Positions 1 to 64,000 of a DNA stretch of 64,000 bases are shown here, piece after piece (position 1 is the first letter of the stretch; every line of letters begins with the position of its first letter). Under the pieces are notes generated by a model, which was not told the origin of the DNA, did not search any database, and saw nothing but the letters and a program-made list of their open reading frames with translations. The stretch covers positions 190,900,061-190,964,060 of the forward strand of contig OY282560.1 in the NCBI GenBank assembly GCA_958295665.1, written 5' to 3'. The position numbers and the translations under genes were made by a program. This stretch comes from Tipula vernalis. Its lineage: Eukaryota; Arthropoda; Insecta; Diptera; Tipulidae.

Positions 1-2675
1 CACAATTAAACTGAAATATGAGGTGACGGTTTTGGTTGTAGATCTTGACTATGGCAAGTATAGAGTTGAGTTGTTTGCTTGATGTAACTTTGAACACTTG
101 AATAATGTTCAATGTAGATTAATCGGCATCCAATAGATTATGAAAAAGTTTTTGCGATGTTGCGTACCATGGTAATTTTATGCAATCTCGGCTTGGTAAT
201 TTTAGGCCTGGTTAGTAAGCTTGATTGTCTGCGCTAATAATTACGAAAATGATGCCACTGCGAACTTGAAGTCAATTGCCAAAATAAAGTAAATATATCA
301 GAAGCAATGCGCCTCTGAGTTAAAAGAAATATCTCCATTTACTTACATAACAACATACTCTGACATACTCACCTTTATGATTAAATTACAATCCGAGCTA
401 TTCCAATATAAAAGCTTAAATATTAGAAATTACCTTAAGGAGATACATAACCATTTGCATGCATTTTCTATAATAATTGTACTGCTGCAAACGAGAATAT
501 CACACGAGGCGACATTCATGCTTTTGAGAATCATTCAAAAATAAAAAGTCAAATATTTCTATGTTTGTTGTTTTATTGGTTAAACTTGAAAAACTAAAAA
601 TATTTTTTTTTCTCTCTTAAAATAGTCAGACCACAATATATCAGACTCCTGTTTTCCATATAACTTTTGAACCATTTAACCATCGAATTTAAATTTTCAG
701 CCCGTCTATATGTAGCAAGAAAGTTTGCTTTGGTGTACGAATCATCTCATCTGGAGGATTTCTGGTCACTTTCACTTATTATTTTAATAATTTATCGGTT
801 TTCTCACTCGGAAGTTTCGGCCATGGTGTATTTGATAAAAAGTCAGCGTTGATAAACTGAAAATATAAATAAAACAACGGTATTATTAAATTGGCTGTGA
901 TATTAGTGGTAGTTGTGTAATTTTTAGGGTTATGTAAGTAAAAGATGATTCATACATGATTAAATCATCATCATAGACTAAAGTATTTGTAGAGTGGGAC
1001 ACTACGAATATTTGATTTTTATGAGCGATTAACGAATTTCACAATCAAAATACTAATAAAAAAATAATAATTTAAAAGATATTCAACAATTTTAACAATC
1101 TTCAAATTTATTACCGATTGTCTTTCCTTTTAATGATTTCAGAAACAAAAAAAAAAGTAAATTTCGGCATTCCGTGCAAACAAGTATAATAAAAAAAAAA
1201 ATTATAAACAAATAAAACATAAAGCAAATGAAGATGATGACTACGGCAGTGAAGGCGGTGGGGCATCAAGCAAGCGAAGAGACATCATCAAATAAAATAA
1301 CAAACATTAAAGTAATAAAACAAAATAAAAATTCCTTTTCTACTTCTCATTATTTTTTATTTTTTATTATTATTATTATGAAATAAGTTAGTAAAAATAT
1401 GAAAATTAAACAACACAAAAAAAAAACTGGAAAACGGAAATTTTCCTCGCTTTTCCTTTATTTCGTTCAATGAACATTATTAGGATCATTAAACAACAAT
1501 TTGACATTATTTTCAATATTTTAATTTTTTTTTTTTTTTTATTATTATTATTGTTATTAAAAATAATAATTTATCTTTATTTATATAATTTTGTGTTCCA
1601 TTATCGACAGAGGTGAATTTTATGCTGATTATTATTTTATCAGTACATCGAAACTGAGGACGAATTTCAGCTCTGTGATGTACAGAGAAAATTGTATTTA
1701 ATTTTATTTTACTTTATCTAAATCAATATTCAATTTAAAATAACATCTCTCCAAGAATACTAATAGCAATAACAACAACAACAGCAACAACGAATATAAT
1801 AAAAATAAAGTGAAATAAGAAAATGTTTCATGTGTGTGTGTATATGTTGAAGTAAATTCGATTCCATCTTTCTTTTCCACTCTTGGTGGGTTCCTTGTTA
1901 ACAAAAATAAAGCGTACACACAAACAATTTCCATAGAAATAAGAAAATAATAACGATAAAATGTATATAAAAGAAAATTGGGTTAAATATTGTAACGTTT
2001 TTTTTTGTGTAGTTTATTTATTTATTTTCCTTGTCGATACCGAAACGAAAACATGTACATATGTTAAAATTACTTAGAAGGAAAGAAGTTTTATAAATAT
2101 ATAAAGAGAGGTGGTTTTCAGTGGACCGTAAATAACCAATCGGCGAATGAGCGTTGTTTAGTCCTATTTGTACAAATTGTATATTACCTAAAAAACCATG
2201 AATACTCTGAAATGATCAAGTTTCAGAATATGATGCAATTTTACTTAATGCAAAAATTCAACACGAGTAACCTATCAAGTAGTTTCTAACAATTTTCCAT
2301 GTCTTATTTTCAATAAAAAATGTCATCTTTTAAAAAACACGAGTTAGCTGGAAACAATCGGCAAATTCTAGAATAATTTCGAAATTCACAAAAAATTTCG
2401 AATATTCCAAAAAAATCGGAAAATCCGAAAAATCCTCGAATAATCTTGAAAAATCAATAAACTACTGAAAATAATCCTAAAAATGCCACGTAGTCTTCGC
2501 AAAACCTCGGATAACCTTGACAATATAATAATCACAATAAATTCAAATAATTCTGATGTCCAGCCGCTTAACGCTGTTTAAATCTACAAAACCAGATAAA
2601 TTCAAAATCTTGAATTTCGAGAATCTCGCTAAGCTCGAATAAGATCGCAGTAGAGCAAATGACAAAAACTCGTAT
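1..2675. other. AT-rich non-coding stretch
   Basis: No open reading frame here looks like a protein: those present are short and driven by A/T runs. Many poly-A and poly-T runs and AAT/ATT short repeats occur between about 1060 and 2040. From about 2330 there is a diffuse repetition of short words such as TCGAAAAT, CGGAAAAT and AATCTCGAA, which looks like decayed low-complexity repeat. I see no RNA gene. It could be intronic or intergenic. Confidence 0.6.
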
Positions 2676-2862
2676 AGAATCGAAAAATTTCGAAAAGCTC
2701 CAATAATCTTTGGGTTCTACAATAACCTTGAATTATCTGAATGCTAAGCAATTCTAAGGAAAAACGACCTATGTTTTTCCTTAGAATTGCTTAGCATTCA
2801 GATAATTCATGGTTATTGTAGAACCCAAAGATTATTCGAGCTTTTCGAAATTTTTTGATTCG
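2676..2862. repeat. Near-perfect hairpin, about 90-bp arms, 7-nt loop
   Basis: Bases 2676-2765 and 2773-2862 are inverted copies separated by only seven bases (GACCTAT). The arms share long exact stretches, including AGAATTGCTTAGCATTCAG on the right arm, with a few mismatches toward the base of the stem. A transcript of either strand would fold into a long, almost uninterrupted stem. Possible identities are a foldback transposon relic, a hairpin-RNA locus or an oversized miRNA-like precursor. The sequence does not decide between them. Confidence 0.85.
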
Positions 2863-3659
2863 GTGGAATAATAACTGGAAAACCTGGAATAATCTCGAAA
2901 ATATTGAACAATGTTGATAATTTCGAATAAATTAAAAGCAAAATAATTAAACGCTTCAGAGCTTTACTAAAATTAAATTTCGTTTCGAACCTAGCCTAAA
3001 AATTTAATTTGCTATGACCACCTATACATTTTTACCTACACCAACCCTCTATTGTATATTATATAATTAGTATATGTGTACCAAACTAGTTATGTGTTGC
3101 AAAACTTATTTGAATGAAAAAATTTGGTGTTATATGTAAATTTTTTTTATTTTCATTATTTCTATAATATTCAAATAAAATATTTACAAAAGAACAAAAC
3201 TATGCACGAGATTATGTATTCAACTTTATTATTGTGAACAAATTTTGCGTCTATTGTTGTTGTGTATTCGCATCGAACTTATCCAAAAGCTTGAGAGCTA
3301 ATAACAAAATATTAAAAGAAAATTTAGGGAAAAATAGAAACTAAGCACGAGATTTACATAAAAAAACTCTAGAAGTAAACAATCGCACAGATGCTTATCG
3401 AACCTGCACAACATACCCTTGCTTTAGAGCACATTACGCTCTTAACATAATCTAGACTATTCCAAAAACTTTAAACTTTCGATTTACGAGAATTTCACCT
3501 AAGTTAATGTTAATGTTTGGGTTTTCCTTATTCATTATTTTTGGAAATACTGATTCTAAAACTAATCAAAATTTGTTTGTTCTACTAATTAACAGGAAAT
3601 CTAAGGCGACGCGTGTGTAGGGAATTCAAATAGTTGCTTAAACGGAACAAAACAGGAAA
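2863..3659. other. Non-coding, upstream of E2 retrocopy
   Basis: AT-rich sequence without coding potential. The first 60 bases continue the TCGAAAAT-type words seen before the hairpin. The last 60 bases before the E2 start codon could be retained 5' untranslated sequence, but no promoter element can be assigned. Confidence 0.4.
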
Positions 3660-4082
3660 ATGTCTACACCAGCTCGCCGCCGTTTATTGCGTGATTTGAA
3701 AAAATTGCAGGAGGATCCACCGAGCGGAGTATCGGGGGCGCCAACCGAAAGTAACATAATGCTATGGAATGCGGTGATATTTGGTCCGCAAGATACTCCA
3801 TTCGAGTATGGGACATTTAAGCTAAGAATTGAATTCTCCAAAGACTATCCAAATAAACTATCCAATGAAACGGCGGATGGTGGTCTATGTTTGGATATTC
3901 TGCAGAATACCTGGAGCCCAACATATGATGTTTTCGCAAGACTAACTTCGATCCAATCGCTGTTAGGTGATCCAAATCCTAATTCACCGGCAAACTTGAT
4001 TGCGGCCCAGTTGTACAAGGAGAATCACCTAGAATATGAACGACGGATAAAAGCGTGTGTAGAACAAAATTTTGTCGATTGA
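3660..4082 (+). CDS. Rad6/UBE2A-type E2 ubiquitin-conjugating enzyme retrocopy, HPN segment deleted
   Basis: A 140-residue intronless frame with the start [20 protein letters not shown], the signature of the Rad6/UBE2A (fly UbcD6) family. These E2 enzymes take ubiquitin from E1 on a catalytic cysteine and, with Bre1- or Rad18-type E3s, mark histone H2B or PCNA. The catalytic region [10 protein letters not shown] and the C-terminal helices, ending [10 protein letters not shown], are kept. Between YPNK (about residue 64) and ADGG the family has about 16 residues, including the near-invariant HPN motif. Here there are five unrelated residues (LSNET), a net loss of 11 codons that keeps the frame. 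Active-site flanks also differ from family consensus (DVFARLT where the family has a DVSAILT-like sequence). Loss of HPN should cripple catalysis, so this is probably a pseudogene or a non-enzymatic paralogue, although the frame is open from ATG to TGA. The start is fixed by the conserved N-terminus. Confidence 0.8.
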
Positions 4083-4547
4083 AACTAAATGGGAGCAAGC
4101 AACTATTTCAAACCTAATCAAACCATTTGATTATTATTAATTATAATTAATTATTTTATAAATACACATATACATATACATATACTAAACCTTAATTATT
4201 ATTAATTTCAACACATATATTTCAATCCAACTAGTCTCAAATAATATCGAAAAATTGACGAAATCTCGAACAATCTCTAAATACCTAACATTCCTTGGGT
4301 TTTGTACCTAACACACTTCTCCCTAATTAGCTTAATAGAAACTTCCAAAAATCACATAAAATCATCAAAATCACGATGTATTTTATTTTAAATTAATTTT
4401 TATTTTTATTTATTTTATTTTTTTAATTTTTAGTTTTATTTTTGTTTTTATTTGTATTTGTATTTTTATTTTTAGTTTTATTTTATTTCTGAATTAATTT
4501 TTATTTAATTTTTATTTTTATTAATATTAATATTATACATCTTGTAG
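4083..4547. other. Non-coding, T-rich low complexity
   Basis: The former 3' flank of the E2 copy, followed from about 4380 by degenerate TTTTA/TTTTTA low-complexity sequence. No gene is visible. No clear poly-A tail or target duplication for the retrocopy could be recognised. Confidence 0.5.
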
Positions 4548-4718
4548 CGCAGGAGCGGGAAGCCATATACTACAGGAAACTGGAAGTCGGCCGGAAGGTA
4601 GCGAGTATGGAGGAAAGGTCCCGAACCATGCAAACCGGGCAGAGGGCATGGGAAAATGAGCCAAAAGGAAGATGGACAGCCAGAGTTATCGCTCCGGTGG
4701 GCCCCTGGACCGAATAAA
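4548..4718 (+). pseudogene. R1-clade LINE ORF2 C-terminal fragment
   Basis: An open frame of about 56 codons with no methionine start. It reads VAQEREAIYYRK near its beginning and RAWENEPKGRWTARVI before its TAA stop. The pattern W-x(n)-GRWTARLI-x(n)-W matches the extreme C-terminus of R1-clade reverse-transcriptase polyproteins. The same block occurs in the larger R1 element of this window (near 41.01-41.09 kb, WQTEGRGSWTARLI). It is therefore a severely 5'-truncated relic, and the ATTTTT tract that follows could derive from its 3' tail region. GC content is clearly higher than the flanks. Confidence 0.65.
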
Positions 4719-4783
4719 TGTTTCTATGTATGGCGGATAATAATTTCATCCGGCTGAAGGACCATGGAAAATTTTCGCATAAA

Positions 4784-4984
4784 ATATTTTATTTTTATTT
4801 TTATTTTTATTTTTATTTTTATTTTTATTTTTATTTTTATTTTTATTTTTATTTTTATTTTTATTTTTATTTTTATTTTTATTTTTATTTTTATTTTTAT
4901 TTTTATTTTTATTTTTATTTTTATTTTTATTTTTATTTTTATTTTTATTTTTATTTTTATTTTTATTTTTATTTTTATTTTTTT
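4784..4984. repeat. (ATTTTT)n hexanucleotide microsatellite
   Basis: About 33 nearly uninterrupted ATTTTT units. A degenerate T-rich tail (TTTAGTTTTATTTTTATTT and similar) continues to about 5210. The FIFIF/FYFYF open frames across it are artefacts of the repeat. Confidence 0.97.
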
Positions 4985-5258
4985 TTAATTTTAAGGTTTA
5001 GTTTTAGTTTTATTTGTATTTTCGTTTATTTTTTTTTTTTTTTTTTTTTGATTTTAAAGTTTTAAGTTTAGTTTTAGTTTTATTTTTATTTTTGTTTTTA
5101 TTTTAATTTTTTTTTTCTGATTTTTATTTGTATTTGTATTTCTATTTTTAGTTTTGTTTTGGTTTTAGTTTTATTTTATTTTTATTTTAATTTTATTTTT
5201 GTTTTAAAAATAAGAATAGATAAATAATACCAATTGGCAACATCGATTCGGGTTTAAT

Positions 5259-5567
5259 ATTAGCTGCATTTCTTGACGTTTGATCTGATCCAAATCAGAT
5301 CATGTCTCTTTGAAGCGACTCCAAAATTTGTGCAAATTTCAATTTTCTGTCTCGTTTCGTTTTCAATCTGCCCCTTCTTACTCTTACTATATTCATCATT
5401 CTCTTTGTCGCTTTACAAAATTATTGTTCAACTATGTTTTAATAGCTGGACTAATTTTTAGATCACCATTTGTGATCCAAATTCAATGTTGGATCAAATA
5501 TAGTTTTTGCTTCACATATAAATTTTGATCTGATCTGGTTCACTGTGGGTCAAGAAATGCAGCTTCT
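5259..5567. mobile_element. Short foldback/MITE-like element (candidate)
   Basis: AGCTGCATTTCTTGAC near 5260 recurs in inverse orientation near 5550 (GTCAAGAAATGCAGCT). Next to both ends are GATCTGATC words, also inverted. The span is about 300 bp without coding potential, the size and shape of a MITE. I could not settle a target duplication, so the superfamily is unassigned. Confidence 0.5.
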
Positions 5568-8500
5568 GTGTCGGCTTCCTAAGTTTTTCCCAGAAAAAAA
5601 CGCTTTCTATTAATACTGCCAAATTTTGATATTTTAGAAATGAGGAGACATTATAACAATGGCGCTTAAATCGAATTGTTAAATAGGAGTCATACAAAAT
5701 TATTAAAATTTGAGGGTTTTTAACGACAGTAATAGGAAGTTTATTGCTCTAGTTTCCTGCCTGAGAAAAGGAGTGTAAGCTGCACTATTTGAATCAGTGA
5801 TTTTCTCCGTTTCAAAAACAAATTTTTAACTTTTGTCTTAAGGTCTTCTTTAAAAATTCCACTCTTGAAATTTATACAACATTAAGAGACAGTAAATAAA
5901 ATTTCAAAACACTTCAGGCGGTACCAGCAAATATTTAACCATTTTTCGTTCAGTTTAGCTGTCCATTATGGAAATTAAGCCGGCAAATTAATTTTTTGCC
6001 TGGAGCGCACTTTTTTTTAAAAATAATAAATGGGTTAGACTCAAATTGCGTCATACTCATAGTAAATCTGTAAACAGCATTTCTTAATGCTTAAAGACAG
6101 AAAACATGGTCTAGGTTTCAAAAATTACGAGTTCCAACTGTCGAAAGTCTGGATCTGATTGTTGAGCTTGATATAATGTATTGTGATTTTTAATACTTAT
6201 TGCAAATCGCCTTTTTACAATATGGAAAGTTTTTTTTTTATTACGAGTTAAACAATTTTCTGGATTCAAAGAGTAAGACTTAATTGTAAGTTGTTTCTAC
6301 AACATACATTAAAAAATATTTTCACTTTAGAACCGATAAACATTTAGTTTGAGGCCGCTGCACAATGTTCCCTCTAAGTTCGTACAAAATAATAACAGAA
6401 ACCGAACATCATTTAAAAAAAAAAAATTGCGACCACAACAACTAAAATTATAGATGATTCTTATCATTTTTGGCAAATACCTTTATCCGCCGTTTTATAG
6501 GTCACTACTTTTCCTTTGGTGAAAAAGCAACCGTTATAGGACTATAAAAACCATTAATCTGCGACACACCTTTCATAAAACAGGCAGACACTTTGTTCCC
6601 CAAACCAATACCTATTGGCCAAAAATTACATTTCTAGATTCACAAAATATTTATTATATTCCATAATTCAATGAAGTTTAAGTTGTCCATTAAGCAAAGT
6701 AGTTTTCCTTCATTTTTCTTATCTCGCTGTATATGTATAATTTAATACCAAACAATTTTTTTTTTTTTTGTCTTTTAGGTTTTCACAAGAATAACACCAA
6801 CAAGCATTTCCATTTCATTTTTCTCATCTTAAATATAAATTTATATTCTGTCGTATCCAAACATTTAATATAAAATTTGTGTTTTTTTTTCGTTTGCTCA
6901 TTTTTTACACCATCAGTTTACCGAACCATACACTATATATATATATATATGTTTGTACATAGTTATACGAAGAAGATTTTTTATTTATATAAATTTTCCC
7001 GAAAAAAGGATAAAAATATCAAATTTATTTTCCATTTTCTTAAGCAATTTTTATTCATGTCTCTTATTTTTTGTTTTTTTTTGTTATTATTTTCATTTTC
7101 CATTCTTACCCTTAGATTGCAAAAATAGTATTAAAAAAAGAACTTAGAAGTTAGCATATTCATACATACATAGTATATCAAAAAAAAAAAAATTGTTCAC
7201 CCCCAAATGTGAATATATATTTTCTGGTAGGTAGGTACATAGAAAATACAAGAAAATGAGGTTTTTCCAACCCACTCACAAAATGCAAAAAAAATTGTTT
7301 CCTTATTTTTTTCCAGCTCTGCCGAAGAACATTTCGAACCAAAAGTGTATACATATTCTAATCTATAAAAGCACACAATTGTTTTTTGTTCACATAAGAA
7401 AGTAGAAGGCAAACCAGCTGGGTTAGTATTTTTTGTTCTTTATATTCGTACATACATATTTTGTGTTGTTGGAAAATTTCACTTTGCATAGTTGGATGAA
7501 CATTAGATAACAGGAGGATGTGATAACTGAAGAATGAATGAATTATAATATATATTCACACTAAGCAGCACCCAGCAAAAACAAAAAAAAAACAAAAAAA
7601 TTGAAAACCTAAACTATACTTGTATATACAAATATACATAATATATAATACATATAAATACATATTCGTCTAAAAAAGGATGAAAATATGAAATATGAAG
7701 ATGGTTAAATGGACCATACCGCTAACATAAAATAAAATACAAAAAATACGCTACATTTGACGATTATCCCAAAAAAAAAAAAAAAAAATTAAACGGAAAA
7801 TTTTCATCCTACTAAACTTAAGCAGAACGCAAAAAAAAAATTGAAAACCATAAAACGAAAAGATAATTTTCATTTTCTTTTAATCTATGATGTAACTTTC
7901 TTTCCTTCTCTTACTTTTATATTTCTTCTTATATGTATATGCACTGTATACACCATCTTATTGTTACTGTTGTTGTTCTTGTATTTGAAATCCCTATTAC
8001 CCATTGTTATTATTGTTATGGAAGTAAAATATGATATATTTTGTGCTGAGTTTTTTCCAAAAAATAAAAAAAAAACATAAAACCGAACAGAGCACACAGC
8101 ATACACAAAAAGAAAAGTTATAACTTTTATGAAAATATATGATGATGAAATATGAAAAATTAAAGAGACAGAATACAATAAAGAATAAATAAGATGAAAA
8201 TTTGTGTTTTTGTATTTTTCCAGCTCACAACATATACAATATAATATACGTAAAAGAGAAAGGATAACTATAGAGCTTAAAATGAAGGAAAAGAATTATG
8301 TGTTTTGAGAATTAGAATTAAGATGAAAACATTAATCTTGATTCGAATATAATAAATTTTATGGTAGAGAAGTAAAAAAAAAAAAAAATTAAACACAAAA
8401 AAAAATGAAAATTGTCCTGGAACCTTGATGTGATATTATGTGTATAACGGTGGTTACGGATGAGCGACGAGAAAAACATTAGTATATTACCGTTCAAAGA

Positions 8501-9649
8501 AAACAGCTACGCTACACTGGATCGTCGTAATAAGTCCGATTATTAATCTTGAAGCTAAATATATTTATAGCACCGAAAGCACATGGATTTAGTAGTAAAA
8601 CCCAAAAAAAACTAAAAAAAGGATACCTAACGACAGTTTGGACATTCAAAGGTGGTTCTTATAATTTTAGAAATTTGCAACGGTTTAGAGGTTTGTTTAA
8701 AGTTTAATAAGTTTTAAAATCGTTACAAAGTTGATAATTGACTGGAAAAAGTTAAAAATTTGGCAAATAAAATTTACGCAAACAGGTTGAATGCAAATAA
8801 TGCAGATTAAAAGCACATATTACATCAGGATATCATTGAAATGTTCACAAAGAAGATCATTACTTCGCGAATGGAACAAATTTGAAGAATTATTACAGAA
8901 TTATCGAAGAAGAAGAATAACCTTTATTTTGGTGCAATGAAAACCTAACAAACATCTGCTAAGCATTCAAAAGATAAGCGGTTCTTAAAGACAAATCAGA
9001 TCACCCGTCGCAGTCTGATGTGCAGTTTCTAAAACATGTAAAAATTATGTTATTTTTATTTGTATATTTCCAAAAGAAAAAGAGAAACGAACAATTAATA
9101 ATTTTTTGGTTTGCAACCAATAAGGACACATGAATCAAATTCAGAAAAATTTTAAATCAAAGAAGCAGTTCTATCGATTGGAGTCAAGCTTCAGAAAAGT
9201 AGATAATGGTGGCGAACCGTGGGTTTATTAAAATTAAAAAGTTTAGTTATGGAAGCTATAATAAAATGCATTAAATCGATATTCAATAAACACATTTACA
9301 TGCAGCATGGGAGTACTCTATTAAAAGTTTAGTCCAAAATCAGTATATATCAGTATCAGTATTGACAAGCTATTGAGCTTCAAAAGCATCGGTTACGACT
9401 TATGACGAATTAAATCTCTTAATTTCACAAAATGGTTTTATATTCAGGAAGATAATGGTTGATAAAAATTAAATCGAGTTGTTAAATTAATTAAAATCTA
9501 ATCTCCTGGACTAATGAGCAATTTGATTCTGACTTAATTTACTAACTTACATATATTAAAATATGGCTTCTTCCCACTCGCGTTCTATGTAGTGTCTGGT
9601 AAATTCAATTAAAACACAACTTTGTAGTGGATTTTTATTTATTTTTTTT
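5568..9649. other. 4-kb gene-free AT-rich region
   Basis: No frame resembles a known protein. The stretch from about 6700 to 8450 is extremely rich in A and T homopolymer runs, TATATA tracts and ATGAAAAT-type words, and resembles the blocks at 21.0-22.3 kb and 43.4-46.0 kb. The apparent ORFs (for example near 6877-7128 and 7841-8178) are hydrophobic low-complexity translations of T-rich DNA. I see nothing else. Confidence 0.6.
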
Positions 9650-9689
9650 TTATTAAACTTTTTTTTTTGTAATTTTTGGAGGCCCTAAT

Positions 9690-10372
9690 TTGAGCATAAG
9701 CTCATTCTAATAGCGCGTATATAGAAACTAATACTAAGATAAATAATTACAAAAAATCGCGTGTTAAATAAAATTATCAGCTAAGGCTTCAAACTTCATT
9801 CAGTGACAGCATATTGGCGTTCACACCGTGGCTTGGATCGTTTATTCCCAGAATTCATAGGAATTAGATCATTTTGATGTCACCGTAATTTTTTAATTAT
9901 AGATCAACCCGATGCTGTTTACCTTAACAATTACACCAGCCCTATAGTTTGGTTCTTTTAAATCTGCTTACGAAACTTGTGTTGTTTGTCTCCGTGTGTT
10001 TTTCTGAATTTCATTTAAAACCAGGTTAACCTAAAAGTTCCTATGGAGGTCATTGTTCCTGATATACCATGGTGCATCAACGATGTTCCTTAATACTATA
10101 TTCTGAAATCTTTGAATGACATTTACGTTGCTTTGTTTGGCACAGCTCGAAAGCTGAATACCATAAGTCCAAATCGGTTTCAATATTTACTTATAAAGTA
10201 AAAGCTAGCTCCTTCAGATACTAAGCTGTGTTGGTATGGTATGGTAGTAGGAATATGTTTGTATCGTCTGTCTGTAAAGTTGATGTGAACTGATTTAGTT
10301 TTATTTAGTTTAATTCGGCATCTTAAACAATCCATGTCACTCTCTCTGCATCTCTCTTTACCATTTTTCACA
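9690..10372 (-). pseudogene. Jockey-clade LINE reverse transcriptase, C-terminal remnant
   Basis: On the minus strand the first part reads RIKLNKTKSVHINFTDRR (10.37-10.18 kb), the Jockey block just after the YADD box. After a frame change comes IWTYGIQLSSCAKQSNVN and then RFQNIVLRNIVDAPWYIR (about 10.18-10.03 kb), the classical Jockey block of RT C-termini. Stops and frameshifts break it, and the catalytic YADD part is missing. The remaining ~300 bases to 9690 are the decayed C-terminal end. It has no function now. Assignment to the Jockey clade rests on these two blocks. Confidence 0.8.
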
Positions 10373-10429
10373 AATTCTTAAAAAAATATTTTCATAGGAG
10401 CTTACAAGAAAAAAATTCTATTTCAGTAA

Positions 10430-11510
10430 ATGTTTTACTTGCAGGAAGATCATACATTATTCCAAATTTAGTCCAAAAACGTTTTTAAACCCGTTAAATA
10501 GTATCAAAACCGCCTATTAACCATAAATGAGACCTGTTGCGAATCACTACGGCGATAAATTCAAAAAATATCGTTAGAGGAGCATAAAAGTAGAAAATGG
10601 ATATGGCAATTGATTGACATGCAGAAAGAGAAAACCATACATTATTACAAATTTATACCAATATCATCATTTAAGCCCGTTAAATAACATCAAAACCAAC
10701 ATTCAACCATTTTTTAAACCCGTTAAATAATATCAAAACCACCTATTGATGATAATGACACCCGCTGCAATTAATGACGACAATAAATTGAAAAAAATGT
10801 TATAATTGAGTCCAAAGTCATCTTACAAATCCGCTAACTAATAATAAAATTAATTCTTTTACATAAATGTCACAGGCTGCGACTCACGATGGCAATAAAT
10901 GCAAAAAAATATCATTAGAGGGGCTTAAAAGTTAAAAATGGATAAATCAATACAAGGATTTACATGCAGGAAGAGAATACATTTTTCCAAATTTGGCCCA
11001 AAATAATCTTCCAAAGCCGTTAAATAATATCAAAACCAACTATTTGCAATAAATAAATGACACAGACTCCGACTCAAACCGACGATAAATTTAAAAAAAA
11101 TATCATTAGGAGAGTTTAAAACATGGTTTTAAATAGAAGAATAGAACACATTGTTACAAATTTAGTCCAAAATTACCTTTCAAATACATGAGCACCTTTA
11201 TTGACCATAAATAACACCAGTTGCGACTCACGACGACGATAAATTCAAAAAAATATCATTTAAGGAGCTAAAAGTTAAAAATGGATAAATCAATGCCAGG
11301 TTTTACATGCAGGAAGAGAATACATTTTTCCAAATATGGTACAAAATAATATTTTTAAGCCGTTAAATAATATCGAAACCAACTATTGACGATAAATGAG
11401 ACCCGCTGCAATTAATGACGACAGTAAATTAAAAAAAAAAAAAAAATTCTAAAAGAGGAGCTTAGGACAAGGTTTTACATGTAGGAAAAGAATACGTTAT
11501 TACAAATTGA
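10430..11510. repeat. Satellite array, ~170-bp monomers (part 1)
   Basis: The word GCAGGAAGAGAATACATT and its variants recur near 10443, 10621, 10966, 11131, 11309 and 11480, at spacings of roughly 165-180 bp or twice that. Each monomer contains, in order, the GCAGGAAGAGAA box, ACAAATTTAGTCCAAAAT, ACCCGTTAAATAATATC, a CACGACGACGATAAATT box and ATCATTAGAGGAGC. Divergence between monomers is high, so this is an old satellite. Confidence 0.85.
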
Positions 11511-12716
11511 ACCTTTGTGAAGTTGGCCAAAATTTGTATCCCAAAAAATATAATTTTTAACGCTGGCTATACCTTATATATAAAGAAAACTTTGATATAT
11601 TTTTTAAGCAATTAATAAAATACAAAATTAACTATCGCGATAAAAAATAGTTTAGACCTATGTAAATTTTATAAAAAAATGAATAACAATTTTTTTTCAT
11701 TTTGGTTTTGCTTTTCAAAATAACACATTATAATCGAAACACGAGAAAGCTAAGACAGCTGAAATGTACTATCGAATTTTAAAAATTTCTATCATAATTG
11801 TATTTTATAAAAAATATTTTGTAAAATAATAAAATTTTCTATGACAGCTAAAAAAACTACATATAGTATTACAAATATCCATTATTCTCAGCCCAAAAAT
11901 AACGCTGTCAAACTAAAAATATCAGTTTAAATTGATTCTAACACTGCAGATTGATTAAATTTAAAAAAAATGTTAACACGTTTAAATCTATATGAGGCAA
12001 TAAATCATTTAAACAATTTATTTAATTATGCAATTATAATAGTACCAAAATCGAATAACTACAGCCACTTCAAATATTTATTTATTTTTTCATACAAAAA
12101 ATCTCATGTAACTCAAGATTTTGGGGGTTGGCTATCGCTCTAAGTATGATTTTCAACTAGGTCTGATCTCCATGTTTATCATTACAAGTGGATTCAATTC
12201 CCAGTGTTTACAAGAACAAAATTGGTCATGATTGGGTGTGGTGGAAATTTCGTACAAATTAATTTTTTGGAATTTTGTATTTTTTTATTTATTGGAAACA
12301 TTTTGTCTTTAATAGTTTTCTGTAAACCTCATACTTTTCTAGATACATTTCCGGTTGGCTAATTTGTTTGCACAAATGAATTTTAAAAATTCTCAATAGA
12401 ATGTTATTCAATTGGACCTTATTTTTGGTCTTTCAATTCATTTAGATTTGAGATACGCAACAATTAATAAAAACAAATGGCGAAAAATATAAAGTATTGA
12501 ATTTACAATAAAGGTTTAAGTTTTAGTGTAAATTATTAAATGTGGTTTAACCTTATGAGCATCATTTCTAATTTTTGTGACTGTAGTTTTGAAATCGTCT
12601 TACAGATCCCACAAGTTTTCTCTTTTGAGGAAAGGAATTTAATAATTAAATAAAGAAGGAATTTAATATAAACGTTGTTCCTTCTAATAGTAAAGATAGT
12701 AGAATATGTTTTAATT

Positions 12717-13063
12717 ACCGAGCAAACGGCGCAGTGGTTAAAGCTGCGGCGTTTGGATCGGGAGGTACCGGGTTCGAATCCCGATAGGGGCGGGATGCAA
12801 AAGGGATTTTTCATCATCTGATTACGATCGGTGATGACGATGAACACAACTATGACCCCCTGTTGAGAGTGCAGAATCCATGGGCCGACCCACCTTTCAT
12901 GTCAGCACTATAGGTTGGCATGAAGCAATGCAATGTGCAGGTGGTTTATACAAAGCGGGTCTATAGCCGTACGTCCTCGATTTGGCTAATACTGCGTAAA
13001 GTAGGACGGTAAAATTAACTGCGAAAGAGTTGGGAGTGCCTTGAGCCCCAGAAAAGATTGCAT

Positions 13064-13100
<37 letters not shown>
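12717..13100 (+). mobile_element. tRNA-derived SINE, copy 1, with poly-A tail
   Basis: A 384-bp element with a tRNA-like head, a ~250-bp body and a terminal run of about 30 A. It is flanked by a 12-bp target duplication with one mismatch (TATGTTTTAATT at 12705-12716 and TATCTTTTAATT at 13101-13112). It is inserted within the foldback element, so it is younger. The body shares GAGAGTGCAGAATCCATGGG, CACCTTTCATGTCAGCAC and CCTCGATTTGGCTA with the inverted copy at 31.06-31.38 kb. A frame on the minus strand across the head is an artefact. Confidence 0.93.
12734..12781 (+). promoter_or_regulatory. RNA polymerase III split promoter (A and B boxes) in SINE head
   Basis: GTGGTTAAAGCTGCGG at 12734-12749 fits an A box, and GGTTCGAATCC at 12771-12781 is a perfect B box, at tRNA-like spacing. 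The head is tRNA-like but is joined directly to a SINE body, so it is not a stand-alone tRNA gene. Confidence 0.85.
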
Positions 13101-13103
<3 letters not shown>

Positions 13104-13690
13104 CTTTTAATTGAACCATAGGCTGTTTCTGGCAATTTAAATATTCTGGTGGAATTTTATTTTATTTGCGTAAACCTTTTTATTGGAGCATGGCTTATGG
13201 GGGAATGTTATGATCCAGTTTTCTTATGAGATCAAATCTAATTGAAAATCTTACTGAGAGTGATGACCAACCCCCAAAATCTTGAGTTACATGAGATTTT
13301 TTATATGAAAAAATGAATAAATATTTGAAGTGGTTGTATTTATTAGATTTTGGTATTATTGAAATGATTAAAAAATTCCCTCATATAAAATTAAACTTTT
13401 TGATGCAAGTTTTCCATTTTTAATTAGACAATAGTTTTGGAGTTATTTTAAAATAATTTCTTTGGTTTCGTTGGACAGGATTATTTTTGGGCTGACAGTT
13501 CAATATATAATTAAATATCATGATAGTTTCAACGGTTGTCATAGTGTTTTTGGGGGTGGCTTTGCAAATAGTGTCATGATACATATATTTGTTTGGGCTG
13601 CCACTAAAATATCATGAAAATACAAATTAATTGTTGCCATAGCATTTTTGGGGTAATTTTTTGGGTCAACTTCACGTACATACAAATTGA

Positions 13691-14560
13691 GTCCAAAATC
13701 CTCTTACTCTCGACTGCGATAAATTCAAAAAAATATCATTAGAGGAACATAATAGTTAAAAGTGAATACATCAATACAAGGTTTTACATGTAGGAAGAGA
13801 ATACATTTTTCCAAATTTATTATAAAAAAATCTTTCAAAGCCGTTAAATAATATCAAAACCAACTAAAATTTGAAATAAATGATACAGGCTCCGACTCAC
13901 GCCGACGATAAATTTAAAAAAATATCATTAGGAGAGTTTAAAACATATGGTTTTATATGCAAGAATAGAACATATTGTTAAAAATTTAGTCCAAAATCAC
14001 TTTTCAAACCCATGACCATCTTTATTGACGACGACGATAAACTCCAAAAAAAAATAAAATAATTAGAGAGTCTTAGAAATAGAAAATTGATACATCGTTA
14101 CATGGGTTGACATGCTGGAAGAGAATACCTTACATTACATTTAATCCAAAATCATCTTTCAAACCCGTTAAATAATATCATAACCGACTATTGAATATAA
14201 TTGGCACCGGCGCCGCGACTTGCCTCAATTTTAAAAAAATATCATAAGAAGAGTTTAGAACATCGTTTATGTTTTACGTGTAGGAAGAGAACACATTATT
14301 ACAAATTTGGACCAAAATCCCATTTCAAACCGGTTAAATACTATCAAAACGATGGCTGCAACTTACGTCGACCATTAATTCAAAAAAGTATCATTAGAGA
14401 AGCATAGAAGTAGAAAATGGATACAACAATACATGATATTACATGCAGGAAGAGAATACATTGTTACAAATTTAGTACACAATCACCTTTCAAACCCATT
14501 AAACACGTTCAAAAGCCACCATTGACCTTATAACACCTGCACCGATTCCAAAAAACAAAA
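13691..14560. repeat. Satellite array, ~170-bp monomers (part 2)
   Basis: Continuation of the array at 10.4-11.5 kb beyond the foldback insertion. The GGAAGAGAA box recurs near 13791, 13959 (as GCAAGAATAGAAC), 14112, 14281 and 14445. The 68-codon frame near 14201 is accidental. Confidence 0.85.
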
Positions 14561-14863
14561 TGACCTGTTAAGAACCAATATTCTTGTAATTATTAATTAT
14601 TCCGTTAGCAATCAATAAATAATTAATTACGGCTATATAAAAGATATTTTTAAAATATATTTTTCATCCATGTAGTTTCAATTCAACTCTTCACCTTGGA
14701 AGTTCAGTAATTTTATATTTATCATCTAAAGATAAGATGCCTGTGATTATCAGTTTTAAAGTTCCATTCGCATCTTTGGTAAATGTGTTGTTATTCTCTG
14801 TTAAATATTGTTGCTTTTGAGCTTCGTGGAAATTATGAAATTTAAATTATTTACAAAAAAAAA
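14561..14863. other. Non-coding flank between satellite and Penelope-like element
   Basis: AT-rich, no gene. TTAATTATTCC/GGAATAATTAA-like words near 14590-14640 are the only structure noted. Confidence 0.4.
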
Positions 14864-15183
14864 ACACTTTTGTATTTCACACTTTATTTTTTAATTATAG
14901 AGATCCAAATTTCGAAAGCTAGCGGGTTTGCTTAAAGTACTATCATATTCTGTTGGGGATAATTTAAAAAATCATAAAAAACGGGGTTTTAATCTATATT
15001 TTGACTAAACTAATTAGGGTTTTGTTTTGAACCAGTCCGCCATCTCTGTTTATTGTCTAATCTCTTGTTTACAAAGCTCAACAACACTGGATATCATCAG
15101 AAATCAGGTTTATTTATACAAAAATCAAAAGAATTGAAATAGAATTATATAATTTACACCAACTTCTCGCAAAAGAAATCAAC

Positions 15184-15522
15184 TTGATAGAATGGGACAT
15201 GCTCGGTCGCCGTCTACAAAGTAAAATTAACAACAAACTACGAACAAAATGTAGAAGACTGTATAAAAAATTTAAAGATATATTACCGCTACAACCTCGA
15301 GATGCAGATTTCAAACCACCTGAAATAATATCAAACTTCGTACAAAACTGGTCTTATCAAACAATAACAAAAGAAAAAGAAGATTTATTATACAAAGAAT
15401 TACAAGACGCAATAAAACCAAATAAACCGCCAATAGAAGGCAGAATAATTATGGACATAGAAGCAGAAATCGGGAATATATCGCAGCAAAAACAAAAAGA
15501 TTTTCACCAAGAAACCAGATAA
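15184..15522 (+). pseudogene. Penelope-like element N-terminal coding remnant
   Basis: A 112-codon frame rich in Lys and Glu. It contains KCRRLYKKFKDILP, where Penelope proteins have their poorly conserved N-terminal region, and IISNFVQNWSYQTITKEKED, where they have a block preceding the RT. It ends in a stop well before the reverse transcriptase. The assignment rests mostly on position upstream of unmistakable Penelope RT and GIY-YIG blocks. Confidence 0.55.
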
Positions 15523-16399
15523 ATACTCTCTGAAAAGAAACATGAAAAGACTACAAAAAACGGAATACAACTCGGAATACAGAAACACAACGGGCGAGTT
15601 CACACTCAACTCGCAAAAGTATTATGTGAAAATTTTTATGTATAAGTATCTATTGAATCATTTCAAGCCTCTTCGATGGGGCTAATGCAGATAGACGGCT
15701 GCCGTTCCCTCAGTATTTAAATTGCGTTACGTTTTTGGTTTAAAAAGTCAATAAGTTATTCTATATTGGGTTTGAAGGACGAACCTTACCGACAATGCTG
15801 TTAGGTTAATCATCTAAACTTACCCTGTACGCTTTAAAATACAGGACACCATTATTCATACAAGGCAATCTTGTTGAAGATTACCTATTTAGATTTTTGT
15901 GAATAGTAATGGCAAACCCGGTAAACAAAGCAAAGTGGCATCGCTTAATTGATCAGTTTGAACTAAATGAAGTAGGGCGGACTGTAAAATCATAGCAGCT
16001 GGAAAGATGGTAGCATGTGTTCCTACGGCTTGTGAGAAAATGTCATTTAAATCTGCTTACCAATTTTATAGCTTTTGTTTCTTATACTACCCGCATTATC
16101 AATCTCAGTAGCAGCATGAGCCATACTAAACATATCATACCGATTAAATAGACATTTCACAGCTCGCTAAGATGTATAATATTTAATATTTGAAGTATGC
16201 TTGTAATTCTGTTTGTTTCTCATGTTGTGTTCACTTTTTTGAATCACTTGGTACTACACATGCATAACTTTTTTGTCTTTCCATTTTAATCAAACGGAAA
16301 TTGTAATTCGAATTATATAGTGTGCAAGTTCGGTGCGTTTTGTGTAGCAGAATCCATCAAAGAAGTTAGCGAACTCTTGAACGAGGCGTATTTCAGTTC

Positions 16400-16970
16400 T
16401 ATATGCATTACCCAAAACACATAAACCAGAGCAAAAACTGCGGCCATTAGCTTCGAACATCAATTCACCAACATTAATGATTGCAGTTTGGATAATAAAT
16501 AAAGTTAAACACATAAAACCACCGGACAGCTTTGAAAAAACACAAATGACCTGGTCAATAAGATAAAAGCGGAAACCGTAAAGAGATACGAAGCCTTGGT
16601 ATCATTCGATGTCGTCTCGCTGTATTATAGCATTCCAATAGACAAAGGGATTTAGTGTCTATTAAACTGGCTATTAAAAAGGAAAATTGTAGCAAACGCC
16701 ACTAAATCGTACCTAATTGTCACAAAATTGTTTATAGAAGAATTTTACATGTCGTTTGTTGAAAAAGAACTTAGCAGAACATCAACCTTTCCGAGAATAT
16801 TGCACCGATATGTGGACGACATCTTCGCAATAGTAAACCGGAGAAAAATAAAAACAACACTCGAAATTATCAACGCTGTATATCCACCAATTGAATTTAC
16901 AGTAGAAGACGAAGAGAAGAATAAGCTAAACTTCCTTGAAATAACTATTACCAGATCGAGCAACATCTAA
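16400..16970 (+). pseudogene. Penelope-like reverse transcriptase (broken)
   Basis: In mixed frames the plus strand reads LPKTHKPEQKLRPLASNI (about 16.41 kb), then SFDVVSLYYSIPI (about 16.60 kb, the first catalytic Asp block). An in-frame TAG lies at about 16.65 kb (IDKGI-stop). Then come HRYVDDIFAIV (the YxDD catalytic box, about 16.81 kb) and NKLNFLEITITR. These are the ordered motifs of Penelope reverse transcriptases. At least one stop and frame breaks make it non-functional. In an intact element it would copy RNA at a nick made by the GIY-YIG nuclease. Confidence 0.85.
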
Positions 16971-17062
16971 ACTTCAGTATTTATCGGAAACTGACGCACA
17001 CGCCGAGTACCTGCATCAGACTGATACCACCATATTCCATATAAAAAGGCACATTCAATAGC

Positions 17063-17494
17063 ATGGTAAACAGATTGATATTCATCCCAATATACTCCGA
17101 AAACTACAGAAAAGAATTACACACAATATACGAAACAGCGAGCTTAAACGGATACACCAAAAATTTTGGAAATAAAATAGTAAGATGCACAAAACAAAGG
17201 AAATATTTAGAAGAAGCCTCAACTTTAAAACCTCTTAAAATGGAAAGCAAAGTCTTATCAATCCCATTCTACCCAACATATTCGAATAAGGTGGCGAATG
17301 TCTTCAAAAACCACAACATCTCTATAGTCACCAGAAGCGATCTTAAAGCGAAGACCTCCATAGAAAAATATAAAGATAAAATTAATGAACATCAAAACTC
17401 AGATATATATCAAATACAATGCGAAAACTGCCACAACGTGTACATCGGCCAAACAAAAAGAACCATTGCAGCAAGATTTTCGGAACATTTATGA
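17063..17494 (+). pseudogene. Penelope-like C-terminal linker and truncated GIY-YIG endonuclease
   Basis: A 143-codon frame. After a basic linker (residues ~1-105, with RCTKQRKYLEEAS and a conserved IPFYPTYSNKVANVF block) comes the GIY-YIG start. IYQIQCENCHNVYIGQT has the paired-cysteine signature of Penelope nucleases, followed by KRTIAARFSEHL. A stop follows EHL, so the rest of the nuclease, including its catalytic Glu region, is lost. It overlaps no other gene and lies directly upstream of the 3' inverted repeat. Confidence 0.85.
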
Positions 17495-17710
17495 ATAAAC
17501 AGAGATAGAAAAGACCGATTCAAAACAAAACCCTAATTAGTTTAGTCAAACATAGATTAACAATTCGTTTTTTATGATTTTTTAAATTACCCTCACAGAA
17601 TATGGTAGTACTTTAAGCAAACCCCTCTCCTTTTTTGATCAAATTCTACCTGAAAAACCATTTAAATTCATAAACAATTCAAAAGAATAGTTAGTACAAA
17701 TTTAATTAGT

Positions 17711-17749
17711 ATGGATAATGAAAGCAATGTAGCTTTCGAAATCTGGATC
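17711..17749 (+). ncRNA. Degenerate hammerhead-ribozyme-like motif in the Penelope-like 3' repeat
   Basis: GAAAGC (17720-17725), loop AATGTA, GCTTTC (17732-17737) form a perfect 6-bp stem II. It is followed directly by GAAA (17738-17741), a minimal 3-bp stem III with a two-base loop (A-TC-TG-GA-T, 17741-17748) and C at 17749 in the cleavage position. The 5' core just before stem II (TGGATAA plus one extra T) is a poor match to CUGANGA, so cleavage is unlikely. Hammerheads with minimal stem III are established in Penelope-like elements. This looks like a decayed example. Confidence 0.45.
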
Positions 17750-17862
17750 TATATAAATAAAAATAAAGTATGAAATATAAAAGTGGTCTTTATTTTTGTA
17801 CATGATTTAAAATTATTCTGTGTTGTTGTACTTCTGTATTTCATTCTGTTTCTCTATTTTAA

Positions 17863-20095
17863 CACTAGATTTACGGACTGAGCCAATTTTACTAATTTAA
17901 GATTTTATTGCTATATATACAATATATAAAACTGAAATATTATTTTTTAAATACAATAGATATGTTGGTTTTTAGTTACGTAATGAAATATAGGTAAATA
18001 TAGATTACTCCCCTCCGCCGATCCCCTCATTATGCATATTCGAATGTGGTATACCTATTTTTATGGCTATGAGCCAAATTGACTCATAAAATAATTTAAC
18101 AGTTAATTGCTTTAAGCACAGGAAACTTATAGCTTACATAAAGAAAGTTCTTATTATAATTCTAAAGCAAGCTGATGCTTGAACATTCATGATCAATCTT
18201 CTCAATTTATTAGTTAGCTGGTGTCAAAAGGTGTCTAATTTACCCAACTCTTTTATCATGCCGTTTTATACATCGTGGGTGTTTTTTTTTCATTCCAAAT
18301 ATTCCGGACGCGCCGAAAATTAAATAAAATGATTTTTTTATTTATTCCATTCTTTCTATTCCTTTTTTTGTACTTTTTTTTAATTCATTCTAGAGATTCC
18401 GAACGTATTCTTTTCGTACTATTCGTCATTGTGTATTGCCGTATGACATAAATAAAAAGAAACACTCCGTGTGAACAGAACGTTTTTGGTGAAATAATAT
18501 AATTTTAAAAAATCAATTTTTTGCGACAAAAATTTGGTCCACCAAGGTTTTTTCAATATATATTTAAAAAAGGTATTTCAATTGATATATATTATGCATC
18601 TAATTACGTAGGATTGCTATTATGGGAAAAAATCAGAAAAATTTTCTTTTGCTAAAAAAACTAAACAAAATAAAGGAAGACCAATCAGATAATGAATCGG
18701 ATGCAACTGATATGAAACTATGTGATAACGAAAGTGAAATAGAGGAGGAAGTCAATAGCACTGAATTTTCGAGTAGTGAAAAAGAGGATTTTCGTTATAT
18801 TGCTCCTAGCAAAACAAGAGCGAGGATTATTTCTGATTCTGAAACCGAAAATGAATTAGATGCTATTGGTACATCTCGCAATGAAAAAATTTCCCTAAAA
18901 GGCATATTATGCTTAGTTCGGTAAGTAGTGATTTCAAATTAATTATTGACGAAGGCACGATGGCATATATAAAATCATGCACCGAACTTGAAGCTCGTAG
19001 AGTCTTGAATAACTGCGGTTCATACGTTTTGATAAAAAAAAATTAACGCAGTGAAAGATTGAAAACTGACAAATTTGCCTTAATTTCAAAAATATGGAAT
19101 AAATTTATTGAAAATAGTCAGGCTTGTTACAAACCTGAGCAAACCTTATAATCTATGAGTAATTGTTCGAATAAGCAAGTATCTTGTAAATGGTTATCCA
19201 TACTCAGGCAAGGATGAAACTCGCGAATTTGTAGTAACTAAGCTTGCAGAGCCATATTCAGATTGTGGACGAAATATCACAACAGACAATTTTTTTTTCA
19301 AGCCTTTCACTTGTAAAAAAGTTACTTGCAAAGAAAACGACTTTGGTTGGCACTATACGTCCAAACGGAAGAGAATTACCTAAAATTGCGAAATCTAAGA
19401 AAGATAAAATGAAAAGGTTTTCAATAAAACTTTATAAATCTGAGAATTGTACCCTAACCATTTACAAAAGCAAGCATAATAAAAAAGTCTTACTGCTAAG
19501 CTCAAAACATAAAAATACAATAATTAAAAAAAATAAAAAATTTGATACATTTTATTCCGGAAACAGTAGCATTTTATAATAGCACCAAGTATGGTGTGGA
19601 TATACTTGACCAGATGGCCAGAAAATATAGTGTTAAAGCAGGCTCTCGCAGATGGCCTCTACATGTTTTATATAACATCCTAGTTTTAGCAGCAATCAAT
19701 GCTTGGATGACCACCCAAGTAATGATTTCCATAAAGGATTTTATTTTCCAATTAGCTGAAGAGCTATAGAGACGATGTCGAGAACACTTCCGTACCCATG
19801 TCGAAAATTCATGCTGTTGACGTACGGAAGAATTGTCAAGTTCAAGCATTATGCAAGAGAAATAGATGTAAGAGCCTTTGTGCTAAAAGCAATAAAAATA
19901 TTTGCGGAAAATGTATTTCAAAAACAGAGTTTATATGTAAAAAATGTTTTCAATGAAGTTTTTAATAATAAATCTTCTATTTCAATTTATTTGGAACTGT
20001 TTTTTTTTTTGCAAAAAGTTTAAATTTTGTTGTATGAGTCAAATTGGCTCACTTCAGTAAAAATAGGTACATAATCAACACCCGTAAATCTAGTG
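17863..20095 (+). mobile_element. piggyBac-like transposon 2, complete ends with TTAA duplication
   Basis: TTAA at 17859-17862 and 20096-20099 flanks inverted ends CACTAGATTTACGG... and ...CCGTAAATCTAGTG. A second, subterminal inverted pair (GAGCCAAATTGACTCATA near 18070 and TATGAGTCAAATTGGCTC near 20033) with ACCTATTTTTA words is also present, typical of piggyBac internal repeats. Length 2233 bp. It contains a broken transposase on the plus strand. Confidence 0.95.
18622..20023 (+). pseudogene. piggyBac-like transposase (DDE_Tnp_1_7), broken
   Basis: The N-terminal frame (18622-18924) is acidic and serine-rich (DNESDATDMKLCDNESEIEE), as usual for these proteins. The middle is degraded. A block around 19250-19400 reads PYSDCGRNITTDNFF in one frame and LVGTIRPNGRELPK in the next, matching the catalytic-Asp TDNFFTS / GT-R-NR region. 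At 19550-19690, PETVAFYNSTKYGVDILDQM and SRRWPLHVLYNILVLAAINA are the typical YN-TK-GVD-D-M and RWP...INA blocks. Several frameshifts and stops lie between 18925 and 19250 and near 19580. No active protein can be made. Confidence 0.9.
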
Positions 20096-20274
20096 TTAAA
20101 TACTTAATCGAATGTAATATTAAAATTATTAAGCTTAATGGTAAAGTCATAATAATATTTAAATCAGTAGTCAACAATATTATCATTGCTATTTTTTGCA
20201 AGATTATGTTAACATTGTTCTAATTTTCCTTTTAACTTCTTTGTTCTGAAAAATAAATAAATGAAACACAAACA

Positions 20275-20600
20275 AAATGTTCATGAAAGGAAGAGAATTA
20301 CTACAATATTAAAAATTTAGTCTACAATCACCTTTAAAACCCGGTAAATACTATGAAATTTAATGGTTGACCATAAATGCCATTTAGCATATTATTCAAA
20401 TATTAGCTTATTTAGATTCAGGTTTTAGGTTCATCGTTTTGCAAGCAGGAAGAGAATATATTATTGAAATTTAGTCCAACATCACTTCAATCACTTCAAA
20501 ATCAATCAATTCGAGGAGCTTTGAAGTAGAAAATTGATATTTCAAAAAATTGTTTTAAATGCAGTAAAAGGATAAATTATTACAAATTTAGCTTAATCGT
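20275..20600. repeat. Satellite array, ~170-bp monomers (part 3)
   Basis: GGAAGAGAA boxes near 20285 and 20447 and a worn one near 20561, with AAATTTAGTC following each. These are the last recognisable monomers of the array interrupted by the Penelope-like and piggyBac elements. Confidence 0.75.
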
Positions 20601-22646
20601 TTGGTTAATATGTAGAGGGCATGGTTCCATTACATTTGATTAAGTCTGTAACAGTGTTTCATTAGATGGGACCAGGATATATTTTTAAACTCACTTTAAA
20701 AATATAACAGATACCACAATTTTAAAAATCAAATCCACTTCGAAACTTTTCTCAAGGGTGCATAATTGCAAATAACACTTTGAAATTTAGATCTTCCTTT
20801 GAAATCTAGCTCTAGTCAACAAGATTTTAGTATCTATAGTTAAAATCGCAATAAATAAAATTTGGGGATTAGAACAACTTTCGAACGAACGCCCGCAGCA
20901 ACATAATAACTGAGTCAATTACGGCCGTAATTACGTCAGTGGCCACATTCATATTCACGAAACCGTATTACAGCATCCATTAATCACAACGTAATGTCAA
21001 AACAATAATTATCCCGAAATTTCAAAATATTTTCATGAATCTCGTTTTCAATTGCAACACAGAAAATTAAATTTCGTATCGAATTTCATTACAATAAATT
21101 TCGTAATTTTTTTTAACATTTTCATTCGCTACCAACATAAAATAAAAAGTAATTTGATATTTTTATTTTTTTGTTTTTTAATATTTTATTTGCAATTTAG
21201 AAGAACTTCTTACTCGTACATATGTATACACAACTCAAGCGTAGAAAATACTTGCGACAAAAGTACCCTTAATCAATTCTTATATTTAATTTTTCTATTT
21301 TTCAAACGTTTTTTTTTTTTTTCATTCCCAGTTTTTTTTTTTTTTACTTCGAAAAATTCAAAACATAAAAGTAAAAAAAAAAAAGTCATCTTCAATATAA
21401 TATTAATATACACAGAAAACGAACGAATTTTCATTTTATGTTTTTCTTTATTTTCCGTTATATTATTTTTCATGAAAATTTCAAGATGGCTGGTATGTTG
21501 TTATTATTGAATACAAAAATATAATAATAAAAAATACACGAAAAAAAATGTGACAGTGAAAATGTATATAACATAAAAAAAAAAAATAACCGGGAAAAAT
21601 ATTTTTCCACCGTGGAATGAGGATAATTTCAAATGGTACATGTAGAATACGTATATGTATAGTACAGTACGATATGGAAGAGAGGGTGAAAACAATTTTT
21701 TTTTTTCATTTTCCTGTTTCTTTTATTATATTGATGTTGTTGTTGCCATATATTTCTCTATTTTCATCATCAACATTGTTATCATGACGATGTTGATGAT
21801 CATCATATCATGATTGTCGTCATCATCACGAAAAATATTTCAATATATACACAATAAAAAAAGTCTTTTGCTCTATACTATGTATAATGTTGTTCCCCGC
21901 ATATATTTCGGCCGATGACGGTGTAATGATGGCAAAATATGAGAGGGTTGTTGTTAACTTTTTGCGCTGTTGTGAATCGAGCACACTAAAAAAAAAAAAA
22001 ACTGTTTTCTACTTTTAGCACACGTGACTTATATCCACCCTTATTTCCATATACATTCTATGTTGTATTATGATTATATACAGCACAAAAAAAAAATGTA
22101 TGTATTTCACTGCTAAATTGGTATTCATATTAAATTTTCTTGTACATATTCCAGCTATAGATGGAAAATAGAATGGAAATTTGCGATATATAAGATGGAA
22201 GAATATTTTTTTGCAAAATGAGAAGAAAATTTATGTTTCATTGAAAAAATAAAAAAAATATAAATTGAAAATATGTTACTGAAAATTTATTATTAATTTG
22301 TTTGGGGTGGTTCAGTTTATTGTTTACCCTTCCTAATCGATTTTCAAAATTGATTGGAAGACGAATTTTATGTTTCAAATTGCAGGTATTTGTGCGCAGT
22401 ATGGAACTGTTTTTATTAAAGCTTTATTGATTATGTAGAGGCATTAGTAATGATGACGGTTTTAGTTAAATGTGACTAGCATTTTAATGAGCCTAATGAC
22501 AAAGTTTGACTTTAAAAATCTTAATTAAATTTGTAGAATTAATTTAATTAATTAATTATATTTGTAAATTAAATTGATTTAATCTCAATTAGTGCCCCAT
22601 TTCACAAATAGCGAGAGCAACAAAACAAAATGTCGATCTCAAGAGT
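20601..22646. other. Gene-free AT-rich region
   Basis: No plausible gene. Homopolymer-rich from about 21.05 to 22.3 kb; the 152-codon frame at 21052-21510 is low-complexity Phe/Ile-rich translation. A small hairpin (ATCATCAACAT at 21766-21776 against ATGTTGATGAT at 21790-21800) sits in an ATC-rich patch. Confidence 0.55.
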
Positions 22647-24429
22647 TTAATAGCCCTCTAGCCGGCCCATTTTTTTTTTGGCTGAGACTTTTATGTAAGG
22701 GTTATTTTAATGTAAGAAATTCAAAAACGAAGTCACAAAATTATTTCAGATAAAAACTACGAGTGGCAGGGGCAAACATAGGTAGGCCGCCAAAAGGCGG
22801 GTTGGCCGTCACACGGGAGAAATAATACAGATTTATAACTTAATTTTTCAAATCTTAAAATAATACACATGTATTGCGTACAATACATCTATATAACGTT
22901 ATGGAATATTTGGAAGCACTTTTTGGCTGGCGATAAACATAGATTCAATTTGCATTTCACGCAAAACATTTGCGTCTCGGATTTGCAACCAGATAATTTA
23001 CACAACTTTTTGCCTGTTCTGTCTAACATATCAGGCCAATGGCCAACACCATCAAATCGAATATCACGCGGTGGCGCATATACTTTCTTCGAAGAAGCAG
23101 CTTATTCAGTCATGGTTTTTTCCGTGCTTTGAGATGGCCTCCCAACGGCCTTTTTTTGCTGTTGTTATTGGAAGCGACACAAAACATCAACAATTTCTTA
23201 TCGAAAATCAGCAAGTTCAAATGGAGTGAATCCTTTGTGAATGCGTCGATGGAGAAGATAAGCATTTATTATTGTCATATCAATTAAATGATAAAATAGT
23301 CGCAATGAATAACTGCTCGTCTTCAATCGTATATTAAAACGTTCAAGCAACCATTCCTCGAATTGGTCAAAGTTCGACTGCGGATTTGAATGGAATTATT
23401 CCAACATAAGTTGAAGCTAGTCTTACATTTTTTGTGTCTTTCCATAAAACAGCTGTTAAATCAACTCCACAAGCACGTCCCACATATTCCACTGAGTATG
23501 CTCTAGGCTCTCTTTGAAGCTCTTTGTCTCTGTCGCTTGGAAGTTTGCAGTTGTTTATGCGACTGGCGCGAATTGTGCCTAATGAATATATTCCTCGACT
23601 TTGTAGATACAATAGTAGTGGTAGTGAAGTATAAAAATGATCAAAATAAAGGATAAGATATTTAACGTCAGTAAGTGACTGTGACAAGCGAACAACAACG
23701 TTAGCACAAGCCCCTAAATTTGGTGTATTTGGAAGCACTACATTTTCTCCTGATCCAGTATGTATTTCGAACTTTTAAGAAAAGCCGTACGAATCACGTT
23801 AAACAAATAATTTTATGCCCCACTTATGCGCCTTGTTTGGCATATACTAACGAAATCGCGATTTCATTTTACTACCACACATTGGTTCATCCACGCATAG
23901 TCGCGCATTTTTTGGAAATTAATCAAACCTGCGATTTAACTGAACAACAACTGGCCTAATTTTAAATAGCAAGTCGTAGCCGTCTTCGCCATTTTTCTTT
24001 CTAAGAATGATGTTGTTGAAACAAAAATAGTAATTTGTAAAATCGCTTTGACTTCATTGTATTCCTTATTACCTCGAATGAATGTTGCCTCCAGTAACGC
24101 TCCAGATTTGGATAATGGTAAATAGACATATATACCAAAATGCTGATATTTTTTTTTAATGTCAACATAATTTACAGAAAATTTGGTTTGAATGTCCTGT
24201 TGAAGAGAATTCAAGGTGCTTTTTATTAATTTTTTGTTGAGTATTAACTAACTCATGTAATATCTAATATGCTACTGGTGATTAGACCATTTTAAGTGTG
24301 TTTCGATTAACACGAGAAGTATATTAGTATTTACGAACAGTAATTCAACGAAACCGACTAATAGACATAATTCTATTTATTTAATTAAATGATTTTTAAT
24401 ATATTTCGAAGATTGTAAGAGAATTCAAT

Positions 24430-24496
24430 CCAGTTTCGAACTGATGAGCTTATGATTATGAAAAAATCAATCTTCTCATCAGGCCGCGGCGACTGG
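24430..24496 (-). ncRNA. Hammerhead ribozyme candidate, copy 1a
   Basis: On the minus strand: CCAGUC, GCCGCGGC, CUGAUGA, GAAGAUUGAU..., ...AUCAGUUC, GAAA, CUGG. Stem III is CCAGU/ACUGG, the cleavage triplet is GUC, stem I is the short palindrome GCCGCGGC, and stem II is GAA/UUC plus UUGAU/AUCAG around a two-base bulge. Every invariant core residue is present. An alternative 8-bp hairpin (CUGAUGAG/CUCAUCAG) competes with the fold. Not tested for cleavage. Confidence 0.6.
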
Positions 24497-24932
24497 ACTG
24501 ATTATATCACAATTTACATTCTATATATACAGAATGTGCTGTGCGTTAAGTACTAGCGAATCGTACTAATACAGATGAATTCTCTTACAATCTTCGGAAC
24601 ATATTAAAATCATATAATTAAATAAATAGAATTCTGTCTATTAGTCGGTTTCGTTGAATTACTGTTCGTAAATACTAATATACTTCTCGTGTTAATCGAA
24701 ACACACTTAAAATGGTCTAATCACCGGTAGCATATTAGATATTACATGAATTATTTAAAATTCAACAAAAAATTAATAAAAAGTAAAAATTGGCGTACAC
24801 AGAAATAGAGCTGTGTTGAATATTGTGAAGAAGAAAAATTGTAAGAGAATTCATCTGTATTAGTACGATTCGCTAGTACCTAACGCACAGCACATTCTGT
24901 ATATATAGAATGTAAATTGTGGTATAATCAGT

Positions 24933-24999
24933 CCAGTCGCCGCGGTCTGATGAGAAGATTGATTTTTTCATTATCATAAGCTCATCAGTTCGAAACTGG
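24933..24999 (+). ncRNA. Hammerhead ribozyme candidate, copy 1b
   Basis: Plus strand: CCAGTC (24933-24938, predicted cut after 24938), GCCGCGGT (stem I, now closed by a G-U pair), CTGATGA (24947-24953), GAA..., TTC (24989-24991), GAAA (24992-24995), CTGG. All core positions are intact. It lies about 45 bases upstream of the element's fixed 3' end. Confidence 0.62.
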
Positions 25000-26252
25000 A
25001 TTGAATTCTCTTACAATCTTCGGAACATATTAAAATCATATAATTCAAGTTGGTTTCTTCTGCTTTTTTTTTTCGAACAACTCATCATTAAAAAAATTAT
25101 TAAAACAGGAATAAGGCGTCTTGAGATCGTAAAAACTCTCTGGAAGTTTCGAGTCACCCCTGAACACAATTTCGTTTCGATGAAGAACAAAATTTTTTTT
25201 TCTCCAAGTTATCTTTGAAAATTCTGTTGACTTCAAGTTAATGTTTGCAGCACTACCAGCAAACCCATCATTATTTGGTTGGAAGCTAAGACCGCATTCT
25301 TAAAACACAGGTAAGGGAGAACAGGGCCGCTTAGCTGGTTTTTCCGGGAGCTTCGATAACGGTTATGCTTTTGGCTGTTGTTCTATGTGTGATTACATCG
25401 ACGAGGTCTCTGGCTGTGGCTCAACTTATGGTGGTTGTATATGTTGTTCTGTTGTTGTTGTCTGTGATGAAAATTCAAAGGGCGGTGGCTCAACTTCTAC
25501 TGGTTGTATATGTTGTTCTGTTGTTGGTGTTTTCTGTGATGAAAATTCAATGGGAGGTAAATCGAGGCTCGTATTCATCCGCTTCACTGTCGCTTGTTGC
25601 ACTGCTTATTGAATTCTACATATCCTGAATTTTCTCATCAGTCATAGAGCTAAGGTTATACGGTCGACGAAAACCTGTTGGGCGTACCTTAACCCCTTCC
25701 TGTTTCCCGTTTCGTAGCATTTCTGAAGGCAACAGTCCAATTCAGTTGACAAAATAGCAAAAACAAAAACAAAACAACCAAAGGTAGACCCAATCCACTT
25801 GAAATATTTTCAAACATAAACAAACATGTATATATTAAAAAAATTTATCAACCGGCAAGTCCGCCTTTGGACGGTGTTTACATAATAGGCACAGAGGCAT
25901 GCTAATATTTTTTTATCACTAGACAAATTTCAGTATCACAAAATATACAAATTTTCCAACTTACCAATAATTTTTTGAACAAAATCAACGACTCAAAATA
26001 TTTTTTATTTATTTTTTAAAATTCTAATGTACAGAAAATAATTTTGTTATAAATTTGACAATAAAATTCGACTTGTCTGTGGAAATAATACAAAAGATAA
26101 CCGTTACAATATACACAACTAAACTATAGTATAGAGAACTCATACATGTGTAACTCTATCTCGAAGGTAAAAGAGAAAATAACAAGTATCTATTTATTTT
26201 TGTTGTTTTTGTGTACCTCGTCTAAAGGCAGGACTGCCTAGTAGAGGGTTAA

Positions 26253-27479
26253 CTTCTGAGTAAAACAACTGGGCCTATTCCTTTTCAGGTCACCAGTTAT
26301 ACCCTTTAGCGACATTGTAAATTGAAATATAAAAAATCTCTTACGGTAATATTTTATCGCCTTCTTTATTCGCGAAATGGTTTAACTGTGTGATCACATT
26401 TTACCTTTCATGATTTACACATTTTATGTTTCATGAGTAGAAACAGGAAGAATTCGAATACTTCAAGGACTCAAACTATTGGTTGTTCCGGCTGTTTGTT
26501 ATTTTTCATGGAATTTTTGGAGTACCTCCCACGTGACATGTTCATGGTGAGATTGCACTTTAGTTGGTTTATCTTCATTAGAAAAGAATTCTTGCTGCAT
26601 AACAGTAAATTCAGATGTTGTCAAATTAAGCGTTTCCAAGAAGTTCAGAGCTTTCTAACAACCAGGTGATGACGCAGGAAAATTTGTATTCAATTCATTA
26701 GACCTAGGGATAGCTCTACATCACTCCCTATAAGTGAAGAGATTTTTTTTTTTAAACGACGCTTTGAAACTCGTGATTCGCTTTAAATTTTACGTTTTTT
26801 AAATTTCGTAAACGGTCTCGTAGTTTAATACCGACGTTAATTTCTTTGAACGCTTACTATAAACTCCAAGGAATGTCCCCAAAAGCGGCATCTAAAGCAC
26901 AACATCAATCCGAAGCCCAAAGGATTAGTCTAAAAAATGAAACTGTAAAGCTCCTTTCAATAGGTGAAGGTATTTATACACATTTTGCAATGGTAACAAC
27001 AGCAAATGCAGAATTGGTTTAACAGCCAATAACGGCTAATTATTGGACAAAGGGGAAACGCAACATCGAGTCCAATTTAAATCTCAACCCACATGGAAAC
27101 GGATAGAAATCATCAACTATAATTAGCGTAGAGTAGATAACTTCGGATTGGACTTTACATTTACTGAGCTAAGTTGTTATAATATGTTACTTTAACTAGC
27201 CTGCGAGAGAGAGAGAGAGAACCAAATAAATACTAAGCAATAACTAAATAAATTTTCATGCCAGTCATCCTCTTTAAAAAACATACGATGAGCTGCTAAT
27301 ATAGTATTTTGGCAACAGTAAGCAAAATTATTCATAAATAATAAATTTAAAGAAAATCAATTCAATATTTAACATAATTAATGAATTTAACAATTTAAAA
27401 TATCTTATTAATTCAAAGAAATAGTTTGAAACTTCAAAGGTTCCTGGCCTATCCAGGATCCTATTGAAAAATTTATCAA
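26253..27479. other. No gene recognised
   Basis: Short frames only. A (GA)n run of 8-9 units lies near 27206. Nothing else can be assigned. Confidence 0.45.
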
Positions 27480-27990
27480 TTCCTTAAAAATTGAAAATAG
27501 CGAAACGAGCAACTTAGGTTTTACTGAACTAAAATTGAACAAAAATTGGCAATAAAAACTGCAGTCTTAATGAGTTCTGCGTAAATTTTTCGATTTTGAA
27601 CTCTAGATTAAAAGATTTAAAAAAAATAATCTCCTGAAACTTTTTTAAAGTAATTTTGAAAAACAAACTTCAAAAAATCTTGGAAAACCAATATCTCAAG
27701 TTGTTGGGGATTGCCTGGGCTTTTTGATGTTACTGAATATGAACTGAAGCTTTAGAAAATCCTAGATAGCGAATACAGAATGGTGCCTACAAACATAAAA
27801 AACATTATTGAAGAAAAATTTAAGGAATTGACAATCTCTTCGTGATGAGTTCTAGATTAAAGTGATACAAATTATTGCTCTAAAGGTTTCTTTTAAAGGT
27901 ATTTTGAAAAAAAAACTTTATCACGAAGTAACTAAAAAAATAACAAAATCGGGTGATTTGTAGAATCTTAACTAAGAACAGGTGAAATTT
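27480..27990. repeat. Two-copy degenerate tandem duplication, period ~250 bp
   Basis: Matching blocks recur about 252 bp apart: GAACTCTAGATTAAAAGAT near 27598 and GAGTTCTAGATTAAAGTGAT near 27848; CTCCTGAAACTTTTTTAAAG near 27632 and CTCTAAAGGTTTCTTTTAAA near 27878. Divergence is high, and no coding function is visible. Confidence 0.5.
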
Positions 27991-28099
27991 AATTACTACT
28001 CAAAATTTGCAAATTTTGGAAATTTTATAATTTGAATAATTCATCAAAAATTTATTTTATACAACAATATGTAGGTTAAATGATAGTTGACAATCAAAA

Positions 28100-29480
28100 T
28101 TAGTTCCTAAGTCAGTAACTTCAGGTACACTAGGCAAAATTGGGAAATAATATTATTATCACACCATTTTTGCAGATTATCTAAATTTTGTTGATAGTTC
28201 AGAATATCATTAGAGAATTTTATAGCACAATACATCCTTAAATCATCAGCATATAATAGACAATTGCAGAAATTAAATATATTAATGATATCATCATTAG
28301 GCCGCGAATATGCGAAAGTTCTTTTTAAAAGCTTGAGAAACCCTATAATGCACAAGGATTATTGATAAGCAGTTAATTCAATATGACGCAAATCGGTGTA
28401 AACAGTATTAAATTTGTAATTTGATTTTATACCTTTGTAGCTTAACCAACAAATTTGTACTAGTTGACCGGCCTCGGAAGAATCGTTGCTGTTGAACAGA
28501 AATCATTTCTTTAAATTGAAAAAACAGGTGGTCAGATACAAAATACTGAAATAAATAGGCGTCATATATTAAATGTTCCAGTTACTAGAGAAATTCTGGA
28601 AATTAACATACTCATTAAGCAAGAATGATAACGGGTATGAAAATAGTGAGCTAAAGTCTTTTTAAAAGTTTATTCGTATTCCGTCAGAATCGCAGCCATT
28701 CTATTGCAGAAATAATATCTCCACTTGAGACTGTCGGTAATTCAATATTTTGATAATTGCTTTTTTTATCAAAAAAATTGGTTTGTTTAACACTGTAATC
28801 CAGTTTATAAACGGGATCTGCTCTTAACGCGATATTTCTAGACACGATATGGTACAAAACAGGATATGGTGCTAAATGCGATGTTTCTTCACCTTTATGA
28901 TGAAATTAAACATGTACGATGGAACTAGGATATGCGTTTTGAAATATTGCGTTTTGAAATATCGCGTTTTGTTCCAAATCGCGTTTTGTACCGTATCGCG
29001 TTTTAAAATATCGCCCTTTAAACACACTTTGAAAAAATTATTCAAATTCTTCGGAAAGATTCTGCATATTAGTTGCTTTCAGGGATTTATGATACATTGG
29101 AGGCTAGAAACCGGACGTGCTCTGTTTACCCTTAACAAACCCCAATAATCTATTTGGATTAAGCGTAGTCTCGCTTTCTCTATTAAACAAATTGTTATTT
29201 TAATCATTTGAGTGGTACTTGTTAAATTCCATCTTTAATCTGTATGTAATTTAAATTTCAAAAATTTTGTAGCATCTTTATTTTTACGATTATGCGAATT
29301 TATAAAACTGCTACTAAACCAATGAGGATAGTTATTAGATTTTTAAGAAGATAAGGAATATATCTTTTAATACCATCAAAATATAATAAAAACCATCAAC
29401 ATTGGTACCTAATTCAGAATCCGACAAAAATTAAATCCCAATTAAAAATGATTAAAAACTGGTGGAAACTATTTTAGCCA
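28100..29480 (-). pseudogene. LINE remnant (EN-RT linker and YADD region)
   Basis: On the minus strand, NNYPHWFSSSFINSHNRKNK near 29.34-29.27 kb resembles the conserved P-W-F segment between endonuclease and RT of Jockey/I-group LINEs. At 28355-28107 a frame reads CLLYADDLRMYCAIKFSNDI and NYQQNLDNLQKWCDNN, the YADD catalytic box and the segment after it. The RT part between them is missing or unreadable, and stops are frequent. It is a dead, internally deleted copy. Clade is uncertain. Confidence 0.7.
28826..29016. repeat. GCGTTTTG minisatellite with inverted partner
   Basis: GCGTTTT starts at 28934, 28949, 28964, 28981 and 28998, giving 15-17-bp units ending in ATC or ATT. About 60-110 bp upstream are inverted relatives (GCGATATTT near 28829, GATATGGTACAAAAC near 28846, GCGATG near 28878). 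The whole segment lies inside the LINE remnant and could be a small inserted palindromic element. Confidence 0.6.
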
Positions 29481-30460
29481 AGCTAATCAAAAATTTACAT
29501 ATACAAATCTTCACTTTCATTCAGGAGATATAAGATTTTAAGTTTTTAATTAGTTATTCCGCTCGTACAATTACAGCACAATTCATATTTTCTAATTGGC
29601 AATGAAGATGGAATATAAATTCTAAAATGAAATATTTTTTAGCTATTTATTAAATTGTGATTGACACTTTGGATTAAATTGTGAATTTAATTACATTGCA
29701 GCGGTAAACAATATAAGCCGACGGAAAGAATTCGGAGATGTGAAATGAACTAGATGTGACTGTGAGATGTGAAGCGAAGAGGAGAGATTAGATGAGGTTC
29801 CTCTGACATTTTTAAAATAGCAACTAATATTCGATTCCAAAACTCTGCTTGATTTATTTGGGCATTCGATAAAAAAAAAATCTTCACCTTCTTTGACTAA
29901 ATAAAAATTCCTTAATAAGGATAATAACGATAATAAAATTCCGTGTTTCATGTTGGTATTCTTATGTTAAATGATATATAATCGCTCGAAAATTCCATCA
30001 GCTTTAGGAACAAGACGAATACATGGAACATTGATACCAAATAAAGCAGCCAAATATTTTGAGAATATTATTCGTTAATGGCATTACGATTCAGCCGCAA
30101 AACAAAAATCCATTTCCTAGGTTTTAACTTCAAGCAAATCTAGGCCATTCCTAGTACCAATACCAATAATTGGCTCATTTTGTTGTCTATAATTGGTAAT
30201 AAATATGATTGGTAATTAAATCCTTAAATACATTGCAAACCCAAATAATATTTGGGTTTTTATCAAAATTTTGGAAGGGATTCTTTCAATTGAGCAGCAA
30301 CCACAATGAAATTTAAGTCCACAAAAGGCTTGACAAGTAATGGTTCTAGCATTAGCTGCCTTACAAGTCCCACATAAGTACGAATATGTATCATATGCCT
30401 TGTGGAATGTTCACTAAAAATAATTGTTGATGAGTATATTTCTGAGCCAGTTGTTTTCAT
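29481..30460. other. No gene recognised; possible minus-strand coding relic
   Basis: An 82-codon minus frame at 30511-30263 (TIIFSEHSTRHMIHIRTYVG) is interrupted by element copy 2 and the SINE. Part of the former frame may continue beyond 31.39 kb. I do not recognise the family. The rest shows nothing. Confidence 0.3.
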
Positions 30461-30684
30461 GAACGGTTTTTTTACTTTATTAATTTTTTTGTTGAATATT
30501 AAATAATTCATGTAATATCTAATATGCTACCGGTGATTAGACCATTTTAAGTGTGTTTCGATTAACACGAGAAGTATATTAGTATTTACGAACAGTAATT
30601 CAACGAAACCGACTAATAGACAGAATTCTACTTATTTAATTATATGATTTTTAATATGTTCCGAAGATTGTAAGATAATTCAAT

Positions 30685-30751
30685 CCAGTTTCGAACTGAT
30701 GAGCTTATGATTATGAAAAAATCAACCTTCTCGTCAGGCAGCGGCGACTGG
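30685..30751 (-). ncRNA. Hammerhead ribozyme candidate, copy 2a
   Basis: Same 67-nt layout as copy 1a, with core CUGACGA. The changed base is position 7, the one core position that is free in the CUGANGA consensus. Stem I (GCCGCUGC) has one mismatch. CCAGUC, GAAA and stem III are intact. Confidence 0.55.
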
Positions 30752-30930
30752 ACTGATTATACCACAATTTACATTCTATATATTCAGAATGTGCTGTGCG
30801 TTAAGTACTAGCGAATCGTACTAATACAGATGAATTCTCTTAAGAAAATTCATCTGTATTAGTACGATTCGCTAGTACTTAACGCACAGCACATTCTGTA
30901 TAATAGAATGTAAATTGTGGTGTAGTCAGT

Positions 30931-30997
30931 CCAGTCGCCGCGGCCTGACGAGAAGATTGATTTTTTCATAATCATAAGCTCATCAGTTCAAAACTGC
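30931..30997 (+). ncRNA. Hammerhead ribozyme candidate, copy 2b (core damaged)
   Basis: CCAGTC, GCCGCGGC and CTGACGA are present, but the downstream core is AAAA in place of GAAA (30990-30993) and stem III has lost its last pair (CTGC). It should be inactive. Confidence 0.5.
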
Positions 30998-31055
30998 ATT
31001 GAATTCTCTTACAATCTCCGGAACATATTAAAAATCATATAATTGAACGGTTTTT

Positions 31056-31382
31056 TTGTTGTTGTTGTTGTTTCTTGATTTATTTTTTACCGTCCTACTT
31101 TACGCCTGGAGTAGCCAAATCGAGGACGGGCGGCTACAGGTCCGTCTTTGAAAACCACCTGCACATTGCATTGCTTCATGCCAACCTGTAGTCCTGACAT
31201 GAAAGGTGGGTCGGCCCATGGATTCTGCACTCTCAACAGGGGGTCATAGATGTGTTCATCTTCATCATCGATCGTAATCAGATGATGAAAAATCCCTTTT
31301 GCATCCCGCCCCTATAGGGATTCGAACCCGGTACCTCCCGATCCAACCGCCGCAGCTTTAACCACTGCGCCGTTTGCTCGGT
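31056..31382 (-). mobile_element. tRNA-derived SINE, copy 2
   Basis: Minus-strand copy of the SINE at 12.7 kb, with the head (ACCGAGCAAACGGCGCAGTGG) at 31382 and an A-rich tail with AAC units near 31056-31075. The B box GGTTCGAATCC is intact (complement at 31319-31329). Target duplication GAACGGTTTTT at 31045-31055 and 31383-31393. The 3' end stops about 55 bp earlier in the body than copy 1, suggesting subfamilies. Confidence 0.92.
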
Positions 31383-31393
31383 GAACGGTTTTT

Positions 31394-33340
31394 ATTGAAT
31401 AAAAGGGTGAAATTTTAGAGACACTACAATAAATTTAAATTTTTTATATTTTTTATTTAATTCATTGTGGAGATTGGCATCATTTAAGTTTTCGTCATTT
31501 TTATGTGTAGTTTAGTTAGATACCTTAAGTGTAATCCAGTAAAAGCGTCTTGTAGTTTAAACACTTTTTGTAGCAAAAAACGTTAAAATTGGTGGTGGGC
31601 GCTCCCAAAATAGAAATTTCGGTGAATTACAATTTATTTTAACTAAAACCCAAGAAAAGCACAAGGCATATACAGTAAGCAAAAAGTCGTTGTAAAACAC
31701 TGCTGCCCGAAAACTTAAAGCACACAGGTAATTGTTTATGAATTTTAATATTTGTCTTATAATAATTACTGTTTTGTTTTAAAGAACAATCTGTAAATTA
31801 GAAAATAATCAAGTTTTGATTGCACCTTCTAGTTTAAGTTTTACTACTTTTACAGTCAATATTTCAGACATTGAATTGGAATACATAGACCGCGAAAAAT
31901 ACCTATAACTTATTCGAGCATTACCATACCCCTAATCCAAATAATTAATTCCAATATTTTCATAGCACCCTTATAGAACGTAAAATTATGACACGAATTT
32001 ATTAATAAACCTAATCGGTTTTTAACATATGGGTTTGACCAAATTTTCAAACTAAACTTCATACCGCACGATTTTTCTTCAAAACGAAATTTATTGAATT
32101 TTTTTGATTAGCTAACATCCTCTGAACACAATATGAATTAAATTTAACCCTACAACCAGGGGAACGAGAACTATCAAGCAGTTGAATTGACAATCCTCGC
32201 ACCTACAAACCGACGTCCCCTAATCTCGGCTGAAATTTCCAATAACTAAACGAGAAAATTTCGAAGCCAGTACCTAAGGAATTAAAAGCTTTTATTTTTA
32301 ATTGGCAATCTTTTAAAAGCCCATACAACTTAAAGTATAAATGTACAAAATTGAGAAGCTTTGATTTCATAGAGAAAAAAACGGTCGAAAGCTCACACAT
32401 GTTGTACAAAAAGTAAGCACTTCCATCCAACGATGGTTAGACACATACACTAGAATAGTCAGAACATTTTAAGCGGGAGTCTGTACTTTATACAGAAATC
32501 TAAAACTTTATGTCAATGATTCAATGAAACAATTTTGACCTCAAGTAACCTTTAAGTCAAGAAAAATGCCTATTTGAATGAAAATAAAGGGAATGTTATT
32601 CTATAATGTAACATCACCAAATTTTATTGCAACTAATATTTACTTCTAATAACCAATTATTTCTAGAGCTCAATATCGTCTAAGCGTAGACTTGGGGAGC
32701 TTTCTACAAACCACAACAAAAAATCAAAAAAATTAAAGAAAAGTTGTATACAATCAGTATCCTATGGAACAAGGAAGGGGAAATAACAATTGCATTAGCG
32801 GATTTTTTGGAAGCAACATTCATTTTAAAAACTGATAAAACAACTACCAAAAGCTTAATCCTTATACACTACTAACCGTAAGCTATTTTCAACAACGTTA
32901 CTTAATACAATAAATCATACCAGAGGCGTGCATCAGTCACTCGAGAACAGATGGCTGGAAAAAATCGTTTACTAATAGCAAAACTGTGGTTAGTATGCTT
33001 CTTGTTGCTAACTGAAGCCGGGCGTTTATAAATGCTTTAGATTTGTCAGGTGATTCTGAAAATACCGACAAATTACTAGAAATTGTTGAAACTCAAAAAA
33101 TTTGCGGTGATACCTGACAATGTCAGTGTTACGTTTAAAATGGGGAAAAACGTTAACCACGTACTATGCCATACGACTTGTAATGGCCATATTGGTAAAC
33201 TGTTTGCACAGGATTTTCCGAATTATAATGGGATTGAAAAAGCCAACTTTGTTTTGAAATAACTCAGACACCGTGATTTTGAAAAATATAATTTTAAAAG
33301 GGGTGAATTTTGATGGAACTCCAACCATCTAAAGGGTAGT
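31394..33340. other. No gene recognised
   Basis: Only short frames with no recognisable motif. A few longer GC-balanced stretches (31.57-31.68 and 33.0-33.3 kb) may be old coding relics, but none gives a family signature I can name. Confidence 0.4.
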
Positions 33341-33843
33341 CCATCTAACGTTTGCAATTTAATTTGGCTCTAAATTCAAAGGCGAATGAATATGTTTCAA
33401 AGCAGTTTGTTTTATTAGATAAGGTATAATTTACCATGAAGTATGGAACACAGTTTCATTCAAATGATTTCCGTAGCTTGCTTTACAGTACCCCATTCTG
33501 TCAACACATTTTTTCAGAACATTTTTGATTTTATGGGCTCCTATCTCATCAATGGTATAACTTCGATTTGATCGAAGGGTGGTTAGCGTAACACTTTTTT
33601 TTAAATTCCAATTGATCCACAAATTGCCTTGTAGGTATTTCATTTCTACTGAATTTTCCACGTAAATTTCTTACAGTTGGGATAGAAGACTCACCACTTT
33701 GAAAGTAAGTTTTCAATATTTCCCAATTTTGTTCAAACGTAAAACGACCCATTTCGTAAATATCAAACATTAAACTAATTTTCTGTCATAACACGAATGA
33801 TGTAGGTGTTGCCACACTCGAAATTGCAAACGTTAGATGGACT
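33341..33843 (-). mobile_element. mariner/Tc1-like deletion derivative (candidate)
   Basis: A perfect 21-bp inverted repeat bounds the segment (33341-33361 and 33823-33843, beginning AGTCCATCTAACG). TA and TG overlap the outermost bases. On the minus strand, MGRFTFEQNWEILKTYFQSG and LRGKFSRNEIPTRQFVDQL resemble the helix-turn-helix (DUF4817-type) N-terminus found in insect mariner-like genes. One frame away, KNVLKKCVDRMGYCKASYGN resembles a transposase C-terminus. The catalytic middle is absent. An A-run (T-run on plus near 33594) marks the join. Confidence 0.5.
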
Positions 33844-34142
33844 GTCTCTAAACAGGGTAAAACCTAAAGTAATAAAATTAATTTTTGATGAAGAATTTTT
33901 TAATGAAACAAAAGAATCGGTCGAATTGACAACCCAATTTGCCATTGAACTAATAACTGTCAGTCAAGTGATAGGATTTTGCAGATGCTGCTGATTTGTG
34001 GTTGTAGATAAAATTGCCAGAAAAGTTCAAGAAGTACAAAACTGTTTTAAAAATCTGAAAACAAAAAATTTGAAATCCTTACGTTACAGCCTAAATCTCT
34101 ACTATCTCTACTAGAAACTCGATAAGTTGCAGTTAGAAGCAG
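33844..34142. other. No gene recognised
   Basis: Short flank between the mariner-like derivative and LINE A. The 62-codon frame at 33806-33994 has no recognised motif. Confidence 0.35.
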
Positions 34143-36900
34143 TCAAAAATTGTTTACAAATATTTTGATAATATAATTATGTTGTATAAAAATGTCTAAG
34201 TTATCCATCCACAATATCGCATCGTCAGTCATCTGATGAATTTCCTCCAATCCGTCTTTCAACCTTCTAAATATGCATTTTTGATAAATGTGAACAATAT
34301 TTTGTATAGGATGTCCACAATCACAGGCAGCTGAAATTTCATGATTGTAACGATTTAATTCAGAATTTGTCACCCCGTGATTTGTTCTAAATCTATTGAC
34401 TAAGGTCCAACGATATCTTAAATTTGTGAATCCAGGGACAACTAATGTTGGATCTTCAATTAAATGCTTGTTGACAAACTCTGATTCTTTGAAAAGTGCC
34501 TTCCAATTGTTATTGATGTCATAGTTGGTTAAGTCTCCCAACTCAGCAATTTTTGTCCAAAAAGGTTTTCTAGAATTCAAATGGTTTTCTATTCTTCTAT
34601 CGATGTCGAAATGAATAGGAAGGTTTAAATTTCTTGTAATTTTTAAATGTTCTTTGTATAATGCTAACTGTCTTCTAAGGTGAGGTGGTTCAATATTGGA
34701 CAATATCGGCAGCCATGGTAATGGTGTTGTTTTAATTGTACCCGAAATAATTCGCATGTAACTATTGAGTTTTGTATCTACATGATTTGTATTGGCACTA
34801 TGTTCCCAGATAGGTGAACAATATTCAGCTGTTGAATACACCAGTGAAATTGCTAATATACGTAACGTTTTAGCATTCGCACCCCATCGAGTTCCAGATA
34901 GGTTTTGGATAATGTTCACACTTGATTGATTTAATCTTTTGTCCAAGTTTTAAACAATGAATTCTAAAAGTTAAAGCTCGATCCAAAGTAACTCCCAAAT
35001 ACATCGGATTCTGATTAAATTTGATTAAAATTCCATCCAATCATCCATGTAAACATTTAAACGAGTATTCGAATGTTGATTTGATAAATGAAAAAATGCA
35101 ACTTCGGTTTTGCTGGGATTCGCCTTCAGTCGCCAATTCTTGTAATAATCATTTAGTTAATCCAAATCCAATGTCAAAATACGCTCTGCATCAACCACCG
35201 CTCTGTGATTGGTAATCTATTGCAAAATCCATGCCATGAAATTGGTAATCTATTGCCAAATCATCAGCGTATAGAAACTTTCTAGATTTTGTTTCTGGCA
35301 AATCAGATGTATATACATTGAATAAAACAGGAGCAAAAACTGAACCTTGTGGCAATCCATTATTCACACATCGAATTGTACTTTTCTGATTTCCCAAATG
35401 TACAACAAATTTTCGATTCGATAACAAAGCAGAGATCATGTTTAAAGTTTTTGAACATTTTAAAATCTTACTTAATTTCAACATCAATCCTTTCTTCCAA
35501 ATCGTATCATATGCTGCACTTAGATCCACGAAAGCAACAGCTGTTTGTAATTTGTCTTGGAATCTTGCTTCAGTATGTGTTACCAAAGACAAAACTTGAT
35601 CACAACAATTTCTTCCTGGACGAAAACCGGCTTGATAATTTGGAATATTTTCAATAAGTGTTGGAAAATTTTATAACCAAAATGCACAACAAAGATATCG
35701 GCCTAGAATTTTCAGGTAGATGTTTGTCCTTTCCAAGTTTTAAAATGGCCGAACTTTTGATAAATTCCAAATCGGAGGAATTTTGCCACGATTATAACAA
35801 TCAGAATAAAATTTTGCCAACCAATTACGGGCGTTTTTTGATAAATTAATAAAAAATTCGGGAAACACCTCATCCACTCCACTAGCTTTGCTTGGTTTTA
35901 GATATGCTAGTACACTATTAATTTCATTAAAAGATACTGACGAAGCCAATGGAAAATCCGTAATTAATTTCTTTGATCTTCTCCATTTATTTTGAACGTT
36001 TCGAAATTTATTTTTGGGTATACGACATTTTGAATTTTTGACTAATCTTGGACGCAACATCCTTCGGATGTACTGTTGTTATGTTAACACCATTTTTATT
36101 ACTAGAATCACCACTTTTCTTTAGTAAATCACATGCTTTTCTGCTTGAACGTGAAAAATCCATTGTTTCAACTAAATTTATCCATTTCTCAGTACGTTCC
36201 TGATTTAATTCATTAATTAATTCATGTGCAATTTCTTTAGATTCGTTCTCTTGATACAACAACAATAATCTTTCACATTCATCGGACCAATTTGGAATGT
36301 ATGTTCTCCGAAACCCTCTTGGAATAAATCGTTTAGCCGTAGATATTAGGAGTCCCACAAATCTATTATAATTTTCAACAACCGGAGGAATAAATTTATT
36401 ACTTACAGTCCTTACAGCATTTATCTTTAGCATCAAATAATAAGTGTAAACGGTTTCTATTTGCCCAATCAAGTATAAATTCTCTATTCAAATCATCTTC
36501 GGTGTAACCCCACAGGCAATGATGACTATTGAAAGCGCCCATATAAACTGCGGGATGATTAAATACTGGTAATGGTGTTGACCAAGAAGAGCCAGGAGGT
36601 TTATAAACATTTAAAATTTTCACATTGTTTAATTTGATAACTAGAATTTCAATATTATTAATGTTTGATTTTAATAAATCGGAACAATCGTCACATAAAT
36701 CACTTCTTATAAATTTCGCAATTCCATAATGTTCATGATGAATAGAATCAATGTACGAAAATTAATTTATTAAACCGCAATTCAAAAGTTAAAAATCATC
36801 TTTCATATGGGTTTCCTGTAGAAGCAAAACATCACGTTTATTGGTGTGAAGAAATCTTGACAAATATTCAACTTTCGTTTTTGTTAATCCTTCAACATTT
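34143..36900 (-). pseudogene. LINE A ORF2 (endonuclease-RT), main part
   Basis: Minus-strand order: endonuclease (from 36900: NVEGLTKTKVEYLSRFL, KRDVLLLQETH, then NSHHCLWGY), linker (36472-36008), RT start (36060-35740: NSVLAYLKPSKASGVDEV), RT core (35592-35191: AVAFVDLSAAYDTIW, NNGLPQGSVFAPVLFN, RKFLYADDLAIDY) and C-terminus (34946-34143: TPLPWLPILSNIEPPHLRRQ). At least four frameshifts or stops separate these. A small tandem duplication lies just after YADD (AIDYQ twice). In life such proteins nick DNA and prime reverse transcription on it. It is a Jockey/I-group LINE; I cannot fix the clade. The first codons of the endonuclease lie beyond LINE B at 41.63 kb. Confidence 0.9.
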
Positions 36901-37143
36901 CCCGTGTGGGGTTATGCTGTGCCGGGTGGTGGATAGGGGAAGCCCGCCAGATATGGCATGTGCCGGGGAAATCAAATACCTGGTGCGGACCAAAAACTAG
37001 CTCACCCAAGCTAAGGTGGAACTGCATATGTTGAAAGCTGCATGGCTAAGTGGAGGCTTAGTCGCTAATATGCGACTCCAAATTAGGCGCCATTTGGTTT
37101 TAAACCCGTAGCTTTCCTATGATAATGCAGAGCTCTGTCTTCG

Positions 37144-38683
37144 GTGACCGTTATTTCTCGTGCAACTCGTGGGAATAAAAATGGATACAAAACAAAATAT
37201 GCCAACAAATATGGATGGTGGCGCTCCTCAAGCGTCACAAATAGCGGAACAGCCATTGCGGCTCCCAAACCCCACGCGGATGAAAGCGGCACTAACGTAC
37301 CAGTAGAAGGAAGCCAACACATGTCTAGTTTTGACGGTAATCGGACATTGTTTGATGGACCAAGCATCTTTCGAAGAAGCAGTATCGTGCAAAGGTCATC
37401 GCCTCCTCTATCACTGCAGAGTACTGTACCAAGGGATGCTGGACACTTAAAAGTACCAACAGAGGAAGAAAAAAACGCAGCACTACAGACGGAGGACAAT
37501 GCCACAGTCATTGCCCCTATTATTATGCAGATGAAAGATGAAGATCAACAGCTGCAGGTTTGTAAAGACGCTATTTCGGCAATGAAACGGGCAACGCATA
37601 AACAGAGAAATATTAGCATAGACGTCAAAAACGGTCTATGTAAGCTAGAAGAAGCCATAGACATACTTTCTATGCTTAAAAGGAAACGTTGGAGGGACTA
37701 TCGAAGGGACAGCCAGACGGAGTCCCTGACATCCGTGGATACCGTGGGTACTTTCTACCGTGAACATTAACAGAAGACGAGCATCCTCTATTTCGACAAA
37801 AAAACGGGAAGAGAAGAAAAATAAACAAGAGAATAAAGGAAACCCAGAAGGGGATGGTCCGGACAGCGAAAAAAGAAAAGAGAAAGGGGAGGAGTTAGAA
37901 CTGTGGAAAAAACACCAGCCAAAAAGAAAAGACGAAGAAATAGACCGCGGAAACCCAAAATAAAACCGGAGGACCTACTGATTAAAACCGGAAAGGATCA
38001 AACTTATGCACAAGTGCTGGGTACGATAAGAGATAAGGTTAACCCGGAGGCTTCGGATACAGAAATCAAATCTGGACACCGTACCAGGATAAGCGATGTC
38101 CTCTTGGAATTTGGCGCAAATACGGGAAATAAGGAAACCTTCTGCGAGGCATTGAGAGGTGCCCTGGGAGAGACGGCAACAGTGAGAAGCCTGGAACCTA
38201 AAATCACCCTCGAAATCAGGGACCTTTACTGTTTGTCCACTAAAGATAGGCAGCCATCCAGATAGATCTTAAAGATTTCTCTGGGGAGCTGAAGGTGTCA
38301 GTTACAAAGACAAACTCGAAGGAACAACGGATGGCCTTCGTGGAGATCAATGCACGAGAAGCACATGAGCTTCTTAAGATAGGCCGTATAAAAATAGGAT
38401 GGCTATACTGCAGGATAGTGTGCAAAACTGTAGTTATAAGGTGTTATGCTTGCTTTGGCTTTGGTCATCACCAGGCGACCTGCAACGGACCCAACAGGAA
38501 GGAACAGGGCATATGTATCCTATGTGGCGAGAAAGGCATATCAAGAAAAACTGTCAGTCAGACCCAAAGTGTTTTCTCTGCGCCGAGCATCCAATTGGGC
38601 CCGAACAACTAAAACACGTACCCGGGTCAGGGGCTTGCAAAATCTTTAAGCAGGCCCTTGATAAAGCAAGAAACAGAAGCTAG
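37144..38683 (+). pseudogene. LINE B ORF1 (gag-like, CCHC zinc knuckles), frameshifted
   Basis: The first 208 codons (37144-37770) are polar, with a basic C-terminal stretch. After a frame change comes a Lys/Glu-rich block, then from 37903 KTPAKKKRRRNRPRKPKIKP and a folded segment (TYAQVLGTIRDKVNPEAS, VLLEFGANTGNKETFCEAL) as in R1-type ORF1 proteins. At 38430-38640 are three zinc knuckles. CYACFGFGHHQATC is intact, CILCGEKG...CQ is split by a frameshift, and CFLCAEH...GAC is in the last frame. ORF1 proteins of this kind bind element RNA. At least three frame breaks make it a pseudogene. Confidence 0.9.
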
Positions 38684-38686
38684 AAG

Positions 38687-41386
38687 TGAAGGTTTTTCAG
38701 GGTAACCTTCATAGAAGTTAGATAGCGGATGCCTTGCTGGATCAACTGAGGCTAGACATAGGCGCAAACCTCTTGATTGTTAGTGAGCAATATCGTAATA
38801 GAGCGGAACCCGAATGGTACTCTGATAACCTTGGTACAGCTGCCATCTGGACCCCGTACCCGATTACAGTCGACGATCATGGAGCTGAGGAGGGTTTCGT
38901 ATGGGTTAAAATCCAATCTGTTATATACGTGAGTTGCTATTTTACCCCAAACGAGCCGATGGACGATTTCCAAGCTAAAGTTGATGTATTAGAAGATAAA
39001 CCACGTGAACTGAATGGTGCGCTCGTTATTGCCGGAGACTTCAATGCAAGAGCATTGGATTGGGGCATGAACACTACGAACCCAAGAGGACGGTATATTC
39101 TGGATATGGCGACTAGGGTAGGACTCACAGTGATGAACGAAGGTGGCGTATCGACGTTCAGAAGGCCGGGCCATGCTGAAACGATTCCCGATATCACTCT
39201 GGTATCTGATATGATGGCACTGAACGTCACGGGATGGAGGGTAATAGAGGATTACACTGGTAGTGACCACCAATATATCGTCTATAATGTACGGGGTGGA
39301 TTGCGAGAACTTGTTGAATGAAGTTAATAAATCAAGCGTGTAATGCGTCTATGCCAAAAAGACGAGGCACAACGGGGAAAAAGACCGCGGTTTATTGGTG
39401 GTCTGACGAGATAGCGAATCTCAGGAAGCATTGCCTACATCTTAAACGCCTAGTCACTAGAGCAAGAAGAAGAGACCGATTCGCGGGAGAACCGGAACAT
39501 GAGGATTATCGACTGGCGAGAAGAGCGCTTAAATTCGAAATAAATAGAAGTAAGCGCCTGAAATGGTAGAGCCTGAAACGGGACGTGGACAAGGGCCCCT
39601 GGGGCTTGGGTTACAAAATTGTGATGAGCAAACTTGGATCTCAGGCGCCCAGCCTTGTAATAGATACACCACAATTGTGGCATATTGTAAACTCCCTTTT
39701 CCCGAGTCACACAAGCGACGATCGGCCACATTGCCCCGATAAACCAGAGAAAATACCAGCGTTCACGGTAGAAGAGATTCAGCAAGCCGCCGCCTCTCTC
39801 CGCAATAAGAAAGCGCCTGGCCCAGACTGGGTCCCCATGGAAGTGCTGAAGGTAATCGCTCGATCAGAACTTAAGATACTTTTAAACATGTATAACCACT
39901 GCCTTGAGGAAGCGGTTTTCCCTAAGGCATGAAAAAGCTAGCGGTTGGTGCTCATTAGCAAAAGGAAAGGCAACCCTACCTCCCCATGAGCATATAGACC
40001 CTTGTGCATGCTTGATACAGCAGAAAAATTATTGGAACGCTTACTTAAGTCGCGGATCTCTGCAGCAATTCAAGCTGCAGGAGATCTCCCTGATAAACAG
40101 TATGGCTTCAGTATGGCGCAACAAGGGAATCATCATTCGAGGAAAATAGTGTTGCTTGCCACGTTGGATGTGAAGAATGCGTTCAACTCCGCGAGATGGG
40201 CGGACATGTTGTCAGCGTTAACAAGTGACTTTCATATGCCAGACTACCTTCTGCGAATAATGCCTAGCTACCTTCAAGATAGAAGGCTTATGTTTGAAAC
40301 CATGGAGGGCAAATGTAGCAAAGAGATCACGAGAGGTGCTGCTTAAGGGTCCATTCTAGGTCCCGATTTGTGGAACGCATCATATTACGGCATATTGCGA
40401 ATGGAAATGCCAGATGACACCTTCATGGTGTGGTATGCAGATGATATAGCGGCAGTAATGATCGCTCGAAATATAGAGGATGTACAGCGTAAGCTCAACC
40501 AGGTCATGCGCAGAGCAGAATCGTGGTTAAGCAGCCGTAGTTTAGCCCTAGCAACGGAAAAAACAGAGCTTGTGCTGCTTACGAGACGACACATAGCGAC
40601 CGATGTACTGTTCGAGGTGGCAAACCAGCAGTTACGGTCTAACACAGCAATTAAGTACCTGGGGGTCTACCTGGACACAAAAGGAAATTTTGGAGAACAA
40701 ATCAGGCATTCTGCAGAGAAATCAAACAAAGTCTCTTTTGCTCTGAGAAGGCAGGCTGATGACGAATGTCAAAGACGGATAAATATATCAAAGACGGATA
40801 AATATAGGAAAGTAATGGCGACTGTACAGCGTTGTGGGGCACTCAGAATCTGTAGTTCCTACAGAACGGTATCGGAACCGGCTGTTATGGTCATTGCGGG
40901 TGTTATCCCTATCGACCTAATGGCTGAAGAAAGAAAAAAGATCTACGACATCAAGGACGACCTTAACAGTGAAGAAGCAAGAAGTGTGGCTAGAGGATGT
41001 ACCATGCTGTGCTGGCAAGAGAGGTGGCAAACAGAGGGCCGTGGAAGTTGGACTGCAAGGCTGATAAGAAGCCTGGCCGAGTGGATAGAGAGGTGAAACA
41101 TGGTGAAACAAATTATTTCCTCACCCAATTCCTCACAGGCCATGAGTATTTCTGCAAATATTTGTTCACGATGAAGAAGGTGGAAAACCCGTCATGCATT
41201 TATGGGGATGCAGGCCTTGATGACGCGCAACACACATTCTTTACATGCGAGAAGTGGAAACGTGAGAGAGAAGAACTTCAAAGGAAAATCGACAACGCAA
41301 CGCCCGATAATATCGTTAACATGATGCTCAGGACGGAGTCGAATTGTAATCTAGTGGCCCAGTATGTGGAACTGATCCTACGGTGA
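38687..41386 (+). pseudogene. LINE B ORF2 (endonuclease-reverse transcriptase, R1 clade), inactivated
   Basis: The endonuclease (38.69-39.30 kb) has VFQGNLHRS, LVIAGDFNARALDWGM, GVSTFRRPGHAETIPDITL and YTGSDHQY. The RT follows: AAASLRNKKAPGPDWVPMEV, LATLDVKNAFNSARW, a GAA-stop-GSILGP box and VWYADDIAAVMIA (40.43 kb), then ALRICSSYRTVSEPAVMVIA and VIPIDLMAEERK. The C-terminus has LTQFLTGHEYFCKYL and a CCHC-like tail (CIYG...HTFFTCEKW). In-frame stops include TAG near 38.72 and 39.57 kb, TGA near 39.93 kb (in a W-K block) and TAA near 40.34 kb (in place of the Gln codon of AAQGS). Several are single transitions. Frameshifts occur near 40.0 and 41.05 kb. Dead copy. Confidence 0.93.
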
Positions 41387-41630
41387 AAGAAAACAGCAAT
41401 GGTTAACCACCAGCGAAGATAGAAGTGAAATTAGTGAAATTATAAAAATTATAAATATGGGAGGGCTATGTGGGCAAAATACGAGACACCATCCCAATGT
41501 AATACGAAAAGTAGTTTCAGGATGAATTTGTGTCTGAAATAGAGGAGGGTTTTAGTGGGTGAGAGTCCCACACACCGTGCATAATGCATTTTCCTCCTCT
41601 ACATAAAAAAAAAAAAATCATTCAACATTT

Positions 41631-41760
41631 ATTTGACATATTTTAATAACAGCGCCGACGGTACGACATTGTGGTTGATAATCTTCTTCTTCAACTTCGT
41701 CATTATCAATACTTGTTTCACCGGGAGATTCATAACAAATACCGGTTAACCTTAAAGGTT
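41631..41760 (-). pseudogene. LINE A, start of endonuclease (separated by LINE B)
   Basis: On the minus strand an open frame reads ICYESPGETSIDNDEVEEED, followed within 20 codons by AVIKICQIN, which joins NVEGLTKTK on the other side of LINE B. IKICQINVEG is the usual opening of a LINE apurinic-type endonuclease. The acidic stretch upstream is a linker or the end of an upstream frame. Confidence 0.85.
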
Positions 41761-42261
41761 ATTAGAACCACATAGGCATTTAAAAAAAAAATAATATTTA
41801 ATTTAAAAATTTACACAATTCAAAAAAAAATTACGGAAGAAAATAAATATTTAACCATTTTTTTTTGACAGTTGGCCTGTTTTTATTTTGTTTATACAAA
41901 AATATAACAAATGATAAGACCTATATAGAAAACAAAGTATAATATTTGCTATATGGTATATGAAAATGGAATCAAAAAGGCTTTGCTATTTTACAGTTGG
42001 GATGAAATGGAACACCAATTTCTGGCAAATCTATCTTTTTATTTTTTTTAAATTTTTGGAAACATTTTGATAAAGTAGGTTTTTGTAAACCTTACACTTT
42101 TTAAAATATTTACAAAACAAATTTTCTGGACCAAGTGAGTGGCCACTTCCGGTTAGCCGATTTGGAGTAGAATTCACTAGGACCTCCCAATTAATCAAAA
42201 AAGCTTAAATCTGAAGTATCAGTTCGATTGGTTGAACCATCTGGGCTATAGAGAGGACATG
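41761..42261. other. Non-coding; relative of the 12.2-12.4 kb foldback arm
   Basis: GGAAACATTTTG, TTTGTAAACCT and CACTTCCGGTTAGCCGATTTG near 42.06-42.16 kb parallel GGAAACATTTTG, TCTGTAAACCT and CATTTCCGGTTGGCTAATTTG near 12.29-12.37 kb. This suggests a partial copy of the same element family next to the octamer array. No gene. Confidence 0.5.
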
Positions 42262-42920
42262 AACTGACAGACTAATAGACTGACAGACTGACAGACTGAC
42301 AGACTGACAGACTGACAGACTGACAGACTGACAGACTGACAGACTGACAGACTGACAGACTGACAGACTGACAGACTGACAGACTGACAGACTGACAGAC
42401 TGACAGACTGACAGACTGACAGACTGACAGACTGACAGACTGACAGACTGACAGACTGACAGACTGACAGACTGACAGACTGACAGACTGACAGACTGAC
42501 AGACTGACAGACTGACAGACTGACAGACTGACAGACTGACAGACTGACAGACTGACCGACTGACAGACTGACAGACTAACAGACTGACAGACTGACAGAC
42601 TGACAGACTGACAGACTGACAGACTGACAGACTGACAGACTGACAGACTGACAGACTGACAGACTGACAGACTGACAGACTGACAGACTGACAGACTGAC
42701 AGACTGACAGACTGACAGACTGACAGACTGACAGACTGACAGACTGACAGACTGACAGACTGACAGACTGACAGACTGACAGACTGACAGACTGACAGAC
42801 TGACAGACTGACAGACTGACAGACTGACAGACTGACAGACTGACAGACTGACAGACTGACAGACTGACAGACTGACAGACTGACAGACTGACAGACTGAC
42901 AGACTGACAGACTAACAGAC
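42262..42920. repeat. (ACTGACAG)n octanucleotide array, ~82 units
   Basis: About 660 bp of the 8-bp unit ACTGACAG with only a handful of substitutions (near 42271, 42557, 42578 and 42914). Because 8 is not a multiple of 3, all frames on a strand read the same eight-residue cycle. On the minus strand no stop arises, which explains the long Leu/Ser/Val/Cys/Gln frames. They are not genes. Confidence 0.98.
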
Positions 42921-45900
42921 ACACACCATTTCGAAACCCACTTTTTTAGACTCAGGGGACCTCAAAACAGATAAATCTCTAAAAATCTCAAGGTCCAAAA
43001 TTTTCAATATAATCGAATTTTAAACGTTGTGTACATTGTCGATGCCAAATAACAATACCAAGTACTAAGTACTAAACACATTAGATTTTGACAGCTAAGT
43101 AGATTACTTGGCGTAATCTGAAAATATCTTGAGTATTTTGGTATACCCAAGCAGTTCTTCTAGCAAAATCTGGAGTTGTATGTAGTTTAAATGCGACATA
43201 TTACGTAACTTCTAAAGAGTAACCAAAATTGATTTTTTTATTTCAAGTTTTTAGTGAAACGATTTAAAAATAGATCTAGTAATATCTTCCCAATATAACT
43301 AACAATTTCACATCTATAAATACTTCACTTAGACATATTAAAGTGGATATTCAAAAACGTTGACTATATCTTCCGGCATCAAAACAATTTGACTTAACAA
43401 CAGACACAATAATGGCCAACAACCATAGAGCAATGAAAACTTTACTATATACATACAACTGTTTATTATTTCCCATTCAAAAAGAACCGCCGAAAAATTC
43501 AATTAAAATACAACAAATACAAAGTTCCTACGTCACAAAACTTTCTTTTAAGCTTTCCATTTTTAACTAAAAAAAAATATTCTTTTATTATTTGTCTCAA
43601 AGTCATTCAAAACTGTTTGGAACAGACAGACGAAAATCTTAATTTTTCCAACTTTTCTTTTCGTTATTTCCCATTTTATTATTATTATTTTTTTTTTGTG
43701 ATGTTATAATTTAGGTCAAAAGTTAAAAATAATAAAACCGTTGCATATTATTAAAATAATTTCACCCTTAATTCCTGACCTTTATTATTTACAAAACAAA
43801 AACAAAAATCTCTTTCCATCTCATTTCCGCGATTTTCATTAATTTCTTCTTCGTCTGAACGTTTTATTTTATTTATTTTTACGTTTTTAATGAATGAACT
43901 TGAAATAATCGCAGTACTAAGAAGAAGAAGAAGAAGACAAAAACTCGGGCGTTGAACGAATAATTACCCCATGACTTCCTTCTTTTTTTTTTTTTTTTAA
44001 TTTGTAGTGGTTGTTCTATTTGGCTGATGATGAGTATAAAGTAGGGGAAAAAGTACTGTGGGTATTTTCCTGAGAAACGCAAAAAAAAACTCAATTTCTG
44101 TTTTGTTTTTGTATTTACATAAGAAACTTATTTAAACAGAAAAACAAGTGGAAAAAATTAAATTTTCATTTTCATTTTCATCGTGAAGCAAAACAAAAAA
44201 AAAAAAAAAATATTTTAATCAACGAGCGAGAGTAAATGAAAAATATAAATATTTTTTTTTTTGTGTTGAAGTTGGTATGAGGAAAAACGGAAAGAAAATT
44301 TTCTTGTAAATTTATTTATTTATTTTGCTTTTTTTTTTTTTAATACAACTAAATTGTTGTTGGAATTTTAATGAGAAACCTTGAAAGAGTTCTTTACGTA
44401 CGTACTACGATAAATTTTTTATGTTTGCCGCTCGAAAAGAAAACAATAAAGTAGAAGACTGCTAAAAAGTAACATAAAAATGAAAATTAATTTTAGTATC
44501 CCAGGTCAAGGAATTAATTGTTTAAGTCTCGTTTTCAATTTTAATGAATACAACAAAAATAAAAATGGGGAAAAAAGTTGGTTGTGAAAACGATGAGACG
44601 TGAATGAAAAATTGGGTTAATGGGTTTATATGGTAATGCTTTGGATAAATAATGCTTTATACGTTGGTGTCGCTTAAAGATTTTAAAACGATATGGTATG
44701 TTTCCTATATCTATTTAGGGACTAGCACTTAAGTAAATTGATATACCCACCCACTACATTTCCGTATAAATGGTTTTTCGAATAATATTCAAAATCAAAC
44801 ATTGTGTTACGATTACGACCACCCAAACAGTAAACAGATGCAATAAACTGAGCGTATCTGTGGAATATCGTTATAAAACGTGATCTTTTATACAGCGTTA
44901 TGTAATAACTTTAGCCAAAATTATGTACATATATACAGGATTTCCATTATCATATTACAATGTAAAAACCTCTCCATAGTAACCTTCAAACGAAGCGTAA
45001 CAAAAAAATTCATTTCAGTATATTTTATGACATCAATTTCATTTCAAATATTAATCTCATTCTTCACAACCCACTCCCCGTTACCCGACAAGGTTCCATA
45101 ACAAATTTTCCTTAAACAAAAATTTTATTTCGCATCATCCAAATATATATACCGAACAGAAGAAAATTATACACACATACACACGCACCCATGTAAAAAA
45201 AAAAAAAGGAAATCCATTTTGTTGTGTACCCTCCCCTTTATCCATACTTGTTTTCGTATATATTTTCTCGTGCAATTTCTTAAAACTTAAATAAGGGTTA
45301 CCAGATGTATGTCAAAATAAACTTGGTTCTTCGTATCTAAATATCTAAATATGTATAGCAGTACGATATGGATAAAAAAAAAAATTAAAATTTATTATCG
45401 AAATATGATAATACACGGAAAATATATAAAATGTTGCTGACAATAAAAAATATGGATAGTCATTTTCATACATATACATACTCTGTTTTCTGGGATGTGT
45501 CAAGAAAATTTTGTACGAAATAAAAAAAAATTGAAAATTATGATGATGGCTTTTCGTATTGCACAGTGTTCGCCGGAATATTTTATTGTTGTTTTTGCTG
45601 TTGTATTTTACCATAAATGAAAATTATAGAAGTTTTATATTACATTAAAACGGTTTGTATTTTTTTTTTGTTGCGGTTCAAGTTTAGCAAAAATTTCTGT
45701 TGATGGAAAACCAAATGGGAGTCTTAAATTCCCAAAACTAAATTACTACTTTTGAAATTTTCTATTCGATCCTATACATACATATTATTACAACCATAAA
45801 TGATATAAAATTATTTATGATTAATGATTTGGTAAATAAAATAAAAAAATGAAATATCGGAAAATGACTAAATAAAAAAATATTTTTAGTTGATTCGGAA

Positions 45901-46441
45901 AATTAATTTTCATTTGATTACACAGTGTATTTCTTATTATGTTTCATGTGCGCTGCTGAAAAATTGATTTTTTTTTTGTTATTATCTGTTTAGGGGTGAC
46001 GAGTTTATTTTTTTTGCTATTTGGAATACATTAACCTTTCGTAGAACATTGTTTGTGCTTGAGCGGTTAAGAATATCAATGTAAAAGTTGTGGAATACTC
46101 AGTAATTGACTAACAAAAAATTTTGAAAAATCCGTAACTGCATAGATGCACGGCTTTGGTTCCCTCATAATAAATATTTGCTACAAAATTTGGATAAATG
46201 GAGTGGATCATTGGATAAAAATAATCAATTTACAATTCATTTGAAAAATTAACAAAATTCTTGATTTCCTAATGTATATTATTTGGAATTTCCAAAAGAG
46301 GGAATTAACGGAACAGACATTCGATAGGCCTTAGCCTGTATCACAAACATTTTTAGATTTTAAAGAATCAGATTTAAAATATGATTAATATGACAGTACA
46401 AAATTTGAGGAGTTGTTCGAGTTTTTCAAAATCACCTTACT
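42921..46441. other. 3.5-kb gene-free AT-rich region
   Basis: No gene recognised. 43.4-46.0 kb is dominated by A/T homopolymer runs and ATGAAAAT/ATTTTCAT words, like 6.7-8.5 and 21.0-22.3 kb. Short GAAGAAGAAG (43.92 kb) and ATTTTCATTTTCATTTTCAT (44.16 kb) runs are present. Confidence 0.55.
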
Positions 46442-46445
46442 ATAT

Positions 46446-49230
46446 CACGGCTCGTCTGAACGCGGCTCAACCCAAAAGTGCTTGCACTTCTGTTTTTTTT
46501 ATGGCATCATGTTCCCTAAGGTCTAATGAATAAGATAAAAGTTTTTTTGAAATCCTCCACCGACCAGTTTTCATTTTCGCGCCAAAATTCGAAAATTGGA
46601 ACCAAAAATTGATTTTTTGGTCTGAAAAAGTGAAATATCTTATGTTTTATAAAAAGTTTCAGGAAGAGAATGCAGTAGGCAGGTTACAAGAAAAGCAGAA
46701 AACTTGTCTTCCTCGATCAGTTCATTTCAGTTTTCCATTATGTCGAAAAATTTTAATCCTCCAAAAGTTGCCCGCGCACTTTCACACGAAGAGAACCGGA
46801 GTCAAATTTGTTTGTTGTGCTTAAAAATGAATAATGTCATTTTCAAGATAGAAGCCTCGCTGCAATCGAATCTAGAAAAATTACTGAAACTTCGTGTGGA
46901 CAATATCTTGTGTGAAGAAAGACTGCCGAATATTTTTTGTGCCGGATGCAAACGGAACGTCTACCGACAACTTCCCAGTGCCGATCCAGGAATCGTTTCC
47001 TCCAAGACTGTCGAGCTACCTGATTATTCTAAGCTTTTGAGTGTAAGTTTGACTACGAGATCTAGGACTCAAAATCCCTGTCAGTGCTATTTGTGCCAGA
47101 TTGCTCGAAGTAATGTGATATCCATGCAACTTCTTAACAAAAAAAAAAATCGGCTGACGGGAAATGCATCAAACGTTGTTCCAAATGTTTTATTGATCCC
47201 AAACGAGGAACACCTCATAAATGCACCAAAACTTCCCAAATTGATAATGTATGCAATTATATAAATACAATGGGAAAGAAAGTAATGGAACAAGTGGCGT
47301 CAACATTAGTCAGTAAAATTGCAATTCAACAACATGACATTGATGACAAAGTAAACAAAAAAGATTCGTCGGTCTCCCTTACTCAGGCACGTGGAGGAAA
47401 CTCCATGAAATTATTCATAAATCTCCACGAGAAAAATGAAGGAACCAGCTTCGAATATATCCACAGCCGATTTCTTGAAAATCAAAACAAAATTTAATCT
47501 TAGTACAAAGACTACTCTTGATATAGCGACCGCTTTGAGAGTTGCTACCAAAAAGCGGGCGATAATTAAGCCAGGATTGAAAAAAAGCCTGGAACAGAAG
47601 AATGGCGAGGTAAAAAGTTTCTTTTGTGCTAAGACAATATATTTTGTAACCATCAAAGCTCGAATGAGCACACCAATCCAATGTCCCATAGTTTACTGAC
47701 ATACTCTTGAAGATTTTCATTCTCATATCGAGAAACAGCGGGATATTAGAAATCAGCACTTAAAATTTGGAATTGACGGTGGCGGTGGTTTTTTGAAGGT
47801 GTGCCTGTCTGTTCAAGATGATTCAACTGAAATTTGTCAACAGGAGAAAAAACGTCAAAAGTATGATGATGACGTGTTTGCTAAAGCTTTTGCTTACTCA
47901 GGCGTTAAGAAAATCTTTATTCTTGCTATTGTGAAGTCAGCTCAAGAAAATTATGAAAACGTGTCAGCAATATGGAAAATATTGGAAATTGAGGATTTTC
48001 TGGTACGTTAGCGACTGATCTCAAATTAGCCAATATCCTGACAGGGATTATGTCTCATTCATCGACGTACCCTTGTACATGGTGCCTTTGTGAAAGCACA
48101 AATTTGGAGCACGTCGGACCTCGGCGAACTGTGGGAAACTCAACCTCATATTTTGAAAAATGCGAAAAATTTCAAAAGCTGTATCAATCCTCCAGTTTTT
48201 CAGCTGATGACGATAAAAAAATTCTTGACAATATTCCTCCTCCAGAACTACATCTAATGCTTGGTGTGGTTATTAAAATAGTCAGCCATATGCACGATGA
48301 ATTTGTTACTGAAACAACAGAATGGATCAACCTATGCAATGTTCAACGAGAATTTTCTCAAGTAGGTACCAAATTCAATGGCAATTCATGTAGAATACTA
48401 TTGAAAAAAGTGGATAATCTCCGATCGTTTTGCTCTATTGGTTGTTTGAAATATGTGGAAACACTAAAGGATTTTGATCGTGTTCACAATTGTTTTGGAA
48501 TCGAATCAAATGATTGTTACAAAGAATCTATCGCTTAATTCAAGACTAGCTATTTGGCCCTAGGGCTATCAGTCACACCAAAAGTACATGCAGTATTTTA
48601 CCATATAGAAGATTTTTGTGAAGGCCATAGAAGAGGGTTGGAATTTTACAGTGAACAGGCCATGGAGACAGTGCATTCTGATTTCAAGACAATGTGGAAC
48701 AAATATCAAGTTTCTGAAAACCACCCAGATTATAATGATAAATTAATGAGAGCTGTAATTGAATATAATAGTTACCACATATAATTAATTGAATCAAACT
48801 TGAATTAATGTTACTGAAATAAAGGTTTTTATTCTTCTCGACTATCATGAGTTTTGATTTGTTTGAAATATTTCATTATATCCCCACGCATGTGTTTAGA
48901 AGACATCTGTCGACAAAGAGAGAAATATTTCGCAAATTAGGAACCTTTTGACCTGTACTTTTCTGCATTCTCTTCCTGAGACTTTCCTTTTTCGATCTTT
49001 GTATGCTGGAATCCTCCGGAAGGGCATACAAAATAAGATATTTCACTTTTTGAGACCAAAATATCGTTTTTTTGGTTCCAATTTTCGAATTTTGGTGCAA
49101 AAATGTAAACTGGTCGGTGGATGATTTCAAAAAAACTTTTATCTTATTTGTTAGACCTTAGGGAACATGATGCCATAAAAAAACAGAAGTGCAAGCACTT
49201 TTGGGTTTAACCGCGTTCAGACGAGCCATG
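46446..49230 (+). mobile_element. DNA transposon with long TIRs, CAC termini and 4-bp duplication (CMC/Chapaev-like?)
   Basis: Ends CACGGCTCGTCTGAACGCGG (46446) and the inverse ...CGCGTTCAGACGAGCCATG (49230). The inverted repeats extend about 240-270 bp (to about 46.69 and from about 48.96 kb). ATAT directly flanks both ends (46442-46445 and 49231-49234). Length 2785 bp with a broken plus-strand transposase. CAC termini with a 4-bp duplication suit the CMC/Chapaev group, but the class was not verified. Confidence 0.85.
46704..48784 (+). pseudogene. DDE-type transposase of the 46.4-49.2 kb element, broken
   Basis: N-terminal cysteine-rich region (46740-47100): SQICLLCLKMNN, NIFCAGCKRNVYRQ and NPCQCYLCQIAR, probably a zinc DNA-binding domain. 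The core has LKFGIDGGGGFLKVCLSVQD (47.77 kb, likely first Asp), GVKKIFILAIVKSAQENYEN, LATDLKLANILTGIMSHSS (48.01 kb, likely second Asp), a Cys/His insert PCTWCLCES, and IPPPELHLMLGVVIKI. FYSEQAMETVHSDFKTMWN (48.63 kb) is the likely catalytic Glu region, and the protein ends AVIEYNSYHI. Lesions: stops near 47.27, 47.70 (TGA after IVY) and 48.54 kb, frameshifts near 47.45 and 48.01 kb. The catalytic assignments are my inference from spacing and conservation style. Confidence 0.8.
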
Positions 49231-49234
49231 ATAT

Positions 49235-49794
49235 ATCAGCAAATTCTTAGGTAAAAAATTCAAAATTTGAAATTAAGCTCCGTACAAAGCAGGACATTTA
49301 GAAAAATATTCGTTTTTTCTCACTTGTGCACTGAAAATAGTATTCTAAAATATTTTTAAACAAAGTACTAGAATATAGCCAATTTAATGGTATTCTAGAA
49401 ACGTATTTTTATAAAGTTCTAGAATAAAGATATTTATGATGAAATTTGTGTATCCGACTAGGATACATTTTTTTTTTATTAGTTTTTATTCACCCAAATT
49501 TTTTTACAATTCTCTTTTTTTTACTGTTGTCTTAAAAACTATTTACAAAAAAATATATGATTTTATAATTGATTTTCAATATGCCCAATTTTGGGCCTCA
49601 TTAAAATTATGTGATAGTAGGGTTGGTTTCTTATTTACATTTGTTCTTATGTAAAAAATAATATTTCTTTTTTTATATTTTTTCATTTAAATTTCTATGT
49701 GTGAATTAGAAAATGGATATAAAAGTAATTCTTTAATTGAAAATTTCAAACTTGTATCTAAACCGCCATCTTTATCAAAAAATTTTAAATTACA
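49235..49794. other. Non-coding
   Basis: AT-rich. TTCTAGAA-type words recur three times between 49.33 and 49.43 kb. No gene. Confidence 0.45.
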
Positions 49795-49909
49795 TTAACC
49801 CTCATACGACCCTTAGAAAAAGTTACACATGTGACCCTTGGGTGAAATTTCACCCACATATTGAAATAAAGAAAAATAATTATTTAATTCATTTTGGTTA
49901 CAGTTAATT

Positions 49910-50360
49910 TTATTTATTTTTTAAGTTATATACAACGGTCTTGTGTTGACCACATACAGATCTTTGGCAAGTATGGTACACTGAATAAGCTTTTCTATCT
50001 TTTTTGGAGCAAAACTCACAATGAGACCCCGAGATTTTCCTTTTTTTAACACCGGATTTGTCTGCAACATTGGCCGGTCTGGTGGCACCAGACGCTTCCA
50101 TTATACTAGATATTTCTGTTATATCAGATGCGGTAGCATTATGCCGTAAATGTTTGACAAGGTTCATTGAATAGTTTCCTCTTGGTAATCTGGGTCACAT
50201 TATTATTTGTTGATAGACAAGGTCAGCTCCAAGTTGTTCTAGAAACTAACGTCGTTTGTATAGTTTGTTTTTATTCCAGTCCGGGTCGACTTCCAGCCAC
50301 AAAACATATGCATTGACACTTGAAGCGTCTATCATGATTCAAAATAAGGCGAAAGACCAG
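49910..50360 (-). pseudogene. piggyBac transposase C-terminal fragment with cysteine-rich domain
   Basis: Minus strand. Near 50.34-50.25 kb, IMIDASSVNAYVLWLEVDP followed by a WNKNKLYKRR block is the conserved RWP--LF-N-ID-A-(I/V)NA-VLW region. After a frame break, the 86-codon frame at 50167-49910 ends in a zinc-binding domain, SHCEFCSKKDRKAYSVYHTC then QRSVCGQH, which in active piggyBac proteins binds the transposon ends. The catalytic core is absent. Confidence 0.92.
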
Positions 50361-50817
50361 CGATTGTAAACATTTTGCATCCGTGGAAGTAGTTTTTTTG
50401 GAACATATTGCACCAACGATATATTTGCGTAAAAATAAAAGTTGCTGGAAAATACGGGACGCCGACGTAATTCCTGCTTCGCGACGGCTGGTAAAAATGT
50501 TTTATTTTAGCGTTCCAACAATTGTATTTTTAAGTTTGAATAGTTATTCAGCCAAGTTGAGAGTTGTAAACAATTATCGCACGTGACACTACGACCCTTT
50601 AAGCCTTTTACTACGTCTAGCATCACCTTCTGACCCTGATTTGTTACAGGTGCTCAATTTGATTCTTTTCCAGTGTATACCTACATGTTTCAAGCAAATT
50701 TCGAGGTTCTATCACATAAAAACCATATTTTAATACCATATTTTGCTGGCTTAGATGGTATATAATGCTCTAAAGGACAATGCCCACGAAAAGCCGACAG
50801 ATGCTGCGACAGAAGCC

Positions 50818-50905
50818 GACATTGATTTTTTCATAATCATAAGCTAATCAGTTCGAAACTGGATTGAATTCTTTTACAATCTTCGGAACATATTAAAATC
50901 GTATG
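50818..50905 (+). mobile_element. Hammerhead-bearing family, 3' fragment (copy 3)
   Basis: ATTGATTTTTTCATAATCAT, CAGTTCGAAACTGGATTGAA and CAATCTTCGGAACATATTAA repeat the last ~90 bases of copies 1 and 2. The half of the ribozyme with CCAGTC and CTGATGA is missing, consistent with 5' truncation. Inserted in piggyBac 3. Confidence 0.88.
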
Positions 50906-50958
50906 GCATTAAAATCTAAAATGGGTGAAATTTCACCCAAAGGTCGTATGAGGGTTAA

Positions 50959-51849
50959 ATAAAAATCTATTTACATATGTTTGTCTACTATTTTTAATTC
51001 TAATTATTGAAAAGTTATATCATCATCCCATTAATTGGTCTTTCCACCAGAACTGGCATTTGTTTGAAATGTATTCTTGTTTGTCTCTGTTCGATAAGTT
51101 GATTTTGTATTATCTTAAATCTATAGTGGCGGGCAAAAATGAACGAATAAATAGGGAATTTTTATTTTAATAGTATTACGCGTTTATAAAGGCAAACAAA
51201 GAAGAATTACTTTATGCGTTTTAATATTTAAAATATATTTTAAAACTTAAATAACAAAGTATTAGTAATTAATTTAAATTAAAACTAGAATGACAAAAAA
51301 ATCAATAGTGCACATTATTCCAATTTTGCACGGATCCATTTTGTGGTATAATAACAGTTATAGTATATTATATAACAACAGTTAATTAGTATTTTTCCAT
51401 AATCCTTTATTCGCAATTACGCTTGCTTCTCTTCTTGGCACACTTTGTACCAAATACTTAGTAATCAACATTTATTTTCAAGTATTTACTGTATGTGTGG
51501 TACGGCCAATTATAAATGCGAAACCAGTTATTTGTATTAAACAAAACGTGGAAGGCTGTTAGTCGAAATCAACTCGAGAATCAACTCGAAATGATCCTGT
51601 TACTGTACCAAGTCTAGAAACTACCCAAAATGGCTTTCAAATCTTTTATGTACTAACAGTAAGCTTTTCCTTAAAATTTTGTAAACTGAGAATTATTTAA
51701 ATCTGCCATCATTAAAATTAAAAAAGTTACTTTATACATAACAATAAAAGTTTTCATTTTTATACAATAAAAAATTTAGTGAAAACAATAAAGGAAGTTA
51801 TGCAATACATTAAATAAATAAAAATTTAAACTTGCAATTACCTATACTT
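50959..51849. other. Non-coding
   Basis: AT-rich, only short frames. I see nothing to annotate. Confidence 0.45.
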
Positions 51850-54060
51850 GAGATTGCACCAAATCACTCAGACTATCACATTCGAATACAATTTTTTTTA
51901 GACCGGATGGCAAATATTTCAAATTCCGACAAATTTTCAATTCATTCGGAAGACTATTAAACTGTTCGTTGTGTAGAATCTTTGAATCCGAATATACTGA
52001 GAGTTCACAAAGTTGCATCTAGTGCCGAGCTTTGATTGGTTCCCAATGATAACAAAAACAGCGTTCAATACTTTGAGCACAAACAAATGTCTAAGTGGAA
52101 ATATCTTCAGGCTATGAAGCAGAAGTCCTCCAAATTATCCTAACAATATGATTCTGCGCAATAATGAGTGGATTAATTCTGGAGTAGTAAGGGCCATCCC
52201 CACAAACTAAGCCATAAGACAATTTCGAGTCAACTAATGTAAAGTATATATTTCTTAAAACTCCAGTAGCGCATACTCCACGTGGTGATTGAAATTTAAT
52301 AATCGTTATTATGAGATATTGACGAATGTCACATAGATGGTGTCTCCCAAGCATAGTGTTATCCACAGTTAGTCCTAAGTACTTAAAAGATGCAACGAAT
52401 TCAATTTTAAAACAGCTACTTAAGAACATTGTATGCGTGGAGCACCAGTTCTTCAGAGAGATTAGGTCCGATTGCATGTGTTGAGTAACAATGTTACGTT
52501 CAGGTTGACTGTTAATGAACACCAGGTCATCCGCGAAGCAATCAATTGGGAATTAAAGTCAATATAAAAAATAGAATTCAAATATATAAAAAACAGCAAC
52601 AGACCCTGCGGAATACCATCGCTTAAGGTTTTAGGCTGGCTAATAATACCTTTAATTTTAACAACCTGGGATCTATCGGACAAGTATGAGCAAGACCAAA
52701 GCAAAATGACCCACGAAACCCACCATAAAAAAGTTTTTTGAATAGAACTTTGTGGTTAACCATAGCGAATGCATTCGTAGATTTTCCGAAGCCAAACTGG
52801 CTGACATGTACAAAATTGGTACTGTCCGAAAATCTAGTAACCCTCGAATAGATGAGTTTGTCAATGATTGTACCAAATACAGAAGGCAATAAGATTGGTC
52901 TATAGTTGGAAATATTTTTTTTATCGCCTTTTTTAAAAATTGGAATCACAACAGCTTCTTTACAAACTAGAACGATAAACACCGGTAGAAAAACTTAAAT
53001 TTACTATGTGTAAAAAAACATCAACAATATAAATGGAGATTTTGTTGATGAGGAAGTTGCTAAACAGATCATTTCCAGACGAATGCGATATTTTATGTTC
53101 CGATATCACATTTAGAATTTCAAGCGGAAAAGTTTCTAAGAACAGACACGATTTTAATTTAGACTTACTTTGAGCTAATGGATTGTTTCAAATTTAAGAC
53201 AGTATTTACGAAGTGATTGTTAAACAATTCAGTAAATTCGCGTGAATCGGTTACAGAAGCATTTTCACCAGTGAATATTCCTTTAATTTAAGCTGTTGAC
53301 CTGTCTTGGCCAAAACTATTTCCTGTTTAACAGCTTTAATTAGTGCCTTAACTCGGTTTGTGAAGACCAAATCATTTAAGTTATTAATAAGACAGAAGAC
53401 CAACTTTCTTCGTTTAAAACTTTAAATAAATTCGAATAATTAATAATGAGTAGGAGTATTAGACCCATAAATAGGTACAAATACATTACTGGTCATACAA
53501 TGTTCAGTGATATTTAAATTTCGAATATCAGCTTCATAGCTAAACTCAAACTTTGGTGAATGCGTAAAAACAAGTGATCAATGCAGGTGGAGGAATTTCT
53601 TGCAATACAAGTTGGCTAATTTATCAGCGGCTTAAGGCTGCGAGAGGCCATCATGAGCAAGTAATCAACTGAAACCGGTGGAAATTCAGAAATATTTAAG
53701 TTCATAACACCAAAAAACATTAAATGTTGGGAAAACAGATGCGCGCACAGAATGACATATAACGAAAATCAAAATAGAATTCCCCAGTATAAGGTCAGGT
53801 CTACAAGCATCAATACGAACCGCAACAACATCTCCGGCTCTATACATAGAATTGCAATTACCAACAATTTTAAAACCTGGTATTTTATAGCTCTCTAGTT
53901 CATGATGTTCAATTCAGACTTCAGAAAGCAGAATGATTTGTGGCAATAGCTCGAGTGCAGCAATAAAAATTAATTTTATGTTTCATTTGTTTTCCAGGCT
54001 ATCAGGTGCATTCAGGTCTCCCAACATGTTGGCATTAAAAATCTACCGATAGAAAGAATG
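51850..54060 (-). pseudogene. LINE C remnant (EN-RT, minus strand)
   Basis: Endonuclease part (54.06-53.45 kb): YRAGDVVAVRIDACRPDLIL and FCYEL/FEFSYEADI-like pieces. RT: AVVIPIFKKGDKKNISNYRP and VFGTIIDKLIYSRVTRF (52.95-52.82 kb), LSDRSQVVKIKGIISQPKTL then SDGIPQG (52.69-52.61 kb), FADDLVFINSQPERN (52.54 kb, Phe in place of Tyr in the YADD box) and ASFKYLGLTVDNTM (52.40 kb). C-terminus: NSLPNELKICRNLKYLPSGL (51.96-51.89 kb). Many stops and frame changes. The IFKKGDK--NYRPISLLP style fits the Jockey/CR1-like groups of insect LINEs; clade undecided. Inactive. Confidence 0.82.
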
Positions 54061-54879
54061 ACATTTAATCTATAAAATTGATATGAAATTTTGAATGTAT
54101 CAGTGGGTTCAAGTCTCAAAGTGTTGATTTTACCCAACATTTAGGCAACAGTTGGCTTACCTGAATGCATCCAGATTGATGTCAAACTATAAAGGGTCTT
54201 TTGTTGTATGCCTCTTAATTAATTATTAGCTAAAACAAAATATTCTAGAAATCGTTGGCTTGGAAATGGGGAATTTAATATTTTAGAATGTACAACCATC
54301 TCTAACCGCTTCCCTTTAAAATAAAGGTGCACGCCGTATCTCAAATCCGCTAACTGCTCAGAATGTAAAGCGGTCTTAAATGATCGGGTCGTGATTGGTG
54401 GATGTTCTTAACAGAAAGTGTATATACACAAATTCTTGAAAAGTGTACAAAACAAAGTGTAGTCGCGTATACGTAAAATAAATGGAGCCAAGAATTACAG
54501 TTAATTATTCTCAAGAATCTTCATTAATCGAAACTAACTCTTATGTTTGTAATGATGTTATAAAAATAAAATAAAATTAGAAATATAAAATACCAATGCT
54601 TTAAAAGATAGAACGACAAACATTTTCTAAATACCTCTCTAGACAAATTAAAATCAAAAAGCTTACGAATCTCATTGAAAGCAGCCGCGATATGTTAAAT
54701 AGGCTCACCTTTGGCATAGTTTATAATTCAAAACGGTAATTTGAGTTGAAAATCTTAATCCCGTTCTAAACGAGCGAGAGAGTAAACTTTAAACAGCAGC
54801 AAAATTCAGACTAAAGTCGCTGATAATTCTAGCCTACGAATAAACAGTTGCTCAATATCTAATAATTTACATTTCCCCT
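54061..54879. other. No gene recognised
   Basis: No motif-bearing frame. Probably the decayed 5' part of LINE C plus spacer. Confidence 0.35.
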
Positions 54880-56370
54880 TATAAGAAGGAAGTGCGAAAG
54901 CTAATAATCCGCGGTTCGGAGTGAAGTCTCCGTGGAGGATACGTTAAGGAACGTTTATGGCAGCTCTCAATGCGATCAGAATATTGCACTGCTTTCCAAC
55001 TGAGAACGTATACTAAAGCCAAGTATAAAGTTTTAATAACATATCGTCGGCGAGAAAAAAGGTGAAGATCTTCTTAATGAAACCAAACATTGAAATAGCC
55101 TTGGGAGATGCAATCGTGCATTTGTTTGTGAAATCACAAGTCCGGGGTAAAGATAATACACAGATCTTTGAACATAAATTTTATTAATAATGTTATATTG
55201 CAGAAAATAATCGCAACGCGAAATCTATCGTGAACGGTTGAAGCACATTCTACCACGATTTGAAAAATTTTGATTCAACTTTTCTTCTGAACGCCAAGAT
55301 GAAAAGCTTTACTTAGATCAGACTGAAAATCAATAACATCACTGTTAGTCTTAATAGTTTGACATGAATATTTCGAATGATGAATAAAATGAATAGAAAA
55401 GTTCGGAAGTGGCTCCCTGATGAAAAGCTGAATAAGAAATTAGCCACAAGGATCACACTATATCCGCTAGAATTTATATTATCATTAACCAACATTAATA
55501 TTAGACTCAATTTCGAGAATATAATTATTGTATAAGAACCGATTTATAAATATGTGTACTTTTTGCTCAATACGTGGAAAGCAGGATAATTAGAAGCATT
55601 CGGAAACAGATTATGTCGTTTATGAGCTTTATCATTCCTATTTTTTCAGATTTATCAACTGTTTATACCACGGTTCCTTTTTACTATCCGAAAATAAAAC
55701 TTTCGAAATAAATAGTATTATAAAATTTGCTTAACATTGCGTCTAAATTATTAATCGAACTCCATGAAACCCAATGGGAAGCTTCAAGATAAATATTAAA
55801 TGAACTGGAGTCACCCTTTTTACGTTCACAGGTTCACAATATAACTAAAATGTATATTGGAGAATGAAAAATACTCAACAACCTCGCCAGGTCATCACAT
55901 GTAGACACTTTCACATCATGATCCTTAGGTAGAAATATTACCGAAATTATCTTTTACGGAAATAAATTGCTTTAAACCAAATGACACAATGCCAGATATG
56001 AAGCTTTCCATGTCAGTATTCAAATTAATAAGTGTCACGTTATCATCATTATATTTTCACTCCACGTTTGGTAAGTTCAAGTCAACAAAGCAATCTTTTT
56101 TGTAAAGGTTAAGGACTATTTGTGAATTGATGGTCTTAAATAAGAATATCTATGAAATTTACTACGCACAGCAATCATTTTCAAATCACAATTATCAATG
56201 TGTACAGAAACCGAAGAGAATTCGTTCGAGACTGCTACTAAAACGCAACCTCCTTCTTCATAGGCATTCTCCTGGAGACACCTGTGATGAACAGCTGTTA
56301 AAATTTGAATCCGTTCCATTGCACATTGTAAAACAATAACACGGGCGTTAACTCTTTCATCAAATTCCAA
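54880..56370 (-). pseudogene. LINE E remnant (endonuclease, linker and RT C-terminus)
   Basis: Minus strand. The frame at 56370-56116 contains YEEGGCVLVAVSNEFSSVSV, the RGGGV-(L/I)-AV block of LINE endonucleases. Near 55.75 kb, INNLDAMLSKFYNTIYFESF fits the EN-RT linker. Near 55.05-54.90 kb, IKTLYLALVYVLSWKAVQYS then DRIESCHKRSLTY matches the LKTLY-ALVRS-LEY...DRIE--QKRF block of Jockey-type C-termini. The RT core is missing. The copy is heavily decayed and partly deleted. Confidence 0.68.
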
Positions 56371-56869
56371 ATTTAGCGCTTTATTAATGACGCTTGGTCC
56401 CGCATTTTAGTTGAACCATAAGCGTTCGATGGTTTAAGACCATTCGCGTGTGTATGTTGTGGTTGGCGCGTTATTGACACGGCGTATATGTTGCACTTTA
56501 TTTAAATGTTCTCATGGACCGTCTGCATTTGGACAGACTTGGCGGTGTTGTAATTGGCACGATACTTACGTATTTAAGCGTACGGCTTATTTAGTTGATA
56601 CACAGAGTGTTTGAAGTAAGTTCTTATGAAATCAACTAGACGTAGATATTAGTTATACCGCAGTTTAATTCTAGAGCTGATAGACTTGGTTTATTCAGAC
56701 GGAGGCAGAGTTTGTATTAGTCAGGGTTTCTTCAGATATCATTTAGTTTCATTATATTCAGGATTTCTTATTATTCGGATTATTTTTAAAACGGATAAAA
56801 ATGATATTTATAAAGGTAACCCCATCATAACCGAACCTTCACAAATATGTATATTGGTCCATATAGTCA

Positions 56870-57430
56870 AGCAGAAGGATATAGTAGCTTAGCATCCATG
56901 TGGCGATTATCGACGCATTAATATCACAACAACTCCGTATAGGTACCCAATTGTCCATCTTCACAAATGTTTTTTGCCTAAATGGATTTATGGTGTTCTC
57001 AAAGATCGGCTTAGTAAGAGCATCCCATCACATTTCTTTAGTTTCTTCAGGGGCATACTTCAAAAGATGAAATTTATTCATCACCTAGTACAGTTGAATT
57101 CGTTTTTAAAATTCTAGCTACAATAATTTATCGTGTTGATAAATTATTAAAGCTGATTTATCCGTAACATTACTCATCTTCTAGCACTTCTACTTTACTA
57201 GCACACCACAGTCTAATTCGCACTGGCATACCATCTAACCGATGCATCCAGTTGGCCTATTGGAACAGTACTTGTACAATTCAGTGATGGTAAGAGGGGG
57301 CCTTTATCTTCATGTTGCGAAACTTACTTTCAACCGAGTCAAAATATGCGGCAGTCGACCGCAAACTGTTAGGCATTTACCTTTCTCTCAAATATTTTAG
57401 GTATTTACGAAACGAGAATTGTCAAAAACG
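56870..57430 (+). pseudogene. Gypsy (Ty3) LTR-retrotransposon RT/RNase H remnant
   Basis: HGDYRRINITTTPYRYPIVH (56.90 kb) is the Gypsy RT block CGDYR-LN--T--D-YPIPH, with a frame change just upstream. After a gap, LTDASSWPIGTVLVQFSDGK (57.24 kb) is the RNase H opening TDAS--AIGAVL-Q. TESKYAAVDRKLLGIYLSLK (57.33 kb) follows as the YS-YDRELLAIYLA-KHFR block. The RT catalytic YxDD segment is not seen and no LTRs were found. Non-functional relic. Confidence 0.82.
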
Positions 57431-57518
57431 AGGGATCAATAGCGTGTTTTAGATGAAAGATGATAGGTTGGTCGTAGTGCTTGGCAAACTGGGATTTTTA
57501 ATCTTCTCACTAGATCAA

Positions 57519-57722
<204 letters not shown>

Positions 57723-57842
57723 CTATAGTTATTATCAGTAGCATCCAATCTGAAATTTCAAATAGATCTAAAATAAAACTTAATATAAATTGAAACTATA
57801 TACTAGCAGCGTTGTGCCGTATTGTCTACCTGGCGTAATTTA

Positions 57843-57870
57843 TACATTGTCTACACGTGTAGACAATGTA
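57843..57870. repeat. 28-bp perfect palindrome in hAT-like left end
   Basis: TACATTGTCTACAC followed by its exact complement. It contains two of the TGTCTAC/GTAGACA words that recur in both subterminal regions and may be a transposase-binding site of this element. Confidence 0.85.
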
Positions 57871-58274
57871 TGTAGAAAATTAAATTATTCACGTCGACAA
57901 TATCGAAAATGTCGAAAATGTCGAAAAAAATGGTTTCTGTGAGCAAAATAGTATTTTAATTTTTTGCTAATATACTATCTACGGTGTGAAATCTGTATCA
58001 AATTATCACCACAATAAACAAAAATAACCATATAATAAGTATGGTTCATTAGAATAAAATAAATAACAAGAATTATGGTTCATTTAGAAAGTTAACTTTA
58101 TTATTTATAACTTTTAATTATCTACAGACACAAAAAGCGAAAATTTATTAATTTATTATCCATCTACAGTGTTGTCATCTGTTGGTTTTTAACATGCCCT
58201 AAGTAAACGTTTACTGACATCTAGCTGCATTTGAATAAAAGAAAATAATTTTAAAAGTGTAAATCATTCTTGTA

Positions 58275-58333
58275 GTAGTAGTCGACCATTTTTCTTATCT
58301 GTCAAAAACGAAATTTGACAAAATAAATAAAAT

Positions 58334-58371
<38 letters not shown>

Positions 58372-59161
58372 TAATTAAAATTTACTAAAATTAAAAAAAC
58401 TTAAGTCAGAATCATTATTTTCCTGCCTTATTTAATTTCCTTTATTATCCATGTTATGATCACCGAGTCAAATGAAGAAATTTTATATTTTTGTATTTTC
58501 GGCTGTCGAACGACGATGCTGGACAAAAAGTGTACGAGAAATTAGTTAAGGGTTATGAAAAGTATAAACAATTTTAGGATAGTTCAATTCGAAAAATTGT
58601 ATTTTTATGTTATTTTTGTATGTTTGCGGAATAAAATAAGTTACCAAAATAAATGTGTTTTATGTAATGGCACAGATCGACCGGCTAGAGCGTAGCCATT
58701 TTCTCACCTAAATGGATTTAATTTACTATAACGAAAAGTCAAAATTTTAAAATAAATTTTTAAACTCATTTTCATATTTATTCCAAAATGCAAAATGTAC
58801 AAAAAAATAAAAATATTTTATTGCTTTTTAATAACGCCAAGTCGTGATGGATCTTGACTGGGATAATGAACCCCACCCGGTGTTGGTGATATCACTCCGC
58901 TTTGGGCTGCAACTGCTGCCGTTGATGTTGCTAAAGCCGTTTGTGCCGTTGCCGGAATTGGAATAGCCTGAGTATTATATGCCTGACCATAGGTGCACCA
59001 GGTATCATTTCCAGTGGTAATTGATGTAATTTCACACCAGGTGGTAAAACTGCCATTTCAGATGATTGCAAATTAAAATAATCATTAGGATTTGGTGGCA
59101 GAGGTAAAGCACCGGGAAGGCCTGGCACCGGTTCAAATATATATTGTCGAACTGTTTTCGC
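58275..59161. repeat. Long inverted repeat, left arm
   Basis: Reverse complement of 61627-62507 over its whole length, with only scattered differences by eye (for example one base in the Gly-Ala-Leu-Pro-Leu region and a different number of AAT units near 58340-58370). It contains the C-terminal part of a gene fragment plus 3' flank. The centre between the arms is about 2.46 kb. Confidence 0.93.
58816..59161 (-). pseudogene. Unrecognised host-like gene, C-terminal fragment (left copy)
   Basis: Minus strand, starting mid-exon at the arm edge. AKTVRQYIFEPVPGLPGALP, LPPNPNDYFNLQSSEMAV and LPPGVKLHQLPLEMIPGAP are followed by a one-base deletion. In the next frame come YGQAYNTQAIPIPATAQTAL, an Ala-rich stretch and SQDPSRLGVIKKQ before TAA. 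The product is proline- and alanine-rich and looks like a nuclear-protein tail; I do not recognise the family. The Met and first residues predicted at 59176 lie outside the arm and are fortuitous. Confidence 0.7.
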
Positions 59162-59164
59162 AAC

Positions 59165-61130
59165 AGATACACACACTGTATACTCAGATCACAAACAGTA
59201 TACCCTATTAAAAACTACATCGCAAATATAACTGACACTTTTTGTGGTAGATTTCTACAATACAAAACGAAATGTATTTAAATTAAGAAACGGTATTCAC
59301 GTATTTTTTATTCATTCCTTAAATTCTACTAAAATTTTCTTCATTTTTCATCGGATTAAAATGTAATAAACCATCAGCAGTTCGATAATGGGTTTAATTC
59401 TTTTACAGTTTACGCCAACAGTTTTTGATCTATCAATGCTTATTAATGAATTAACCACTGATACAATGGGATTCTCAAATGTTTCCCATACAAAACATAT
59501 GTAAAGTCCAATTTTTTTACCCCAATTTTCTTGAATAAAAACTTTTATTGATTTGAAATATTATTATTGAAATGGTATCTAGAATGTTTATTTTACACAT
59601 CATCAAAAATTCTTTAAGAGACAAGTGTTTTATTAATTCACTATGATTAAATTAAAATAAAAACTAATTTGCAATAAATGCACCAACACAAACGCAATAA
59701 TATTGAGCTTTTAAATAAAATGTATAAACAACAATTGATTGGGTCACAGAGCCATCCATTGGTGAAATTACAGCGTATATTACAAAAAGCATCAATTAAC
59801 TATTATTATAAAACTCGCCGACGCGGGGCGTAATTTCACAATTTATCTCGATTCGTTAACAAATATAAGTAAGTATCACAAAATATTATATTGTACCCGT
59901 TTCACCCTCTTAAATTAAAGATAACTCAACCTGCGAGAATGCCGTTTCAAGTGCGGAACAGTGACCGTCATTTACAGAAATACCCGGTACAAATTTAGGT
60001 TTGGATTATTGCGTCATAAAATTAAAGCGAACGGATTAAAAGGTGCGATCAAATGAATTCATGTTTTGCAGAGAAGAGAATTATTCGTTGATGTTTAATT
60101 CAGCTATTTTTCGATGCATGATGGGCTATTCGAGAAAATATTTTTGTTCAGTGGTGTGTAGTTGCCAAATCATTCAAATGCTAAGATTCGGGAACCAGTA
60201 TAAAATGTATCCACAAATTTGCCATTCCACATTTTGTCATGATTGCTTCACAGTTTATCACAAACTTGCGAAACGTATGGCCTATTCAAAAATGAAGAAA
60301 ATAAATAAAAGAAATCCTGAATCAATTGAGTCCTTTAAGAACATGTGCTGTAACGTCGAAGGAATTATTTGCGGTCGTTAGGATCGGAATCACACTATGT
60401 TTCGTTCGTTAAAACGGACCAAGGACAAAATTATGGGCCATAGTGTTTGCTTGACGATACTACATGTGTATGTATCAAAGTGAGGAACTGCGTAAATATA
60501 AATAAGCTGTGCGGGACTATCCTTATTAGACAAATATGTACGAATAATAATACATATAATAAATATAACTTGAAATTAAATTTGCTAAAATACACCAATT
60601 TTCGTTTTATTTCGACTAAACATTTTTGAATTAAGAGACATCTTTTGATCGGTTTTGGAAACATAATAAAGCACAAAATTTTGATAATCGGCTGCAATTT
60701 GTATTTTTTTATTTAAATAAAACATTTTATATTATCTAATTTAAATATTTTATTTTCCTAAATTTCAAATAATATTTATTTACAAATAGGTATATATTAA
60801 GATATATACATATTTGCAAATAAATATATGTATTTTTATAAATGACAGTTGTTGTGATTTTTTGTATTTTTTTGGCCATATTGTAGAGGGTGATCCATCA
60901 AAAGCGACATAGTTCTTATAGATATTTGTAAATATTGAAAATCATGCCTTTATTTCTGAATAAAAGTTTGATTTTATATTATAAATGGGAAACCATAATT
61001 TCTTTATCACTTCCGGTCGTTTACGATTCTATTGTAAAATTTTGTATGACCTTTTTGTATATAATAAAATGGCATCAAGCAGTTCGCATTGAATTACCCT
61101 ATATTTAAACTATTTGGTCTATTCAGCCAG
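59165..61130. other. Spacer inside the hAT-like element
   Basis: Mostly AT-rich. A 112-codon frame (60043-60381, +) contains CHSTFCHDCFTVYHKLAKRM and is not recognised. GGTGAAATTAC near 59762 and GTAATTTCAC near 59831 form a small inverted pair. No transposase motif is seen. Confidence 0.4.
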
Positions 61131-61570
61131 TTTACACTTGCTTTCTTGCATTACGTTTCTCACCTTGTTCCCTTCCTCTGTACCTACAAACACAATTTCG
61201 AGGTTAGGATTCTTTAATTCTTTTTTCGCCAAACATTTTTTTTAATTCAAGCAATTTCTTCGCACTAATACAAACAAAAACGATATATCAAATATTTCAA
61301 CGTTGCATTATTTTTTTTCGTTTTCGTATTTTATCGACGTAGTATTCGTGAGGAATGGCTAGCATTCATAAAAAGGGAATACTGAATAAAAAAAAACTTA
61401 GATAAATTAATCAAAATAATTTTCCCTAGGAAATTGCTGTTCTCATCCTTTACATATACATAGACAAATAATTCAAAAGAAACGCGTTTCAAGAAACTAG
61501 TGTAAACGTCGATTGATTTTTTGAAAGCAGAGAAACGTAATGCAAGAAAGCAAGTGTAAATTGGCGGATT
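61131..61570. mobile_element. MITE-like insertion beside the right arm
   Basis: About 36-bp inverted ends (TTTACACTTGCTTTCTTGCA near 61132 and TGCAAGAAAGCAAGTGTAAA near 61540), span ~430 bp, no coding capacity. It ends a few bases before the gene fragment begins. No clear target duplication. Confidence 0.55.
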
Positions 61571-61575
61571 GACGA

Positions 61576-61970
61576 TTGGAGGATTACGAGTACCACGTAG
61601 CGAAAAAATTTGGAACTGATCAGTTCGCGAAAACAGTTCGACAATATATATTTGAACCGGTGCCAGGCCTTCTCGGTGCTTTACCTCTGCCACCAAATCC
61701 TAATGATTATTTTAATTTGCAATCATCTGAGATGGCAGTTTTACCACCTGGTGTGAAATTACATCAATTACCACTGGAAATGATACCTGGTGCACCTATG
61801 GTCAGGCATATAATACTCAGGCTATTCCAATTCCGGCAACGGCACAAACGGCTTTAGCAACATCAACGGCAGCAGTTGCAGCCCAAAGCGGAGTGATATC
61901 ACCAACACCGGGTGGGGTTCATTATCCCAGTCAAGATCCATCACGACTTGGCGTTATTAAAAAGCAATAA
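61576..61970 (+). pseudogene. Unrecognised host-like gene, C-terminal fragment (right copy)
   Basis: Same gene as the left copy but with about 17 more upstream residues (DYEYHVAKKFGTDQF). The first 93-codon frame ends through the same one-base deletion after PGAP. In the following frame the tail ...SPTPGGVHYPSQDP and SRLGVIKKQ runs to TAA near 61970, which overlaps an AATAAA signal. Because both copies share the deletion, the frameshift predates the inverted duplication. An AG just before GATTACGAG could be an old splice acceptor. Without the parent gene I cannot name it. Confidence 0.72.
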
Positions 61971-62416
61971 AATATTTTTATTTTTTTGTACATTTTGCAT
62001 TTTGGAATAAATATGAAAATGAGTTTAAAAATTTATTTTAAAATTTTGACTTTTCGTTATAGTAAATTAAATCCATTTAGGTGAGAAAATGGCTACGCTC
62101 TAGCCGGTCGATCTGTGCCATTACATAAAACACATTTATTTTGGTAACTTATTTTATTCCGCAAACATACAAAAATAACATAAAAATACAATTTTTCGAA
62201 TTGAACTATCCTAAAATTGTTTATACTTTTCATAACCCTTAACTAATTTCTCGTACACTTTTTGTCCAGCATCGTCGTTCGACAGCCGAAAATACAAAAA
62301 TATAAAATTTCTTCATTTGACTCGGTGATCATAACATGGATAATAAAGGAAATTAAATAAGGCAGGAAAATAATGATTCTGACTTAAGTTTTTTTAATTT
62401 TAGTAAATTTTAATTA

Positions 62417-62447
<31 letters not shown>

Positions 62448-62507
62448 AATTTTATTTATTTTGTCAAATTTCGTTTTTGACAGATAAGAAAAATGGTCGA
62501 CTACTAC
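61627..62507. repeat. Long inverted repeat, right arm
   Basis: Inverse of 58275-59161. It includes the gene tail, AATAAA signals near 61967 and 62005, and about 500 bp of 3' flanking sequence ending in GGTCGACTACTAC. Confidence 0.93.
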
Positions 62508-62767
62508 ACAGTCAGTTTTAATTGTTATAAAATTAAATAAGAGCGCTATCTCCTATCATTAGTAGGAAATAATAATTATTTATGGCCATCTCGTTAGAAA
62601 TATGAAAATAAGAATAAAAATTTTTTTATCGACATTGTCTACGAATTGTCTGCATACTCTACCAATTTTCGACATTTTCTACTCCAAAAACAATTATCTA
62701 CGCTATTTTCGACACCAACATGTAGACAATTAAAATATACGCGTAGACGCACAACACTGTATACTAG

Positions 62768-64000
62768 TCATTAGGCTTATCCCTCCAAAATATTGTAAAC
62801 ATTGGAATCTAAGCTAACAAATGTATGTATGCACTATGCACCAGTAGCATCAATCACATCATACAGATGGTCTAACAATTTTACGGGTGATGGTGGTCAT
62901 CAAACCAAGTTTATTTGGCATGCGATTTTATTTCCAGCGTTCAAACTTCTGAGAACCAGTCGCTATGGTGTGATAAACACTTTATCAGATATAACTGGAA
63001 ATACATATCTGCGCTTTTAGTAAAGCTCAAATTGCAACATATGGATGGTCTTAAAATTATTGCCATAAATAGTGGACACCTTGTATTTGTCCTTACTGAA
63101 AGAAAGTCTTCAAATTTGTTGATAGGGGTTTACAAATTCCTACAATTTAAACTGTGGTATTGTATAATTTTGGGGATTCAATCCTTTTCGAGATGATTTA
63201 AGTTGACATAGAATAGTGACACAACTCAAAAAGTTGCATTTTTGCGTAAGTATTTTCGAATGATGTGCTACAAGCGATTACATAACCTGGAAAAGTGTCA
63301 TTTTCATATTTACTACACAAAATACGAACGGGATCAATGTGCCGCTTTCCTTTTTTTTGACGCTCATAGAGAATAGTGTAGTAAAGTGAGATAGTGTAAA
63401 TATTCTGTAGTATACCATATTTATAAAGAAAAATCAGCATTTTGTTAGATGGACTGTAGCGTCTAATAGAATATTCAGAAGGTACCGCTGCGCAAAATTT
63501 TTGATGATAAAGCAAAGTTCTTTCTCTTTCTCTCTTCCAAAGCATCGGCCAATTAACGAAGCAAACTATATTGCTTGAATTGACCACAGAAATTAGGCTA
63601 ATATACAGAGAAAGTCCAATTGCGGCACACGTGAATATATAAGGTATTTGCCCATTACACTTTGCTTCTTCTGATAATTTGAATAAACGGAAAAATTTCG
63701 ATGATCTAGTAGTGAAATGAAGCTTAAAACTGTAGTAAACCTTAATGAGATTAATGATTAAAAATAAAATCTACCGATTCAATCAAGAATATTGTGCCGC
63801 ACTTAATTAATTTTCAAATTTTTTCCGGTGTTTTCTCTGATTCGCTTAAATGCTAAACGGTGCGTCCTTTACATAAAATAAATTCATAAATTCAAAATCA
63901 GAACTGAGGAACTTCAGTATTTGGCACTAATGATCATCGAATCATAAGAAAAAAACTGTAAACGTAACTAGAAGTTCCGCAGTTTTGTTGTGTCTGAATT
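62768..64000. other. No gene recognised
   Basis: AT-rich with short frames only. The 129-codon minus frame (63587-63198) has no recognised motif. Confidence 0.4.

Follow-up and report, generated by a model that had tools for sequence, protein, structure and literature searches.

Features of the locus

The window, by which is meant the whole 64-kb stretch of DNA analysed here, contains two composite insertions, a further copy of the same element and the remains of a Penelope-like element. Positions prefixed with u refer to the reference unit of the element.

16536..17494, plus strand: decayed Penelope-like element (reverse transcriptase 16536-16952, GIY-YIG 16955-17491)
24208..24215, plus strand: left target duplication of composite a, AATTCAAG, exact
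24216..25041, both orientations: composite a, a head-to-head pair of copies; outward 3' ends of the long type on the left (u208) and of the short type on the right (about u41)
24430..24496, minus strand: hammerhead-like motif, invariant residues all present
24576..25001, plus strand: reference unit, u1-u426, 426 bp; 24576-24622 is repeated at 25002-25048
24928..25004, plus strand: motif including the 10-bp helix III, as read from the sequence; UCAGUCCAGU (24928-24937) pairs with ACUGGAUUGA (24995-25004)
24933..24999, plus strand: hammerhead-like motif, invariant residues all present
25042..25049, plus strand: right target duplication of composite a, AATTCAAG, exact
30460..30473, plus strand: left target duplication of composite b, TGAACGGTTTTTTT, 14 bp, exact
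30474..31043, both orientations: composite b, a second head-to-head pair, with a long-type end on the left (u214) and a short-type end on the right
30685..30751, minus strand: hammerhead-like motif, position 7 is C, invariant residues present
30931..30997, plus strand: hammerhead-like motif, position 7 is C, G12 changed to A
31044..31057, plus strand: right target duplication of composite b, TGAACGGTTTTTTT, 14 bp, exact
50821..50904, plus strand: third copy, covering u383 to u40; its 5' truncation falls within the motif and its 3' end is of the short type

An earlier note on this sequence had singled out four 67-nt segments as hammerhead-like, and all four are present. The invariant residues are complete in three of them (the exception is 30931-30997), and the change at position 7 recurs in two. 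The inverted arms that it described are also present, and each composite proves to be two head-to-head copies of a 426-bp unit. Flanking duplications, put at 11-13 bp in that note, do exist: that of composite a measures 8 bp when exact and 11 bp when one mismatch is allowed, and that of composite b measures 14 bp. The shared 3' end stands: in element coordinates the right ends of the composites (about 25041 and 31043) coincide as far as the duplications allow them to be placed, and the third copy ends no more than a few bases away. No target duplication was found by eye around this third copy. The decayed Penelope-like element was recognised by tblastn with the protein of a Penelope locus elsewhere in the genome (L091), by a Pfam GIY-YIG match under the cut-off and by its reading frames.

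A high-copy family of 426-bp units

The 426-bp unit is non-coding, includes the hammerhead-like motif at u358-u424 and accommodates all four of the 67-nt segments. Its copies occur single, in tandem or head-to-head. A search of the 1.27-Gb genome for the core together with 5 bp of helix III (CCAGTC, CTGANGA and GAAACTGG fixed, spacers free) yields 4583 matches (2264 and 2319 on the two strands) against none for the reversed pattern, and a pattern drawn only from the motif flanks yields 1313 and 1330 against none for its control. The family thus numbers thousands of copies in an animal-like genome. Tandem units are found at six places belonging to two arrays, with a spacing of 421-435 bp; arrays hold three or more units, and one has about four. 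Short non-coding tandem units carrying a hammerhead-like motif are a retrozyme feature that is therefore present in this family.

Insertion ends and head-to-head pairs

Among 30 loci chosen on the motif alone (L031-L060), 3' ends cluster at u33-58 or at u194-216 while 5' ends are scattered. The two classes of 3' end lie about 105 nt (short) and about 275 nt (long) downstream of the predicted cut, and so about 170 nt apart. When these loci, 30 others picked by similarity to a stretch ending at the short end (L001-L030) and the two window composites are combined and six duplicates are dropped, 30 head-to-head pairs result. In 24 of them the outward ends differ in class, one being long and the other short; two short ends occur in one pair and two long ends in none, and five pairs have one unclassed end; the rule thus holds in 24 of the 25 pairs with both ends classifiable. 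The single short+short pair has an arm that is merely a 39-bp piece. At equal odds, at least 24 of 25 long+short pairs would arise with a probability of about 8e-7 by our own arithmetic. The way in which L001-L030 were picked favours a short end in the copy hit but not in its partner, and L031-L060 alone supply 12 of the 30 pairs, eight long+short and four with one odd end.

Target duplications, mostly of 9-18 bp, reach a score of at least 9 in 21 of the 30 pairs and in nine of 29 unpaired pieces, compared with three of 120 random placements. Penelope insertions are marked by short duplications round the composite and by a tail that only one of the inverted ends carries, and both marks are seen here. 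In the cited description of Penelope elements of Adineta, inverted pLTRs carry an optional 31-bp tail on one 3' end, and the examples described have duplications of 8-10 bp (PMC3846280). The Penelope enzyme studied in vitro is described as cutting and extending both DNA strands and as using two internal RNA start sites, which match this tail (PMC11167929). The rule of one end of each kind goes beyond that report, since no strand difference in start site was seen there.

These results bear out the earlier view of a small non-autonomous family with Penelope-type marks, namely two fixed 3' ends, long+short pairs, duplications and co-resident Penelope elements, and the family was very probably mobilised by a Penelope enzyme. 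The spacing of about 170 nt between the two 3' ends, compared with 30-40 bp in published Penelope tails, counts against this. Mobilisation by a LINE-type retrotransposon is very unlikely. LINE-type ORFs are found in the window, and LINE insertions too are commonly 5'-truncated and flanked by target duplications; however, the two internal 3' ends, one of each per pair, match the mark described for Penelope elements (PMC3846280, PMC11167929), and at the short-end junctions examined neither poly(A) nor simple repeats form a consistent tail.

Penelope elements in the same genome

Candidate enzymes are plentiful in this genome. At least 67 GIY-YIG matches were found among the 150 scored of 1663 candidates. 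Some of these lie within long open frames and form adjacent inverted pairs. Of 30 Penelope loci sampled, 11 (L063, L064, L076, L079, L081, L083, L085, L086, L087, L088 and L090) have type I hammerhead cores recognisable by eye, as has L091; nine of the 11 lie downstream of the endonuclease on the same strand, the exceptions being L081 and L086. These type I hammerheads are minimal, and several have a palindromic ACUAGU at helix III. Within one Penelope family the end falls at CTAATGATA in two copies and about 39 nt further on in two others; the inverted pair L088/L079 combines both kinds of 3' end, long and short, again about 39 nt apart. The long/short rule in Penelope elements is based on this one pair. 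L091 has an open frame of 812 amino acids with YVDD and GIY-YIG motifs, and a 42-nt repeat links its 3' tail to the start of the ORF. Pfam returns nothing convincing for the L091 protein although both motifs are visible, and relatives of L091 have reverse-transcriptase domains.

The family could alternatively be a deletion derivative of one unsampled Penelope element, consisting of the pLTR only, rather than an independent retrozyme. The abundance of Penelope elements, the presence in them of a hammerhead upstream of a similar 3' end and their long and short ends are all in keeping with such an origin. Against it, none of the 30 Penelope loci sampled has convincing DNA similarity to the unit (the best match, at E 1e-4, lies in AT-rich DNA), and the topologies differ, being type III in the unit and type I in the Penelope elements. 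This derivation is accordingly judged rather unlikely, and because of the same lack of convincing similarity in the 30 loci no specific Penelope partner is named.

Structure of the hammerhead-like motif

Read 5' to 3', the motif comprises the helix III strand UCAGUCCAGU, C17 and the predicted cut, GCCGCGGC, CUGAUGA, helix II and GAAA. In the 24933-24999 segment the cut would fall after CCAGUC, between 24938 and 24939. Helix III is formed by UCAGUCCAGU and ACUGGAUUGA (10 bp including one G-U), helix I by the 8-nt self-complementary palindrome GCCGCGGC, and helix II adjoins the core with merely 3 bp; helices I and III pair. Three of the four window segments combine CUGANGA, GAAA, UH at the cut and three helices. 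The predicted topology is that of type III, with helix III open, and thus departs from the type I of metazoan non-LTR retrozymes. Two other readings were rejected by eye: a type I hammerhead on the plus strand, in which GCCGCGGU has no helix I partner downstream of GAAAC, and a hammerhead on the opposite strand, which also has CUGAUGAG but offers no partner for helix II or III.

A loose type III descriptor finds three hits in the window and 24 in 300 Markov resamples (a mean of 0.08 per window, both strands). Because the three hits belong to one family they amount to one independent event, and simple scaling of the chance rate gives about 5e-4 per 426-bp unit, with the palindrome and helix II uncounted. 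On these grounds the motif is taken to be derived from a hammerhead. The chance rate also bears on the idea of a foldback DNA transposon with palindromic arms that look like a ribozyme by accident. The long inverted arms and hairpin-forming DNA would suit such an element, yet the descriptor is rarely met by chance, the outer ends differ between the arms (long versus short), copies occur single and in tandem, and 5' ends are variable; this explanation is very improbable.

The covariance check proposed in the earlier note gave no support to the hammerhead. No Rfam hammerhead family reaches its gathering score in the window, and none appears up to E 10 around both composites. A search up to E 1 of 11 Penelope loci also finds no hammerhead, so that the test is a weak one, and Rfam was set aside as arbiter because it misses the Penelope hammerheads.

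Folding, substitutions and ends at the predicted cut

As a monomer, the RNA is predicted to form a hairpin between CUGAUGAG and CUCAUCAG that buries CUGAUGA (-31.2 versus -16.7 kcal/mol for the open core), a difference of 14.5 kcal/mol. A dimer with helix III formed in trans and the palindromic helix I of 8 bp is predicted at -73.5 kcal/mol, against -62.4 kcal/mol for two monomers. The core is still paired in this best dimer, and the open-core dimer reaches only -45.5 kcal/mol. The competing hairpin and the type III topology are additions to the earlier reading.

The earlier note would count substitutions spread equally over invariant core positions as refuting evidence; one comparison shows such a spread, and a second, smaller one hints at depletion. 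Across 62 substituted copies, taken regardless of core state, substitutions per position are 1.67 in the core, 1.33 in GAA and 1.60 outside the core, with no depletion. The smaller comparison of L001-L030 and the window hints at depletion: 4 of 339 core positions are changed versus 164 of 5759 in the neighbourhood on the same stretch, with 60 of 2528 in the whole motif and 414 of 10914 in the unit. In L031-L060, where the search fixed 20 of the 67 motif positions, the 47 unfixed positions show 32 changes in 1401, compared with 399 in 8292 elsewhere in the unit. Changes in CUCAUCAG number 6 of 304 in L001-L030 with the window and 2 of 237 in L031-L060. The test is weak because decay after insertion says little about the source copy, and the counts favour neither the ribozyme nor the hairpin.

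Insertion ends show no clear excess at the predicted cut. Exactly at it lie nine 5' ends genome-wide (flanks unchecked), compared with four at a boundary 4 nt upstream. The base after the cut is changed in 141 copies; the 41 inspected, for which there is no shifted control, show mostly point changes, with four running into unrelated DNA and one local duplication. One outward 3' end at the cut (L056) was discounted as a single case in a copy that is mutated there. With no clear excess of ends at the cut, templates are taken normally to cross the cut site, being either uncut multimers or re-closed circles.

These observations bear on whether the motif still acts as a ribozyme. It may instead be a relic of a hammerhead-bearing ancestor, kept as the CUGAUGAG/CUCAUCAG hairpin and marking where the Penelope protein binds or starts, with no self-cleavage. 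The far greater predicted stability of the hairpin, the lower divergence of the unfixed motif positions in L031-L060, CUCAUCAG included, and the lack of a clear excess of ends at the cut point in this direction. In L001-L030 and the window, however, the motif as a whole diverges about as much as its neighbourhood, and it is the core rather than CUCAUCAG that changes least. Moreover, the core, GUC, the register of helix III and the palindromic helix I are retained together in the subfamily with G at u381 (with 20 of the 67 positions fixed by the search), and the best dimer also employs helices I and III. A relic is a substantial possibility, of somewhat less than even probability. With regard to mobilisation it agrees with the explanation preferred below.

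Self-cleaving activity of the motif is unproven, and the earlier identification as a hammerhead holds by resemblance only: Rfam gives no match and core substitutions are not depleted in the 62 copies, two of the three outcomes that the earlier note named as refuting, although both tests are weak. Our verdict is that the hammerhead depends on a dimer or on protein, or else is a relic.

Proposed mechanism

The preferred explanation, to which we assign a probability of about 0.7, is a retrozyme-like, non-autonomous 426-bp element that is copied and inserted by a Penelope enzyme, with a motif derived from a hammerhead that cuts, if at all, as a dimer or with protein. Multimeric transcripts of tandem copies, or circles derived from them, would be bound by the Penelope protein, which would cut the target DNA on both strands. 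Reverse transcription would then start inside the RNA, about 105 and about 275 nt past the predicted cut, with one site used per DNA end. Both cDNAs would extend upstream, usually over the hammerhead, and their stopping points would vary; head-to-head, 5'-truncated pairs flanked by target duplications would result. Any cutting would probably take place in a dimer, with the assistance of protein, or both; this is proposed because the lone RNA prefers the hairpin that buries the core.

A more elaborate version appears improbable. In it the type III hammerhead would work solely as a dimer, with the palindromic helix I and helix III in trans joining two RNAs or neighbouring units and CUCAUCAG acting as an off switch, and the RNA dimer would load a two-subunit Penelope enzyme and so set the rule of one long and one short end.

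The preferred explanation fits a partnership of retrozymes with Penelope elements that has long been suspected but is unproven. That 24 of the 25 classifiable pairs carry the Penelope tail signature turns mobilisation into a testable claim, for which candidate enzymes are co-resident. The near-strict pairing of ends is a quantitative constraint on the use of two Penelope start sites per insertion. If active, a motif that combines type III topology and a palindromic helix I would extend the range of hammerheads known from animal retroelements. Small Penelope hammerheads were reportedly described in a 2017 paper as cutting as dimers.

Relation to known elements

Penelope elements have been put forward as strong candidates for spreading animal retrozymes, on the grounds that both have type I hammerheads, occur in tandem and co-exist (PMC7229834), and a curation guide states that retrozymes may rely on Penelope elements (PMC8969392). 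The family described here resembles the metazoan non-LTR retrozymes of Cervera and de la Pena (2020, PMC7229834) in being non-coding, in its short AT-rich tandem hammerhead repeats, in its thousands of copies and in the co-existing Penelope elements. As characterised in that source, however, metazoan retrozymes have type I hammerheads and expressed RNAs of about 170-400 nt, whereas in the present family the topology is type III, helix I is palindromic and the DNA unit measures 426 bp. Blocking of the ribozyme by pairing is attributed there to plant retrozymes and viroids but not to most metazoan retrozymes, from which the predicted self-pairing of the core sets this family apart. The family is accordingly filed as a variant metazoan retrozyme, with the repeat and Penelope features but not the type I feature. 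Within the titles, abstract openings and passages of the open-licence literature, no animal element mobilised by Penelope was found whose hammerhead is of type III or has a palindromic helix I.

Type III hammerheads are reported from insects among other organisms (PMC7761336), and plant LTR retrozymes share this type with the present family. According to the passages cited, the plant elements make duplications of 4 bp (PMC7229834, PMC7761336), in contrast to the mostly 9-18 bp and the Penelope-type marks seen here.

Among Penelope-like elements, PAc of Anolis is similar in having a minimal hammerhead upstream of its 3' end and two internal start sites, and its hammerhead is described as cleaving only with added protein (PMC11167929). 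The Penelope elements of Adineta share the tail on one of two inverted ends (PMC3846280). Tandem and inverted copies with target duplications are common to these elements and the present family; unlike them, as portrayed in these two sources, the family has no ORF, another ribozyme topology and a tail of about 170 rather than 30-40 nt.

The pDo500 repeat of Dolichopoda carries a hammerhead that was similarly proposed to act in a single or a double form (PMC2837043). As described there, pDo500 forms satellite arrays of about 500 bp, unlike the 426-bp family, and its proposed double form has stem III in cis and the other two stems, I and II, in trans; in the dimer predicted here helices III and I would be formed in trans and helix II in cis.

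Penelope-like elements and copies of the 426-bp family

Besides the non-autonomous copies of the 426-bp family, the window contains a Penelope-like element at 16536-17494 (+), which is decayed and retains pieces of reverse transcriptase and of GIY-YIG. Elsewhere in the genome, the Penelope-like loci L072, L073, L062 and L067-L069 belong to one family with long frames. In the members printed, the hammerhead-like stretch of this family reads CUGUAGA in place of the expected CUGANGA, and the downstream point of divergence differs between members.

Within the 426-bp family, the outward 3' end of a single mutated copy (L056, a locus picked by motif alone; 1048-1178, -) coincides with the predicted hammerhead cut, AGTC being followed by unrelated DNA. 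The inverted junction of the head-to-head composite b (30782-30903) has 61-nt arms that are 97% complementary. Rfam matches to microRNA precursors at this junction fall below the gathering scores, and such matches may reflect the long hairpin as such.

Other features of the window

3660-4082 (+), ubiquitin-conjugating-enzyme-like frame without introns (Pfam UQ_con)
23367-23738 (-), transposase remnant (Pfam DDE_Tnp_1_7)
35191-35592 (-), LINE-type piece, reverse transcriptase
38734-41096 (+), LINE-type piece, endonuclease and reverse transcriptase
42205-42924 (-), frame whose translation repeats SVSLSVCQ across more than 200 codons

The transposase remnant is of the piggyBac type. The intronless UQ_con frame is perhaps a processed pseudogene, and the SVSLSVCQ-repeat frame is probably a minisatellite rather than a gene.
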